Below are positions 1 through 64,000 of a stretch of 64,000 nt of DNA, one piece after another. Made by a program: the position numbers and the translations under genes. The notes beneath the pieces are model-generated. The model was given only the letters and a program-made list of their open reading frames with translations, searched no databases and had not been told where the DNA came from. The DNA is taken from the NCBI RefSeq assembly GCF_041222825.1, contig NZ_CP139482.1, forward strand, positions 3,076,001 through 3,140,000. Direction: 5' to 3'. Source of the stretch: Candidatus Thalassolituus haligoni (lineage in GTDB: Bacteria; Pseudomonadota; Gammaproteobacteria; Pseudomonadales; Oceanobacteraceae). Each line of letters starts with the position of its first letter. Position 1 is the first letter of the stretch.

Positions 1-848
1 TCGAGGTCGGTGATACTGTGGTCGTCGGGCTGGTAACGCAAATTTTCCATCAAACCTTGCAGTGTCCATTGTGCCCCCCGATAACGCGCCAGAATACGCC
101 AGCTGTCAGAGTCACCGCTGGCTGACCCCAGTGCCAGTTGCTGCCAGTGTTCTGTGGCGGCTGCCAGCGTCCAGCCTGCACGCGACCAGTCGGCCCGAGC
201 ACCCACGTAGAGCCGCTGATTGTTATCGACGTAACCGGACGACTTCACCGCATCTGGTGAATATTGCAGTGCCAAATGCAGCGCTCCGCCAGCCAGCGGG
301 GTTTGCCAGCGTCCCAGCAGCATGTTTTCCACCCGCAAGTCGAGGGCATTGCCGCGATTGGCTCCGGCCCCCAGAATTGCACCGCGGTCGGCAACAGTAT
401 GCTTGAGCAAGCTGTAATCCAGCGCAATGCCTTTCACCAGGCTGTCGTAGCGACCCGCCAGCAGTTCTGCGGTACGTTGATCACTTGGCTGCCAACGCAA
501 GCCCAGATAACTGTTACGCGTCGTCCAGGTATTGCTGCTACTGCCATCCGGGGTGATGTTCTGTTCTATCTGATAGAAGGCTGTCAGCCCGGCGACATCG
601 GTAGGTATTTCTCCCCGCAGGCCGATTTTCGAAGAGTTGAAGGACAGGCTGACATCCCCCGACGACAGTTTGTCGCTGGCACTGGCAGCTGCTTCAGCCT
701 CCGATATATCGGAATCCAGATAATCCAGCGAGGCATGCAAGCTGCCGTAAAAGTTCAGGGGATGGTCTCCCAGCTCCACCGCCGTTGCCTGCCATGTCGC
801 GCCAAGCAGGATGACTCCTGCGGTGAAATACAGTCTCGTTGTCTTCAT
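1..848 (-). CDS. Gram-negative porin, partial (C-terminus outside window)
   Basis: Outer-membrane general-porin-type beta barrel; about 283 residues are visible and the C-terminal end lies beyond base 1. The frame opens with ATG at 848. It starts with a clear signal peptide (MKTTRLYF, hydrophobic core, cleavage near ATA/VELG). The mature part reads FYGSLHASLDYLDSD, then alternating polar/hydrophobic strands with the phrases SKIGLRGEIP, AFYQIEQNI and YLGLR, typical of the Porin_4/OmpC-like family. Such proteins form trimeric channels for small hydrophilic solutes; the substrate cannot be read from sequence. The gene diverges from modA and shares the 131-bp region with the ModE box, so molybdate-linked control is possible but unproven. 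Confidence 0.8.
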   Translation of the reverse strand, partial: MKTTRLYFTAGVILLGATWQATAVELGDHPLNFYGSLHASLDYLDSDISEAEAAASASDKLSSGDVSLSFNSSKIGLRGEIPTDVAGLTAFYQIEQNITPDGSSSNTWTTRNSYLGLRWQPSDQRTAELLAGRYDSLVKGIALDYSLLKHTVADRGAILGAGANRGNALDLRVENMLLGRWQTPLAGGALHLALQYSPDAVKSSGYVDNNQRLYVGARADWSRAGWTLAAATEHWQQLALGSASGDSDSWRILARYRGAQWTLQGLMENLRYQPDDHSITDL

Positions 849-917
849 TTTAATCGTCCAGAATGTCAAGTAGTGGGTATGGGGCGATATGCACACCAGT
901 ATTTCCTGGTTGCCACA

Positions 918-945
918 ATCGTTATATAGGCTAGTATACAGCGAA
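918..945. promoter_or_regulatory. ModE-binding site (Mo box) between porin and modA
   Basis: ATCGTTATATA, a 6-base spacer (GGCTAG), then TATACAGCGAA. From memory the proteobacterial ModE consensus is ATCGNTATATA-N6-TATATANCGAT: the left half matches fully and the right half at 8 of 11 positions. It lies 34 bases upstream of the modA start and overlaps AT-rich sequence able to serve as a -10. A ModE gene lies just beyond modA, which supports molybdate-dependent repression. Confidence 0.75.
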
Positions 946-979
946 TCCAATAACCACATTTTTTACCGGAGTATTTGGC

Positions 980-1807
980 ATGATTGATCAACCAACGACT
1001 TTCTCAACTCTCTCGCGTCCCGATACAGACAGGCGCCAGTACCGTCACCAAAGCCCGCGAATAATCCGAGACATCGCTCTGTTCATGGGCACACTGTTGT
1101 GCCTGACAACAGCCCATGCCGATACAGTGGCCGTCGCCGTTGCGGCCAATTTCACTGCTCCGATGAAACAAATAGCCGCCGAATTTGAAGAAAAAACCGG
1201 CCATGTCGCACAACTGTCCTTTGGCTCATCAGGCAAGTTTGTAGCCCAGATCCAGAATGGAGCTCCTTTTGATGTGTTTTTATCGGCTGATCAGCAAAAA
1301 CCGGAAGTGTTGGAAACCGCCGGAACTGCGGTTGCAGGTAGCCGCTTCAGCTATGCACTGGGACGCTTGGCGTTGTGGACAATCCAGCCAGACATTGATC
1401 CGCTTGCAACCCTGCGTAATGGCCAGTTCAACAAGCTGGCCATTGCCAATCCACGCCTGGCCCCTTATGGACTGGCGGCCACCCAGGTCATCACCCAGTT
1501 GGGATTGAGCGAGTCTATCGAGAGTAAACTGGTTCAAGGAGATAGCATTGCCCAGGCTTGGCAATTTGTCAGTACCGGTAACGCGGATCTCGGTTTTGTG
1601 GCGCTGTCACAGATCAGCCTCAACGGCAAGATATCGAAGGGAACGGCATGGGTGGTGCCGCTAGAGCAGCACGACCCCATCCGTCAGGACGCAGTACTGC
1701 TGCAACGCGGAGAACACAACAAGGCCGCAGTGGCGCTGTTGCAGTACCTGCAATCAGCACCGGCACGGTTGATTATCCGCCAGTATGGTTATGACATTCC
1801 GCAGTAA
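980..1807 (+). CDS. modA: Molybdate ABC transporter substrate-binding protein
   Basis: Periplasmic molybdate/tungstate-binding protein of the type II binding fold, 275 residues. After the signal sequence the mature part begins DTVAVAVAANFTAPMKQ and contains FGSSGKFVAQIQNGAPFDVFLSAD, the usual oxyanion-site region of ModA, and ends in the C-terminal lobe (LLQYLQSAPARLIIRQYGY). The ATG at 980 is preferred over ATG 1085 because GGAG sits 8 bases upstream; this gives an unusually long polar region before the hydrophobic signal core (residues 32-47). Control by ModE is expected from the box at 918-945. The permease modB and ATPase modC are not downstream; modE converges on modA instead, so the rest of the transporter must be elsewhere or ModA serves another system. 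Confidence 0.9.
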   Translation: MIDQPTTFSTLSRPDTDRRQYRHQSPRIIRDIALFMGTLLCLTTAHADTVAVAVAANFTAPMKQIAAEFEEKTGHVAQLSFGSSGKFVAQIQNGAPFDVFLSADQQKPEVLETAGTAVAGSRFSYALGRLALWTIQPDIDPLATLRNGQFNKLAIANPRLAPYGLAATQVITQLGLSESIESKLVQGDSIAQAWQFVSTGNADLGFVALSQISLNGKISKGTAWVVPLEQHDPIRQDAVLLQRGEHNKAAVALLQYLQSAPARLIIRQYGYDIPQ

Positions 1808-1855
1808 GCCCGCAGAACAGAGAGCCAGCAGCCCCGGTGGGTCAGTAGTCAGTGC

Positions 1856-2683
1856 TCAAACGTCGACCACCAGCACCACACTACTGGCTTCAAACAAGGC
1901 GCAAGCCTGTTGCTGCTCTTGCAGTTCCATCTCGTCAAGACTGCGGTTGGAGATAATCGCACTGATGGTTTTGCCATCAGCCAGCGCCAGTACCACATCG
2001 GCATTCACTGCCCCTCGGGTAATACGGGAGACAGTGCCCACCAGCTTGTTGCTGGAACTGAGCTTGATATCCAGATCACTCGACAGCATCACTGCCGGTG
2101 CCTTGATCAGGGCGATGAGGGTGTGGCCAGGTTCAATTGCCAGGCTATTGAGACTTTCTTCGGTAATCTGGGCGGTAACAAGATGATCGGACGTTATCCG
2201 CAAGCGGATATCGGCGTTCACCGCACCAGGAATCACTTGTTCAACCACGCCTCGGAACTGGTTACGTGCACTGGTTTTCAATTGCCCTGCCCTTAATAAA
2301 TCACTGATGTCATCGGCCACATCCCCCAGCGACTGTACCCGCTGACGAATACGTTGCAAAAAGACGTCATGTGCTTCCTGTAATATCAGAAACCCGGCCA
2401 GCATCCGCTCACCGTAACCGGTCAGTACCGTACCACCACCACGGGCACCGCCTGCGGCTCGGGCAACCAGTGGCTGGTCGGCCATATTATTCATTGTATC
2501 AATACGATCCCAGGCGGTTTTGTAGCTGATGCCCACCTGTTTGCCAGCAGCAGAGATCGAGCCGGTATCGGCAATCGCCTGCAGCAGGTCAACCTGCTCA
2601 CGTGCAAAGGGCCGTTGCTGACCTTGCAGCCAGATACTGCCCTGTAACGCCGTGGTATTCGTTGTGTTATCGGAAGGTTTCAT
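1856..2683 (-). CDS. modE: Molybdate-responsive transcription regulator ModE
   Basis: Dimeric molybdate sensor and DNA-binding protein, 275 residues from the ATG at 2683 (E. coli ModE has 262); an upstream in-frame start at 2752 would add 23 residues that do not resemble the family. Order: LysR-like winged helix (about residues 15-110, with ISAAGKQVGISYKTAWD and the glycine-rich wing GGARGGGTVLTGYG), then two Mop oxyanion-binding domains opening with SARNQFRGVV (about 140) and SSSNKLVGTV (about 210). With molybdate bound, ModE normally represses mod transport genes through boxes like the one at 918-945. It is convergent with modA, with 48 bases between the stops. Confidence 0.92.
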   Translation of the reverse strand: MKPSDNTTNTTALQGSIWLQGQQRPFAREQVDLLQAIADTGSISAAGKQVGISYKTAWDRIDTMNNMADQPLVARAAGGARGGGTVLTGYGERMLAGFLILQEAHDVFLQRIRQRVQSLGDVADDISDLLRAGQLKTSARNQFRGVVEQVIPGAVNADIRLRITSDHLVTAQITEESLNSLAIEPGHTLIALIKAPAVMLSSDLDIKLSSSNKLVGTVSRITRGAVNADVVLALADGKTISAIISNRSLDEMELQEQQQACALFEASSVVLVVDV

Positions 2684-2818
2684 AAGCGGGATAACCTGGC
2701 CGGTTGCTGATATTGCGTCATACCGGATGCCAACACGCAGTGGCTCAATCACCCCGTTGTCAGCATCCAGGACAGTTCAGTAGCTTGTCCGTCACTGTCA
2801 TCAATTTAATTAAATCGT

Positions 2819-3550
2819 TTAATCAATCAGCGGAACCGCGTTGGAGTTGGTCACACGGGAAAACACTGTGTCAAACTCGGCGTAGGCCTTGCGCATCCAG
2901 ACCTTGGTACGCTGACGCTCCATCAGGCTCAGGCTGGCACCAGAGGCATCGCTCTGATTCACCGCCGCCCAGAAGGACATTTCGCGCTTGTTGATCTTGA
3001 ACATGGTGGGCGAATGCAGGGCAGGTAATGTCATGCTGAGAATACGGGCCAGGTCATCCTGTTCAGTCAGTGCTGGCAGTGCATCGACGTCCTTGAATAC
3101 CGTGCCACGGCCTTCGTTTTTAACCACGATGCAGTTCATGTAGTACTTGTACTTGGCGAGAAACTTTTCCAGCAATTCAAGCGAGTCCGGGCTGTCGTCG
3201 ACGACGTTCCAGAAGACAATCGGGATATTCATTTCTTCACACATATCCAGCACACCGTTATCGTCGATCCAGCGATCCAGGAAACGCTGGCTCTGGGCTG
3301 GCAAATCCACCACGACTTGCTGATCGGCCTCCAGTGCGCATTCCATGATAGCGTCAGTGCTTTCAAACTGATCCAGTGTCAACGCTTGGGTAAACTCTTT
3401 GTAATAACGAGTCGTCGTGGCATGCGACTGGTCAGCATCCAGACCAGCGTAATGCAGTCCTTTGTCCAGACAATACTGTGACAATAAACGGGCAACCACG
3501 GATTTTCCGACACCGCCTTTCTCGCCGCCGACAAAGTGAATCATGCTCAT
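2819..3550 (-). CDS. ParA/MinD-like P-loop ATPase, function unknown
   Basis: Protein of 243 residues with a deviant Walker A loop near the N-terminus (GGEKGGVGKSVVARLL), a switch I-type GLDADQSH and Walker B-like VVVDLPAQSQRFLD, so a member of the ParA/MinD/CobQ nucleotide-binding superfamily. The ATG at 3550 was chosen because AGGA precedes it by 8 bases; ATG 3544 is also possible and the longer reading frame to 3613 lacks support. No ParB-like partner or parS-like sites are adjacent, and both neighbours (modE, tatD) are unrelated. It could position a complex or act as a stand-alone regulatory ATPase; the sequence does not say which. Confidence 0.7.
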   Translation of the reverse strand: MSMIHFVGGEKGGVGKSVVARLLSQYCLDKGLHYAGLDADQSHATTTRYYKEFTQALTLDQFESTDAIMECALEADQQVVVDLPAQSQRFLDRWIDDNGVLDMCEEMNIPIVFWNVVDDSPDSLELLEKFLAKYKYYMNCIVVKNEGRGTVFKDVDALPALTEQDDLARILSMTLPALHSPTMFKINKREMSFWAAVNQSDASGASLSLMERQRTKVWMRKAYAEFDTVFSRVTNSNAVPLID

Positions 3551-3713
3551 GATGAGTTCCTTACAAAAAAATGGATCAGAGGAGGCACTTATACCACAGT
3601 CAGACTGCAGCAAAGCAGACTGGCCATAAGGTTGGCCACATTTCTATAATGACACTCTCATTCATTGATCTGCCCCGGAACTTACCGACTGCAGTCAGAC
3701 AACCGGAGTATCC

Positions 3714-4523
3714 ATGAGCAAAAAGAACCGCCGTGCCGTGCCCGACTATCAACGCCCTATCATCGAGACACACTTTCATCTCGACTACCTCAAGGAGGCG
3801 CCTGTCGACACTATTCTGGCCGAAGCCCGTGCCATTGGTGTTGAACGTTTTATGACCATCAGCGTGCAGCCCGATAACATGCCAACCGCGCTGGCGCTGG
3901 CGCTGGCGCACGACGACGTCTACGCCACCCTGGGCGTTCACCCGCACGAAGCCGCGCTGTTTGACGCTGCGACCGAAGCCTATATGCGAGAACACTCGGG
4001 CCATGGCAAGGTCGTTGCCGTGGGTGAAATCGGTCTTGACTATTACTACGACCATTGTGATCACCAGGTTCAACGCCAGGTGTTTTGCCGCCAACTGGAG
4101 CTGGCGATCGAGTTCGATCAGCCGGTGGTGATCCACACCCGCGAAGCCGACGATGACACCATGGCGATTCTGCAAGAATACGCTCCACAAATGAACCGCA
4201 AAGGGGTGATCCACAGTTTCACCTCCGGGCTGGAGCTGGGCCAACTGGCGGTCACATTGGGCTTCAACCTTGGCATTAATGGCATCGTCACCTTTAACAA
4301 GGCCACGAACGTTCGGGAAGTAGTGGCCGCGACACCAATCGAGCGTCTGCTGCTCGAAACCGATTCCCCCTACCTGACGCCAATGCCCTACCGTGGTATT
4401 GAAAACGCCCCCAAGTACCTGCCTTTCGTGGCCGAAAAAATTGCCGAGGTAAAAGCCTTACCGGTCGAAACCGTACTGGAGCAGACTTGGAAGAATGCCA
4501 TGTCGACATTCTTTCCCGGATAA
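3714..4523 (+). CDS. TatD-family metal-dependent hydrolase
   Basis: TIM-barrel metallohydrolase of the TatD DNase family, 269 residues, the usual length. Metal ligands are visible in order: HFHLD (variant of the usual HCHLD; residues 20-24), GEIGLDYYY (about 103-111), the histidines of VVIHTREAD (about 141) and GVIHSF (about 164), and ETDSPYLTP (about 216-224). TatD proteins act as Mg2+-dependent 3'-5' exonucleases or phosphoesterases in the cytoplasm. The ATG at 3714 has CGGAG upstream. It sits between two unrelated genes and has no obvious operon partner. Several TatD paralogues usually coexist in a genome, so I give no symbol. Confidence 0.88.
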   Translation: MSKKNRRAVPDYQRPIIETHFHLDYLKEAPVDTILAEARAIGVERFMTISVQPDNMPTALALALAHDDVYATLGVHPHEAALFDAATEAYMREHSGHGKVVAVGEIGLDYYYDHCDHQVQRQVFCRQLELAIEFDQPVVIHTREADDDTMAILQEYAPQMNRKGVIHSFTSGLELGQLAVTLGFNLGINGIVTFNKATNVREVVAATPIERLLLETDSPYLTPMPYRGIENAPKYLPFVAEKIAEVKALPVETVLEQTWKNAMSTFFPG

Positions 4524-4682
4524 CGATTTGGGTATAGTGTTTCTGCACCGGATATATAACTGTGAATAAAGGCAGACAATCCTCTGCCAATTTGACTGAA
4601 TGCTCTTGTCCACCAGAGAGCCATATCAATTGAGCCTGAGCTTGGTAGGCTGGACGACCTCACAGACAACCCAGGTATTTCC

Positions 4683-5705
4683 ATGGTTCTGTTCGCACCC
4701 GTCAAGCACCCTCTCAGCCTTGCGTTACAAGGAGGAGGAGCGCACGGAGCCTTCACCTGGGGCGTACTGGATCGTTTACTGGAAACAAAACACATCCACG
4801 TTGAAGGCATCAGCGGTACCAGTGCTGGTGCCATGAATGCAGTAGCGCTGGCCCATGGCATGATGGTGGGAGGCCGTGACGGTGCACGCGAAGCATTAAA
4901 TGATTTCTGGGAAGCCGTAGCTGCCAGTGCACCCTTCAAACTCAGTGGACTGAGCACTGCCGGGGATATGTCGGTGGCTCCGGCACTTAATTTTATGATG
5001 AGTTTTACCCACTACTTTTCGCCCTATCAGCTCAATCCCCTCGACATCAATCCACTGCGTGCCATTGTGGAAAAGAGCTTTGATTTTGAACGTCTGCGTC
5101 GCCACAACCCGGTACAACTGTTTATCGCCGCCACCAATGCCAACACCGGCCATTTACGGATTTTCCGTAATCAGGATATGAGTGCCGACGCACTGCTGGC
5201 ATCGGCCTGTTTACCAATGGTGCATCACAGCGTCGAAATCGAAGGCGAGCCTTACTGGGACGGTGGTTACTCCGCCAACCCGGCGATTTTCCCGCTGTAT
5301 TATCACTGCAATTGTGCCGATATTCTGATGGTGCTGTTGGCACCCATGCACCATGGCGATACCCCAAAAACAGCCTCCGCGATTAAAAACCGGGCCATGG
5401 ATATTGCTTTTAATGCCGGATTTTTACGCGAAATGCGTATTCTGGCCCAGGCACGAGCCTTTGCTCGGGAAAGCTGGCGGCCCTTTGGTCGACTGGAAAA
5501 AGCCCTCAACCGGCTGCGGTTCCATCTGATTGACCCCAATGGCGAAATGGATCAGTTACCCTCGACGTCCAGGGCGCTGCCCGACCAACGCGTATTACAC
5601 CAATTACGGGATATGGGCAGACACCGTGCCGAGCTCTGGCTACAAGAGCATCAGGGCGCTATCGGCAAACGTTCCAGTGTCCGACTGGCCGAGCTGTTTT
5701 TATAG
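4683..5705 (+). CDS. Patatin-like phospholipase
   Basis: Cytoplasmic-type patatin of 340 residues (RssA/YjjU group). The oxyanion loop GGGAHG (residues 17-22), nucleophile elbow GTSAG (about 44-48, active serine) and second catalytic motif DGGYSANP (about 195, aspartate) are all present, so the Ser-Asp dyad is intact. The family cleaves acyl chains from phospholipids. The start has AGGT 6 bases upstream. No signal peptide is visible, so it probably acts inside the cell. It stands alone between tatD and a small basic protein. Confidence 0.88.
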   Translation: MVLFAPVKHPLSLALQGGGAHGAFTWGVLDRLLETKHIHVEGISGTSAGAMNAVALAHGMMVGGRDGAREALNDFWEAVAASAPFKLSGLSTAGDMSVAPALNFMMSFTHYFSPYQLNPLDINPLRAIVEKSFDFERLRRHNPVQLFIAATNANTGHLRIFRNQDMSADALLASACLPMVHHSVEIEGEPYWDGGYSANPAIFPLYYHCNCADILMVLLAPMHHGDTPKTASAIKNRAMDIAFNAGFLREMRILAQARAFARESWRPFGRLEKALNRLRFHLIDPNGEMDQLPSTSRALPDQRVLHQLRDMGRHRAELWLQEHQGAIGKRSSVRLAELFL

Positions 5706-5717
5706 CTGCTGATGCCT

Positions 5718-5757
5718 GGTAACCCCGGTGTTGGCTGGGTAGCCCCGGTATTGGTTG
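5718..5757 (+). repeat. Two imperfect 20-bp tandem repeats
   Basis: GGTAACCCCGGTGTTGGCTG is followed directly by GGTAGCCCCGGTATTGGTTG, and a third partial copy (GGTAACC) begins at 5758. It lies just after the patatin stop codon and has no recognisable function. Confidence 0.7.
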
Positions 5758-5941
5758 GGTAACCACTAACTACCAACGATAGGAGAAACGAAGGTATTGC
5801 AGAAACCGGTTGCAAAGGGGCTATTATGACCTGCACCACAGGATCCAACAGCAGCACAATAATCCGTAATGAATACATTGAACTGTAACCCACCGTCTGG
5901 CACTCTGATCCGTTGATTGCCCACGCGCGCAAGAGCTACGC

Positions 5942-6268
5942 ATGAAACGACCCACCAAAACGGAAATACGTCAGCAACTGAACGACGAAGTTGAACAGTA
6001 TCTGCAAGAAGGCGGAGAGGTCAGCGAGGTCGCCAGGGGCGCTACGGGTCTGCAAAACGGACGTTATGACGAACGCAGCATGGCGTTCGAAAAACCCAAA
6101 GAAGAACGCACACCCGTGCCCGAGGTGCTACAAGCCATTGACCAGCGCCGTGATTCCCAACGCAAGCCCAAACGCCCTGCGGCAGCTGCCAGTCAGCCAC
6201 GCCGTCGTCCGCGTAAAAAAATAATCTATGATGATTTTGGTGAGCCCTTGCGTATAGTCTGGGAATAA
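5942..6268 (+). CDS. Small charged protein of unknown function
   Basis: 108 residues, very hydrophilic. The N-terminal third contains DEVEQYLQEGGEVSEVARGATG, a pattern (acidic helix, then LxxGGxVxE) that recalls the conserved tail of the RNA-polymerase-associated protein SutA and similar small gammaproteobacterial proteins. The middle is charged and proline-rich and the end is basic (SQPRRRPRKK, then IIYDDFGEPLRIVWE). The basic stretch suggests nucleic-acid or RNA-polymerase contact, which is inference only. It lies 52 bases before the antiporter gene on the same strand and could be co-transcribed. Confidence 0.6.
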   Translation: MKRPTKTEIRQQLNDEVEQYLQEGGEVSEVARGATGLQNGRYDERSMAFEKPKEERTPVPEVLQAIDQRRDSQRKPKRPAAAASQPRRRPRKKIIYDDFGEPLRIVWE

Positions 6269-6320
6269 CACCTGCCGTACCAGCCCGCCATGGATAGCCA
6301 GATGAATAACCAGCCAAACG

Positions 6321-7520
6321 ATGAGTAACCATTCCCTGCTGCTGACCCTGGCGGCAACACTGCTGTTCTACAGTGCTTTCTCAAAACGTATTGATCAATC
6401 TGGCATCAGTGCTCCCATGCTGGTCACCCTGATGGGGATTCTGGTCGGGCCGCAAGTACTTGCCTGGGTGCCCGCCGATATCAAGGCCAGCGAACTGACC
6501 GTGCTGGCTGAACTCACTCTGGCACTGATCCTGTTTACCGACGCCAGCCAGATCAAACGTTCACAACTGGTGTGCTACGAAATTTTACCTATTCGTCTGC
6601 TCGCCATTGGCTTGCCACTCACCATGCTGGCAGGCTGGGTACTGGCAGTACCGCTACTGGGCTTGGCCTGGCTGCCTGCGGCCTGGCTGGCCATCATGCT
6701 GTCTCCTACCGATGCGGCTCTGGCTCAGGCGATCTTTTCCGACAAACGTATCAGTTTGCCGCTGCGACATACCATTACCGTTGAAAGTGGCCTGAACGAC
6801 GGCCTGGCCTTGCCGGTGCTGTTATTTGTACTGGCCGTGATGAACGCTGGCGACTATGCCTTTCTCGACTCCATGCAATGGCCTGTGTTTGTCACCCAAC
6901 AGTTTGTCGTCGGAGGCCTGACAGGGGTGGTGGTTGGCCGTTGGGGTGGCCGACTGGTGCAATGGGCCTCGGACGCCCACCAAATGATGCCGTTGTTCCA
7001 ACGCTTGTCGTCGTTATCGCTGGCCTTTCTGGCTTACTCCGGGGCTGAATCACTGGGGGGCAATGGCTTTATTGCTGCTTTTCTGGCGGGGCTGTTTCTG
7101 GAATCGCACCGGGTCACCGTGATGACTCGCTTGCGTGAATTTGGTGAGGCGGAAGGTGAAGTACTGAGCTTGCTGATGTTTTTCCTCTTCGGGCTGGTAT
7201 TTGTCGCCGAAGCCTGGCCGTTGTTCAGCTGGCCCATGCTGGCTTATGCCCTGCTCAGCCTGACACTGGTGCGGATGATTCCAGTCCTGATTTCCCTGAC
7301 CGGCAGTGGCTTGCCATTTGGACAGAAGATTTTTCTCGCCTGGTTTGGCCCTCGTGGCATTGCCAGTATTCTGTATTTGATGCTGGCTATTCAGCAAATG
7401 GGGTACGCCGACCGTATCGCAGCTTACGATACGGTGTTTGGCACAGCGGTATTGACGGTATTATTGAGTATCTTTTTGCATGGTCTCTCGACCCATGTCT
7501 GGAAGCGCTGGCCGGGCTGA
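6321..7520 (+). CDS. Cation:proton antiporter, CPA1 (NhaP-like) family
   Basis: Inner-membrane Na+(K+)/H+ exchanger of 399 residues with about 12 hydrophobic segments across the whole length. Family motifs are readable: LSPTDAALAQAIFSDKRISLP (ion-site aspartate, about residues 130-150) and VESGLNDGLALPVLLF (about 153-168, the SGLNDG motif of CPA1 antiporters), plus a late LAWFGPRGIASILYLML (about 338-354). It lacks a long C-terminal regulatory tail. It probably helps Na+ and pH balance, fitting a marine lifestyle. There is no clear ribosome site before the ATG. Confidence 0.88.
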   Translation: MSNHSLLLTLAATLLFYSAFSKRIDQSGISAPMLVTLMGILVGPQVLAWVPADIKASELTVLAELTLALILFTDASQIKRSQLVCYEILPIRLLAIGLPLTMLAGWVLAVPLLGLAWLPAAWLAIMLSPTDAALAQAIFSDKRISLPLRHTITVESGLNDGLALPVLLFVLAVMNAGDYAFLDSMQWPVFVTQQFVVGGLTGVVVGRWGGRLVQWASDAHQMMPLFQRLSSLSLAFLAYSGAESLGGNGFIAAFLAGLFLESHRVTVMTRLREFGEAEGEVLSLLMFFLFGLVFVAEAWPLFSWPMLAYALLSLTLVRMIPVLISLTGSGLPFGQKIFLAWFGPRGIASILYLMLAIQQMGYADRIAAYDTVFGTAVLTVLLSIFLHGLSTHVWKRWPG

Positions 7521-7558
7521 CGCCTAACCACTTCAACCACTTCAACCACGCGAACAGA

Positions 7559-8803
7559 CTACGACAACCGGTTTTTGGCCTCGATCCACTGCGACATGTA
7601 GCGAGTACTTTTGAGCGTATGGTGCCGTAACATGGCACCGTAAAACCCGCTCAGCCGATGGTTTTCAAGGTTCCCTGCCAACTCGGACAGTCGTGCCAGC
7701 CAGCGCGGTGCATGATCTGCAAAGGCAAAACGGTCTGGTGCCAACCGAACCGCCGCAGCGGAACACGTATCCCACAGGCTGTCGTTCTGATACAGCTGCA
7801 CGGCGGCATCAACAAAAACGGTCGCCGAATCGGCCACCAATATGCCCAGGTCACGCTGATTGCCCATGGCAGAACCGTACATGCCTTCTGCCCCTACCGG
7901 AGTGGTGACAGCTGGGGTTGCGGTGATTGCTGCATCCAGCAATTTGCCCTTCAACCCGGCACCAAACCTTAACGGGGCCAGCATGACACGGGCAGAATCC
8001 ACCACCTCAAGCGCATCGTCTGCCCAACCGGGGACATAAAAACCCAGTTGTTCATTCTGCAAGCTGGTCGCTTTTTTAGGCGGATAAGCACCAAAAACGT
8101 GCAGCTCCGCCGTTGGCAGCTGCTGGCGAATGGCGGGCCAAAGGGCTTCTCTGAGCCAGCGTACGGCATCCCAGTTCGGCTCGTGGCGAAAATTACCGAT
8201 ACAGACAAAATGCTGGCGTTGAGACAGCGCCGTCAACGGCCGCTGCCATTGTGATGCCAGCAGCATAAAAGGCAGATAGATCAGCTGAGCTGCCGGTATC
8301 TGGAATTGTTGCTGCAACCAGTGCAATTCAAATTCCGAAATCACCAGCGCCAGGTCGCAACGTAAAACAGCCGCCACTTCCCGTATCGCCAATTCAGAAT
8401 GAATATGTTTCAAGCCCGGTTCTACGCCTTCCTTGAGCGCCTGATGGCGAGCATGACGCAGGCTGTGGACGTCTTCCATATCCAGCACCCGCAGCGCATT
8501 CGGGCAGGTTTCTTCCACCCGCCAGCCAAATTGCTCTTCCATCATAAAACGGTCGAACATCACCAGATCCGGCTGCAGCCCGGCGATATAGTCGTTAAAC
8601 GTCGAGCTGTTAAGCTGCAGTTTGGCGGCTTCCACTCCGTAGTCGGCCAGCGCCACCGCATGAGGACTCCAGTCGGCTGGCGAACCAAACACCACCCGAT
8701 AACCACCCGATTGCAGTGCCGCAATCAGCTGCAACATGCGGCTACCCGCAGCGGACGATGCCGGCTCCGGCCAGACGTAGCCGATAATCAGAGCGGTTTT
8801 CAT
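7559..8803 (-). CDS. Glycosyltransferase (GT-B type, family 4-like)
   Basis: 414 residues. The N-terminal Rossmann domain begins MKTALIIGYVWPEPASSAAGSRMLQLIAAL, a typical acceptor-side start of GT4 enzymes, and the C-terminal half has VCIGNFRHEPNWDAVRWL, ELHVFGAYPP and the donor-binding stretch LAPLRFGAGLKGKLLDAA followed by VTTPVGAEGM. Such enzymes transfer a sugar from an activated donor to a glycan, lipid or protein. The ATG at 8803 has AGGA 7 bases upstream. There are no glycan genes next to it (antiporter on one side, glpD on the other), so the product is unknown. Confidence 0.85.
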   Translation of the reverse strand: MKTALIIGYVWPEPASSAAGSRMLQLIAALQSGGYRVVFGSPADWSPHAVALADYGVEAAKLQLNSSTFNDYIAGLQPDLVMFDRFMMEEQFGWRVEETCPNALRVLDMEDVHSLRHARHQALKEGVEPGLKHIHSELAIREVAAVLRCDLALVISEFELHWLQQQFQIPAAQLIYLPFMLLASQWQRPLTALSQRQHFVCIGNFRHEPNWDAVRWLREALWPAIRQQLPTAELHVFGAYPPKKATSLQNEQLGFYVPGWADDALEVVDSARVMLAPLRFGAGLKGKLLDAAITATPAVTTPVGAEGMYGSAMGNQRDLGILVADSATVFVDAAVQLYQNDSLWDTCSAAAVRLAPDRFAFADHAPRWLARLSELAGNLENHRLSGFYGAMLRHHTLKSTRYMSQWIEAKNRLS

Positions 8804-8897
8804 GCAGTGTTCCTATGGCGACCAAACGCGGCAGTATAGGCAGACAGTGGCCAAGCAGAAAGCTCACCTGCTGCTGACGACCAGAGGAAGTCGCAGG

Positions 8898-10610
8898 TCA
8901 GAGATCAGCCTCTGGCAAGTGATCCGCAACATTCGTGTTCAGATAATCCCGCAATTGTTGTTCGCCAGCAGAGCCAAATAACAATTCGCTGATGTGCGCC
9001 AATACCGGGGATTGTGCCAGCGCTGCCTTGCCGCTGGTCAGCTCCAGCATGGTACGACGACGTAAAAAATCCTCCAGCCGGGTAACCATCTCCAGCCGTG
9101 CCGCCAGCCGGACTTCGGCCTCGCGCAGGTCGTCACCCTCCAGCAGCGGCCGTAACCATTCCGGGTGATCCGCCACATCGACCAGCAACTCGAAAGCATC
9201 GGTGCCATAACGCCGCCACCAACGCTGCAACAAGGTCTCCCGGCGATGCTCACACCAGTATTGATCCAGCCCTTGCTCCGTTGCCTGACGCCAGAAGCCT
9301 TCCCGGCGGCGCTCGTCCGGCTCACCAAACCAGCGATCGGATCTCGGCTGCAACGGAATACCGAACGCACTGATATGGTCATATATTTCTTCGCCGACGT
9401 TGACACAATCGGTCAGCTTGCCACCAAAAATGCTGAGGTAACGATGGTCGGCACTGGCATCAATCGCATGGCGGCGCGACAGGTTAAGCCAGTCACCCTG
9501 CTCTTTTCCTGCTTCTCCTGTTGCTTCCTTGTTGTCTTGATTAACAGAGTCGGCTTGATTCTCTGCGTTATCTTGATTCTCTGCCGCCGCACTGGCCACC
9601 ACCAACGGCCGCACACCACAGCGCTCGGATATCACATCAGCAGCGGTCAGCGGCTTGTCCAGCTTCAGACGCTGATTGACGTTATCCAGCACAAACTGGC
9701 GATCAGCGGCGGTCACCACCGACTCAGGCCGCGTTACACGGGTATCGGTCGTACCCAGACAAGTCTTGCTGCCCATCGGAATCACAAAAAACAGCCGGCC
9801 ATCGTTGGCAAAAAATGCCAGCACACGCTCTTCTTCGATCAGCCGGGGCACAATCAGGTGGATACCTTTTGAATACACATGATGATGGCCAGCCGATTGC
9901 TGGCTTAACTGGTTGTAGCCGTCGACCCAGGGGCCGGTGGCATTCAGTAATACACGGGAGCGAATCAGCCGCTGTGCACCCGTTTGCTGGTCGACTACAC
10001 AGGTATGCCATTCATTATCGATCTGCTGTGATCCTTCAGAGGCTACGTAGTTGGCCACCACCGCGCCCTGTCGTATCGCCGTACGAACAAAATCAAACGT
10101 CAGCCGGGCGTCGTTATCAACCAGCCAGGCATCTGAATATTCCAATCCGCCCTGGGCAACGGCGATGTCGATCAATGGCTGACGCTGTTGCAGCCGCCGT
10201 CGCGACAGGTACTCCGGCATCCGGGTTGCCCCGCGACCAAAACCCCAATACAGCAAAGCACCGATGTAAACCATCCAGGCGGGCTTGCGAAAACCTTTGG
10301 GTACCGTCGTCAGAAAGCGTATTTCGCGAATTCGACTGGGAAAACGCTGCATCAGCCGGTTACGACTGCGGCACAGTTCATTCACCAGCGCCACTTCACC
10401 ACTTTCCAGATATTTGATGCCACCCCAGACCAGATTGGAACTGTTGGCACTGGTCGCGCTGCCAAAATCATCACGATCAATGAGGGCGACCCGAGCACCG
10501 TGGCTGGCCAGTGCCGCTGCCGACACCGCACCGTTAATGCCACCGCCGACAATCAGCACATCAAAGCACTCACCATCCAGTTGTTTCAGAGTATCTTGTC
10601 GCTGCGTCAC
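8898..10610 (-). CDS. glpD: Aerobic glycerol-3-phosphate dehydrogenase
   Basis: FAD-dependent, membrane-associated enzyme oxidising glycerol-3-phosphate to dihydroxyacetone phosphate and passing electrons to quinone. About 570 residues from the GTG at 10610, chosen because AAGGA lies 9-10 bases upstream and the protein then begins close to the FAD loop (DVLIVGGGINGAVSAA); the frame extends upstream into the glpK end without support. NSSNLVWGGIKYLE, NATGPWVD and FGGKLTDC are family signatures. Odd point: after CGVRPLVV there is a 35-residue polar insertion rich in N, Q, E and A built on an 18-bp repeat (9536-9589), replacing the usual short loop. It lies directly after glpK and is probably one operon with it. 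glpF and glpR are absent here. Confidence 0.92.
   Translation of the reverse strand: MTQRQDTLKQLDGECFDVLIVGGGINGAVSAAALASHGARVALIDRDDFGSATSANSSNLVWGGIKYLESGEVALVNELCRSRNRLMQRFPSRIREIRFLTTVPKGFRKPAWMVYIGALLYWGFGRGATRMPEYLSRRRLQQRQPLIDIAVAQGGLEYSDAWLVDNDARLTFDFVRTAIRQGAVVANYVASEGSQQIDNEWHTCVVDQQTGAQRLIRSRVLLNATGPWVDGYNQLSQQSAGHHHVYSKGIHLIVPRLIEEERVLAFFANDGRLFFVIPMGSKTCLGTTDTRVTRPESVVTAADRQFVLDNVNQRLKLDKPLTAADVISERCGVRPLVVASAAAENQDNAENQADSVNQDNKEATGEAGKEQGDWLNLSRRHAIDASADHRYLSIFGGKLTDCVNVGEEIYDHISAFGIPLQPRSDRWFGEPDERRREGFWRQATEQGLDQYWCEHRRETLLQRWWRRYGTDAFELLVDVADHPEWLRPLLEGDDLREAEVRLAARLEMVTRLEDFLRRRTMLELTSGKAALAQSPVLAHISELLFGSAGEQQLRDYLNTNVADHLPEADL
9536..9589 (-). repeat. Three imperfect 18-bp tandem units inside glpD
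   Basis: On the plus strand three 18-base units each begin CTTGATT (at 9536, 9554, 9572). They encode part of the N/Q/E-rich insertion of GlpD without breaking the frame, so the expansion is a multiple of six codons. Confidence 0.75.
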
Positions 10611-10638
10611 ACTGGTTTCCTTATTGACAGAATCGTAG

Positions 10639-12129
10639 TCATTCCAGCACCACACGCTGCACGGCTTTTTGCCATCCGGCCAGCAAAGTAGCACGCTGGG
10701 CCTCGCTCATGGCGGGTGTAAAGGTTGCCCGGCATTGCCACAGGCGGGTGAATTCCGAGGTATCACCGTAAAGCCCCACTGCTCGCCCGGCCAGATAGGC
10801 AGCTCCCAGTGCGGTGGTTTCCAGCAGTGCCGGACGCAGTACCTCGGTATTCAACACATCCGCAAGAAATTGCAGCATCCAGTTGTTGGACACCATGCCA
10901 CCATCAACCCGCAATGACGTTGGCCGCAGACCTTCCTGCTCCATCACTGCAAACAGGTCGGCGGTCTGATAACAGACGGCTTCCAGCGCTGCCCTGGCCA
11001 GTTCTGCCTTGCCAGCGCCACGGGTCAGGCCAACAATCGCGGCCCGAGCGTCGGCCCGCCAGTAAGGCACACCCAGCCCCGTAAACGCAGGCACCAGGTA
11101 GACACCCTTGTTACTGTCCAGCCCGCTGGCTAACCGTTCCGTATCGGACGCCCGTTCGATAATGCCTAGCTCGTCCCGTAACCATTGCACCGTCGCACCG
11201 GCAACAAAGATCGCCCCTTCCAGGGCGTAGGTGCGCTGACCATCCAGTTGCAAGGCAATCGTGGTGAGCAGTCCATGGGATGAAAACAGCGGTTTTTGAC
11301 CGGTATTCAGCAGTACAAAACACCCGGTGCCATAGGTGCTTTTTACCTGTCCTGGCTCAAAACAGCACTGGCCGACGCTGGCCGCTTGCTGATCTCCGGC
11401 TACCCCGGTGATGGCAATATCCCGATCGCCGGTAAAGCGGGCCAGCGCGGTGCCAAAATGACCAGAACAATCCTGTACTTGAGGCAGCATGGCAGATGGA
11501 ATACGAAACAGGTCGAGCAGCTCGTTATCCCACTCACCACGATGAATATTAAACAGATTGGTACGGCTGGCGTTGGTCGCGTCGGTCACATGCCGTTGGC
11601 CACCGGTCAGGTTCCAGATCAGATAACTATCGACCGTGCCAAACAGCAGCTCACCACGTTCTGCCCGCAGGCGAGCACCATCAACGTTATCGAGAATCCA
11701 GGCCACCTTGGTGGCAGAAAAATAAGGGTCAAGCCGTAGGCCTGAGCGGGCCTGTACATAATCATCCCCAACCTCTGACCGCAGTTGATCGCAGAGCCTG
11801 GCGGTGCGACGGTCTTGCCAGACAATCGCAGGATATACAGCAGCGCCGCTGTGTTTATCCCACACCAGCGTCGTCTCGCGCTGATTGGTAATGCCGATGG
11901 CAGAAACCTCACAGCCCTGCTCCCTCGCCTCTGCCAGGGCTTGCTGAACCACTGCGCAGGTGCTTTGCCAGAGATCATCCGGATTGTGCTCAACCCAGCC
12001 ATCATCCGGATAATGCTGGGGGAACTCCTGCTGGGCCATGGCAACGGTTTGCAGCTGCGGGTCAAACACGATAGCTCGTGTACTGGTTGTTCCCTGATCG
12101 ATGGCAAGAATGCCAAAACGGTTGCCCAT
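10639..12129 (-). CDS. glpK: Glycerol kinase
   Basis: FGGY-family kinase, 496 residues, phosphorylating glycerol to sn-glycerol-3-phosphate in the cytoplasm. Motifs: AIDQGTTSTRAIVFD (phosphate 1, near residue 9), WQDRRTARLC (substrate region), ITGVAGDQQAASVGQCCF, and the late FGGY-type segment LRVDGGMVSNNWMLQFLAD. The ATG at 12129 has GGGAG 7 bases upstream. It precedes glpD by 28 bases, so the two probably form a glpKD operon converting glycerol to dihydroxyacetone phosphate. A 32-bp near-perfect palindrome at 12209-12240 in its upstream region may be an operator. Confidence 0.96.
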   Translation of the reverse strand: MGNRFGILAIDQGTTSTRAIVFDPQLQTVAMAQQEFPQHYPDDGWVEHNPDDLWQSTCAVVQQALAEAREQGCEVSAIGITNQRETTLVWDKHSGAAVYPAIVWQDRRTARLCDQLRSEVGDDYVQARSGLRLDPYFSATKVAWILDNVDGARLRAERGELLFGTVDSYLIWNLTGGQRHVTDATNASRTNLFNIHRGEWDNELLDLFRIPSAMLPQVQDCSGHFGTALARFTGDRDIAITGVAGDQQAASVGQCCFEPGQVKSTYGTGCFVLLNTGQKPLFSSHGLLTTIALQLDGQRTYALEGAIFVAGATVQWLRDELGIIERASDTERLASGLDSNKGVYLVPAFTGLGVPYWRADARAAIVGLTRGAGKAELARAALEAVCYQTADLFAVMEQEGLRPTSLRVDGGMVSNNWMLQFLADVLNTEVLRPALLETTALGAAYLAGRAVGLYGDTSEFTRLWQCRATFTPAMSEAQRATLLAGWQKAVQRVVLE

Positions 12130-12208
12130 GTCATTCTCCCGAAATACGTCACTGATTATGGCAGTGGCAATACACGCTCATTGCCCAAACAATACGCACT
12201 AATAGTTT

Positions 12209-12240
12209 AGGTAACGCTACGATCAATCGTAACGTTACCT
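12209..12240. promoter_or_regulatory. 32-bp palindrome upstream of glpK (possible operator)
   Basis: Dyad with arms AGGTAACGCTACGAT and ATCGTAACGTTACCT around CA; only one arm position is mismatched. No T-run follows on either strand, so a terminator is unlikely. It lies 80-111 bases upstream of the glpK start and downstream of the DUF4124 gene. It does not resemble the GlpR operator I remember. Confidence 0.55.
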
Positions 12241-12268
12241 GCCTTGATACTTTTCAACTCCCCACTAA

Positions 12269-12724
12269 TTAGTGGCAATTTTTGTCATACTCTTCGTTAA
12301 CCTGCTGGTGAAAGGCCTTGCTCTCGACATCATTCAGGAACACTTTTTCACCCTGATCGTTGTAGCGATACAACGCTTTTTTGTCTTCGAGATCTTTTCT
12401 CATACCACTCAGGACACCACAGGTACGCCTGGTCTGCTGTTCCACAACACGCTGGTGTTCACGCTCTGCTTCACGTTTTTTACGCTCTGCGGCGGCGCTT
12501 TCCAGGTAGGCTTTTTGTGCTTCATCACGATTAATAGCGGGGATCGTTGCCGCAGGGGACGAGCTGGTCGTTGCCGTGGAAAGATCCAACGATTCGGCAT
12601 TCGCCGTAGTCGGCGGCATGCTGCCAAAATGCACCTTGCCGTTAGCGTCCAGCCATTTATATATCTGCGCGTCTGCACTCAGTGCCACCAGCACCAGCAT
12701 CATGCCTGCAACCAGATATTTCAT
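12269..12724 (-). CDS. DUF4124-domain secreted protein
   Basis: 151 residues from the ATG at 12724, which has a strong purine-rich ribosome site (GGGAGG). Signal peptide MKYLVAGMMLVLVALSADA, then the DUF4124 signature QIYKWLDANGKVHFGSMPP. A charged, probably helical segment follows (ESAAAERKKREAEREHQR, about residues 90-107) and the tail holds two cysteines. DUF4124 proteins are exported proteins of unknown role, common in gammaproteobacteria. It is on the same strand as glpK but the intervening palindrome argues against a shared operon. Confidence 0.8.
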   Translation of the reverse strand: MKYLVAGMMLVLVALSADAQIYKWLDANGKVHFGSMPPTTANAESLDLSTATTSSSPAATIPAINRDEAQKAYLESAAAERKKREAEREHQRVVEQQTRRTCGVLSGMRKDLEDKKALYRYNDQGEKVFLNDVESKAFHQQVNEEYDKNCH

Positions 12725-12861
12725 CCCTGCCTCCCTGCCTTTTATCAACAGAATCAAAGGACCATTTAAAGACGGCCACTTCGAAAACGTTGTGTGTGAA
12801 AGAAAAGGCTACCACAAAGCAATTTCAAGATCCGAATCTAAGGCTGACAATTCCCGGATAC

Positions 12862-12884
12862 AAAAACGCCTCCCGAAGGAGGCG
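12862..12884 (-). terminator. Intrinsic terminator after greA
   Basis: On the minus strand CGCCTCC-TTCG-GGAGGCG is followed by TTTTT: a 7-bp GC-rich stem with a stable tetraloop, 25 bases past the greA stop. It closes the carA-carB-greA group. Confidence 0.88.
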
Positions 12885-12908
12885 ACTTGACAATCCGGCG
12901 GTCACAGG

Positions 12909-13385
12909 TCAGAGGTGTTTGACCTGATCGATTTCATATTCCACGCTGCCACTTGGAATCTTGACGACAACGGTGTCGCCCTCTTCCTTGCCAATCAGGG
13001 CACGAGCAATCGGCGATGAAACAGAAATACGATTGGCTTTGATATCCGCTTCGTCATCACCGACGATTTTGTATTCCACTTCTTCGTCAGTATCAACGTT
13101 GATAATGGTCACCGTCACACCAAACAGCACCTTGCCAGTTCGCGGAATGGTCTTGATGTCGATCACCTGGCAATTGGAGAGCTTACCCTCAATCTCCTGG
13201 ATACGACCTTCAATAAAGCCTTGCTGTTCACGGGCGGCGTGATACTCGGCGTTCTCCTTGAGATCACCGTGTTCGCGCGCGTCCGCAATTGCCTGGATAA
13301 CGGTCGGACGTTCGACACTTTTCAGGCGTTGCAACTCGTCGCGCAATGCCTTTTCCCCTTCGAGGGTCATAGGAAACTTCTGCAT
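12909..13385 (-). CDS. greA: Transcript cleavage factor GreA
   Basis: Binds the secondary channel of RNA polymerase and stimulates cleavage of backtracked RNA. From the ATG at 13385 the protein has 158 residues, the standard length; this start also gives AGGAG a 9-base spacing, while the upstream ATG 13391 would leave only 3 bases. The N-terminal coiled-coil tip carries [16 protein letters not shown] with the conserved acidic residues, and the C-terminal FKBP-like domain ends in [15 protein letters not shown]. It follows carB by 25 bases on the same strand, as in Pseudomonas. Confidence 0.95.
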
Positions 13386-13410
13386 TTGCATTGACTCCTG
13401 ATAGCTTGGT

Positions 13411-16400
13411 TTATTGGCCGATACTGGCATGCAGATCTTGCAGACGATGAACGTCTTTCAGACCTTCGGAACGCAGCGCTTCAACAATGGCCTCTGCACC
13501 CGCCAATGTGGTGGTGTAATACACCTTGTGTTGCAATGCGCTGCGACGAATGTCTGCCGAGTCTGCGATAGCCTGGGCACCGTCGGTAGTATTGACGATC
13601 AGATCAATACCATCGTTTTTAATTGTGTCCACGATATGTGGACGGCCCTGAGTTACCTTGTTGATGCGGCTGGACTGCACCCCGGCATCCTCCAGGACAC
13701 GACGGGTGCCATCGGTACACACCAGTTCAAAACCACATTCCACCAGCCCTCTGGCAACCGCCACCAGACCGGACTTGTCGGCTTCGCGGACAGACAGGAA
13801 AGCGGTACCACCGACGGGTAAATCGGCACCGGCCCCCAACTGAGCCTTGAAAAAGGCTTCGCCGAAAGTTTTTCCAGCACCCATGACTTCCCCGGTGGAC
13901 TTCATTTCCGGGCCAAGAATCGGGTCAACACCCTGGAACTTGTTGAACGGAAATACCGCTTCTTTCACAGAGAAATACGGCGGAATGATTTCCTTGGTAA
14001 AGCCCAGATCCGCCAGTGAACGACCCATCATCACCTTGGCCGCAATAGAAGCCAGGGAAACGCCTATACACTTGGATACAAATGGCACAGTACGGGATGC
14101 GCGAGGGTTTACCTCAATCACGTAGATTTCACCGTCCTGATAAGCCAGCTGGGTATTCATCAGACCAACAACACCCAACTCCAGCGCCATCGCTTTCACT
14201 TGCTCACGCATCAGATCCTGAACATCCGCTGGCAGACTGTAAGGCGGCAATGAACAGGCCGAGTCACCCGAGTGAATACCGGCTTGCTCGATATGCTGCA
14301 TGATGGCACCAATCACGACTTCTTCACCGTCACAAACGGCGTCAATGTCCACTTCGATCGCGCGATCCAGGAAGTAGTCGAGCAGCACCGGCGAATCATT
14401 GGAGACCCGTACCGCTTCGTTCATGTAGCGACGCAGGGACTTTTCGTTACTGACAATCTCCATCGCCCGACCGCCCAGGACATAGGACGGACGAACCACC
14501 AGCGGATAACCGATGTCGGCAGCGCGAGCCACTGCTTCTTCGGCAGAGGTTACGGTGGCGTTCACCGGCTGCTTGAGACCCAAACGCTGGATCATTTGTT
14601 GGAAACGCTCGCGATCTTCGGCACGGTCAATCGATTCAGGCGACGTACCAATCACGGGTACACCACAAGCTTCCAGTTCGTTGGCCAGCTTCAGTGGTGT
14701 CTGACCACCGTACTGTACAATGACACCCTTGGGTTTTTCTTTCTCGACGATTTCCAGCACGTCTTCCAGCGTTACCGGTTCAAAGTACAGGCGGTCGGAG
14801 GTGTCGTAATCGGTCGAAACCGTTTCCGGGTTACAGTTGACCATGATGGCCTCGTACCCTTCTTCCTTCGCCGCCAGTGCTGCGTGCACGCAGCAATAGT
14901 CAAACTCGATACCCTGACCAATGCGGTTCGGGCCACCACCGAGCACAATAATCTTGTCGCGGTCGGTCGGGTTCGATTCGCACTCTTCCTCGTAGGTCGA
15001 GTACATGTAGGCAGTATCGGTCGAGAATTCAGCGGCACAGGTATCAACACGCTTGTAGACCGGGCGGATATTCAGCTTCTGACGATGCTTGCGAAACGCT
15101 TTTTCAGAAATTCCCAACAAGGTCGCCAGACGCTGATCGGAAAAACCCTTGCGCTTCAGTCGCAAGACCGCACTGGCATCCAGTACCGTCAGGCTGCTGG
15201 CCGAAACACTGGCTTCTTCTTTGATCAAATCTTCGATCTGTACCAGGAACCAGGGATCAATGCCTGAATACTGGTAAATTTCATCGACCGTCAGGCCCAT
15301 GCGGAAGGCATCTCCGACGTACCAGATACGCTCGGCACCCGGCGTCACCAGTTCAGAGATAACCTTGTCCCGCGCACCTTCGTCGGCCAGATTGACCTTC
15401 GGATCAAATCCGGAAGAGCCCACTTCAAGACCACGCAGGGCTTTTTGCAGAGACTCCTGCTGAGTACGGCCAATGGCCATCACCTCGCCCACGGATTTCA
15501 TCTGGGTAGTCAGGCGGCCATCAGCCTGGGGGAATTTTTCGAAGGTAAAACGAGGGATCTTGGTTACAACATAGTCGATCGATGGCTCAAACGATGCCGG
15601 TGTTGCACCACCAGTAATATCGTTTTGCAGCTCATCCAGAGTGTATCCAATCGCCAATTTGGCAGCCACCTTGGCGATCGGAAAGCCGGTTGCCTTGGAA
15701 GCCAGTGCCGAAGAACGCGAAACCCTCGGGTTCATCTCGATCACGACCATGCGGCCGGTTTTTGGATCGACACCAAACTGGACGTTGGAACCACCGGTTT
15801 CCACTCCGATCTCGCGCAGTACCGCCAGCGAGGCGTCGCGCATGATCTGGTATTCCTTGTCGGTCAGGGTTTGTGCCGGGGCAACGGTAATGGAATCACC
15901 GGTATGAACGCCCATGGCATCAAAGTTTTCGATGGCACAAACGATGATGCAGTTGTCGTTCTTGTCGCGCACCACTTCCATCTCGTACTCTTTCCAGCCA
16001 ATCAGCGACTCGTCGATCAGCAACTCGCTGGTTGGTGACAAATCCAGACCACGAGTACAGATTTCTTCAAACTCTTCCTTGTTGTAGGCGATACCGCCAC
16101 CGGTGCCACCCATGGTAAAAGAAGGGCGAATAATGCAGGGAAAACCCAGCGTTTTTTGCACTTCACGCGCTTCTTCCAGAGTGTGGGCAATCCCGGCACG
16201 AGGGCACGCCAGACCAATTTTTTTCATCGCCTGATCGAAGCGATCACGGTCTTCAGCCTTGTCGATGGTATCGGCGTTGGCGCCGATCATTTCCACACCG
16301 AATTGTTCCAGTACGCCAGCCTTTTCCAGGCCCAGGGCGCAGTTCAGTGCCGTCTGGCCACCCATGGTAGGCAAGAGCGCGTCAGGGCGTTCTTTCTCAA

Positions 16401-16632
16401 TAATTTTGGCAACGGCTTCAACGGTAATCGGCTCGATATAGGTCGCATCCGCCATCGATGGATCGGTCATGATAGTGGCGGGGTTGGAGTTGACCAGAAT
16501 GACGCGATAGCCTTCCTCACGCAGGGCTTTACAGGCCTGGGCACCGGAGTAGTCAAATTCACACGCCTGGCCGATAACAATGGGGCCAGCGCCAATGATC
16601 AGAATGCTGTTGATGTCAGTACGTTTTGGCAT
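13411..16632 (-). CDS. carB: Carbamoyl-phosphate synthase large subunit
   Basis: 1073 residues, full length. Ammonia, bicarbonate and two ATP are converted to carbamoyl phosphate, feeding both pyrimidine and arginine synthesis. Two homologous ATP-grasp halves are clear: the first begins [22 protein letters not shown] and contains [12 protein letters not shown]; the second begins about residue 560 with [21 protein letters not shown] and contains [10 protein letters not shown]. The C-terminal methylglyoxal-synthase-like domain (from about 945) is the usual allosteric site for UMP and ornithine. It lies 19 bases after carA and upstream of greA. Confidence 0.98.
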
Positions 16633-16651
16633 TACTCAGTCAGTCCTGTGG

Positions 16652-17806
16652 TTATCCGTTGGCCTTGGCTTTGGCGGTTTCAATCAGATCAATAAAGTGG
16701 TCGAACAGCGGTGCGACATCACGGGGGCCTGGGCTGGCTTCAGGATGACCCTGAAAGCTGAAGGCTGGCTTGTCAGTACGGGCGATACCTTGCAGCGTAC
16801 CGTCGAACAGTGACTTGTGGGTTGCCTTGAGGTTGTTTGGCAACGAGCTTTCATCGACCGCAAAGCCATGGTTCTGACTGGTGATCATTACCTTGCCAGT
16901 GGCCAGATCCTGTACCGGGTGGTTGGCTCCGTGATGGCCGAGATTCATCTTCAACGTTGTCGCACCCGAAGCCAGTGCCAGTAACTGGTGACCCAGACAA
17001 ATGCCGAATACCGGAATTTCGGTCTCCAGAATTTGCCGGATGGCGTCAATTGCATAGGTGCAGGGTTCCGGGTCGCCGGGGCCATTCGACAGAAAGATGC
17101 CATCTGGATTCATCGCCAGCACCTCGGTAGCCGATGTTTGCGCCGGAACAACGGTCAGTTCACAGCCTCGTTCAGCCAGCAGGCGCAGAATGTTGTACTT
17201 GACACCAAAATCGTAGGCGACAACCTTGAATCGGGTTTCGGTCTGTTCGCCATAGCCCTTGCCCAGTGCCCAGTCGGTCTGGGTCCAGCGGTAAGGTGCG
17301 TTAACTGTAACTTCCTTGGCCAGATCCATGCCTTTCAGGCCAGGAAAAGCGGCGGCTTCTGCCAGTGCCTGTTGTTGACTTGCATCACTCCAGGCATCGT
17401 CTGCGGCAAGCAGACAACCATTAAGGGAACCCTTTTCACGCAGAATACGGGTCAGGCGGCGGGTATCGATATCCGCCAGCCCAACCACATTATTGGCTCG
17501 CAGGTATTCATCAAGCGCCTGTTCGCTACGAAAGTTGGACGCCGTTAATGGCAAGTCACGAATAATCAGCCCTTTGGCGGCGATGCCAGCGGACTCAACG
17601 TCTTCGCTGTTGGTACCGTAGCTGCCAATATGTGGGTAAGTGAGTGTAACGATTTGATTGGTGTAGGACGGGTCAGTCAGGATTTCCTGATAACCGGTCA
17701 TGGACGTGTTGAAAACAACCTCTCCAACAGACGTTCCCAAAGCACCGATACTGGTGCCCTTAAACAAGCTGCCGTCTTCAAGAGCTAGAATGGCTGGCGT
17801 AGACAA
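16652..17806 (-). CDS. carA: Carbamoyl-phosphate synthase small subunit (TTG start)
   Basis: Glutamine amidotransferase subunit that supplies ammonia to CarB; 384 residues. The N-terminal CPSase domain begins [16 protein letters not shown], and the C-terminal class I amidotransferase domain has [12 protein letters not shown] (nucleophile Cys), SQNHGFAVD and [11 protein letters not shown]. No ATG fits: the best start is TTG at 17806, giving the family N-terminus with GGGGA 7 bases upstream. E. coli carA is also known to start with TTG. Upstream are a sigma-70-type promoter, a small leader ORF and an intrinsic terminator, so expression is probably attenuated. Confidence 0.95.
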
Positions 17807-17847
17807 AACTGTATCCCCGAGCAAAGAAAAACAGGCGAAGCGAGGTA

Positions 17848-17937
17848 CTAGGCGGGTACCCCATGCGTAAAAAAGCGGAATGCTGATCCGCTCATCGGCA
17901 TTCCGCTAATTTCAGAAATTATGTAATGGTCGGTCAC
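17848..17937 (-). CDS. Putative carAB leader peptide (29 codons, GTG start)
   Basis: Short open frame from GTG at 17937 to TAG at 17850-17848, starting about 31 bases after the predicted transcript start. It runs straight through the terminator hairpin and its T-run; the segment encoded by the second arm, T-run and beyond reads [12 protein letters not shown]. In E. coli pyrBI the leader peptide also crosses the terminator, so that a ribosome close behind RNA polymerase stops the hairpin forming. The ribosome site is weak (GGAG 14 bases upstream). Frame and position are clear; translation is inferred. Confidence 0.5.
17869..17907 (-). terminator. Intrinsic terminator (attenuator) in the carAB leader
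   Basis: Minus-strand hairpin AGCGGAATGC / GCATTCCGCT, a perfect 10-bp stem with a 14-base loop, followed by a T-run. It sits 63 bases upstream of the carA start and downstream of the carAB promoter. No other minus-strand gene ends just before it (the TetR gene upstream is on the other strand), so its only evident job is to stop leader transcription. Confidence 0.8.
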
Positions 17938-17974
17938 TTCTGCTTGAGAAGCTCCGAGCTTTGATTAACCGCAA

Positions 17975-18003
17975 ATTATACGCAAAAAGAGCTTTTCTGT
18001 CCA
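17975..18003 (-). promoter_or_regulatory. Sigma-70-type promoter of carAB
   Basis: On the minus strand TGGACA (18003-17998), a 17-base spacer and a perfect TATAAT (17980-17975). The predicted transcript start is near 17968, giving a leader of about 160 bases before carA that contains the leader ORF and terminator. Confidence 0.75.
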
Positions 18004-18170
18004 CGATATCGAAGACAAGACGGGAACAGGTTACGTTTTAAATCCCAGGAATTTGAACTGTGCACTCTTGTGTGACATATCAGTTACATATCGTTACATA
18101 CAATTTTAAACGGTATTTTACTTCCCACAAGTAGGGGTAATTCTTTACATAGTAACCATGGATGAGCCAG

Positions 18171-18192
18171 TTGCTGATTAGTTTATCGATTT
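18171..18192. promoter_or_regulatory. Candidate LuxR/HapR-type operator
   Basis: The core TGATTAGTTTATCGA resembles the dyad TGATAAATTTATCAA at the centre of the Vibrio LuxR/HapR consensus; over 22 positions I count 15 matches. It lies 88-109 bases upstream of the HapR-like gene and could serve autoregulation, which is known for Vibrio homologues. The consensus is from memory and one site can occur by chance. Confidence 0.4.
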
Positions 18193-18279
18193 CTCACCGA
18201 ACATTGGTCGATGTCGAACACGTGTCAACGCTCTGGATTCAGGCATATACATATAAAATTACACACATGAGGGATTTTC

Positions 18280-18930
18280 ATGCCTGTTGCTGTTGATGGT
18301 CGCCGTCGCTTGGCCCCCGAGGAACGTAAGCGGCTGTTACTGATGTATGCTGTTGAAGTTTTCTCCCGCCGTGGTATTGGGCGTGGAGGACATACCGACA
18401 TTGCCGAAATTGGCGGGGTGTCGGTAGCAACCGTATTCAATTATTTCAAGACCCGTGATGCACTGGTCACCGATGTACTGGATGAAATTGCCCAGTTTAT
18501 GCACGCCATGGCAGAAGACGCTTTTTCGGCAGCAACCACACCGCTGGCCCGGATTCGTGACTATTTCCAGCGTTTTTTACGGGCTTGCGAAGAGCAGCCG
18601 GATTACATCAAGGTCTGGCTCGAATGGAGTGCCTCACCACGCGAAGAAGTCTGGCCACAATATCTGTCGCTACAAGCAGAGCTACTGGAACGATTGACGA
18701 TCCAGATTGAAGACGCCATCAATCTCGATGAACTCGACCAGGGATTATCAGCTGCTGAACGCGCACGCTGGGTACTGGGCAATAGTCAAATGTTGACCGG
18801 AATGATGTTTGACCCGATGGGTAAACCGGATGATATGAATGCTCTTGTCAATCGCGCTATCGATCATCTGCTGTTGGTGAAACAGCCGCCATCAGGCGAA
18901 CGCAAGTCCAGCAAAATTGGTCGGGACTGA
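18280..18930 (+). CDS. TetR-family regulator of the HapR/LuxR/SmcR type
   Basis: 216-residue TetR-fold DNA-binding protein. The helix-turn-helix region reads FSRRGIGRGGHTDIAEIGG then VSVATVFNYFKTRDAL (about residues 28-62), almost the sequence I recall for Vibrio HapR/LuxR. The ligand-domain helix KVWLEWSASPREEVWP (about 110-125) matches the equivalent HapR stretch. In vibrios these proteins are master regulators at the end of the quorum-sensing phosphorelay. The start has GAGGG 6 bases upstream. No lux-type synthase, LuxO or Qrr-like RNA is in the window, so the input here is unknown. A candidate self-operator lies at 18171-18192. Confidence 0.85.
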   Translation: MPVAVDGRRRLAPEERKRLLLMYAVEVFSRRGIGRGGHTDIAEIGGVSVATVFNYFKTRDALVTDVLDEIAQFMHAMAEDAFSAATTPLARIRDYFQRFLRACEEQPDYIKVWLEWSASPREEVWPQYLSLQAELLERLTIQIEDAINLDELDQGLSAAERARWVLGNSQMLTGMMFDPMGKPDDMNALVNRAIDHLLLVKQPPSGERKSSKIGRD

Positions 18931-19082
18931 CAGGTCTCTGAAGCGTTATTGAGGCTATAAATACAAGGCAAAAATGACCAAAGAAATGGTATTTACAGGT
19001 GATAAATACGCATTTCACGGTCATTTTTAACGCAGCAATCGTCACGCAGGCAGGTCATCAAGCGCTTGTTACCAGGGCCGAG

Positions 19083-19943
<861 letters not shown>

Positions 19944-19982
19944 TTATTTGAATGTCAGTTTTCAACTACGCTCAGCGTGGCT

Positions 19983-21104
19983 TCAAACGTCTTCGAAGAA
20001 CTTTTTTACACCTTCAAACCAGCTCTTTTTTTGCGGCGCATGCTTTTCGCCCGTTAATGATTCTTGAAACTTCATCAACAGGGCTTTTTGTTCATCATTC
20101 AGGCTCACCGGAGTTTCAACCTGAACCCGACAGAGCAAATCACCTGCACCACCGCCACGAACCGGCGCTACGCCTTTGCCTTTCAGACGAAACAGCTTGC
20201 CACTCTGGGTTTCTGCCGGAATTTTAAGACGCACCCGACCATCCAGTGTTGGTACTTCCAGATCACCACCCAGTGCCGCATCAACAATACTGATGGGAAC
20301 ATCACAATACAGGTTACGCCCGTCGCGATGAAACAGCGCATGCTCGCGCACACTGACCTGAACATACAAGTCACCAGCAGGACCACCCATAGCACCCGCC
20401 TCGCCTTCACCAGACAAACGAATACGATCACCAGTATCCACACCCGGCGGAATTTTAACCGACAGGGTTTTGGTTTCTTCTTTTACGCCACGACCGTGAC
20501 AACTGTTACACGGATCCTCAATGATCGTGCCCTGGCCACGACAAGTAGGACAGGTTTGTTGCACAGAAAAGAATCCCTGTTGCATACGAACCTGGCCAAC
20601 GCCATTACAGGTTGAACATTGCTTCGGGCTGGTACCTGGTTTGGCACCACTGCCATGACAGGTTTCACAGCTGACCAGCGTCGGAATCCGTACTTTCTTT
20701 TCGACACCACGAACGGCTTCTTCTAACGACAGTTCCAGCGTATAACGCAGATCAGAACCGCGCTGGGGACCGCCACGGCCGCCACCAGCACCGCCAAATA
20801 TGTCACCAAAAACATCGCCAAAAATATCGCTGAAACCAGCGCCATTGGCTCCACCACCGTAGCCACCACCCGCATTGGAATCCACACCGGCATGGCCGTA
20901 CTGATCGTACGCCGCACGTTTCTGGCTGTCATTCAGGATTTCGTAGGCTTCCGTCGCTTCCTTGAACTTGGCTTCGGCATCCTTGTCATCCGGGTTACGA
21001 TCCGGGTGAAACTTCATGGCCAGCTTGCGATAGGCCTTTTTAAGTTCCTTGCCATCAACGTCTTTGGAAACGCCAAGGATCTCGTAATAATCTCGTTTGG
21101 ACAT
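19983..21104 (-). CDS. dnaJ: Chaperone protein DnaJ
   Basis: Hsp40 co-chaperone that delivers substrates to DnaK and stimulates its ATPase; 373 residues. J domain residues 1-70 with [11 protein letters not shown] and the HPD motif ([10 protein letters not shown]), a glycine/phenylalanine-rich linker ([13 protein letters not shown]), the zinc-binding domain with four repeats ([32 protein letters not shown]) and the C-terminal substrate domains. All zinc ligands are intact. It is separated from dnaK by 104 bases holding a strong hairpin. Confidence 0.98.
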
Positions 21105-21154
21105 TGTCTTTCTTGCCTCAGATGGGAGCTATTGATCCAGCCATGTGAGACGCA

Positions 21155-21195
21155 AGACGGGAGTCAGCCTACCAGAGGTAAGCTGACTCCCGTCT
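21155..21195. repeat. 14-bp inverted repeat between dnaK and dnaJ
   Basis: Perfect arms AGACGGGAGTCAGC and GCTGACTCCCGTCT with a 13-base loop. No T-run follows on the minus strand, so complete termination is unlikely; it could be an RNA processing or stability element that lowers dnaJ relative to dnaK. Confidence 0.75.
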
Positions 21196-21208
21196 CCCAT
21201 CTGTCGTC

Positions 21209-23110
21209 TTACTTGTCTTTTACTTCTTCAAACTCTGCGTCGACAACATCGTCATCCGCAGAAGAAGAATCCGCATCCGCACCGGCTGGCTGAGCCTGCT
21301 CGGCATACAGTTTTTGTGCCAGCTTGCCAGAGGCTTCAGTCAGTGCGTTGGTTTTGGCTTCAATTTCAGCCTTGTCATCGCCCTTGAGTGCAACTTCAAG
21401 ATCAGCAATTGCTTTTTCAATCGCTTCCTTCTCTTCTGCACTCGCCTTGTCACCGGCTTCTTCCAGCGTCTTTTTAGTCGCGTGGATCATGCCATCGGCA
21501 GTATTCCGAGCCTGAATCAGTTCTTCAAAATGCTTGTCTGCTTCAGCATTGGCTTCAGCATCTGCAACCATTTGCTCGATCTCAGCATCACTCAGACCAG
21601 AAGAGGCCTTGATGATGATGGACTGTTCTTTACCGGTTGCCTTGTCTTTCGCGCTGACATTCAGAATACCGTTAGCGTCGATATCAAAGGTTACTTCAAT
21701 CTGTGGCATACCACGAGGTGCTGGCGGAATGTCCGCAAGGTCAAACCGACCCAGCGACTTGTTCTGCGTCGCTTGCTTGCGCTCGCCCTGTACCACGTGA
21801 ATGGTAACCGCCGTCTGGTTGTCATCGGCGGTTGAGAACACTTGCGATTTTTTGGTCGGAATGGTGGTGTTCTTGTCAATCACTGGCGTCGCAACACCAC
21901 CCATGGTTTCGATACCCAGGGTCAGCGGGGTAACATCCAGCAACAGTACGTCTTTTACATCACCAGACAACACGGCACCCTGGATCGCTGCGCCAACCGC
22001 TACGGCTTCATCAGGGTTCACGTCTTTACGTGGTTCCTTGCCGAAGAAATCGGCAACACTCTTCTGCACCAGTGGCATACGAGTCTGACCACCCACCAGG
22101 ATCACTTCGTCAATTTCAGCAATAGACAGACCAGAGTCTTTCAGCGCCATTTTGCAAGGTTCCAGGGAGCGCTTGACCAGCTCTTCTACCAGGCTTTCCA
22201 GCTTGGCACGGGTTACCTTGACGTTAAGGTGCTTGGGACCACTTGCATCCGCCGTAATATAAGGCAGGTTCACATCCGTCTGCTGGCTGCTGGACAATTC
22301 AACCTTGGCTTTTTCAGCACCTTCTTTCAGACGCTGCAGTGCCAGTGGATCATTGTGCAGATCGATACCGCTGTCTTTCTTGAACTCGGCTGCCAGATAT
22401 TCAATCAGGCGCATGTCGAAATCTTCACCACCGAGGAAGGTGTCACCATTAGTGGCCAAAACTTCAAACTGCTTTTCACCATCAACGTCAGCGACTTCAA
22501 TAATAGAGATATCGAACGTACCACCACCCAGGTCGTAAACCGCGATGGTACGATCACCACTTTCTTTATCGATTCCGTAAGCCAATGCCGCAGCGGTTGG
22601 CTCGTTGATGATACGTTTGACTTCCAGACCAGCAATTTTGCCGGCATCTTTGGTCGCCTGACGCTGGGAATCGTTAAAGTAAGCCGGTACGGTAATAACG
22701 GCTTCAGTCACGCTTTCGCCGAGGTAATCCTCTGCGGTTTTCTTCATTTTCTTGAGGATTTCAGCAGAAATCTGTGGGGGTGCAAACTGTTCGCCACGCA
22801 CTTCTACCCAAGCATCACCATTGCTGGCTTCGACGATCTTGTACGGCACCATTTTGATGTCTTTCTGAACCACATCATCCTTGAAACGACGGCCGATCAA
22901 ACGCTTGACCGCGAACAGGGTGTTGTGTGGGTTGGTGACCGCCTGACGCTTGGCTGACTGGCCAACCAGAACTTCTTCGTCGGCATAAGCGACGACGGAA
23001 GGCGTGGTACGATCGCCCTCAGCGTTTTCAATCACTCTGGTCTTGCCACCATCCAGGATCGCCACACAGGAGTTGGTGGTTCCCAGGTCAATACCAATAA
23101 TCTTACCCAT
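21209..23110 (-). CDS. dnaK: Chaperone protein DnaK (Hsp70)
   Basis: 633 residues from the ATG at 23110 (GGAGAG 7 bases upstream; the longer frame to 23233 covers the sigma-32 promoter). ATPase domain begins [22 protein letters not shown] with [15 protein letters not shown] near residue 190 and [13 protein letters not shown] near 335. The substrate domain begins about 390 ([14 protein letters not shown]) and the C-terminal tail ends in the acidic EFEEVKDK motif. Cytoplasmic ATP-driven folding chaperone working with DnaJ and GrpE, both in this cluster. Confidence 0.99.
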
Positions 23111-23206
23111 GATAAATCTCTCCAAAACTCGAGCAGTGATCACTGCTTGCTTGTCTTTAAACCAATTGCAACGAAGACCGTTGCCATGTATTTGCCTATG
23201 ACCTGT

Positions 23207-23234
23207 ATATGTGTCCGAAGCTGGCGCTTTCAAG
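23207..23234 (-). promoter_or_regulatory. Sigma-32 heat-shock promoter of dnaK
   Basis: Minus strand: CTTGAAA (23234-23228), 14-base spacer, CACATAT (23213-23207). Against CTTGAAA-N13/14-CCCATNT this is a full -35 and 6 of 7 in the -10. It lies in the grpE-dnaK gap, about 97 bases upstream of dnaK. Confidence 0.75.
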
Positions 23235-23265
23235 GCATGGCGTTAATTTTTTGCAGTCAATGCAA

Positions 23266-23859
23266 TCAGGCATTTTCATCAATAGCAGGAGCAGCCTTGC
23301 TGACCACAACCATCGCCGGACGCAGTAAACGACCGTTCATTACGTAACCCTTCTGCATCACCGCGAGCACAGAATTGGGTTCGGCGTCGGCACTTTCGAT
23401 CATCGTCATGGCTTGATGGTGCTCGGGATTAAACGGATGCCCAACCGGATCTACCACATCGACATTAAACTTGGCCAGTGCCGACAAAAACCCGTTCAAG
23501 GTCATCTCGATACCTTCACGAATAGCCTTGGTGGCGTCTTCCTCTGGTGCTGCTGCCAGACCTCGTTCGAGGTTATCCACAACGGCAACCATTTCATTGG
23601 CAAATTTTTCCAACCCAAATTTATGGGCTTTTTCTACATCCAGCTCCGCACGACGACGCACGTTTTGCATCTCTGCCTGAATTCGCAATACCTGCTCTTT
23701 CAGATCAGCGATTTCTTGCTGGGCAGCTGCCAACTGCACTTCTGCAGCGGAAGTGCCAGCAGCGGCAGATTCTGCACTCGCTTCGGTTTCGATCGCTACT
23801 TCAGGCTGAAGATCTTCGTTTTGCAGGGCTTCGTCCTGAATCTTTTGCTCGTCTGACAT
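23266..23859 (-). CDS. grpE: Nucleotide exchange factor GrpE
   Basis: 197 residues; releases ADP from DnaK. The acidic, flexible N-terminus (about 1-50) leads into a long helix with [24 protein letters not shown] and [19 protein letters not shown], then the C-terminal beta domain with [11 protein letters not shown] and [25 protein letters not shown], all GrpE signatures. ATG 23859 has AGGA 7 bases upstream. It is first in the grpE-dnaK-dnaJ cluster and has its own sigma-32 promoter. Confidence 0.97.
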
Positions 23860-23896
23860 GAAATATTCCTCTCGTCGAAAAATGGCGCTCGCAGCT

Positions 23897-23924
23897 ATAT
23901 GGGGTTCCGCTCGTCGGATTCAAG
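23897..23924 (-). promoter_or_regulatory. Sigma-32 heat-shock promoter of grpE
   Basis: Minus strand: CTTGAAT (23924-23918), 14-base spacer, CCCATAT (23903-23897), matching 6/7 and 7/7 of the sigma-32 elements. It is 38 bases upstream of the grpE ATG. Confidence 0.78.
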
Positions 23925-23955
23925 GGCATAACCGGCAGAGAATTCAAACTGTTAC

Positions 23956-23989
23956 TTGACAGTAATTACTACTGTATATAAAAACACTG
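23956..23989 (+). promoter_or_regulatory. recN promoter with overlapping LexA-like (SOS) box
   Basis: A perfect -35 TTGACA (23956-23961) and a -10 in TATAAA (spacing 15-16) carry the overlapping sequence TACTGTATATAAAAACACTG (23970-23989). The LexA core is CTG-N10-CAG; here it is CTG-N10-CAC, one base off. The E. coli recN box I recall differs from this only near its right end. SOS induction of recN is expected. Confidence 0.7.
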
Positions 23990-24018
23990 GTTATACGTTC
24001 AGATAAAGGAGTTAATCC

Positions 24019-25704
24019 ATGCTCACCCATCTGTCTATTCACCAGTTTGCACTGGTCGAGCACCTCGAACTGGAATTCCAGCGAGGCATGGCAGTCATCA
24101 CTGGTGAAACCGGTGCAGGCAAGTCAATTCTGCTGGATGCGCTCGGCCTTGCACTGGGCCAACGGGCCGATGCCGGCATGGTCAGACATGGAGCTGAACG
24201 AGCGGAAATCTGCGCCAGCTTCTGCCCAACGCCCAACGCCCGTAACTGGCTGACTTGCCGGGATATACCTGACGAGGAAGACCTCATATTGCTGCGTCGA
24301 GTGGTTTCTGCTGAAGGTCGTTCCCGTGGCTATATCAATGGCCGTCCGGCTTCCGCCAATGATTTACGCGAATTGTCGCAGCACCTGATTGAAGTTCACT
24401 CCCAGCATGCACATCAGCGCTTACTGGAAAAAGACGCTCCGCGCCAGATTCTCGACGCCTTCGGCAATCTAAAACCCCTCGCGACAACCGTGGCTGACTA
24501 TTTCCAGCAATGGCAGCAACTGCATAAACGACTGCGCCAATTGCAGGAAGAAAGCAGTGAAATCCAGGCTCAGCGACAACTGCTCAGCTATCAGGTTGAA
24601 GAGCTGCGTGAACTGGCCATCGGCGCTACCGAAGTGGCGGATCTTGAGCAGGAACACAAACGGCTGGCCAATGCCGAATCGATGTTATTAGGCGGGCAAC
24701 AGGCACTGGCAGTCAGCACCGGAGATGACAGCGATGGTCAGGGTGCGGCTCAAATGGCCTGGATCGCCTATCAGCAACTGGCGCGTATTGACGATCAGCA
24801 CAGCAGTCTGATTGAAGCACGCGATCTGATGCAGCAGGCCCAAATACTACTGGAAGAAGCGGGCAACTCCTTACGCCACTATCTGGATCAGGTTGATATT
24901 AACCCTCACCGCCTGCAGCAAGTTGAACAGCGTCTCAGCGATATTTTCAGCATGGCACGCAAACACCAGATTCAACCCATCCACCTGTACGATCACTGGC
25001 AGCAGCAGGAAGCCGCTCTCGCGGAATTAAGCCTGTCAGACGAAGATCTCGCAGAATTACAAGAACGAGTAATTACCTTTGAAAACCGCTACATCACCGA
25101 AGCGCAAACGCTCAGCCAGGCCCGCATCAACGCAGCAGCCAGGCTGGATGCCGATGTATGTAGCCAATTTGATGCAATGGCGTTGGGACGGACACATTTC
25201 GAAACCTGTATTGATCCGCTATCGTCTGCCGAAGCCGGCAAACATGGTCTTGACCAGATCCGGTTTATGGTTCAAACCAACCCAGGCATGCCGGCCGGGC
25301 CACTCGCCAAAGTGGCATCAGGGGGGGAACTGTCACGTATCAGCCTGGCTATCCAGGTGGTTACTGCCGCAACCAGTGATATCTCTTGTATGATTTTTGA
25401 CGAAGTGGACGTCGGCATCGGTGGCGGCACGGCAGAACGGGTTGGCCGCCTGATGCGATCCCTGGGTGAACGAGGACAAGTTATGTGTGTCACTCACCAA
25501 CCTCAGGTGGCAGCGCAAGCCCATCAACACTTTCTGGTCAGCAAGATTTCCGGTGATGAGTATACCCATACCCGGATTCAGGAGCTCGGAGATACTCAAC
25601 GTACTCGGGAAGTTGCGCGAATGCTGGGAGGCGTCGACATTACCCTCAGCACCATGAATCATGCCGAAGAAATGCTGGCACTGGTTAAGCAGACAGCCAT
25701 ATAA
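24019..25704 (+). CDS. recN: DNA repair protein RecN
   Basis: SMC-like ATPase of double-strand-break repair, 561 residues. N-terminal half-domain with HLSIHQFALVEHLELEF and Walker A GETGAGKSILLDAL (about residues 30-43), a central coiled-coil (about 155-370) rich in Q, E and L, and the C-terminal half with ASGGELSRISLAIQV (ABC signature), MIFDEVDVGIGGGTA (Walker B) and CVTHQPQVAAQAHQHFLVSK. AAGGAG precedes the ATG by 7 bases. An SOS-type promoter lies upstream. Confidence 0.97.
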   Translation: MLTHLSIHQFALVEHLELEFQRGMAVITGETGAGKSILLDALGLALGQRADAGMVRHGAERAEICASFCPTPNARNWLTCRDIPDEEDLILLRRVVSAEGRSRGYINGRPASANDLRELSQHLIEVHSQHAHQRLLEKDAPRQILDAFGNLKPLATTVADYFQQWQQLHKRLRQLQEESSEIQAQRQLLSYQVEELRELAIGATEVADLEQEHKRLANAESMLLGGQQALAVSTGDDSDGQGAAQMAWIAYQQLARIDDQHSSLIEARDLMQQAQILLEEAGNSLRHYLDQVDINPHRLQQVEQRLSDIFSMARKHQIQPIHLYDHWQQQEAALAELSLSDEDLAELQERVITFENRYITEAQTLSQARINAAARLDADVCSQFDAMALGRTHFETCIDPLSSAEAGKHGLDQIRFMVQTNPGMPAGPLAKVASGGELSRISLAIQVVTAATSDISCMIFDEVDVGIGGGTAERVGRLMRSLGERGQVMCVTHQPQVAAQAHQHFLVSKISGDEYTHTRIQELGDTQRTREVARMLGGVDITLSTMNHAEEMLALVKQTAI

Positions 25705-25960
25705 GGAACCGCACCAGCGCTTCAAGCTGATACTGGCTGGCTTCAATGCGGGAATGCCAGGGACGACGCAGGATGGTCGTCCGCAGCTATGGGGGAAATT
25801 GCAAAACCGACAGGGATACCATCCCTCCAAGCGTTACATCAGTATGGTGCGCATCAAACCTGCAGCAACCAGTGGCCACAACTGGATCATGGATGCAAAA
25901 AACAGTTATCTGTTCACCGTGTTCCCGCCAAGCCCGGGAGCCTCGTCGAGAACCTGGCCA

Positions 25961-26368
25961 TTACTTCTTTTTACGGATATAGAGCACCAGGCTGTGATCA
26001 ACCAGATCATAACCATGCTGCGCCGCAATTTCATGCTGTAACCGCTCAATTTCCTCATTGGTAAATTCAATCACGGTGCCGGAGTCGACATCCACCATAT
26101 GATCATGGTGGTCGCCCTTATCCAGCTCAAACACCGAATGACCACCATCAAAGTTATGACGAGTCACCAGTCCAGCACTCTCAAACTGGGTCAGCACCCG
26201 ATATACAGTTGCCAGCCCAACGTCTTCACCTGCCTCAATCAATGATTTATAGACATCCTCAGCACTCAGGTGAGCCTCTGGGTTACTTTCCAGAATACTC
26301 AGAATTTTAATTCTTGGCAGAGTGACTTTCAGACCTGCTTTACGCAACTCCATATTTTGATCGGACAT
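25961..26368 (-). CDS. fur: Ferric uptake regulator Fur
   Basis: Iron-responsive repressor, 135 residues from the ATG at 26368 (GAGGG 6 bases upstream; a longer frame to 26404 is not supported). N-terminal winged helix MELRKAGLKVTLPRIKIL ... LATVYRVLTQFESAGLV, then the dimer/metal domain with the HHDHM motif and HGYDLVDHSLVLYIRKKK, very close to Pseudomonas Fur. Odd point: I see no cysteine anywhere, so the structural Cys-type zinc site of enterobacterial Fur is absent, and even the single Cys after HHDHM in Pseudomonas is replaced (HHDHMVDVDSG). It diverges from bamE. Confidence 0.95.
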   Translation of the reverse strand: MSDQNMELRKAGLKVTLPRIKILSILESNPEAHLSAEDVYKSLIEAGEDVGLATVYRVLTQFESAGLVTRHNFDGGHSVFELDKGDHHDHMVDVDSGTVIEFTNEEIERLQHEIAAQHGYDLVDHSLVLYIRKKK

Positions 26369-26461
26369 TGCAACCCTCGAATATTTCACAGCGACTTGGT
26401 TCATCAGGTATCATCGTCCGCTAATGCAAAAACGCAAACCACCGGACGAGACAACAGCTGA

Positions 26462-26860
26462 ATGATGCGAGCGACAATTCTGACTTTTTTACTTGGTTTT
26501 GCAACCCTTTCCGGCTGCGTTTTCCCTGGTGTGCACAAGCTGAACATTCAGCAGGGCAATATCGTCACCCAGGATATGCTAAATCAGCTACATACAGGCA
26601 TGACAGAACATCAGGTCGAGTTCGTGATGGGAACGCCTGTGCTGAAAAATCCGTTTGAAAGCCAACGCTGGGATTACGTATACACGTTGGAAGAACGCGA
26701 CAAAATCACCAAACAATACCGCATACAGGTGTTTTTTGATGATCAGGGCAACTATCTGAACTACACAGGCACCCTACCAGAGGCAGAATTTTCAGAGCAA
26801 AGCCAACTGGACTCGTTGCCGCAGGAAGAACCTGCAATCAACACCATCCCGTTGGAGTAG
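26462..26860 (+). CDS. bamE: Outer-membrane assembly lipoprotein BamE (SmpA/OmlA)
   Basis: Small subunit of the BAM complex that folds outer-membrane proteins; 132 residues. Lipoprotein signal MMRATILTFLLGFATLSGC with lipobox LSGC, then the BamE fold: VHKLNIQQGNIVTQDMLNQL, GMTEHQVEFVMGTPVLKNPF and WDYVYTLEERDK. The start could be either of two adjacent ATGs (26462 or 26465). It diverges from fur, the arrangement known for fur-omlA in Pseudomonas. Confidence 0.95.
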   Translation: MMRATILTFLLGFATLSGCVFPGVHKLNIQQGNIVTQDMLNQLHTGMTEHQVEFVMGTPVLKNPFESQRWDYVYTLEERDKITKQYRIQVFFDDQGNYLNYTGTLPEAEFSEQSQLDSLPQEEPAINTIPLE

Positions 26861-26906
26861 CTCGACGAAGGTACAACATCGACCCGAGCACAGCGGGCCG
26901 GAGCAG

Positions 26907-27197
26907 TTATTTTTGTGTTTTGGCAGCCCGATTGGCCCGCGCCTGTTTCGGATCGATGATCAACGGTCGATAAATTTCGATACGGTCACCCTCCTGTACA
27001 GGGTCTGACAGATTTCTTACTGTCTTGCCAAAAATGCCCATTTTGGCAGATTCCAGCTCCAGCTGCGGAAATTCACGGGTAATACCAGACAACCGTGCAG
27101 CCTCCAGCACACTGGTTCCAGACGGCACAGCAACTGCCAGAATGCGCTGTTTTTCAGGCAACGCGTACGCCACTTCCACTGCGATTGTGTCAGCCAT
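26907..27197 (-). CDS. rnfH: RnfH/UPF0125 family ubiquitin-fold protein
   Basis: 96-residue beta-grasp protein: IAVEVAYALPEKQRILAVAVPSGTSVLEAARLSG, then VGIFGK-type MGIFGKTVRNLSDPVQEGDRIEIYRPLIIDPKQARANRA, the family signature ending. The role is unclear; it is encoded beside ratA throughout gammaproteobacteria (also called RatB, though it is probably not an antitoxin). The start overlaps the ratA stop by 8 bases, implying translational coupling. Confidence 0.93.
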   Translation of the reverse strand: MADTIAVEVAYALPEKQRILAVAVPSGTSVLEAARLSGITREFPQLELESAKMGIFGKTVRNLSDPVQEGDRIEIYRPLIIDPKQARANRAAKTQK

Positions 27198-27621
27198 AAA
27201 CTACCTGAGCCCGTTTTACGAACGAATCGACCATCATATTGGCCACCTGTTTGAACACTGCCCCTAACGCCACTCCGGTCAGCTTGTTGGCAACTTCAAA
27301 TTCCATATCCAAAGACACTTTACACGCCTCCTCGGACAGCTTCTGAAAGTGCCAAATACCATGAAAACGGGTAAAAGGGCCATCCAGCAGCTCCATTTCC
27401 ATGCGTTCCGGTTTTACCAGACGATTATGGGTACTGAAACTCTGATTGATTCCGGCTTTGGCAATAGTCAGGCGAGCCTTGATGTAATCCTCACCCTCGT
27501 CAATCACCTCGGTCTGACGACAGCCATCCAGAAACTCGGGATAACGACGGACATCATTCACCAGGTCGAACATTTGCTCTGCACTGAACATCACCAGCGC
27601 ACTGCGCGTAATGGTGGTCAT
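27190..27621 (-). CDS. ratA: RatA/Coq10-type START-domain protein
   Basis: 143 residues of the polyketide-cyclase/START fold: ITRSALVMFSAEQMFDLVNDVRRYPEFLDGC, DYIKARLTIAKAGINQSFSTHN, FTRFHGIWHFQKL and VALGAVFKQVANMMVDSFVKRAQVVYG. E. coli RatA was described as blocking 70S assembly, while homologues bind ubiquinone (Coq10); sequence alone does not decide. It is coupled to rnfH and lies opposite smpB's usual position in the same neighbourhood. Confidence 0.93.
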   Translation of the reverse strand: MTTITRSALVMFSAEQMFDLVNDVRRYPEFLDGCRQTEVIDEGEDYIKARLTIAKAGINQSFSTHNRLVKPERMEMELLDGPFTRFHGIWHFQKLSEEACKVSLDMEFEVANKLTGVALGAVFKQVANMMVDSFVKRAQVVYG

Positions 27622-27677
27622 GATACCTCTTGAAACGAATTAACAGGACAGCTGGCCCAACGACTACCACGCAGATC

Positions 27678-29033
27678 CTACGGCAGCAAGCCATTGATAA
27701 AAATCAGTCCGACGGCAACCGGCGACACGTAGCGCAACATAAACATCCACAAGCCAAACAGAACGGGAGATTGTATACGCGCCTCGGCACCAATCGCTTC
27801 GCGACTCATAAACCAGCCAACAAAAACGGCGATGAGGATACCACCGAGCGGCAGCAAAATGTTAGAGGTGAGAAAATCCAGCGTGCCAAAGAAGGTTTTG
27901 CCAAACAGGGTAACCTCAGACCACTCATTAAAAGAAAGTACCGTACCGAACCCCAACAACCAGGACAAACCACACACCACCACCGTCGCCTTGCCACGGG
28001 AAATCCCCTTTTCCACCGACCAGGCAACCGCTGGCTCAGCAATGGAAATGGCCGAACTCCAGGCCGCAATCGCAACCAGAATAAAAAACACCGTACCAAT
28101 CAGATCCCCGGCAGGTAACGCAGCAAACGCAACGGGCAACGTCTGAAACATCAAACCAGGCCCGGCACCAGGTTCAAGGCCGTTGGAAAACACCACGGAA
28201 AACACCACCACACCGGCAACCAGAGCCACCAGGGTATCGAGGAACCCAACCGCCAGTACCGTCCTCCCCAGTGATGCCTGCCTCGGCATATAGGCACCAT
28301 AAGCCATGATCGCCCCCATCCCCAGACTCAGGGTAAAAAACGAATGGCCCAATGCCACCACCACACTGGTAGTGCTTAATTTGCTGAAATCCACAGTAAA
28401 CAGAAAGGCTATTGCCGCCCCAAAACCCGGTGTTGTTAAGGCGTAGCCAAACAGCAGTATCAGCATCATGAACAACAGTGGCATCATCAATCGCACACTG
28501 TTTTCCAGCCCCTTGTGTACCCCGCGAGAGATCACAATCCCCGTCAGAATAATGAACAGGGTATGCAGTAACAGCAACAGTCCGGGGCTACCCAGCATGC
28601 CGCCAAATTCATTACCTGCCAGCTCAGCATCCGCACCGTCAAAAACACCGCTTGCCATTTTCACCACGTAGGCCAGCGTCCAGCCCGCAATCACGCTGTA
28701 AAACGACAGAATAAAAAAACCGGAAACCGCTCCCATCCAACCAATACTGCGAAAAAAACGCGGGGCATTTTGCTCGTCAGTCATCTGCCGCATGGTATTG
28801 ATAGGGCTCATCCGTCCTTTACGCCCCAGCAGTACCTCCGCCATCATCACCGGAATACCGGCGGCAAGAATACACACCAGGTACACCAGAACAAACGCTC
28901 CACCGCCATTTTCTCCCGTGATATAGGGAAACTTCCAGATGTTACCGAGACCAACTGCTGAGCCAGTAGCCGCCAGAATAAACGTCCAGCGGTTGCTCCA
29001 AACGCCATGCATACCGGTTTTATCTGAATTCAT
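27678..29033 (-). CDS. Sodium-dependent transporter, NSS (SNF) family
   Basis: Inner-membrane Na+-coupled amino-acid or amine transporter, 451 residues with about 11-12 hydrophobic segments. TM1 carries the NSS signature SNRWTFILAATGSAVGLGNIWKFPYITGENGGGAFVLVYL (residues 14-52), containing the unwound GSAVGLGN Na+ site. Later SFFTLSLGMGAIMAYGAYM (TM6) and ISIAEPAVAWSVEKG are also typical. The substrate is not predictable. It is inserted between ratA and smpB, which are usually adjacent in Pseudomonas. Confidence 0.92.
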   Translation of the reverse strand: MNSDKTGMHGVWSNRWTFILAATGSAVGLGNIWKFPYITGENGGGAFVLVYLVCILAAGIPVMMAEVLLGRKGRMSPINTMRQMTDEQNAPRFFRSIGWMGAVSGFFILSFYSVIAGWTLAYVVKMASGVFDGADAELAGNEFGGMLGSPGLLLLLHTLFIILTGIVISRGVHKGLENSVRLMMPLLFMMLILLFGYALTTPGFGAAIAFLFTVDFSKLSTTSVVVALGHSFFTLSLGMGAIMAYGAYMPRQASLGRTVLAVGFLDTLVALVAGVVVFSVVFSNGLEPGAGPGLMFQTLPVAFAALPAGDLIGTVFFILVAIAAWSSAISIAEPAVAWSVEKGISRGKATVVVCGLSWLLGFGTVLSFNEWSEVTLFGKTFFGTLDFLTSNILLPLGGILIAVFVGWFMSREAIGAEARIQSPVLFGLWMFMLRYVSPVAVGLIFINGLLP

Positions 29034-29179
29034 GTTATTCTTCTCTGCTTGATCCGTGGCTGTATTGTTAAAGATTTATTCGCCTGCCTCAAGTTGCAGA
29101 ACCGCAAGAGCCAGGCCCTTTCGCCACAGTGTCCGACCGGACAAGCCCCACACCGCCCAGAGACATCCTTGTTGACAGT

Positions 29180-29662
29180 ATGAGTACCAAAAAAAAGCCA
29201 AAAGCCTCCAGCCCAACCATCGCCCTGAACAAACGGGCTCGCCACGACTACTTTCTTGAAGACAAACAGGAAGCAGGCCTTGTGCTTAGTGGCTGGGAAA
29301 TAAAAGCACTACGGGAAGGCAAGTGCCAACTGCTGGATTCATACGTCACCTTTCATAAAGGCGAAGTGTGGCTCACCGGTGCCCTGATCACCCCTTTGCA
29401 TCAGGCATCCACCCATGTCGTTGCGGAACCCCGGCGCGAACGCAAACTGCTGCTCCACGCTCGAGAAATCGAAAGACTGGAGCAAAAAGTGCTGGCCAAA
29501 GGTTACACCTGCGTATGCACCGCCCTCTACTGGAAAGGCCACCGGGTCAAGGCAGAAATTGCCCTGGCCAAAGGTAAACAATCCCACGACAAGCGCGCCA
29601 CCAGCAAAGACCGAGACTGGGCCAAACAAAAAGAACGCATCATGAAACACTCGGTGCGCTAA
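29180..29662 (+). CDS. smpB: SsrA-binding protein SmpB
   Basis: tmRNA partner for rescue of stalled ribosomes; 160 residues from the ATG at 29180, the family length, although the ribosome site is weak and an in-frame ATG at 29129 exists. Core motifs: [57 protein letters not shown], and the basic tail [26 protein letters not shown] that enters the decoding site. It sits directly upstream of ssrA. Confidence 0.96.
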
Positions 29663-29680
29663 CCCGTTAAAAATCCGGAC

Positions 29681-29709
29681 TTGGCAAATCGACTCGCGGA
29701 ACGTATAGT
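29681..29709 (+). promoter_or_regulatory. Candidate promoter of ssrA
   Basis: TTGGCA (29681-29686), exact 17-base spacer, TATAGT (29704-29709), just after smpB. The predicted start near 29716 would leave a 5' precursor extension of about 145 bases before mature tmRNA. A closer promoter could exist; I saw none as good. Confidence 0.5.
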
Positions 29710-29860
29710 CCCGCTCTTGCTGCGCAGAACACCGCGCCGTAAAAAACAGTCTGAAGAGGAACCCCGGTAAGTTAAGGGAACCAAGCCGGTACAACGGCAT
29801 CCAATCTCCAGACTGAAGGGGCATTAGCCCTGGGCTCACAGCCTGAGCAACACCGATTTC

Positions 29861-30217
29861 GGGGATGATCTGGATTCGACGTTGATTACAAAGCTAGTGG
29901 TGCATGCCGAGAGGGTAAGACGATCTCGTAAATCAACGTTTTACATTTATATAGTCGCAAACGACGAAAACTACGCACTAGCTGCTTAATTGCAGCTTAC
30001 CTCTGAACCCCGGTGCCTATAACAGGGGGACGAGGGCTAAGCCCTATAGGATCGCTTGGATGCTTCGCTCGGAGTTGAAGAGCTAAACCGAATCGAGCTC
30101 GTTCTGAACGCCCTGCCCCTCGGGCCGTGACGAACTAAATTAATAGAGACGGCTAAGCATGTAGATCTCCTAGTGGAGGATTGGCGGACGCGGGTTCAAA
30201 TCCCGCCATCTCCACCA
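29861..30217 (+). ncRNA. ssrA: Transfer-messenger RNA (tmRNA)
   Basis: 357 bases. The 5' end GGGGATGATCTGGATTCGACG and the 3' end GGTTCAAATCCCGCCATCTCCACCA form the tRNA-Ala-like half (CCA encoded at 30215-30217). After TATAGTC the tag frame is GCA AAC GAC GAA AAC TAC GCA CTA GCT GCT TAA (29957-29989), giving ANDENYALAA. The TTCGGGC-type and other pseudoknot-like stems follow. With SmpB it frees stalled ribosomes and tags the peptide for ClpXP, and here FtsH, degradation. Encoded directly after smpB. Confidence 0.97.
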
Positions 30218-30220
30218 AAC

Positions 30221-30258
30221 AAAAAACCCTAATAGATTAATTCTATTAGGGTTTTTTT
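30221..30258 (+). terminator. Intrinsic terminator of ssrA
   Basis: CCCTAATAGA / TCTATTAGGG, a perfect 10-bp stem with a 5-base loop, flanked by A6 and T7, beginning 4 bases after the tmRNA CCA. Confidence 0.93.
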
Positions 30259-30301
30259 ATTGCCGCACTCTCAAATATACCTTTGTGCCTACATTTTGAC
30301 T

Positions 30302-30309
30302 ACACCAAC
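30302..30309. repeat. Left 8-bp target duplication of the IS66 element
   Basis: ACACCAAC, identical to the copy at 34005-34012 on the far side of the element. Confidence 0.9.
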
Positions 30310-30335
30310 GTAAGCGCTCAATAAACCCCATCTAA

Positions 30336-31633
30336 CAGGCTGTTGAAATTCTTATTCGCTTTGCCGACAGAAGCTTTTCAACCCGATAAATCACGCGTAT
30401 CTGATTGTTTTCTGAGTGATTTTTTCGCTGGAAACGGGATTATCCATCCCGTTTCCGGCCATCAGACGGATTGACCCTGTAACTTTGCCATTCGCACCAG
30501 GTTGTAGGCCATCATGGTCATCTCAAGAACGCTGTTGACCTTCGCCAGTCCTCTCACTTTTACCTGCCGTAAGTGGCCAACGGTCTTTCCCCAGCCGAAA
30601 GGCTCCTCGACACGTTTACGCACAATCTGGCTGGCGACATAACCCGCTTTATGACTGGTTCGACCATCGATGGCTGAGCCGCCGGGCCGTTTGTCATTTC
30701 GGGCAACATAGGGGGTGATCCGGTGCTTCCTGCATTCCTTCACAAACCCTTTGGTATCGTAGTTTTTATCCGCGCCCACGGTCTTACGATGAGCCCCCGG
30801 CAATGCTTTCAGAAGCGTCAGGGCGACTTCCCTTTCCGCTGTTCCGGTCGCCAGACTGGCTTGTGTCGCCACGATCAAACCATTCCGGTTTTCCATGACC
30901 GTATGTCCCATGAAAGACAATCGGGCTTCTTGTCCTTTGGACTTTTTGAACAACCTCGCATCGCGGTCAGTGGTCGATTCATGCGTATCATTGCTGCGTT
31001 TGGTACCACGAAAATTCTTTTCCTGATTGCGTCCGGAAGGCCCTTCATCCTGATCATGATCGTCATCCGGGTGCTTCGGCCGAAAACTCTTTTGGGAAGC
31101 CCAGGCCTGTATCAGAGTGCCATCGACACTGAAATGATCGTTCGACAGGAGCTTTTGTTTTTGGGCCGAGGCAACCACTTCGGCCAATAATTCGGTGCTG
31201 ACGTTGTGGTGGATCAAGCGGTCCCGATTGACGCTGAAAGTCGAATGATCCCAGACCGGATCATCAATGCTCAGGCCGACAAACCAGCGATAGAGCATGT
31301 TGTACTGAATCTGCTCAACCAGTTGCCGCTCACTGCGAATACTGAAGAGGATTTGCAGCAGCAAGGCTCTCAATAAACGCTCTGGAGGAATGGATTCCCG
31401 CCCACGCTCGGAATAGATCAAGCTGAGCTTCCAATCGATGTGGGTGAGCGCCTGATCGAACAGGATTTTGATGGACCGTAAAGGGTGATCGTGTGGAACC
31501 AGCTCATCCAGTTTGATGGTGGTGAACAAAGGTTCTTGAGTAATGTCAGCGCCACGCATGGGAGTCCGGGAATTCATTGAAAAAGAGCATCTTACCGAAG
31601 CCGGTAGACATCAGGAATAAAATCAACAGCCTG
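30336..31633 (-). mobile_element. IS5-family insertion sequence nested in the IS66 element
   Basis: 1298 bp. Ends CAGGCTGTTGA (30336) and TCAACAGCCTG (to 31633) are perfect 11-bp inverted repeats. It is flanked by CTAA on both sides (30332-30335 and 31634-31637), a 4-bp duplication that fits the YTAR target of IS5. It carries one transposase gene on the minus strand. It sits just inside the left inverted repeat of the IS66 element, upstream of tnpA, so it may cut IS66 expression off from its own promoter. Confidence 0.92.
30462..31577 (-). CDS. IS5-family transposase
   Basis: 371-residue DDE transposase. The N-terminal DUF772-type domain includes PLRSIKILFDQAL, SIPPERLLRALLLQILFSIRSERQLVEQI and WFVGLSIDDPVWDHSTFS. 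The catalytic aspartates are probably in FSVDGTLIQAWASQKSF and VGADKNYDTKGFV, with the glutamate in KRVEEPFGWGK near residue 335. The frame is complete, so the enzyme may be active. It is transcribed away from the IS66 genes. Confidence 0.9.
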   Translation of the reverse strand: MNSRTPMRGADITQEPLFTTIKLDELVPHDHPLRSIKILFDQALTHIDWKLSLIYSERGRESIPPERLLRALLLQILFSIRSERQLVEQIQYNMLYRWFVGLSIDDPVWDHSTFSVNRDRLIHHNVSTELLAEVVASAQKQKLLSNDHFSVDGTLIQAWASQKSFRPKHPDDDHDQDEGPSGRNQEKNFRGTKRSNDTHESTTDRDARLFKKSKGQEARLSFMGHTVMENRNGLIVATQASLATGTAEREVALTLLKALPGAHRKTVGADKNYDTKGFVKECRKHRITPYVARNDKRPGGSAIDGRTSHKAGYVASQIVRKRVEEPFGWGKTVGHLRQVKVRGLAKVNSVLEMTMMAYNLVRMAKLQGQSV

Positions 31634-31691
31634 CTAAAATCACTACTCAATTCATTCTAAGCTGTCTTCAAATTCTTCAACGAGACAGCTC

Positions 31692-31991
31692 ATGACTAAA
31701 TCCGAACAATGGCAGCAGCACATCAACCTTTGGCGTACCAGTGGTTTATCCCAGGTCGCCTTTTGCAAACAACACAACCTTGCTATGCATAACCTTCAAT
31801 ATTGGCGTAAACGTTTATCGCCCGGTGCTGAGCCGGTGGTGGACAAGCCAAAGGCTTTGATTCCAATCACCGTGACCTCACCCTCTCCGGCGCGGTTAAG
31901 GTTGGGTGCACACGTCATCATTGAGCTACCAACTGAAGCCTTACCGGATCTGTTGCTGGCATTAAAAGATCGAGGGCTTTTATATGCTTAG
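31692..31991 (+). CDS. tnpA: IS66 accessory protein TnpA
   Basis: 99 residues, IS66 Orf1 type with a helix-turn-helix: SEQWQQHINLWRTSGLSQVAFCKQHNL then YWRKRLSPG. In IS66 elements it is required together with TnpB and TnpC. Its stop overlaps the tnpB start by 8 bases (ATG at 31984), the usual translational coupling. The IS5-type insertion ends 58 bases upstream and may have removed the native promoter region from contact with the left end. Confidence 0.88.
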   Translation: MTKSEQWQQHINLWRTSGLSQVAFCKQHNLAMHNLQYWRKRLSPGAEPVVDKPKALIPITVTSPSPARLRLGAHVIIELPTEALPDLLLALKDRGLLYA

Positions 31992-32340
31992 GCCCAGTGC
32001 AGCGGTTCAGGTATATTTATACGCAGGCACCGTGGACATGCGCAAGTCGATTAATGGCTTGTCGGCATTGGTCGAGCAAGAGCTGGAGCTTAGTCCTATG
32101 GCCAATGCTCTGTTTGTCTTTTGTAATCGCGACCGGGATAAAATCAAGTTACTGTACTGGGAGCGCAATGGCTTTGTGCTCTGGTACAAACGCCTGGAAA
32201 AGCAGCGCTTTAAATGGCTAAAACCGACCGACAGCGCCGCCATCTGTATTGACGGCTATCAACTGAATTTATTATTGGACGGTCTGGATATTTTTAACAA
32301 TAAACCGCATGAAACCTTATTTTACACTGCCATGAATTAA
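31984..32340 (+). CDS. tnpB: IS66 accessory protein TnpB
   Basis: 118 residues, IS66 Orf2 family, with the hallmark YLYAGTVDMRKSINGLSALVEQEL, ALFVFCNRDRDKIKLLYWERNGFVLWYKRLEK and RFKWLKP. Its biochemical role is unknown, but it is needed for IS66 transposition. It is intact, coupled to tnpA and followed by tnpC after 23 bases. Confidence 0.93.
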   Translation: MLRPSAAVQVYLYAGTVDMRKSINGLSALVEQELELSPMANALFVFCNRDRDKIKLLYWERNGFVLWYKRLEKQRFKWLKPTDSAAICIDGYQLNLLLDGLDIFNNKPHETLFYTAMN

Positions 32341-32363
32341 CCAGGGTTGGTATACTCCAACCC

Positions 32364-33974
32364 ATGAAAACACCACCGACGGATCACTTACCTGATGACA
32401 TTTCTGCTCTAAAACAACAGCTTTTAGCGCAGCATCAATTATTGGAAGAAAAAAATAATCAGTTAAAAAATAAAGAACAATTAATTAACCAAAAACAATC
32501 ACGCATCCAGTTTTTGGAAGAACAGATCATTCTGTTTAAGCAGCGCCAGTTTGGTAAAAGCAGCGAAAAAAGTGATCAACAAGTCGAACTGTTCGATGAG
32601 GTTGAATGCGAGGCCGATGCCTCTGCAGCGGATACGGCCGAGTCGATAGACGCCGAATCCTTACACTCGGAATTACCCCTGGCTGAAACACCCAAGCCCG
32701 TTAAAAAAACATCCGGCCGTAAGCCTTTACCGGCTGAATTACCCCGTGTACGCATTGAACATGATCTTCCTTTGGCCGATAAAATCTGCGCCTGTGGTTG
32801 CACCAAAAAACACATCGGCGAAGACACCAGCGAGCAATTGGATATTATTCCGGCGGTGGTTCAAGTCTTGGTGCATGCACGACAAAAATACGTTTGCGAA
32901 GCCTGTGAAAGCGGCGTGCAGATGGCCGCTTTACCGACGCAGCCAATCCCTAAAAGCAATGCCAGCCCAGGCTTACTGGCGCACATTGCTGTGGCCAAAT
33001 ATCAAGACGGATTGCCACTCTATCGAATGGAAACCATCTTCAAACGCATGGGCATACATTTACCGCGCAACACCTTAGCCAACTGGATGATGAAAAGCAG
33101 TGAGTTGCTGCAACCACTTTACAACCTGCTCAATGATCAATTACTTGAAAGCGGTTATATCCATATGGATGAAACCCGAGTTCAGGTCTTAAAAGAACCG
33201 GATAAAACAGCCGAAAGCCTCAGCTACATGTGGGTACGAAAAACCGGTGATCGGGAACACCCCATTATCTTATTTGATTACGCCAGTCGTCGTCGCACCG
33301 ATGTGGCCAGATCGCTGCTTGGTGATTATCAAGGCTACCTGCAAACCGACGATTATATTGGCTATCACCGTATTGGGCAGCAAAAAGGCATCGTCGCACT
33401 GGCCTGCATGGCCCATGCTCGACGTAAGTTTATCGACGCTCAGAAAGTCAGCCCAAGCCCGAAAGGAAAAGTCAGTAAAGCCGACATGGCCGTGACAATG
33501 ATCAAAGGACTGTACGTCATCGAAGCCGCGATTAAAGACCAACCAGCCGAACAGAAATATCAAATTCGACAAGAAAAAAGCCTGCCCCAGCTCAACAAAC
33601 TCAGAGCATGGCTGGACAAAGCGTTGCAACAAACCCTGCCAAAAGGAAAAACCGGCGAAGCCTTAGCCTACCTCGATAAAAACTGGGACAAACTAACGGT
33701 CTACCTCACCGATGGGCGACTTCATATAGATAATAATCCCGTCGAAAATGCTATCCGACCGTTTGCGATAGGGCGCAAAAATTGGTTATTCAGTGACAGT
33801 CAGCGTGGCGCAAAAGCCAGCGCCATGATGTACAGCCTGATAGAAACCGCCAAAGCGAACGACCTGGAGCCTTACGCGTATTTACGGAGAGTGTTTGCCC
33901 AGTTGCCGTTATGCGAAACCGTGGAAGACATTGAAAAACTGCTGCCTGAGAATATGAAAGCGGCCGTTATTTAA
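32364..33974 (+). CDS. tnpC: IS66-family transposase TnpC
   Basis: 536-residue DDE transposase. A coiled-coil N-terminus (LKQQLLAQHQLLEEKNNQLKN, then FLEEQIILFKQRQFGKSSEKS) leads to an acidic linker, a zinc-binding segment (CACGC ... CEAC, about residues 148-180) and the catalytic core with HMDETRVQVL, YLQTDDYIGY and DNNPVENAIRPFAIGRKNWLF (about 455-475). The frame is complete, so the element could be mobile if its genes are expressed. Confidence 0.95.
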   Translation: MKTPPTDHLPDDISALKQQLLAQHQLLEEKNNQLKNKEQLINQKQSRIQFLEEQIILFKQRQFGKSSEKSDQQVELFDEVECEADASAADTAESIDAESLHSELPLAETPKPVKKTSGRKPLPAELPRVRIEHDLPLADKICACGCTKKHIGEDTSEQLDIIPAVVQVLVHARQKYVCEACESGVQMAALPTQPIPKSNASPGLLAHIAVAKYQDGLPLYRMETIFKRMGIHLPRNTLANWMMKSSELLQPLYNLLNDQLLESGYIHMDETRVQVLKEPDKTAESLSYMWVRKTGDREHPIILFDYASRRRTDVARSLLGDYQGYLQTDDYIGYHRIGQQKGIVALACMAHARRKFIDAQKVSPSPKGKVSKADMAVTMIKGLYVIEAAIKDQPAEQKYQIRQEKSLPQLNKLRAWLDKALQQTLPKGKTGEALAYLDKNWDKLTVYLTDGRLHIDNNPVENAIRPFAIGRKNWLFSDSQRGAKASAMMYSLIETAKANDLEPYAYLRRVFAQLPLCETVEDIEKLLPENMKAAVI

Positions 33975-34004
33975 ATCGGTAGATGGGGTTGTTTGAGCGT
34001 TTAC

Positions 34005-34012
34005 ACACCAAC
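34005..34012. repeat. Right 8-bp target duplication of the IS66 element
   Basis: ACACCAAC, identical to 30302-30309; it shows the composite was inserted by IS66-type transposition and has not been rearranged since. Confidence 0.9.
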
Positions 34013-34144
34013 CCCATACCTTCGCTTTTTGTTTTTGTTCTGGCTAAACAAACCGAACCAGTCTGCTCTACCTGAGTCTGACCTGTATCAAGCCTAACCC
34101 CCATTGGGTACGTTATTCTGAACGTACTTACCAAGGAGAGATAC

Positions 34145-34396
34145 ATGTCCATCGAAGCCCATGACCTGCACCATGATTTTCCTGAACTGAGCGAGCAGAT
34201 TCGTGATTTGAAAATGACTGACCGTCATTTTGCCAAGCTGTTCGATGAATACGATGAGCTGGACAAGGAAGTGCGCCATATTGAAGAACAAAAAGAAGCG
34301 GCATCGGATGAGCGCCTTGAGCAATTGAAAGTGCGCCGCGTTGTTCTGAAAGACGAGCTCTATGCCATGCTGAACCAAGCCGCTGCCAACTCCTGA
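34145..34396 (+). CDS. YdcH-family (DUF465) small helical protein
   Basis: 83 residues, two long helices forming a hairpin: PELSEQIRDLKMTDRHFAKLFDEYDELDKEVRHIE and ERLEQLKVRRVVLKDELYAML, the DUF465 signature. Function unknown; widespread in proteobacteria. A strong AAGGAG ribosome site precedes the ATG. It is the first host gene after the IS66 element and has a good terminator downstream. Confidence 0.9.
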   Translation: MSIEAHDLHHDFPELSEQIRDLKMTDRHFAKLFDEYDELDKEVRHIEEQKEAASDERLEQLKVRRVVLKDELYAMLNQAAANS

Positions 34397-34463
34397 TATC
34401 GCTGGCAAAGGTCACCAGTAGTTGCTGAAGGCAGTGTAAAAACACTTTTCAACGACCGTTTGA

Positions 34464-34488
34464 CGCCTCGCGCTTGCGAGGCGTTTTT
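34464..34488 (+). terminator. Intrinsic terminator after ydcH-like gene
   Basis: CGCCTCGC-GCTT-GCGAGGCG followed by TTTTT: a perfect 8-bp stem. It separates this gene from the convergent tadA. Confidence 0.92.
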
Positions 34489-34530
34489 AGTTTTACTGAC
34501 TCTGATTTTACTGATCCTGGTTTGACGTGC

Positions 34531-35133
34531 TTATGTTTCGTGATCCCGCCCGGGTATTTCCAGAGACTGACAGGATCTATTGCTTCCTGCTTTGGCAGAA
34601 TCAGTATCGACCCCATCGTCTGCTGCAGTCGATAGCCGGGTCAATGCTCGCAGCCGTTTACGGGCGGCTCGGCGTTCAGCAAAAAAAGCTGACAACATCT
34701 GGCCACAGGCTTCGGCCAGCACACCGCTCTCAATCTGGAAAGTATGATTAAAAACAGGATTGGTGGGTAACTGCATCGCACTGTGAACAGCACCGGCTTT
34801 GGGTTCAAACGCCCCATACACCAGACGCTCAATACGACTGTGAACCAGCAAGCCATAACACATGGTGCACGGTTCCAAAGTGACATAAAGACAAGCACCA
34901 CTGAGGCGGTAATTACCGATGGCGGCGGCCGCTTCACGTACGGCCAGCATTTCGGCATGGGCACTTGGATCCAGATCGGTAATCTGGCGGTTACGTCCAC
35001 GGCCTATCACTTTGCCATCCAGCACCACGACAGCACCAACAGGTACTTCGCCGTCATCAGCCGCTTCTTGCGCCAGCGCCAGCGCCAGCGCCATGGCTTG
35101 TTCATCCCTGGTAATTATCTGCTGTGGCAACAT
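34531..35133 (-). CDS. tadA: tRNA-specific adenosine deaminase
   Basis: Converts adenosine 34 to inosine in tRNA-Arg(ACG); 200 residues. The deaminase core is intact: DPSAHAEMLAVREA (zinc His and catalytic Glu, about residues 55-70) and LYVTLEPCTMCYGLLVHSRI (the two zinc cysteines, about 83-102), with VPVGAVVV upstream. Typical proteins have about 150-170 residues; the last 35 here (from about 165, TRLSTAADDGVDTDSAKAG) are a polar extension without known motif. It lies 45 bases after exbB on the same strand. Confidence 0.94.
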   Translation of the reverse strand: MLPQQIITRDEQAMALALALAQEAADDGEVPVGAVVVLDGKVIGRGRNRQITDLDPSAHAEMLAVREAAAAIGNYRLSGACLYVTLEPCTMCYGLLVHSRIERLVYGAFEPKAGAVHSAMQLPTNPVFNHTFQIESGVLAEACGQMLSAFFAERRAARKRLRALTRLSTAADDGVDTDSAKAGSNRSCQSLEIPGRDHET

Positions 35134-35178
35134 CTATATCTATCCACCCACTAAAATGGGCGGCATGATAACCGCCAC

Positions 35179-35682
35179 TCAATCGAAAGCCAGTGCCGTT
35201 TTGAAATGACGCTTTTCGCTTTCAAAAACCCGTTTTAATACGGTTTGTGCCAATAAGCCACTGATCGCCCCCACCATCCCGGCAACGGTCGACAAAATAG
35301 CTTTAGAGATACCTGCTGCCATGGGCTTGGGGCTACCCGCTCCCATTTGTACCATCACATCAAACACTTCAATCATTCCAGTCACGGTGCCTAACAAACC
35401 CAAAAGCGGACAGATGGCAATAAACATCCGAATGGTGCTGAATCCCGAGTCCAGCCCCATCGTCAGATTGGCAATCAGCTCCTGATGGATCTGTTGCGAT
35501 GCCCAGCTATGCTTGTTGCTACGTGCTTGCCATTCCTGCAACGCTACCGAACGACGTCTCGGGTGCACAGCAAATACATACAAAATACGTTCGATCAGAT
35601 AAGCCCAGAGCAAAAAGATCACCCCCATAATGGGGTACACCACCTCGCCACCGCGTTCCAGAAACAGGATTACTTCTTCCAT
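35179..35682 (-). CDS. ExbB/TolQ-family proton channel protein (orphan)
   Basis: 167 residues with three membrane segments: VVYPIMGVIFLLWAYLIERIL near residue 12, FIAICPLLGLLGTVTGMIEVF near 85 and ILSTVAGMVGAISGLLAQTVL near 128; the GLLGTVTGM motif is diagnostic. ExbB forms the stator channel that uses proton-motive force to energise TonB. It is the short form typical of the second ExbB of TonB2-type systems. No exbD or tonB is nearby, so partners must be elsewhere. Confidence 0.88.
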   Translation of the reverse strand: MEEVILFLERGGEVVYPIMGVIFLLWAYLIERILYVFAVHPRRRSVALQEWQARSNKHSWASQQIHQELIANLTMGLDSGFSTIRMFIAICPLLGLLGTVTGMIEVFDVMVQMGAGSPKPMAAGISKAILSTVAGMVGAISGLLAQTVLKRVFESEKRHFKTALAFD

Positions 35683-35841
35683 CGCCCAATATGCTCCGGC
35701 GTTTATTTGAAGTAATCAGATTATCTCTTTTCGAGATAAGGGAAAGATGCAATTGATCACAGCTTGAAGAGCGTCATGTCTGGTCACAAATTAATCAAAT
35801 CGTCATTACTCTGTCACTGAAACTGTGATGCAATTCCACCG

Positions 35842-36201
35842 TTAGCCACCGGATTTTTTCACCGTAAAACCCCGTTTGCTCAGCTCGGAGACCAGCAAAT
35901 CCCGCTGCTCTCCCTGAATTTCAATCACGCCATCCTTGAGTACCCCACCTACGCCACATTTCTTCTTCAACTCTTTGGCAAGCGTCTTGAGTTCGGCACC
36001 GACCAGCGGAACACCGGTCACCAGGGTAACCACCTTACCGCCACGTCCTTTGGTCTCACGTGCCACTCTCACAATGCCATCGCTCTGAGGTTGCTCCGGT
36101 TCACCGCAGCAACACTGCTCAATAGGTTCCCGACAGTCCGGGCAGGTACGCCCGAATTCGGTGGAATACACCAGTCCACCACTGCTTTGTTGTTTGGCCA
36201 T
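35842..36201 (-). CDS. yciH: YciH/SUI1-family translation initiation factor-like protein
   Basis: 119 residues. The C-terminal SUI1/eIF1 domain reads VRVARETKGRGGKVVTLVTGVP, LKTLAKELKKKCGVGGVLKDGVIEIQGEQRDLLVSELSKRGFTVK. The N-terminus carries a cysteine cluster, GRTCPDCREPIEQCCCGEPE, possibly a zinc-binding knuckle. E. coli YciH influences start-codon fidelity. It is a single gene upstream of the histidine kinase on the same strand, with 55 bases between. Confidence 0.92.
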   Translation of the reverse strand: MAKQQSSGGLVYSTEFGRTCPDCREPIEQCCCGEPEQPQSDGIVRVARETKGRGGKVVTLVTGVPLVGAELKTLAKELKKKCGVGGVLKDGVIEIQGEQRDLLVSELSKRGFTVKKSGG

Positions 36202-36256
36202 GTTATTTCCCGTTGTTGCTGCCGCAACGCTAAATCATTCGTGCGCTTTCGGCAAA

Positions 36257-37906
36257 TCAACTCGTCACTGACAGAGTAGCACCAGGCAAAGCCGTCACAG
36301 GCAAGGTAAAGGTGACCAGTGTTCCCATTCCTGGCTCGCTTTCTATATCCAGTACGCCGCTATGATTGGACATGACGTTGTAAACCACAGTGAGACCCAG
36401 CCCGGTGCCCTTGCCGATTTCTTTACGGGTAAAAAACGGATTGACGGAACAACTCAAATCATCGGCGTTCATTCCCACCCCTGAATCTTTGATATATACG
36501 CGTACCTTGTCATCCACCTGCTCGGCAGCCACTTCGATTCTGCCAGACCCATCGATCGCATCACGGGCATTATCCAGAATATGACGAAACGCCAGCCGGA
36601 TTTGGCTGGCCACGCAATCCACCTTGGGAATACCACTCATCATGACATCCAGGAGAATGTGCTCATCATGTTGAAGATCCAGTTCGTCGATGGCTTGGTG
36701 CATCAATTCAGCCAGGTCGGCGCGCTGCCTGGTTTGCCCTTCCTGACTCGCAAAGGTTCTCAATTCCGCCACGATATTACGGACTCGCTCCAGACTGGAC
36801 TGGGAGGCTTTCACCAGATCCGGGGCATCGTCACGAACAAAGCCGAGATCAACCGTGCGTCTCATCGCCTCCAGAGACTGACGGATCGCCGAATCGGAAA
36901 TAGAGTGCTCTACCGATTGATACAGGTCTGCCAGCTCTATCAGCTCGGTCAGATATTCACTGAGAGAGGCAATATTGCTGTAAACCACTGCGATCGGGTT
37001 GTTGATTTCGTGGGCAATGCCAGCGGCCAAATGACCAAGTGACGCCATTCTTTGCGCCTGCAACAGCAGCCGTTGCGTACGCTGCAGCTCATCAAAGCTT
37101 TGCTGCAACTGACTATTACTATTCTTCAATTCCTGAGTGCGAGCACGAACCTTGTCTTCCAGTTTGTCGTTCAGTTCGCGGGCTCGTCTTTCTGCTTGCC
37201 GACGGCGCTGCATTTCAACATCGACGGATGCAAACAGGCTGTTGATCTTGTGTACCAACTCTTGCAGCTCTCGCAGATTGGCCTTGCTTGCCAGCGGTGC
37301 TTTCAGAGCATTGTCGGGATCGAGATCCTTGATCAGATCCGTTAATTCACGGAGTGGACGAGTCAGACGAAGCCGCAAGATCACCACCAGCACCAGTGCC
37401 AGCAATACGTTACGTGCCACTTCCATTGCTACGGTAATGGCAGCCCGCTCTCGAAATCCGGCGTGAATGGCACGCTCGTCGATCCAGACAGTCAGAGTAC
37501 CCACCTTTTCAAGACGCTGCTCAGCGAGGTTATTGCCAAACAGACCCACCGTTTTTTCAACCATATAAGTATGTATTGGGCCACTGGCCAGCTCCTCGGC
37601 AGACAAACCACGCCGCTGGTTATACCCGGACAGGTCATCTTCAACATAAACCGACACGATGGAGCGATTCAGCATCAAGCCCTCAAAAATCAATTGAATG
37701 GCCGTGCTGTGGTACTGCTGTAATGCCAATGCCAGCTGGCCACTCTGGTAACCCAGCAAGGCATCGAGATTGGTATTGAAGCGCTCTTTTTCTACCTGAT
37801 GGTCTATACGTATTTGCGCTGCGCTGAACAGCACCCCAAATACAAGGCTGCACATCAGAATGTAGAGTGTCAGCTTACTCTCTGCCGAGGGAGATTGAGA
37901 AATCAC
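36257..37906 (-). CDS. Membrane-bound sensor histidine kinase (orphan, GTG start)
   Basis: 549 residues. TM1 about 11-30 (LTLYILMCSLVFGVLFSAA), a periplasmic sensor of about 130 residues, TM2 about 173-195 (VARNVLLALVLVVIL), a HAMP-like linker (RLTRPLRELTDLIKDLD), a coiled-coil (RRQAERRARELNDKLEDKV, to about 285), the H-box ASLGHLAAGIAHEINNPIAV (phosphorylated His) and the ATPase boxes HILDNARDAI, DSGVGMN and GKGTGLGLTVV. GTG 37906 is chosen as start because AAGGG lies 5 bases upstream. No response regulator is adjacent, so its partner is unknown. Kinases of this ZraS/AtoS-like class often pair with NtrC-type regulators. Confidence 0.9.
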   Translation of the reverse strand: MISQSPSAESKLTLYILMCSLVFGVLFSAAQIRIDHQVEKERFNTNLDALLGYQSGQLALALQQYHSTAIQLIFEGLMLNRSIVSVYVEDDLSGYNQRRGLSAEELASGPIHTYMVEKTVGLFGNNLAEQRLEKVGTLTVWIDERAIHAGFRERAAITVAMEVARNVLLALVLVVILRLRLTRPLRELTDLIKDLDPDNALKAPLASKANLRELQELVHKINSLFASVDVEMQRRRQAERRARELNDKLEDKVRARTQELKNSNSQLQQSFDELQRTQRLLLQAQRMASLGHLAAGIAHEINNPIAVVYSNIASLSEYLTELIELADLYQSVEHSISDSAIRQSLEAMRRTVDLGFVRDDAPDLVKASQSSLERVRNIVAELRTFASQEGQTRQRADLAELMHQAIDELDLQHDEHILLDVMMSGIPKVDCVASQIRLAFRHILDNARDAIDGSGRIEVAAEQVDDKVRVYIKDSGVGMNADDLSCSVNPFFTRKEIGKGTGLGLTVVYNVMSNHSGVLDIESEPGMGTLVTFTLPVTALPGATLSVTS

Positions 37907-38015
37907 AGTTGCCCTTGCCTGATCCCGAGGGGTTCTACCTGAGTATAGCCGCCTCCGGCAGAGCTGCTACAAACGGGTACCAAACAGTACAAACCCCCAT
38001 ATCAGCAGGCGCTTC

Positions 38016-38507
38016 CTAATCTAACGGCAAGGCACTGCGGTCGATCACCTTGCGCATCACAAAGCTGGAATGCACACCGCTCACTCCTTCTATACGGGTA
38101 AGTGTACCGAGCAACAGTTGTTGGAAGGCTTCCATATCACTGACGATCACCTTGAGTACGTAATCAGCCGACTGACCCGTAATCAGATAACATTCCAGCA
38201 CTTCCGGGCAGGCATCAACCGCCGATTCAAAGGCGGCAAATCGCTCTGGTGTGTGTTTATCCATACTGATGTGTATCAGCGCCAGCAAGTCCAGACCCAG
38301 CTTTCTGGCACTGACATGGGCACGGTAACCCTCAATAACGCCGCTGTCCTGCAATGCCTTGACGCGACGCGAACAGGGCGATGGCGATAACCCGACCTTG
38401 TCGGCCAATTCCAGATTCGACAAGGCACCCTGCTGTTGTAACAGCGCCAGAATGTGTTTGTCTGTCCGATCCAAAATCACAATGGCGGCGCGAGAAGATG
38501 TACTCAT
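38016..38507 (-). CDS. Lrp/AsnC-family transcription regulator
   Basis: 163 residues from ATG 38507 (AGGTG 6 bases upstream; GTG 38516 in the same frame is less likely). N-terminal helix-turn-helix LDRTDKHILALLQQQGALSNLELADKVGLSPSPCSRRVKALQ, then the RAM effector domain with VLECYLITGQSADYVLKVIV and IEGVSGVHSSFVMRKV. Such proteins sense amino acids as octamers or dimers. It diverges from leuA over a 185-bp AT-rich region, suggesting it may control leucine synthesis, as well as itself. Confidence 0.92.
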   Translation of the reverse strand: MSTSSRAAIVILDRTDKHILALLQQQGALSNLELADKVGLSPSPCSRRVKALQDSGVIEGYRAHVSARKLGLDLLALIHISMDKHTPERFAAFESAVDACPEVLECYLITGQSADYVLKVIVSDMEAFQQLLLGTLTRIEGVSGVHSSFVMRKVIDRSALPLD

Positions 38508-38692
38508 AAAAGGCACCTATTACTACGTTAAAAAACAAACCAGCAATTTATCACTAAAAAATCAATAAATACCGCAATAATAAAAAACAAAAACCTGCTG
38601 AATAGCAGAAATTAACAATCTTTATGCTCGAGCTTCGCACTACACTGTATCCAGTTTCATTACAGCACGCTGAGTCCCAGCACGGAGCCATC

Positions 38693-40372
38693 ATGAGCCA
38701 CCATCAATACAGCAACCCGGACTTTAATCCGGAAAAATACCCTCGCTTTCCGGTCATCCGGAAAACGGATCGCCGCTGGCCAAATGCGGAAATCCGGACA
38801 GCTCCGCTGTGGTGTTCTGTGGATCTGCGTGATGGCAACCAGGCACTGATCGAACCCATGAACGTGAGTCAGAAGCAGGCCATGTGGCACCTGCTGGTCA
38901 ACATGGGCTTCAAAGAAATCGAAGTCGGTTTCCCAGCGGCCTCGCAGCCAGATTTTGACTTTGTACGTTGGTTGATCGAAGAAAACCGCATCCCCGATGA
39001 CGTCACCATTCAGGTGTTGGTGCAGGCCCGTAATGATCTGATCGAACGCACTTACGAAGCACTGGATGGTGCCCGTCGTGCGGTGGTGCATGTGTACAAC
39101 TCGACCTCGCCGGTACAGCGCAAGAAAGTCTTTAATCTTGATAAAGCCGGTATTGTCGATATCGCCCGCCAAGGTGCAGCCAAGGTGCAACAGGTCGCAC
39201 GGGATTATCCGGCGACCGACTGGACCTTCCAGTATTCTCCGGAAAGCTTCTCCAGCACCGAAGTCGAGTTCGCGGTTGAAGTCTGCAACGCCGTGATTGA
39301 GGTGTGGCAGCCGACGCCGGAGAAGAAGATCATTCTCAACCTTCCGGCTACCGTCGAATCGGCCATGCCCAACGTCTTTGCTGACCAGATCGAATGGTTT
39401 TGTGATCACGTCAACCAGCGCGATAGCGTGTTGGTCAGCATTCACACCCATAACGACCGGGGCTGCGCGGTGGCCGCTGCTGAAATGGCGCTTCTTGCAG
39501 GTGCAGACCGTATCGAAGGCACCTTGCTCGGTAATGGCGAACGCACCGGCAATATGGATATCGTCACCATGGCGATGAACCTCTATAGCCAGGGCATTGA
39601 TCCACAGCTGGATATCAGCATGGCCGACGACATTATCAGCACGGTTGAGGCCTGCACCAATATCAAAACCCATCCGCGCCACCCCTGGCTGGGTGAGCTG
39701 GTATATACCGCCTTTTCCGGCAGCCACCAGGACGCTATTCGTAAATGCCTTGCTGCACAGACAGAAAATGAACCATGGGATGTCGCTTACCTGCCCATCA
39801 ATCCGGAAGATATTGGCCGTAGTTACCAGTCGGTGATTCGAGTCAACAGCCAGTCCGGCAAAGGGGGGGCCAGTTATTTGCTGGAGCAGGCCATGGGCAT
39901 TACCTTGCCGCGCTGGGTACAAATTGAACTGGCACAACCGGTTCAGGCGCTCGCCGAGCGCAGCGCCAGCGAATTGCAAACCGACGATATTGTGCGCTTG
40001 TTCCGCCATACCTTTATGACCAGCCATGGCCAGTTGCAGCTCGACAGCTATACCCTCGAAGGCAGCGGTAACCAGAGCGCCGTGCAGGCTTGCCTCAACG
40101 ATGGCAGTAACCTGGTCAGTTTGCATGGTCACGGCAACGGTGCCATCAGCGCCTTTACCGACGCCATTCACCGTGCATTGGGCGTGGCCGTACAGATCGT
40201 GCAATTTGATGAACAATCAGCAGGCGAAGGTTCAGATGCCGGTGCCGTGGCGTTTATTCAGGCCAATATCAATGGTCAGCGTTATACCGGAGCAGCAGCA
40301 GATGAAGATACTCTGAGCGCCAGTATGAACGCCGTATTGGCGGTCGTGAATCAGTCGCTGAAACAACAGTAA
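38693..40372 (+). CDS. leuA: 2-isopropylmalate synthase (long type)
   Basis: First committed enzyme of leucine synthesis: acetyl-CoA plus 2-oxoisovalerate to 2-isopropylmalate. 559 residues from ATG 38693 (GGAG 5 bases upstream; a longer frame from 38624 is less likely). The DRE-TIM catalytic barrel shows WCSVDLRDGNQAL, EIEVGFPAASQPDFDF, VSIHTHNDRGCAVAAAEMALLAGADRIEGTLLGNGERTGN, and the C-terminal LeuA dimer/leucine-sensing domain starts about residue 435. This is the LeuA2 form found in Pseudomonas and actinobacteria rather than the E. coli form. A hairpin terminator follows. Confidence 0.96.
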   Translation: MSHHQYSNPDFNPEKYPRFPVIRKTDRRWPNAEIRTAPLWCSVDLRDGNQALIEPMNVSQKQAMWHLLVNMGFKEIEVGFPAASQPDFDFVRWLIEENRIPDDVTIQVLVQARNDLIERTYEALDGARRAVVHVYNSTSPVQRKKVFNLDKAGIVDIARQGAAKVQQVARDYPATDWTFQYSPESFSSTEVEFAVEVCNAVIEVWQPTPEKKIILNLPATVESAMPNVFADQIEWFCDHVNQRDSVLVSIHTHNDRGCAVAAAEMALLAGADRIEGTLLGNGERTGNMDIVTMAMNLYSQGIDPQLDISMADDIISTVEACTNIKTHPRHPWLGELVYTAFSGSHQDAIRKCLAAQTENEPWDVAYLPINPEDIGRSYQSVIRVNSQSGKGGASYLLEQAMGITLPRWVQIELAQPVQALAERSASELQTDDIVRLFRHTFMTSHGQLQLDSYTLEGSGNQSAVQACLNDGSNLVSLHGHGNGAISAFTDAIHRALGVAVQIVQFDEQSAGEGSDAGAVAFIQANINGQRYTGAAADEDTLSASMNAVLAVVNQSLKQQ

Positions 40373-40391
40373 AGCCACCTGTCCTGCCCTC

Positions 40392-40421
40392 ACGCTGATC
40401 TGACATCCGTCAGGTCAGCGT
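40392..40421 (+). terminator. Probable terminator after leuA
   Basis: ACGCTGATCTGAC / GTCAGGTCAGCGT stem (13 pairs including one G-U) with a 4-base loop, 20 bases past the leuA stop. The following sequence CTTCCGTTCTTTCT is only moderately T-rich. Confidence 0.65.
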
Positions 40422-40740
40422 CTTCCGTTCTTTCTGGCGCTGTTTGCTGAGCTACGTTATCCACGTCCTCCGCGTGCTTGCCTTTTAGATCCAGTCTTGA
40501 ACACCCAGTCTTGAACACCCTCCTTTGAATTTTAAATCCTGCTTTTTCATGATTGCACTGCCGCTTCCCAAGCCTGGCAATTAGGTCAAATTTACCAACA
40601 GACCGTTTCTTTAGACTTAAGTCGATACCACCGGAGCGTACAGACTGCTCATTTGGTCATATCATTTGGCACGTATTGGCACAAAAAAGACACAAAATAC
40701 GCCACTTAGTTTTACACCTTTATACAACCGGGATTTCACC
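40422..40740. other. 319-bp intergenic region before the CoA-transferase gene
   Basis: No gene seen. It holds a 14-bp exact tandem duplication (CCAGTCTTGAACAC at 40491-40504 and 40505-40518) and a repeated TTGGCAC/TTGGCAC near 40666-40682, the remainder being AT-rich sequence likely to carry the promoter. A TTG at 40666 could extend the downstream frame by 25 residues but lacks family support. Confidence 0.6.
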
Positions 40741-42252
40741 ATGGCTACAGATTCACGCATGCTCTGCACGGCACTCCGCAATCGACTGATGTCTGCCGCA
40801 GACGCCGCCGCCCTGATACCCGCTGGCAGCACCGTCGGCATGAGCGGCTTTACCGGCGCGGGATACCCGAAAGCCATTCCCGCCGCTCTGGCCGAACGTA
40901 TTGAACAATTGAACAACGCTGGAGAAGAGTTTCGAATCAACGTTTGGACCGGTGCCTCTACCGCCCCGGAACTGGACGGCAAACTCGCCGCCGTCAACGG
41001 CATCAATATGCGTTTGCCTTTTCAGTCGGATCCGATCTGCCGCGAGAAAATCAATAACGGCAGTATGGACTACATCGACATTCACCTGTCCGAAGTGTCC
41101 CAGTACGCCTGGTCCGGCTTTCTCGGCAAAATGAACATTGCAGTGATAGAAGTCAGTGGCGTTCTTGAAGATGGCCGCCTGATTCCGTCATCAGCCGTTG
41201 GCAACAACAAGACCTGGATAGAACAGGCAGATCAGGTGATTCTGGAAGTCAACAGCGCCCAGAGTGCCGGTCTCGAAGGCATGCACGATATTTATTACGG
41301 CACCGCCCTGCCGCCACATCGTAAACCGATTATGATCAGCCAGCCCACCGACCGTATCGGCGAACACTACCTCCATTGTCCGGCAGACAAGATCATTGCA
41401 ATTGTCGAAACCAGTGCCCCCGACCGTAACTCGCCTTTTAATCCACCGGATGATATTTCTCGCCGTATCGCCAGTCATATTCTGCAGTTTTTTCAGCAGG
41501 AAATTGCCATTGGCCGCATGCCCAAAGAGCTGCTGCCCATACAATCCGGGGTCGGCAATATCCCCAACGCCGTATTGGAAGGCCTCGACGCTGGCCCCTT
41601 CAAGCAACTGAGCGCATTTACCGAAGTGATTCAGGACGGCATGTTGGCGATGCTGAAATCCGGCACACTGACAGCCGCCTCGTCGACCGCCTTTTCGCTC
41701 AGCCCCACGGCAATGGAAGAATTGAATACCAACATCGATTTCTACCGCCAGCGTATTATCTTGCGACAGCAAGATATCAGTAACCACCCGGAACTGATTC
41801 GACGCTTGGGAGTGATCGCCATGAATGGTCTGATCGAAGCCGATATCTACGGCAACGTCAATTCGACCCATATTATGGGCAGCCGCATGATGAACGGCAT
41901 CGGTGGATCTGGCGACTTCGCCCGTAACGGCTACCTGTCGATTTTTGTAACGCCGTCCACCGCCAAACATGGCGCGATATCCGCCATTGTCCCGATGGTC
42001 TCTCACGTCGATCACACTGAACACGACGTCAAAATTCTGGTCACGGAGCATGGGCTAGCGGATCTGCGTGGTCTGTCACCCAAACAACGGGCGCACCAGA
42101 TTATCCAGAAGTGTGCCGACCCGGCATTCCGTCCGGCATTGATGGACTACTTTGAACGGGCCTGCGCCAGCGGACGCGGGATGCACACTCCGCACTTACT
42201 CGGTGAGGCACTGAGCTGGCACCAACGTTACGAAACCACTGGACACATGTAA
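40741..42252 (+). CDS. Acetyl-CoA hydrolase/succinyl-CoA:acetate CoA-transferase family protein
   Basis: 503 residues from ATG 40741. It belongs to the class I CoA-transferase family that includes AarC, ScpC and Ach1: two related domains with GSTVGMSGFTGAGYPKAIPAAL near the N-terminus, SGVGNIPNAVLEGL, the catalytic-glutamate segment LSAFTEVIQDGMLAML (about residues 285-300), GNVNSTHIMGSRMMNGIGGSGDFARN and VTEHGLADLRGLSPKQRA. Such enzymes move CoA between succinyl-CoA and acetate (or propionate), or hydrolyse acetyl-CoA. The next gene, opposite in direction, is the phosphoketolase-like protein, so acetate units may link them. Confidence 0.9.
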   Translation: MATDSRMLCTALRNRLMSAADAAALIPAGSTVGMSGFTGAGYPKAIPAALAERIEQLNNAGEEFRINVWTGASTAPELDGKLAAVNGINMRLPFQSDPICREKINNGSMDYIDIHLSEVSQYAWSGFLGKMNIAVIEVSGVLEDGRLIPSSAVGNNKTWIEQADQVILEVNSAQSAGLEGMHDIYYGTALPPHRKPIMISQPTDRIGEHYLHCPADKIIAIVETSAPDRNSPFNPPDDISRRIASHILQFFQQEIAIGRMPKELLPIQSGVGNIPNAVLEGLDAGPFKQLSAFTEVIQDGMLAMLKSGTLTAASSTAFSLSPTAMEELNTNIDFYRQRIILRQQDISNHPELIRRLGVIAMNGLIEADIYGNVNSTHIMGSRMMNGIGGSGDFARNGYLSIFVTPSTAKHGAISAIVPMVSHVDHTEHDVKILVTEHGLADLRGLSPKQRAHQIIQKCADPAFRPALMDYFERACASGRGMHTPHLLGEALSWHQRYETTGHM

Positions 42253-42269
42253 GACAACCTGGACGGATG

Positions 42270-44288
42270 TCAGAACTGATGTCTGCGGGGTTGTAACGAC
42301 AGCCATTCTGCCGCAGACATCCAGCTATCTTCAGGCAAGCCAAGTGATAACGCCAACTCAACCAAACCGTGTAACCAGCTGCAGCCATTGGCCTGAGGCA
42401 TTCTTCCCGTTCTGGCTACCGGATGATTACGGAACCCCAGTACCTGACTGTGTTCGAGATGCAAGCGTCGAAAATGACCGATAAACACCTCCGGGCGCAT
42501 ATCGCACAAGACCAGCCGTTGACGCACCCGCTCCGGGAACAAACCGTCGATGATCTGGCTATCTATCTGGCAACCAGCCTCGGTAGAATCACGGGCATAA
42601 CGAAACCGCCCAGGCTCCAGTACATAAACCAGTGAATGCGGGCGCTGAAACTGTTGCAGCCGCTCACTGATCCTGAACGCCTGTTGCAACGACAGATAAC
42701 CACAGGCCACCAGCTGGATTTCTGCCGCGCAATGCCCCCGCAGACAACTAGCACCATGAGCCACCAGTTGCTCTGCCATGGTCGGCGTCAATAGTGAATC
42801 AACCCTGCCATCCGGTATCACCAGTTGCATTACCACACCCGACTCACCATAACAGGCTTTCAACGCCGCCAAGGCGGTGTTGCCATCCGGTATCAACAAA
42901 ACCCGAACCTGATCAGCACTTTGCGACAGCAAGGCTTCGGTCATCTCCGGCGCTGCAGCATCATGGCGACTGACTAAAGGTAATCCAGTCCAAGGCGCTG
43001 GTTCATCATCCAGTTTTTGCCGCCGGGCGAAGGCAACGGTCTGCAGCAATGGTTCCAACATCGCCAGGCCAGCGGATTCATCGGTCACCAGCAGATTGAT
43101 GCCCATTTGGTTGCCCAGACAGGCGTTAGCCAGTAATTCTCCCTCATGGTGGTGTAACAACGCGCCTGCCGAGCCACCAGTACGAGTGCCCAAGCGTTCA
43201 TGGCTGATGGGGAATATCGCGCTAGTCGCACCGATATGACTTGCCAGCCGTGGCCGCAATGCCGGATTGATTTCACAAATATCGGCAAAATAACGATCCA
43301 GCAACGGTAGTACCTCATGGTCGCCATGCTGCCAGTGAGGATCCGGGCGATTGACCGTTACCATAAACGGTCGCAGCGGCCGCCGTGGTTGGCGTAATAC
43401 CGCAGTTGTCACCGGCCAATCGGTCACTGCTGTGGATTCAACTGCCACCGCAGTGGCTGGCTGACAGGCCAACGCGATCAGCGGTAAACATTTCAACTCG
43501 CCCATTGATTGATGCCATTCAGCTTCTGCCTCCAGTAATGCACAGGCAATAGTGACGGGCCGGGTATCAGCCAGCGAACACGGCACCTGACTAGCGTTCG
43601 TTCCAGTTACAGGCACTTTGGTCTCACCAATCCACACCGGAATCAACACACCGCAATCCTGCCGGGACCACCAGGATAGTGTGCGCGTCAGGCGTTCCAG
43701 CTGCTCGCTGGCATCCCCATCCAACACCAGCACTGCCACTTCCCCCGGCAGTGGTTGATGAATGGCTTGTGTGACCAGCGTATCCAGCGGAGTCCTGGCA
43801 CCGACCAACTCGGGTGAGATCCAGGGGCCGGGCAAAATCTGTTGTTCGCTATCACCGGCAAATTCCTGAGCAAACCGTGCCCAACCAGCCGCCGTTAACG
43901 GATAGCGCTGTTGTCGGGAACGATTGGCAGCGCCAGTGAGTAATTGCCAGATTTCCAGAGCAGCGCCCATTCCAGGCAGTGCCGATAACCAGTCACGGCG
44001 CATACCGGTCAGATGATTTAACAACATGCCCGCAGCCACCAGCCGCATCAATACCTGCCACTGGGCCGACGAACCGGGCGCAGCCAAAAACTCCGCTTGC
44101 CGCTGCAAACCGGGAACACGGCCATCCAGGCTATCCGACAGCCGTTCAGTCATCAACAGGGCCTCAGCCACACGCGGCGTTGGGATTGAGCACCCCACTC
44201 GAACCAGTGCACGGGATAACCGGTCGACATCCGGGCTGACATTCAGATTGCCAGCCGCCTCTCTGTGTACCACTCGCTCATGCGCCAT
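42270..44288 (-). CDS. Divergent phosphoketolase-like protein, probably catalytically inactive
   Basis: 672 residues from ATG 44288 (GGAG 6 bases upstream). No motif is exact, but segment order follows phosphoketolase (XFP, about 790 residues): LPGMGAALEIWQLLTG at about 104 where XFP has its GPGHGGP loop; VLVLDGDASEQ near 187 in place of the ThDP GDGE motif, followed by CGVLIPVWIGETKVPVTG (compare GAVLPILHLNGYKIANP); EGELLANACLGNQMGI near 382 for the E-G-L-LTGRHG segment; ADQVRVLLIPDGNT near 458 for DVVRVYLPPDAN; LVLCDMRPEVFIGHF near 592 for the late FHGYPWLIHRL. The ThDP/phosphate histidines and the GDGE glutamate are missing, so I infer a pseudoenzyme or altered activity. Alternative: an unrelated ThDP-fold protein. 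Confidence 0.6.
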   Translation of the reverse strand: MAHERVVHREAAGNLNVSPDVDRLSRALVRVGCSIPTPRVAEALLMTERLSDSLDGRVPGLQRQAEFLAAPGSSAQWQVLMRLVAAGMLLNHLTGMRRDWLSALPGMGAALEIWQLLTGAANRSRQQRYPLTAAGWARFAQEFAGDSEQQILPGPWISPELVGARTPLDTLVTQAIHQPLPGEVAVLVLDGDASEQLERLTRTLSWWSRQDCGVLIPVWIGETKVPVTGTNASQVPCSLADTRPVTIACALLEAEAEWHQSMGELKCLPLIALACQPATAVAVESTAVTDWPVTTAVLRQPRRPLRPFMVTVNRPDPHWQHGDHEVLPLLDRYFADICEINPALRPRLASHIGATSAIFPISHERLGTRTGGSAGALLHHHEGELLANACLGNQMGINLLVTDESAGLAMLEPLLQTVAFARRQKLDDEPAPWTGLPLVSRHDAAAPEMTEALLSQSADQVRVLLIPDGNTALAALKACYGESGVVMQLVIPDGRVDSLLTPTMAEQLVAHGASCLRGHCAAEIQLVACGYLSLQQAFRISERLQQFQRPHSLVYVLEPGRFRYARDSTEAGCQIDSQIIDGLFPERVRQRLVLCDMRPEVFIGHFRRLHLEHSQVLGFRNHPVARTGRMPQANGCSWLHGLVELALSLGLPEDSWMSAAEWLSLQPRRHQF

Positions 44289-44542
44289 CACGCTCTCCAG
44301 ACCAATCATTGGTAGCCGTTAGGGGCATATCAACCTGTTGTAGACACAGAAAAGACGGGGCAAAAATGGTGAAAATGCAGTTTTTATGTAATCACTACAT
44401 ACTGTGATGTGAATCGATTTTTAACGCTGTCGTTTCAGGGGCAACAAGTATCAGATGCTTACGCTAGTCTAGGAGCAGCGACGATCCGGCGTATTGCCAT
44501 GAATCAACGGCCGTTGTATCAATAATCGGGATACCGCAGACA
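44289..44542. other. Intergenic region between the phosphoketolase-like gene and pnp terminator
   Basis: No open frame or RNA gene recognised. Contains the small dyad ATCAC-N8-GTGAT near 44393 and is otherwise unremarkable; it should hold the promoter of the phosphoketolase-like gene. Confidence 0.5.
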
Positions 44543-44566
44543 TAAAAAAACCGCCCGAAGGCGGTT
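44543..44566 (-). terminator. Intrinsic terminator after pnp
   Basis: Minus strand AACCGCC-TTCG-GGCGGTT followed by a T-run (7-bp stem with a TTCG tetraloop), 58 bases past the pnp stop. It marks the end of the long rimP-to-pnp group. Confidence 0.92.
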
Positions 44567-44623
44567 TCAGGGTTCAGTCAGACGGATGTCCAGGCTGAAC
44601 CGGGAGTTTTACAACAGCAGCAA

Positions 44624-46732
44624 TCAGGCTGGCTGCTCAACACCCTTCATGGTCAGCTTGACGCGACCTTTTGGATCAACGTCCATGACGTGCACGTTCA
44701 CCATCTGACCTTCTTTCAGGTAGTCGGTGACGTTTTCAACACGCTCTTCACTGATCTGAGAGATGTGCAACAGACCGTCTTTGCCTGGCAGAACGGTGAT
44801 GAAAGCACCAAAGTCGACGATTTTGCTGACCTTACCTGTGTAGGTAGTGCCCACTTCGATATCGGCAGTGATGGCTTCGATCATGCTGCGAGCCAGATCA
44901 GAAGCTTCTTTACCCGCTGCGAAGATCTTGATTTCACCGTCATCATTGATGTCGATAGAGGCACCAGATTTCTCGGTAATGTCACGGATGGTCGCACCAC
45001 CCTTGCCAATCACTTCACGAATTTTGTCGGAAGGGATCTTCATGGTGCTCATGGTCGGCGCATTTTCTGCCAACGTCGCACGCGGCTCAGCGATCACGGC
45101 ATTCATCTGACCCAGAATATTCAGACGTGCCGCCTTGGCTTTCTCCAGAGCAATCTCCATGATCTGCTCGGTGATGCCTTCGATCTTGATATCCATCTGC
45201 AAGGCAGTGATACCTTCGTCAGTACCGGCTACCTTGAAGTCCATATCACCCAGGTGATCTTCGTCACCCAGAATGTCAGTCAGGACGGCAAACTGTTCGC
45301 CCTCCTTGATCAGACCCATGGCAATACCGGCAACCGGTGCCTTGATCGGTACACCCGCGTCCATCAGTGCCAGCGATGCACCACACACAGACGCCATGGA
45401 AGAAGAACCGTTGGATTCGGTGATTTCAGACACAATACGAATGGTGTAAGGGAATTCGTCTGCTGCAGGCATCATCGCCTGGATACCACGACGGGCAAGA
45501 CGACCATGACCAATTTCGCGACGACCTGGTGTACCCAGACGGCCTGCTTCACCTACAGAATACGGAGGAAAGTTGTAATGGAACAAGAACGGATCGTCCT
45601 TGGTGCCGTGCAGGAAGTCGATCATCTGTGCATCACGGGCAGAACCCAAAGTGGTCACAACAATCGCCTGGGTTTCACCACGGGTGAACAAGGCAGAACC
45701 GTGAGTGGTGTTTAATACACCGGTCTCGATAGTCAGCGGGCGAACGGTATCGTTATCACGACCGTCAATACGAGGCTCACCATCGATAATACGTTTACGT
45801 ACCACTTCGTACTTCAGCTCGCCCATCATGTCGGCGATGTCGTCAGCGGAGAAGCCTTCTTCGCCTTCTGCTGCAGCCAGTTTCGCAACAGCACTGGCCT
45901 TGATAGCGTCCAGCTTGCCGTAACGCTCCATCTTGTCAGACGTGGTATAGGCTTCGCCAATCGCAGTCGCTGTTTCCGCTTTTACCGCTTCGTACAAAGC
46001 AACGTTCTTGGCTTCAGCAGCCCAATCCCACTTGCTGACTGCCAGCTCTTCAACCCACTCGCTGATCGCAGTGATCACCGGCTGGAAACCTTTGTGGGCA
46101 AACAGTACCGCACCCAGCATTTCATCTTCGGTCAGTTCGTCGGCTTCGGATTCCACCATCAACACGGCGTCTTTGGTACCGGCGACAATCATGTCCAGCA
46201 GTGAATCCTGTAGCTGGGTCTGGCTCGGATTGAGGATGTAGCCCTGGTCTTCAACAAAAGCAACACGGGCACCACCGATAGGACCATTAAATGGTACACC
46301 CGATACAGCCAATGCCGCAGACGTTGCGATCATGCCGCACATATCTGGATCAACGTCTTTTTCAGAAGACATGACCGTGACGATGACCTGAACTTCGTTC
46401 ATAAAACCATCGGCAAACAGCGGACGGATTGGACGGTCAATCAGACGGGAAGTCAGGGTTTCTTTTTCCGAAGGGCGGCCTTCGCGCTTCAGGTAACCGC
46501 CAGGAATACGGCCTGCGGCATACATTTTTTCCTGGTAATGAACCGACAGCGGGAAAAAATCCTGACCCGGCTTGGTTTTTTTGGCAGCGACAACAGTAGC
46601 CAGCACCTGGGTCTTGCCCATGGTAACCAGTACCGCACCATCTGCTTGACGGGCGATTCGGCCAGTTTCAAGGGTGATGGTGTCGTTACCGAGCTGGAAT
46701 GTTTTGGTATTAGCGACAGGTTTGTTGCTCAT
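44624..46732 (-). CDS. pnp: Polyribonucleotide nucleotidyltransferase (PNPase)
   Basis: 3'-5' phosphorolytic exoribonuclease, trimeric, part of the degradosome; 702 residues from ATG 46732 (family N-terminus [33 protein letters not shown]). Two RNase PH domains (about 10-140 and 315-540; the second includes [19 protein letters not shown]), a KH domain ([30 protein letters not shown], about 555-590) and an S1 domain ([34 protein letters not shown], about 622-690). The long leader can fold into a large stem (46776-46886). It follows rpsO, the conserved arrangement. Confidence 0.98.
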
Positions 46733-46775
46733 GTATTCATTATTCCTGTAAATCAAACGAAGCTGCATCACCGCC

Positions 46776-46886
46776 GGTGCTTCTAAGCATTGGCCGTTGA
46801 ACAACGAGCCAGCTTTCCAGCCCTGCTGACAGGGTTGGAATATCGGGTTCCCCGGCGGGAACCAACGACAAATGGTTAGAAGCACC
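46776..46886 (-). promoter_or_regulatory. Long stem-loop in the pnp 5' leader
   Basis: GGTGCTTCTAA (minus strand 46886-46876) pairs perfectly with TTAGAAGCACC (46786-46776), with more local pairing inside (GGTTCCC / GGGGAACC). The duplex lies 44 bases upstream of the pnp start. In E. coli, RNase III cuts a pnp leader duplex so PNPase can repress its own mRNA; this element is placed to do the same. Confidence 0.55.
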
Positions 46887-46972
46887 ACCGCGTTCTTGCG
46901 GGGCTGGCACCACAGTGATAGCAGAATTTAGAGGGAGTATAGACAGCCGCACAAGCGAGCTACAGATACAAC

Positions 46973-46992
46973 AAAAGCCCCGGAGGGCTTTT
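46973..46992 (-). terminator. Terminator-like hairpin after rpsO
   Basis: Minus strand AAAAGCCC-TCCG-GGGCTTTT followed by GTTGT; 13 bases past the rpsO stop. An 8-bp stem but a poor T-run after it, so it probably lets part of the transcripts run into pnp. Confidence 0.75.
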
Positions 46993-47005
46993 GCTGCAAG
47001 CGAGA

Positions 47006-47275
47006 TTAGCGACGCAGACCCAGACGCTGGATCAGATCCAGGTAACGGTTAGCATCTTTACGCTTCAGATAGTCCAGCAACTTGCGACGCTGGTTAACCA
47101 TACGAATCAGACCGCGACGGGAGTGGTGATCTTTACCATGCTCCTTGAAGTGACCCTGCAGACCCAGAATGTTGTGGGTCAGCAAAGCAACCTGGACTTC
47201 CGGAGAACCGGTATCGCCTTCGGCAGTTTGATACGCTGTAACGATCTCAGCTTTTTTCTCAGCAGACAATGCCAT
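47006..47275 (-). CDS. rpsO: 30S ribosomal protein S15
   Basis: 89 residues from ATG 47275 (GGAG 6 bases upstream), the exact family length. [60 protein letters not shown] and [12 protein letters not shown] are S15 signatures. Binds 16S rRNA helix 22 early in 30S assembly. It lies upstream of pnp; truB, normally just before it, is absent. Confidence 0.98.
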
Positions 47276-47660
47276 ATATAACTCCAACATAATGTGCATC
47301 AGGAAAACCTGACGTTAGTAAAGACATCGCTACCGTGCACATTAACAGTAGGATGTTGTTTGCAGACCTGACTAACCACGAGAAAGTCAGGCACCGCGAT
47401 CAAATCTAACAGCCGTTTCAGCAGGTTATTCTGGCATCCGGGACAGCTTCGGGTTGAATAACCCTGGCGGTCGAACACGCCCGTCGCAGATACTGCCAAT
47501 TCCGAAAAACTGACAAACCCCGAATCAGCGGCCCATAATTGTACTGAAGGTGCCTCTTCGAGGCTAGTACTATGTTTCGGCCACCGCAGGACTTTTCATA
47601 TCAATGAATGCCGATGAATGTCGAATCAGGATCATTCACTTGCGGCCAGGACAAATTGCG
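47276..47660. other. 385-bp gap between rbfA and rpsO where truB is expected
   Basis: Too short for truB (about 900 bp) and I find no TruB motif in any frame. It holds a minus-strand open frame (47299-47499, TTG start) of 66 codons with a CPGC motif but no recognisable family, a TACAAT -10-like box near 47540 that may serve rpsO, and a short GCCTC/GAGGC hairpin. Confidence 0.6.
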
Positions 47661-48065
47661 CTATACGTCTTCCTGCTCGTCCGACGCCTGGTTCGCCTTA
47701 TCCTTGTCGCGAGCCTGCCGAATCAGCCCTGTCAGATGGTGGCCACGATCCATGCTTTCGTCGTAATGGAAACGCAACATCGGCGTTATACGCGTCGTCA
47801 GGATTCGAGCCAGTTCCGAGCGTAAATAACCGGCTGCATCGTTAAGAATAGCTACGGTTTGCGCCTGAATTTCCTGATCGGTTTCTCCACGGGCACCCAT
47901 CACAGTGAAATAGATATCGGCGTAACCAAGATCCTTTGCCACCTTGACGTGATTCAGAGTCACCATACCCAGGCGCGGGTCTTTCATTTCAAATTGGATT
48001 TTCAAGGCCAGTTCGCGCTGAATCTGTTCCGACAAACGGGAGGTTCGACTGTAATCTTTTGGCAT
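47661..48065 (-). CDS. rbfA: Ribosome-binding factor A
   Basis: 134 residues; KH-type fold protein for late 30S maturation at the 16S 5' helix. RTSRLSEQIQRELALKIQFEMKDPRLGMVTLNHVKVAKDLGYADIYFTVMG and LRSELARILTTRITPMLRFHYDESMDRGHHL are the family hallmarks. It follows infB, with a strong hairpin between them. Confidence 0.97.
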   Translation of the reverse strand: MPKDYSRTSRLSEQIQRELALKIQFEMKDPRLGMVTLNHVKVAKDLGYADIYFTVMGARGETDQEIQAQTVAILNDAAGYLRSELARILTTRITPMLRFHYDESMDRGHHLTGLIRQARDKDKANQASDEQEDV

Positions 48066-48106
48066 GATTTCTCTCTCTTGCTGCGACTGGTGCGCAGGCT
48101 ACAGAC

Positions 48107-48135
48107 ACCAAAGCCCGGCAAGGCCGGGCTTTGGT
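48107..48135. repeat. 13-bp perfect hairpin between infB and rbfA
   Basis: ACCAAAGCCCGGC / GCCGGGCTTTGGT with a 3-base loop. No T-run follows, so it is more likely an mRNA processing or partial-termination element than a full stop. Confidence 0.8.
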
Positions 48136-48173
48136 CAGGGTTCAGACCCGAGACGCACAATGCGTCTTGTGGA

Positions 48174-50924
48174 TCACAGAGTACGGGCAACCTCACGCAC
48201 GTCAAATACTTCAATCTGATCGCCTGGGCGAACATCCTGATAGTTCTTCACGCCGATACCACACTCCATGCCCTGGCGAACATCAGCCACGTCGTCCTTG
48301 TAACGACGCAACGATTCCAGGTCACCTTCGTAAATCACTACGTTTTCACGCAGCACGCGGATCTTCTTGTTTCTGTGAACCGTGCCTTCTATCACCATAC
48401 AACCAGCAATCTGGCCGAATTTTGGCGAGTTGAACACATCACGCACTTCCGCAATACCAACGATTTCTTCACGCAGTTCGGGAGCCAGCAAGCCAGCCAT
48501 CGCCTGTTTCACGTCGTCGAGCAGATCGTAGATCACGCTGTAATAACGCATGTCCAGTCCGCTGTTTTCAACGATACGCCGTGCGGCGTTATCAGCACGA
48601 ACGTTAAAGCCGAAGACAACCGCGCTGGAAGCAACCGCCAGGGTCACGTCCGTTTCGGTAATACCGCCAACACCGGACGATACAACGTTCACCTTCACTT
48701 CGTCCGTTGCCAGCTTCTGCAAGGAAGACACAATGGCTTCCAGCGAACCGCGAACATCAGTCTTCAGCACAATGTTGAGCACGGCCTGGGCACCTTCGCC
48801 CATGCCACTGAACAAGGCATCCAGTTTGGCTGCCTGCTGATGTTGATGAACCTGCTCCTTGGCCTTGTTTTCACGATATTCAGCCACTTCACGGGCTTTT
48901 TTCTCGTTTTCAACCACCATGAAGCTGTCACCAGCATCTGGTGTGCCATTCAGACCCAGAATTTCAACCGGAATCGATGGGCCAGCGGCATCAACCGGTT
49001 TGCCGTTTTCGTCCAGCAAGGCACGAGCACGACCATAACAGGTGCCTGCCAGTACGATATCGCCTTTCTTCAGCGTACCGTTCTGTACCAGCATGGTAGC
49101 TACCGGACCACGTCCCTTGTCGAGACGGGATTCGACGATGACACCGCGTCCAGGGCCCTCAAAGTGTGCTTTCAGTTCAAGAACTTCAGCCTGTAACAGT
49201 ACCGCTTCGAGCAACTCATCGACACCCAGGCCGGTATGCGCAGAAACAGGAATAAACGGCACATCACCGCCCCAATCTTCTGGCAAAACACCGCGAGCCG
49301 ACAATTCGTTCTTGACGCGATCGACGTCCGCCCCTTCCTTGTCCATTTTGTTAATCGCAACCACCAGAGGAACACCAGCGGCACGAGCGTGCTGTACCGC
49401 TTCTTCTGTTTGCGGCATAACACCATCATCGGCGGCGACAACCAGAATCACCACGTCGGTTGACTGCGCACCACGAGCACGCATAGCCGTGAAGGCGGCG
49501 TGTCCCGGTGTATCCAGGAACGACACCATGCCGTGATCCGTTTCGACGTGATAGGCACCGATATGCTGGGTAATACCACCGGCTTCACCAGCAACAACCC
49601 GTGTGCGACGGATATAGTCGAGCAACGAGGTTTTACCATGGTCAACGTGACCCATGACGGTAACCACTGGCGCACGAGGTTTTTCTTCACCCTCGTAGGA
49701 TACTGAGTCAGTAACGTCTTCTTCCAGCTGGTTATCAGAGATCAGCTTGGTCACCTTGTGACCCATATCTTCGACCAGCAGGGTCGCCGTGTCCTGATCC
49801 AGGGTCTGGTTGATGGTCGCCATCACGCCCATACCCATCAGAATCTTGATCACTTCACCGGCTTTTACACTCATCCGGGATGCCAGTTCACCCACCGTAA
49901 TGGCTTCTGGCAATTCAACTTCACGGATAACCGGAGCGGTTGGACGTGTAAAGGCGTGTTCATTGTTGTTTTGCTGCTGTTGACGGCTGCGACTGCCCTT
50001 GCCTTTTGGCTTGCTGCGACGACGTCCGGCATTCTGGCCACCATCGGCATCCATATAACGGCTGTCTTCGCGGGTATCCGAGCGTTTTTTATCAACAACC
50101 TTGCTCTTCTTGCGATGCTCTTCCTGGCGTTGCTGAGCCGCTTCCGCTTCAGCGCGTTTCTGGGCTGCATCTTCTTCTGCCGTCAGCGGCTTCGCTTTGG
50201 CTTTCGCAGTCGCTACCGGCTTACTCGGACGAGGGGCACGGTCATCGCGCTTGGGCTGCTGGGCAGGTGCTGGTTCTGTCTTGGCCACTGCTGGCTTGGC
50301 ACGAGCAATACTCGCTGCCTTGGCGGCGGCAGCTGCTTTCGCGGCGGCGGCTTCTTTTGCGGCTTTTTCAGCGGCTGCTTTGGCAATACCTGCCTTCGAA
50401 TCCGCACGCGGTGCAATACTGACCCGTGCGGTTTCTGTAATTGGCTTGCTGGCAGCTTCGGCCTGGGCACGAGACTCTGCTTCTGCGGCATCACGTGCTG
50501 CGCGAGCAGTACGTTCTTCAATCACACGTCGTTCTGCAACTCGAACAGCATCTTCTGCCGCCTTGGTTTCTGCAGCCAGACGTTCAGTTTCTGCCTGACG
50601 TGCCGCTTCAACGTCCTTATCCATGTCATCGCGCTTGACGTAAGTACGTTTTTTGCGCACTTCAATAGAAACGGCTTTCTTGCCACCCTGACCGGTTTTC
50701 AAGGTAGTTGTCACCTTGCGCTTCAAGGTGATTTTCTGGGGTGCCAAATCCGTTGCATCGCCATGGCTTTTTTTCAAAAAGGCCAACAAGCCTGCTTTTT
50801 CATCGTCCGACACTCGTTGTTCTGCTGCGGTCTGTGGCAGGCCCGCTTCTTTCATTTGGGACAACAAGCGGTCTACGCTGGTCCCCACCACGTCGGCGAG
50901 TTCTTTAACTGTTACTTCTGCCAT
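48174..50924 (-). CDS. infB: Translation initiation factor IF-2
   Basis: GTPase that places fMet-tRNA in the ribosomal P site; 916 residues. N-terminal IF2_N motif [28 protein letters not shown], a long Ala/Glu/Lys-rich linker (about 100-330), a second IF2_N segment ([24 protein letters not shown]), the G domain with [14 protein letters not shown] near residue 430 and NKMD, then domains II-IV ending [16 protein letters not shown] precedes the ATG by 6 bases. It follows nusA by 27 bases. Confidence 0.98.
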
Positions 50925-50951
50925 ACGTTTCTCCTATGCCGAGTGAGTAGA

Positions 50952-52448
50952 TTAATCATTGCCCTCAAACCAGGGCTTGCGTGCGGTCATGATGAGGTCC
51001 GCCGCTTTCTCCTCGGTCATATCCTCAATGTCCATCAGGTCGTCAATGGATTGCTCGGCAAGATCTTCCATCGTACAGATACCTTTACTGGCCAATACCA
51101 GTGCCAGGTGTTTTTCCATGCCCTCCATTTCCAGCAGGTCTGCTGCTGGCTGCGACTGTTCGAGCTTCTCTTCCGAGGCAATTGCCCGGGTCAGCAGCAC
51201 GTCTTTGGCGCGAGTACGGAGTTCATTTACCATATCTTCATCCAGCTCTTCGATTTCCAGCATCTCGTCAATCGGGATGTAGGCAATCTCTTCCAGCGTG
51301 GTAAAGCCTTCTTCAACCAGCAACACCGCAAAATCTTCTTCGATGTCGAGTGCGTTAATGAAGTTATCAATGTAAGCCGACGCTTCCTGATTCTGCTTGG
51401 CGGCAGCATCTTCGATCGTCATGACATTGATTGTCCAGCCCGTCAGCTCCGATGCCAGGCGGACATTTTGTCCACCACGACCGATCGCCTGAGCCAGGTT
51501 GTCATTTTCTACCGCCACGTCCATTGTATTGGTTTCTTCATCCATAACGATGGAGGCAACGTCGGCAGGAGCCATAGCGTTGATGACCAGTTGCGCCGGA
51601 TTATCATCCCAGAGCACGATATCAATACGCTCACTGCCACCCAGTTCGTTGGTCACCGCCTGCACACGCGCTCCGCGCATGCCAACACAGGCCCCGACTG
51701 GATCTATTCGCTTGTCGTTGGTTTTTACTGCAATTTTGGCGCGCGAACCGGGATCACGAGAAGCACCCTTGATTTCGATCACTTCTTCTGCAATTTCAGG
51801 TACTTCGATGCGGAACAGTTCGATCAGCATTTCTGAAATTGTACGACTCAGCATCAGCTGGGGACCACGATTTTCAGGGCGAACGGCATGCAGAATAGCG
51901 CGTACGCGATCCCCCATACGCATGATTTCCCGGCCAATCAGCTGGTCTTTCGGTAGCAGGCCTTCAGCGTTATTGCCAAGATCAACAATGACGTTGTCGC
52001 GGGTCACTTTTTTAACGGTGCCGTTAACAATCTCGCCCACCCGGTGCTGATATTGCTCAACAATCTGGGCGCGTTCAGCTTCACGTACTTTCTGAACAAT
52101 AATCTGTTTGGCAGCCTGAGCTGCAATACGACCAAAATCCGGATTATCAACCTGAACTTCGTAGGTGTCACCGGGCTGGAGATTGATGTCGATGTCATGC
52201 GCTTCCTGCAAGGTCAACTCGTCCCCCAGGCCTGGCACCACATCGTTGCTCACGACCAGCCAGCTACGATAAGTATCGTAGTCACCCGTCTTGCGATCAA
52301 TATCAACCCGAATTGTCGCTTCTTCATCTTCGTAGCGTTTCTTCGCGGCGGCGGCCAATGCCGATTCGATGGCCTCAAAAATAACGTCTCGCGATACGCC
52401 TTTTTCGTTGGAAACCGCTTCCGCGACCAGGAGAATTTCTTTACTCAT
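50952..52448 (-). CDS. nusA: Transcription termination/antitermination factor NusA
   Basis: 498 residues. N-terminal RNA-polymerase-binding domain ([32 protein letters not shown]), S1 domain (about 135-200, [22 protein letters not shown]), two KH domains ([28 protein letters not shown] and [18 protein letters not shown]), and two acidic C-terminal repeats (about 365-490). GAGG precedes the start by 7 bases. Controls pausing, termination and rRNA antitermination. Between rimP and infB, the universal order. Confidence 0.98.
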
Positions 52449-52470
52449 CTTCCAGCCTCGCTATGCAACC

Positions 52471-52929
52471 TTAGTTATCAAAATTGGGAACAATATGAGC
52501 TTTTTCAATCAGCTCGACAGGCAGCAGGTATTCGTGGTCATCGACCAGCAAAACAAGATCCTGCTCCTCTATGCCCTGAAGACGTCCCTTGAATTTGCGG
52601 CGTCCATCAAAAGGCATACGCAGACGTAATTCGATCATTTCACCAACCGACTGCGTGTATTGATCCATGGTAAACAGGGGACGATCCATGCCGGGGGAAG
52701 ACACTTCCAGAGTGTAGTCCTGGGAAATCGGGTCTTCTACATCCAGCACACTGCCAATCTGACGACTGACGTCCGCGCAATTGTCGACAGTAATCCCGTC
52801 TGCATGGTCAATATACACCCGCAACAACGCATGGCGTCCCTGAGCAACAAGCTCAAGACCCCAGAAGACAAAGCCCATTGATTCAACAACGGGAGCCAAC
52901 ATTTCCAGCAAGCGGGCGTCACGTGCCAA
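52471..52929 (-). CDS. rimP: Ribosome maturation factor RimP (TTG start)
   Basis: 152 residues; needed for 30S maturation. LLEMLAPVVESMGFVFWGLELVAQGRHALLRVYIDHADGITVDNCADVSRQIGSVLDVEDPI and YTLEVSSPGMDRPLF are family motifs. No ATG is available; TTG at 52929 with GAGG 9 bases upstream gives the right N-terminus. First gene of the rimP-nusA-infB group, after a terminator that follows tRNA-Leu. Confidence 0.95.
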   Translation of the reverse strand: MARDARLLEMLAPVVESMGFVFWGLELVAQGRHALLRVYIDHADGITVDNCADVSRQIGSVLDVEDPISQDYTLEVSSPGMDRPLFTMDQYTQSVGEMIELRLRMPFDGRRKFKGRLQGIEEQDLVLLVDDHEYLLPVELIEKAHIVPNFDN

Positions 52930-53087
52930 TATTTTTTACCTCTCAGAAACAAAAACTGGGCACCTAGTGCCCAGCCCGATATTGCTGCCTGACTACCAGA
53001 CAACAGATCTGCCAAATCTTTACGCCGAACGATACCAATCTTCCGGCATTCGTCACCAGACAGCGTTTGACGGTGACGACAGCTACT

Positions 53088-53112
53088 AAAAAGCCCCTGA
53101 CATGAGGGGCTT
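53088..53112 (-). terminator. Intrinsic terminator after tRNA-Leu
   Basis: Minus strand AAGCCCCT-N6-AGGGGCTT running into TTTTT. It ends the transcript that carries secG and tRNA-Leu, so rimP must have its own promoter. Confidence 0.9.
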
Positions 53113-53192
53113 GGGGACAGCTTAAGGCCGACGCATTATAGGGCGTTCAGACCAAAAAAGCGAACAGCATCGCTTTTTCACTAAAGCTGGGT

Positions 53193-53278
53193 TGGTGCGG
53201 ATAGCGAGACTCGAACTCGCACGAGCATTGCTCACCACCCCCTCAAGATGGCGTGTCTACCAATTCCACCACATCCGC
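53193..53278 (-). tRNA. tRNA-Leu (anticodon GAG)
   Basis: 86 bases including encoded CCA (53195-53193). The minus strand begins GCGGATGTGGTGGAATTGG; the anticodon loop is CTTGAGG, the variable arm is long (class II), the T loop is GTTCGAGTC, and the acceptor 3' side TATCCGC pairs with GCGGATG. It lies 22 bases after secG, as in Pseudomonas. Confidence 0.96.
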
Positions 53279-53300
53279 ATCAAGACTTGGCCAAATGAGC

Positions 53301-53690
53301 CTACTGGTTGGTTTGTTCAACCACAGGTTCATCGGTCGAAGATGCATCTAATTCAGGTGCATCCAAAGCAGGCGCGTATTCTTCCACAAGTGGGGTATCT
53401 TTCTCAAGCTTTTCAATCACTTCCTGAGCAGGAATACCAATATTTGCCACACTTTCGGCCTTTTGCTTGGCATAAATACCCAACCCCAGGCTGGTAACAA
53501 AAAAAGCCGCCGCCAGGTAGGCCGTCGTATGACTGAGAAAATTGCCTGAGCCGCTGCTGCCAAAGACAGTTTGCGACGCGCCAGCACCAAACGAAGCGCC
53601 GGCATCAGCGCCCTTGCCTTGCTGCAACATCACAAAACCAACGATACCAAGTGCCAACAGGACATGAACAACGAGAATGATAGATTCCAT
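53301..53690 (-). CDS. secG: Preprotein translocase subunit SecG
   Basis: 129 residues, inner membrane. TM1 about 3-20 (IILVVHVLLALGIVGFVML), the cytosolic loop with QQGKGADAGASFGAGASQTVFGSSGSGNFLSH (family signature) and TM2 about 55-74. The acidic tail after residue 85 is longer than in E. coli. Assists SecYE translocation. Seven bases from the tpiA stop, so one operon. Confidence 0.96.
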   Translation of the reverse strand: MESIILVVHVLLALGIVGFVMLQQGKGADAGASFGAGASQTVFGSSGSGNFLSHTTAYLAAAFFVTSLGLGIYAKQKAESVANIGIPAQEVIEKLEKDTPLVEEYAPALDAPELDASSTDEPVVEQTNQ

Positions 53691-53696
53691 ACTTTC

Positions 53697-54437
53697 CTAA
53701 GCCGTGCAAATTTTCAGAAATTGGTCAGCATCCAGTGAAGCACCGCCCACCAGACCGCCATCGATATCGGGTTGAGAAAACAATTCTCGGGCATTATCTG
53801 CTTTTACGCTGCCGCCGTAGAGAATTTGAGTCGCTTCGGCCAAGCCAACATCACGAGCCGCCAGCTGACTGCGAATAAATTGATGCACCGCCTGAGCTTG
53901 CTCCGGCGTTGCCGTTTCGCCAGTACCGATAGCCCAGACCGGCTCATAGGCAATAATCACCGCTTGCCATTCCGAGGTGCTCAGCTCCGAAAGCAGTAGC
54001 GACAACTGCTGACCAACAACTTGCTCAGCATTACCCGCCTGACGCTCTGACAGTGTTTCACCAACGCAAACAATCGCTTTCAGGCCAGCCGTCAGTACAC
54101 GACGCGTTTTCGCCAGTACCAGCTCGTTGCTTTCGGCATACAGTGCACGACGCTCGGAGTGGCCGATAATAACGTACTGGCAGCCTACGTCAGCGAGCAT
54201 GGCAACAGACACCTCACCGGTATAAGCACCGGCCTCTTCGCTGGCACAATTCTGTGCACCCACCTGGAGCTGACTTTGTTCAAGCCCTGCAACCACCTGA
54301 CCCAGATACGGAAACGGCGGACACACCACCAGATCGCGCTCCGGTGCATTCACTGCGACAACGGCATCAAGCCATGCAGCCGTTGTGTCGCTCGCAGCGT
54401 TCATTTTCCAGTTACCGGCAATCATCAAGCGACGCAC
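53697..54437 (-). CDS. tpiA: Triosephosphate isomerase (GTG start)
   Basis: 246 residues. AGNWKMN (catalytic Lys/Asn near residue 10), VIIGHSERR (His about 95), YEPVWAIGTGETATPEQ (catalytic Glu about 165) and LYGGSVKADNARELF. GTG at 54437 is preferred because GGGAG precedes it by 6 bases; ATG 54425 is the alternative. Glycolysis/gluconeogenesis. Followed by secG. Confidence 0.97.
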   Translation of the reverse strand: MRRLMIAGNWKMNAASDTTAAWLDAVVAVNAPERDLVVCPPFPYLGQVVAGLEQSQLQVGAQNCASEEAGAYTGEVSVAMLADVGCQYVIIGHSERRALYAESNELVLAKTRRVLTAGLKAIVCVGETLSERQAGNAEQVVGQQLSLLLSELSTSEWQAVIIAYEPVWAIGTGETATPEQAQAVHQFIRSQLAARDVGLAEATQILYGGSVKADNARELFSQPDIDGGLVGGASLDADQFLKICTA

Positions 54438-54564
54438 GGGATACTCCCAAATTCAAAGAGCGCAGATACTATCCAAGAAGCGTCCGCGAAACAAGCCGAA
54501 GCGCGCATTCACCCGCTCACCCCGGCCACCCAATAAGCAGTCCGTTCAACAATTCAGTTCTGCT

Positions 54565-55902
54565 TTACCCACTCAATTCAGATTCAACAACAGCAGCCAG
54601 CTGCTGTGCCAACGTTTTGGCCAGCGTGTCTGTTTCTGCCTCAATCATCACCCGCACCACCGGCTCAGTACCAGACGGTCGTAATAACACTCGACCGCGC
54701 CCAGCCAGAGTCGATTCAATATCCACAACGGCTTCTCGAATAGCGACCGACGTATTGATATCCATCTGTTTACTGCGCTGTACATTAATCATGACCTGCG
54801 GCATTTTGCGCATGCGCGTGTGCCAGTCATGTAACGAAGTGCCGGTTTCCATCAAGGCCGTCAGCACCTGCAACGCAGCCACAATACCATCACCAGTGGT
54901 CTGCACATCCAGTGCCAGCAAATGACCAGACGACTCTCCACCCAGACGCCAGCCTTGTTCATCCAGTTTTTGCATCACATAGCGGTCACCCACCCTGGCT
55001 CGCAAAAAAGGGATATCCAGCTCGCGCAGGCCCAACTCCAGGCCCATATTACTCATCAGTGTTCCGACCACCCCACCCCGCAAGCGACCGCTTTGCTGTG
55101 CATGGACAGCCATGATATACAACAGCTGATCGCCATCAACCAGTTCACCGCGATGATCCACCATCACCACCCGGTCACCATCACCATCAAAGGCGATGCC
55201 CAGGTCTGCACTTTCTTCCAATACCCGGCGGCGTAACAATTCTGGTTCGGTCGAACCCACATCACGATTAATGTTAAATCCGTCTGGCTGATTGGCCAGC
55301 ACAATAATTTCGGCCCCCAGCTCAGAAAATACCGCCGGCGCTATCGCATAGGTTGCACCATGAGCGCAATCCAGCACAATTTTCAGGCCACGTAAATTCA
55401 ACGAGCTGGCGGTTCCCTTACAGAACTCGGTATAACGCCCGGCCGCATCATTGATCCGTACCGCCTTGCCCAATTGCTGCGAATCGACACAAACCATGGG
55501 CTGCTGCAAATAGTGCTCAATGGCTTCCTCGGTCGCGTCAGGCAACTTTTGTCCCAGCCCGGAGAAAAACTTGATGCCATTATCATAATAAGGGTTGTGA
55601 GAAGCGCTGATGACAATCCCGGCCTGAGCACGAAACGTTCGGGTCAAGTAAGCTATACCCGGTGTGGGGATTGGCCCCAGCAAGGCAATATCAACCCCCG
55701 CTGCAGACAACCCGGCTTCAAGCGCCGATTCAAACATATAACCCGAGATACGGGTGTCCTTGCCAATCAGGATTTTGCTTTTACCCTGCTGAGAGAACAC
55801 CTTGCCCGCCGCCCAGCCGAGCCGCATAACAAAGTCCGGTGTAATAGGGGCTTCACCTACCCGACCACGAATACCATCGGTACCAAAATATTGCCTAGCC
55901 AT
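54565..55902 (-). CDS. glmM: Phosphoglucosamine mutase
   Basis: 445 residues; glucosamine-6-P to glucosamine-1-P for peptidoglycan and [32 protein letters not shown], the phosphoserine loop [19 protein letters not shown] (Ser near residue 100), metal loop [12 protein letters not shown] and [15 protein letters not shown]. The start overlaps the folP stop by 8 bases. Confidence 0.97.
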
Positions 55903-56734
55903 GAAGTACTCCCAACGTCGCCGACACTACTTTCATCGCTTCAACTGTTTCCTTAACGTCATGCACCCGTAGAATCCGGGCACCATTCATAGCACAAATC
56001 ACCGCGCCAGCAACACTGCCCGTCACCCGCTGATTCGGCTGTATTACACCGGTTACTTCAGCAATCATGCGCTTGCGGGACAAGCCCGCCAATATTGGCA
56101 GACCCAGCCGGGCAAACGCTTGTAGTCGTCGCATCAATTCAAAGTTGTGTTCGCAGCTTTTACCAAAGCCAAAACCGGGATCAACCAACAGCCGGCTGCT
56201 ATCGATTCCGGCCGCCAGACAGGCTTGAATTCGCTGCTCAAGAAAACCGTAGACCTCGTCAACAACAGAGTCGTAGTGCGGGGCTTGCTGCATGGAATCC
56301 GGCTGCCCTTGCATATGCATCAGGCATATCGGCAAGCCAGACGCCGCAGCAGCTTCGATCGCGCCATTCCGCCCCAGCGCACGAACGTCGTTAATCAAAT
56401 GCGCGCCTGCCACGGCAGACTCAGCCATCACCTCAGCCGTACTGGTATCAACAGAAATAACCACATCGAGCTCTCGGGCAATGGCCGCAACAACAGGCAC
56501 CACCCGATCCAGCTCTGCCGATGTCGACACCGGATCGGCACCAGGCCGGGTAGATTCACCACCAATGTCGATTATTTCAGCACCGTCAGCAACCAGACGC
56601 GCAGCCTGACGCAAAGCAGCCTCCAGACTGTTGTAGCAGCCACCATCAGAAAAAGAATCAGGAGTTGTATTCACGATCCCCATCACCACCGGGCGAACAA
56701 GGGACAACTGGCGTTTACCACATTGAAGAATCAC
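55895..56734 (-). CDS. folP: Dihydropteroate synthase (probable GTG start)
   Basis: Folate pathway enzyme joining 6-hydroxymethyl-dihydropterin diphosphate and p-aminobenzoate. About 279 residues from GTG 56734; the frame is open upstream to 56866 but the extra 44 residues do not resemble the family. Motifs: [55 protein letters not shown] and [21 protein letters not shown]. The ribosome site is weak (GGAT), so the start is uncertain. Between ftsH and glmM, the usual order. Confidence 0.93.
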
Positions 56735-56898
56735 TGCGTTTTTTATCCATTCAGATAGCGGAGAACCATCCTGTTTCCACACACGTGTAACTAAACCGGC
56801 TCGTCCATCTCCGACCACGGCAAATTGACTCAGGGAAACCTCTGAACCCGTATTGGCAACGCACAAAAACAGAAACAGCCAGAAACAATCAGAAACAG

Positions 56899-56922
56899 AA
56901 AGAGCGGCGACTGCCGCTCTTT
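56899..56922 (-). terminator. Terminator-like hairpin between ftsH and folP
   Basis: Minus strand AAAGAGCGGC-AGTC-GCCGCTCTTT followed by CTGTTTCTG: a perfect 10-bp stem with a modest T tract, 19 bases past the ftsH stop. Confidence 0.75.
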
Positions 56923-56941
56923 AAAAACCAAACAGAAGCTG

Positions 56942-58867
56942 TCAACGATCGCTGGCAGTTTCTCCGGCTGCATCATCATCCGGATCCCGTGCCATATCGC
57001 GACTTTCTTCGCTGGCAGGTGCAGAAGGCCCTGAGGAATTGCGGTCATCCCATGACTTTGGCGGGCTCGGCTTACGTCCAGACATGATCTCGTTGATCTG
57101 ATCTGCATCGATCGTCTCATATTCCATCAAGGCGTCTTTCATCAGCTCGAGCTTGTCACGATTTTCTTCCAGAATGGTCGCTGCACGCTGATAACAACGA
57201 TCCAGCAGGCCTTTGACTTCAGCATCAATCACTCGCGCGGTATCGTCTGAAAGATGGGACAACTGGCCACCACCTGCCGCTCCCAAATAGCCTTGCTGCT
57301 CTTCTTCGGTGTACAGCTGTGCGCCCAGTTTCTCGGACAACCCCCACTTGGTAACATAGTTGCGGGCATACTTGGTCGCACGCTCAATGTCGTTGGAAGC
57401 ACCTGTCGTAACACCATCCCGACCCAGAGTCATCTCTTCAGCAATACGTCCGCCATAAAGCGAACAGATATTGCTTTCGATACCACGTTTGCTGATGGAA
57501 TGACGATCTTCTTCAGGCAAGAACATAGTGACGCCTAGTGCCCGTCCACGCGGAATAATCGAAACCTTGTAAACAGGGTCATGCTCCGGCACCAGACGCC
57601 CAACAATGGCGTGACCTGCCTCATGATAGGCTGTGTTGGTCTTTTCTTTCTCCGACATCACCATGGTCTTGCGTTCGGCACCCATCAGGATCTTGTCCTT
57701 GGCTTGCTCGAACTCTTCCATGGTAACGTGATTGCTGTTTGCACGTGCCGCAAACAACGCTGCTTCATTCACCAGATTCGCCAGATCTGCGCCGGAAAAT
57801 CCTGGCGTACCACGGGCAATCACAGAAGCATTAACATTGTCTGCAACAGGTACTTTACGCATATGCACCTTGAGGATTTGCTCACGGCCACGAATATCCG
57901 GCAAACCGACCACCACCTGGCGATCGAAGCGACCAGGACGCAACAGCGCAGGGTCGAGTACATCAGGGCGGTTAGTAGCAGCAATCACAATAATGCCGTC
58001 GTTAACCTCAAAGCCGTCCATCTCAACCAGCAACTGGTTCAGGGTCTGTTCGCGCTCATCGTTACCGCCGCCAATCCCAACACCACGAGAACGACCAACG
58101 GCATCGATTTCATCAATAAAGATAATACAAGGTGCCTGCTTCTTGGCCTGATCAAACATATCCCGCACACGGGATGCACCCACGCCAACAAACATTTCGA
58201 CGAAGTCAGAACCAGAGATGGAGAAAAACGGCACCTTGGCTTCACCGGCAATCGCTTTGGCCAGCAGGGTTTTACCCGTACCGGGCTGCCCCACCATCAA
58301 GACACCACGGGGAATCTTGCCTCCCAGTCGCTGGTACTTGCCAGGGTCACGCAGAAATTCAACCAGCTCTTTAACGTCTTCCTTCGCTTCATCGCAACCA
58401 GCCACATCTTCAAAGGTGGTTTTGATCTGGTCTTCACTCAGCAGCTTGGCCTTGCTTTTACCAAAGGCCATCGGGCCTCCGCGACCGGAACCGCCCCCTT
58501 GCATCTGACGCATGAAAAACATAAACACCGCCAGAATGATCAAAATAGGCAGCGACGCCAGCAGTAACTGGGTAAAGAAGCCCTGCTTTTCAGGCTTTTC
58601 ACCAACCACCTTGACCTGATTATTCAGCAGAGTATCCATCAGCTTGTCGTCATAAGCTGGCAGTACAGTTTCAAACGACTCACCATTGCTGCTGGTGCCG
58701 GTAATGTTCTGACCCGCAATCGTAACGCGCTCAACCTGGCCGCTTTCAACAGCAGTGATAAATTCTGAGTACGACAGTTCATTACCACGCCCGACGTTCT
58801 GGAAGTTGTTAAACACCATCATCAGGACCGCAGCAATCACTGCCCACAGTACGAAATTCTTTGCCAT
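56942..58867 (-). CDS. ftsH: ATP-dependent zinc metalloprotease FtsH
   Basis: 641 residues from ATG 58867. Two TM segments (residues about 4-22 and 100-120) flank a periplasmic domain; AAA+ domain with Walker [17 protein letters not shown] (about 195) and [14 protein letters not shown]; protease motif HEAGHAIVG (about 415); glycine/serine-rich acidic tail ([14 protein letters not shown]). Degrades membrane proteins, sigma-32 and SsrA-tagged proteins, linking it to the dnaK and ssrA genes in this window. Follows rlmE. Confidence 0.98.
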
Positions 58868-58934
58868 GGGTGGCACTACCTCTCTATTACAGGCGTATAA
58901 CGCCTTGATTCTGTCTTAGCTTAGCAAGCATCCA

Positions 58935-59555
58935 CTAGCCACGGAAACCTTTCGCAACAATATAGACCTCTCGAGACCTGGGCCTGGACGCCTTGGGCTT
59001 GCGAATCAGCACTTTATCAAAGGATGCACGAAGATCCTTGAGGTAATCATCATACCCTTCTCCCTGAAACACCTTGGCGACAAAATTGCCACCAGGACTT
59101 AACACTTGTCGCGCCATATCCAGCGCCAGCTCAACCAGATACATCGCACCGGGCTGATCAATCGAACTCACTCCACTCATATTGGGGGCCATATCTGAAA
59201 TTACAAGGCCTACCCGATTGGAACCGATACGTTCCATCAGTACATTAAATACTGATTCCTCGGTAAAATCGCCCTGAATAAAGTCAACCCCTGCTATCGT
59301 GTCCATAGATAAAATATCAGAGGCAATCACCGTACCCTGCTCCCCAACCCGCTGCACCACCACCTGCGACCAGCCTCCAGGAGCCGACCCCAGATCAATC
59401 ACGGTCATGCCGGAGCGCAGCAGCTGATCTTTTTCATCCAGTTCAATCAATTTGTAGCTGGCACGGGTTCGATAACCATCCTGCTGTGCCTTCTGGACAT
59501 ACATATCGTCCACATGTTCCTTTAACCAGCCTGCGCTGGATTTGGATCGTGCCAT
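58935..59555 (-). CDS. rlmE: 23S rRNA 2'-O-methyltransferase RlmE (FtsJ/RrmJ)
   Basis: 206 residues; methylates U2552 of 23S rRNA using [19 protein letters not shown] (catalytic Lys), [17 protein letters not shown] (SAM loop), [18 protein letters not shown] (catalytic Asp) and [29 protein letters not shown] precedes the ATG by 9 bases. Co-directional with ftsH and diverging from yhbY. Confidence 0.97.
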
Positions 59556-59650
59556 AGGGGTTTGCCTTCCGGTCAGATATACTCTTGCGTCATACCCTGT
59601 TCATCAGGGCAGATTATTTTAACACTCTCACCCGAGGGCCGGACAAACAA

Positions 59651-59968
59651 ATGCCGCTCACCAACGAACAAAAGAAAGCGTATCGCGCTATTGGCCACAA
59701 CCTGAACCCGGTTGTTACCGTTGCCAGCAATGGCCTGAGCGAAGGCGTGCTCGAAGAACTTAATCGCGCACTCGACGACCACGAGCTGATCAAAATCAAG
59801 GTATCCGTGGGCGACAGAGATCTGAAAAAAGCCGTCATTGCCGAGCTGCTCGGAATCACCAAAGCCATGCTGGTACAGCAGATTGGCAATACGGCACTGT
59901 TGTTGCGCCGCAATCCACGCGCCAAGATCAACTTGTCTAACCTGCAGCGTGGCGATAGCAAGCCCTGA
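59651..59968 (+). CDS. yhbY: YhbY-family (CRM domain) RNA-binding protein
   Basis: 105 residues from ATG 59651. KKAYRAIGHNLNPVVTVASNGLSEGVLEELNRALDDHELIKIKVSVGDRD is the CRS1-YhbY signature, ending AKINLSNLQRGDSKP. Associates with pre-50S particles in E. coli. The frame extends to 59585 but only the shorter form fits the family. Divergent from rlmE. Confidence 0.94.
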   Translation: MPLTNEQKKAYRAIGHNLNPVVTVASNGLSEGVLEELNRALDDHELIKIKVSVGDRDLKKAVIAELLGITKAMLVQQIGNTALLLRRNPRAKINLSNLQRGDSKP

Positions 59969-60040
59969 CCCCGCTCTGGCCACGATGCATCGAGATATCG
60001 TGGCCTGCTTTTTCCTGTATTAATAAAGATTTACCCGAAT

Positions 60041-60400
60041 TCACAACACGAATCTGGGCGCCAGCATCACCCACACCGCGCCGAGAACACACAGCGCATG
60101 CAGTACCATCATCTGCAGCTTCCACCAAGGCATCAGGCCAAAATACAGCAGCGATAACAGCAACATGACCAGTAACAACTGAACCGCTCTTGAGTCCCAC
60201 TGAAGGATTCGACCAAACGCTGCCAGCACTACCATCAAGGCGGCGACCGCCACCCCCAGCGCAACCATCCAGTGCATAACAACCAAACCATGATGGGGGA
60301 AATAGCCCTGTTGCTCCAGTAACGGCCGTACCAGCCAGGCACACACCCAAATTCCTCCCAGCCAGAGAGTGCGTAACACCATTAAATAATCCCGAACCAC
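60041..60400 (-). CDS. Small inner-membrane protein, DUF4149-like
   Basis: 119 residues with four hydrophobic segments (about 6-24, 41-63, 70-90, 95-114). The N-terminus VLRTLWLGGIWVCAWLVRPLLE with a conserved Trp-Leu-Gly-Gly matches the DUF4149 group, often encoded beside yhbY/greA in pseudomonads. Function unknown. Convergent with yhbY. Confidence 0.65.
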   Translation of the reverse strand: MVRDYLMVLRTLWLGGIWVCAWLVRPLLEQQGYFPHHGLVVMHWMVALGVAVAALMVVLAAFGRILQWDSRAVQLLLVMLLLSLLYFGLMPWWKLQMMVLHALCVLGAVWVMLAPRFVL

Positions 60401-60557
60401 AAGAAACCCTCACCCAAGCACCCGACTGGCAAGCTCCAATTTCCGCATGTGTCGCCCTTGATTTCAAGAAACAAAAACAGCTCAGGGAAAAACATCCATG
60501 AATATTTGGAATATGACAGCAATCTGTCGATAATAGGCAAAAACAAGGTAGCCAAGA

Positions 60558-61676
60558 ATGACAGACATCCTGATAACAGGCACCGGCCTGTATACCCCCA
60601 GCGAAAGCATCAGCAACGAAGAGCTGGTAGCGGCCTACAATACCTGGGCAGAACAACACAACAGCGATAACGCCAGCGCCATTGCCGCCGGAGAAACCAG
60701 CGCCGCACCACTCTCAAGCGCCGAATTCATTGAAAAAGCCTCTGGTATCAAACACCGCTACACCATGCACAAACAAGGCATGCTGGACATCAAGCGCATG
60801 CGCCCGACTTTTGACCCAACCAGGGAAGGCGAAGAACCCGAAGCCGTCACCATGGGACTGGCCGCAGCACGTGCCGCGCTGGCAGCGGCCAACCTGCAAC
60901 CAGCCGACATTGACCTGCTGATCGTCGCCTGCACCAATCATCAACGTGCCTACCCATCGATTGCAGTTGAAATCCAGCACAAGCTGGGCTGTTCTGGCTA
61001 TGCCTACGATATGGGGATCGCCTGCTCATCCGCCACCTTTGGGTTGATCAGTGCTTACAACGCCCTCAAAGCCGGAACCGCCAAACGCGCCCTGCTCGTT
61101 AATCCAGAATTTGTAACCCCTCAGGTCGACCTGACCTCGCGGGATAGCCATTTTATTTTTGGCGATGTCGCCACAGCAGCGGTACTGGAACCGGAACACC
61201 ACAATGACAAACAATCCGGCTTCCGAATTCTGGACACCCAACAGCTCACCCGTTTTTCCGATAATATCCGTTGCGACGGCAATTATACCGACCATTGTCA
61301 GGACGCCCTGCCCGACAGCCGCCCCTACTTCAAACAAGAAGGACGCAAGGTATTCAAGGAATTGCTGCCGCTGGTCACCGACTTTATAGAACGCCAGCTG
61401 AGCCAGAACCAGCTAAGCGCCAGCGATTTGAAGCGCATGTGGCTGCATCAGGCCAACATCAATATGAACCTGTTCGCCGTAAAAAAACTGCTTGGACGGC
61501 TGCCGGAAAATAACGAAGCCCCTGTCGTACTGGACGAATTTGCCAACACCGCCTCTTCCGGCTCCATCATTGCGTTCCATCGCCACCAGAATGATTTTGA
61601 AGCGGGCGACAAGGGCCTGATCTGCTCATTCGGAGCGGGCTATTCCATTGGCAGCCTGCTGGTAGAAAAATGCTGA
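60558..61676 (+). CDS. 3-oxoacyl-ACP synthase III-like condensing enzyme
   Basis: Thiolase-fold enzyme of 372 residues, longer than FabH (about 317). The catalytic triad is readable: Cys156 in DMGIACSSATFG, His297 in MWLHQANINM and Asn330 in EFANTASSGSI. An extra polar segment (residues about 33-57, EQHNSDNASAIAAGE) and a second (about 213-260) explain the added length. FabH normally condenses acetyl-CoA with malonyl-ACP; this group may use other primers. AAGG precedes the ATG. fabA lies 265 bases downstream on the same strand, so both may serve the same fatty-acid supply. Confidence 0.88.
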   Translation: MTDILITGTGLYTPSESISNEELVAAYNTWAEQHNSDNASAIAAGETSAAPLSSAEFIEKASGIKHRYTMHKQGMLDIKRMRPTFDPTREGEEPEAVTMGLAAARAALAAANLQPADIDLLIVACTNHQRAYPSIAVEIQHKLGCSGYAYDMGIACSSATFGLISAYNALKAGTAKRALLVNPEFVTPQVDLTSRDSHFIFGDVATAAVLEPEHHNDKQSGFRILDTQQLTRFSDNIRCDGNYTDHCQDALPDSRPYFKQEGRKVFKELLPLVTDFIERQLSQNQLSASDLKRMWLHQANINMNLFAVKKLLGRLPENNEAPVVLDEFANTASSGSIIAFHRHQNDFEAGDKGLICSFGAGYSIGSLLVEKC

Positions 61677-61941
61677 CTACCCAAAACCACTACACGGACA
61701 AGCAGTTAACACCGAGTTGGAATTTTCATTTTCATACCGTGAACACCAACAAGCCGATGCACCAACAAGACACAAAACGCAAATAACCCGAAAACAATAG
61801 AAATCTGCCGAATTCATAACCCAAAACAGCCGATTGCTATTATTTCCTTTATTTCAAGTAACCTTCATTAGCGTTAAACAAACCGCTGTGTCATCTTACC
61901 CGGCACTTTGAAGAACATGCCATAACAACGAGGAAGCGTGC

Positions 61942-62457
61942 ATGACTCGCCAACATTCTTACGATCGCGAAGCCCTTTTATCCTGCGGTCACGGTCAACT
62001 TTTTGGTGAAGGGAACGCCCGTTTGCCATTGCCCAATATGCTGATGATGGATCGCGTCACCAACATCAGCAACGAAGGCGGAAACTATGGTAAAGGTGAA
62101 ATTGTTGCCGAACTGGATATAGATCCAGCACTGTGGTTTTTTGATTGCCACTTTGAAAGCGACCCGGTGATGCCAGGCTGTCTCGGACTCGACGCCATGT
62201 GGCAATTGGTAGGCTTCTACCTCGGCTGGCGCGGCAACCCAGGCCGAGGCCGAGCACTGGGTAGCGGAGAAGTCAAATTTCGCGGACAAGTCTTGCCGAC
62301 CGCTAAAAAAGTAACTTATCGCATTAGCATCAAACGCGTGATGGAACAGAAACTGGTCATGGGCATTGCCGACGCCAGTATGGAAGTTGATGGTCGTGAA
62401 ATTTACACCGCCAAGGATCTTCGCGTTGGCTTGTTTACGTCAACAGAAAATTTCTGA
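61942..62457 (+). CDS. fabA: 3-hydroxydecanoyl-ACP dehydratase/isomerase
   Basis: 171 residues, the standard length. Makes the cis-3-decenoyl branch point of anaerobic unsaturated fatty-acid synthesis. Hot-dog fold with active His70 in [24 protein letters not shown] and Asp84 in the same stretch, both intact; [13 protein letters not shown] and [16 protein letters not shown] are further hallmarks. GAGGAAG precedes the ATG. fabB, often adjacent, is not in the window; the KAS III-like gene takes its place upstream. Confidence 0.97.
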
Positions 62458-62481
62458 CAAAACCTTATCCAGCGCAATATT

Positions 62482-62576
62482 GCGGTGTATTACGCCTGAG
62501 GCTAATACACCCTACCAAGAACCTCCTACCAATTGTAGCGCTCTTCAGCGCTAAAATTTGCGGCGGTGTATTACGC
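62482..62576. repeat. Repeated 14-mer with palindromes after fabA
   Basis: GCGGTGTATTACGC occurs at 62482-62495 and 62563-62576, 81 bases apart. The first copy lies in GTATTACGCCTGAGGCTAATAC, which is nearly palindromic, and between the copies is the dyad TAGCGC-N6-GCGCTA. It may be part of a terminator region or a small mobile repeat. Confidence 0.6.
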
Positions 62577-62597
62577 TTGGCGGCGCTTTGTTAACAG

Positions 62598-63233
62598 CTA
62601 ACGACAAAATTTCCCAATCTTGTTCCATGGTAACTTGGCACAGAGTAAATACAGCTTGTCAGTATGTTTGGCAGCCTGAACAGCCCGGCTGAATGTATTA
62701 CCACCCGGTAATTGGACCTGTTGTAAAATCCAGCCCTGCTGATCAATACGAAGCTTATCCCACGCCAGAAAAGCATACTGAAACAAATTAAGGTACAAGC
62801 CGCGCTCATTAGGGGCTATTTGCATCAATTGATCCAAGCGATCCTGAATGCGCTTTGCAGGAGCATTGTAGGCGACCTCGGCAGCCAAAGCAGACAAGGG
62901 ATAATAAGGCCAATCCGGGCGTAACCTTGCCGCAGAATCCCAATAAGCCGCCGAGCGCTCCAGCACTTCCGTTCTGACAGCACCTTCCAGCAGCATCCCT
63001 TGTTGATGAAAATATAGGCCCTGTGCCTCGTAGATATCCGGGATACCCAACACATCCAGATTTTCAGCCACATCCAGCCAAGCGTTATTACCAGAAGGAA
63101 AAACGTTTGTGCGCTCCCCCATTAGCACCAATGAATGTACAAACGACAGATACACACACATCGCAATAACAGGCACAGCAGGCAGCCAAAAGAAGCGACC
63201 GAACACGACCAACCAGACGGGCGTGTTCAGCAC
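62598..63233 (-). CDS. VpsP-like exopolysaccharide-associated membrane protein
   Basis: About 211 residues from GTG 63233 (AGGG 8 bases upstream), overlapping the kinase stop by no bases (17 apart); the frame continues upstream inside the kinase gene without support. One N-terminal TM (VWLVVFGRFFWLPAVPVIAMCVYLS) followed by a probably periplasmic, helical TPR-like part (AAYWDSAARLRPDWPYYPLSALAAEVAYN, ANERGLYLNLFQYAFLAWDKL). Proteins like VpsP sit beside Wzc/VpsO kinases in biofilm polysaccharide loci. Assignment rests on architecture and context. Confidence 0.6.
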   Translation of the reverse strand: MLNTPVWLVVFGRFFWLPAVPVIAMCVYLSFVHSLVLMGERTNVFPSGNNAWLDVAENLDVLGIPDIYEAQGLYFHQQGMLLEGAVRTEVLERSAAYWDSAARLRPDWPYYPLSALAAEVAYNAPAKRIQDRLDQLMQIAPNERGLYLNLFQYAFLAWDKLRIDQQGWILQQVQLPGGNTFSRAVQAAKHTDKLYLLCAKLPWNKIGKFCR

Positions 63234-63249
63234 AGTAACAGCCCTGGAA

Positions 63250-64000
63250 TCAGGACTGTTTGTCGTTGGAGGTATAACCGTAGGCATCGTAATAACCTGC
63301 ATAGTAGCCATAGCCACTGTAACGAGCCTCTTTATTGACATCCAGCTGGTTCAGCAACACACCAAATATCCGTGCATTCGACTCATCCAGCTTGGTCAAA
63401 CTGCCTTTAACCCACTTATCCTTGGTTGCATCCGCTTTAACAACATACACAACGCCATCAACCAATGTTGAAAGATACAAAGCATCACTCACCAACCGCA
63501 TAGGTGCAGAGTCGATAATAATACGCTGATACCGGCCACGTAATGTATCCAGCAACTGTTCGAAATTCCGAGAACTCAACAGCTCCAGCGGATTCGGTGG
63601 AATTGGCCCGGATGGAATAACGTCGATATTCAGTTCTTCCATATGATGGATACATTCTTCCAAAGTATCCGGATACGCCACCGCATTCGACAAGCCTTTA
63701 CTGTTATGGGGCAAACCCAGCTTCTTCGCCATGGTCGGTCGACGCATATCCGCGTCAATCAACAGGGTCTTTTCCATTTGCCCATAGGCTTCAGCCAGGT
63801 TGGCAGAGGTTGTGGTTTTACCTTCTCCTGGTACGGAAGACGTCAACAGCACCACCTTGGACGAGTGCTCCAAACCAGCCAGGGTCAAGCTGGTACGCAA
63901 GGTTCGAACCGACTCAGAAAACCCGTGTAACGAATCATCTGAAAACGCCCGTACCAACCGCCCCTCTTCAAGACCCAGTTTTTCCAATACCGATTCTTCA
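63250..64000 (-). CDS. Polysaccharide tyrosine autokinase (Wzc/VpsO-type), partial
   Basis: C-terminal 250 residues; the frame runs off the right end, so the N-terminal Wzz membrane part is not seen. Kinase domain: ESVRTLRTSLTL, Walker A SSVPGEGKTTTSANLAEAYG, Walker A' LLIDADMRRPTMAKKLGL, Walker B RIIIDSAPMRLVSDAL. The tyrosine cluster at the end (YSGYGYYAGYYDAYGY) is the autophosphorylated tail. Such co-polymerases control chain length and export of capsule or biofilm polysaccharide. The VpsP-like gene follows 17 bases downstream. Confidence 0.93.
   Translation of the reverse strand, partial: EESVLEKLGLEEGRLVRAFSDDSLHGFSESVRTLRTSLTLAGLEHSSKVVLLTSSVPGEGKTTTSANLAEAYGQMEKTLLIDADMRRPTMAKKLGLPHNSKGLSNAVAYPDTLEECIHHMEELNIDVIPSGPIPPNPLELLSSRNFEQLLDTLRGRYQRIIIDSAPMRLVSDALYLSTLVDGVVYVVKADATKDKWVKGSLTKLDESNARIFGVLLNQLDVNKEARYSGYGYYAGYYDAYGYTSNDKQS

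Follow-up and report, generated by a model that had tools for sequence, protein, structure and literature searches.

A phosphoketolase-fold protein that has lost its active-site residues and is probably maintained as a pseudoenzyme in Oceanobacter

The gene at 42270..44288 on the minus strand of the window (the whole stretch of 64,000 nucleotides analysed) encodes a 672-residue protein, P0001, which, as judged from its reading frame, its relatives, its predicted fold and a residue table, is homologous to phosphoketolase in fold and descent but lacks the residues that define a phosphoketolase. It is probably a maintained pseudoenzyme, predicted to be inactive and kept for binding. Pseudoenzymes occur in many enzyme families; a search of an open-licence paper library found none for phosphoketolase. 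The earlier note on this DNA had combined descent, motif loss and maintenance with a link to acetate metabolism; the first three are supported, maintenance within Oceanobacter, and the acetate link is not.

The open reading frame, described before as intact with no strand given, is so at exactly these coordinates and lies on the minus strand; the plus strand carries many stops over the same positions. The good ribosome site noticed earlier corresponds to a sequence resembling a ribosome-binding site, GGAGAG (44293..44298, minus strand, read from the sequence), four bases before ATG 44288. An alternative start, ATG 44309, would add MIGLESV in frame (44289..44309, minus strand), an extension that the Oceanobacter orthologue L070 has as well. 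The upstream gene (44624..46888, minus strand) is presumably pnp. Between the two genes lies a terminator-like hairpin (44547..44568, minus strand) that recurs in the orthologous locus L033; the stretch holds three terminator-like sites versus 2.4 expected by chance, a total not above chance. The upstream DNA of the window and of L033 is alike mainly at this terminator and just before the start, and no regulator site is claimed. On the other side, the acetate CoA-transferase pointed out before is a ScpC-type succinyl-CoA:acetate CoA-transferase (40741..42252, open reading frame and family match), which lies on the plus strand, is convergent with P0001 across 17 bases and was not counted in the unit. 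Elsewhere, the window contains a tmRNA gene (29861-30217) with the tag ANDENYALAA.

Searched alone, P0001 matched Pfam XFP at E 0.013 and 15.7 bits against a cut-off of 22, XFP_N gave no match at E ≤ 10, and single-sequence family searches returned nothing above cut-off. A profile of six relatives, including the intact-type P0007, reached PDB phosphoketolases at E 3e-8; when the profile was limited to the five degenerate rows, no PDB chain came up at E ≤ 1. As the single sequence and the degenerate-only profile both miss phosphoketolases, the link rests on the intact relatives and on the fold. AlphaFold predicts the full three-domain ThDP-enzyme phosphoketolase fold for model residues 28-672; its input included intact relatives, and the model is therefore not independent of homology. 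Searches with the relatives do reach XFP and all three domains are predicted, so that the earlier designation as phosphoketolase-like stands: P0001 is related to phosphoketolase beyond chance, its gene having originated within a family of phosphoketolase-like enzymes. The window genome yielded no true xfp.

The protein recurs in an uncultured-Oceanobacter MAG (99.9% identity), in another Oceanobacter (75%) and in Parathalassolituus (about 40%). The near-identical MAG copy is the reason for assigning the window to Oceanobacter. Across the order, 54 of 390 genomes match the degenerate profile, most of them through intact relatives according to a score of 18 residues. This set comprises polar residues that do not vary among 23 intact rows and was picked from invariant columns of alignment A4, whose 22 loci reach 18 by construction; the full 18/18 is seen in 43 of 59 loci, 22 of those 43 having defined the list, and outside A4 the count is 21 of 37. 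P0001 carries none of the 18, as does the Parathalassolituus copy, while the Oceanobacter locus L033 scores 1 and the genus genomes G366 and G400 score 2 each. In a 48-row tree, which omits the duplicates L033 and L034 besides L024 and L032, nine degenerate rows group as a single clade (100/100, stem 1.34), with intact copies from the same bacterial family standing next to it; G366 and G400 sit on very long branches and their placement is unsure. Phylogenetically, P0001 descends from the intact clade, its exact place being unsure due to the long branches. Its lineage points to an uncharacterised phosphoketolase-like family; among 8000 candidates scored, 3186 proteins were phosphoketolase-like at E ≤ 1e-30, some of which may be true phosphoketolases. 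In a MAG of the same species (G399), a contig of its own, C63 (L074 / L079), bears a copy of the intact type that strongly resembles L027 and L029, which come from other families; this may reflect contamination or horizontal transfer. Comparable to L027 and L029, L066 (G132) represents an intact-gene variant that differs little from one bacterial family to another in the 48-row tree; it is preceded by an acetate-kinase fragment and followed by an amino-acid-permease-like gene.

The motif changes proposed earlier proved to be correctly read (all on the minus strand). LPGMGAA (43959..43979) aligns with the GPGHGG(P) loop, which is GQGHCVAA in intact relatives, and Gly106 occupies the His97 column. 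LDGDA (43710..43724) replaces the ThDP motif GDGE / SDGA, and the NGY / NGRR that follows has lost its Asn; VSRHDAAAPE (42945..42974) is a shortened remnant of the histidine-rich SHVWRQDHNGFSHQDP, minus about ten residues. Furthermore, the alignment places PGPWISPEL (43806..43832) opposite the GSHVN.HTAG or similar stretch of intact relatives, with Trp156 in the His142 column, and the residue table puts Gly383 (43140..43142) in the Glu479 column, so that the catalytic Glu is lost.

For the residue table, 12 active-site residues were taken from a 13-residue model in an excerpt of PMC10547157; Gln321 of this model was left out, being Gly or Asn in intact relatives, and Glu437 was added from an excerpt of PMC6435721. 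Residue numbers were placed by hand count on the 3ai7 alignment, and the motif and residue tables hold 27-28 rows chosen by us from a larger alignment, with L024 (its locus taken instead as L102) and L032 (a near copy of the window) omitted. P0001 has none of His64, His97, His142, Gly155, His320, Glu479, Tyr501, Asn549 and His553 (nine residues of the list in the PMC10547157 excerpt), and none of the 13 is safely kept, the only candidate being a Ser in the Ser440 column within a poorly aligned stretch. For comparison, the 12 intact relatives tabulated (L004, L005, L009, L012, L015, L017, L023, L025, L026, L027, L028 and P0007) carry 11/13, with the changes Q546N and H548K, or 11/14 if Gln321 is counted, and eight true phosphoketolases of the same order carry 13/13, one being truncated before two of them. 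The loss of catalytic motifs is thus seen in the alignment and in the residue table: the residues that bind and activate ThDP and those that handle phosphate and sugar are gone from P0001.

The same fold might have replaced the dismantled site with a newly evolved active site or pocket that uses no ThDP, a repurposing that we consider unlikely. It would agree with the constraint seen in Oceanobacter and with residues that the window, Oceanobacter and Parathalassolituus-type copies share and intact copies lack, among them PGPWISPEL, nearly kept as PGPWLSPEL in G400. However, the motif reads AGPWIAPDQ in G366, a candidate new catalytic cluster was not demonstrated, and no member of known function was found.

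Between the window and the 75%-identical orthologue (L033), dN is 0.161, dS 1.94 and dN/dS 0.083, a rough ratio given that synonymous sites are near saturation. Five neighbouring genes, namely scpC and what we take to be leuA, pnp, nusA and an lrp-type gene, gave 0.023-0.031, the value of P0001 being 2.7 to 3.6 times theirs (equally rough), and a sixth neighbour, C1, gave 0.149, above P0001. C1 (window 36257-37906, minus strand) changes fast, with 53-67% identity between the window and other genus members. An intact pair from different genera with 76.5% identity gave 0.095; a second intact pair gave no ratio, as dS was infinite. No stop occurs among the 556 differences, whereas random placement (500 trials) produced 17.3 on average and never fewer than 8; this rejects free drift and does not gauge the strength of constraint. 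Evidently, P0001 is under purifying selection between these two Oceanobacter species, although at near-saturated synonymous sites. The ratio, a check suggested in the earlier note, together with the open frame supports its view of a maintained rather than decaying gene for Oceanobacter, but not for G366 and G400; as the copies of these two share only 30% identity, constraint there appears to be weaker or the function shifted. Frames are open in six of the seven genus genomes; the seventh, G401 (90% complete), has no copy and also no close ScpC, and a missing contig is possible.

The same data bear on a relic under relaxed constraint, which would have lost its job with its companion genes and be drifting with its frame not yet broken. 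A rate above that of five of the six neighbour genes measured, the extreme divergence of the G366 and G400 copies with their very long branches, as relaxed constraint would give, the absence from G401 and the missing companions are in line with such a relic, but the dN/dS of 0.083, the lack of stops, the open frames across the genus and the shared PGPWISPEL (PGPWLSPEL in G400) make it quite improbable.

The companions became apparent around intact relatives, for which the intact-type loci L057-L066 (L058 being the 14/18 second copy of G239) and the degenerate L067 were examined. Genes of the thymidine/AMP-phosphorylase family (PRK04350 and TIGR02645 above cut-off, AMP_phos below) and beta-CASP RNase-like genes (Beta-Casp, Lactamase_B, RMMBL), the latter on the opposite strand except in L066, recur in L057, L059, L060, L061, L065, L066 and L067, accompanied by a ribose-phosphate diphosphokinase-like gene (PRK07199 above cut-off) in all of these except L065. 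In four fetched loci (L057, L059, L061, L062) the intact relative has a pnp homologue no more than about 7 kb away, and in L057, L059 and L061 the cluster genes stand between the two; consequently, the window locus looks like the ancestral site with its companions removed. The products of these recurring genes have nucleotides and RNA as substrates, and the cluster suggests a phosphorolytic use of nucleotide ribose. In the window genome there is no phosphorylase match, an RNase paralogue has 33% identity, and a diphosphokinase match (29%) was taken as the housekeeping enzyme. None of the seven genus genomes has a close phosphorylase, G366 and G400 having relatives at 40-41% and G401 a weak match at 27%. 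A survey took in 42 genomes selected among those with a match, of which 22 had a close phosphorylase (E < 1e-100); 19 had an intact copy and no close phosphorylase, and the operon link is therefore not general. Degeneration as a consequence of phosphorylase loss was likewise considered and discarded: it fits the window's genus but not elsewhere, five of the six outside-genus genomes with a degenerate copy (G239 with its second copy, G224, G044, G270, G071 and G153) keeping the phosphorylase. An open-licence literature search returned nothing on phosphoketolase together with AMP phosphorylase. In a microoxia differential-expression table within an excerpt of PMC6515984, Bradyrhizobium bll3115-3117 (MBL hydrolase, ribose-phosphate pyrophosphokinase, thymidine phosphorylase family) appear together, from which we infer by analogy that they may correspond to the ancestral cluster.

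The role proposed before, a regulator or scaffold of acetyl phosphate or acetate metabolism, was not borne out and is very improbable. A ScpC-type gene adjoins convergently in the window, L032 and L033 and is one gene removed in L034, L056 and L077, the window genome has an acetate kinase, and the intact family may make acetyl phosphate; against this, the two genes lie on opposite strands, a nuclease gene intervenes in Parathalassolituus, G366 and G400, and none of the intact-copy loci examined has a CoA-transferase cluster, only one having an acetate-kinase fragment alongside. The intervening position is seen for a Fan1-like VRR-NUC gene adjoining the degenerate copy (L034:11887-13650, L056:6966-8756, L077:7379-9040); a partnership with this gene, adjacent in G314, G366 and G400, was rejected, as the window genome has no VRR-NUC match. 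Finally, an assembly or gene-calling artefact, with which the empty single-sequence family searches would agree, is practically negligible and already refuted by the copies at 99.9%, 75% and about 40% identity in the three other assemblies.

The maintained pseudoenzyme that we favour would have arisen from an ancestor that stood close to pnp within a nucleotide-ribose gene cluster, the companions of which were presumably lost from the window genome while P0001 stayed. The protein would form a phosphoketolase-type dimer and, judged from its residues alone, would be unable to perform phosphoketolase chemistry. Its role would be non-catalytic, most likely the binding of a small ligand or of a partner protein, perhaps via residues about 421-600, the stretch of P0001 most like the intact relatives. 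A nucleotide would be the first guess for this ligand, given that an ATP-sensing site is described close to the C terminus of a cyanobacterial phosphoketolase (excerpt of PMC10365998) and that the ancestral neighbours act on nucleotides; by analogy, sensing appears possible for the phosphoketolase fold.

A quick-method tree of 56 rows addressed repeated loss of the active site (59 loci minus L079, a partial contig, L104, a true phosphoketolase, and L087 and L089, both 18/18; plus P0007). Its 12 rows with ≤14/18 residues need five changes, and the starred branches force five: the window's genus; the G239 second copy; G071 and G153; G224 and G044; and Marinobacter lutaoensis and G270. This tree cannot tell gain from loss; the changes are tentatively read as losses, since true phosphoketolases carry the main residues, and the milder copies (9-14/18) may have changed specificity rather than be dead. 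The G239 second copy (L058 / L103; 14/18 key residues) sits beside an intact one, and further second copies occur in G411, G412, G413 and G417, the G417 match having a stop; hetero-oligomers or changed specificity are possible for such copies. It is conceivable, though rather doubtful, that nucleotide-ribose phosphoketolase-like enzymes became pseudoenzymes at least five times within one order, kept for a second, non-catalytic role, for instance in nucleotide sensing or in an assembly for RNA/nucleotide phosphorolysis. If so, the Oceanobacter protein would display this second role in isolation, its operon partners being gone. As one active site is lost in this lineage by degrees and repeatedly, and nearby genomes have intact relatives, the ThDP-enzyme fold can be studied beyond catalysis.

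Compared with known systems, P0001 stands nearest to its parent family, often named 'xylulose 5-phosphate 3-epimerase' and also 'phosphoketolase family protein' (e.g. in Bacterioplanes and Venatoribacter); for the former name, no supporting paper was found in the open-licence literature search, which brought up one paper on cheese lactobacilli. P0001 is 35-38% identical to the nearest intact copies of this family, which, unlike P0001, keeps 11/13 phosphoketolase residues, is 144 residues longer in L005 and in some genomes sits with genes absent from the window genome. With phosphoketolase XFP/XPK (PF09364 and PF03894; B. longum 3ai7/6lxv, S. elongatus 8ioe) it shares a like fold over residues 28-672 and common descent via the intact relatives, but it differs in an identity of about 14%, in safely keeping 0/13 residues and in a Pfam match below cut-off. 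Transketolase is farther from P0001 than phosphoketolase.
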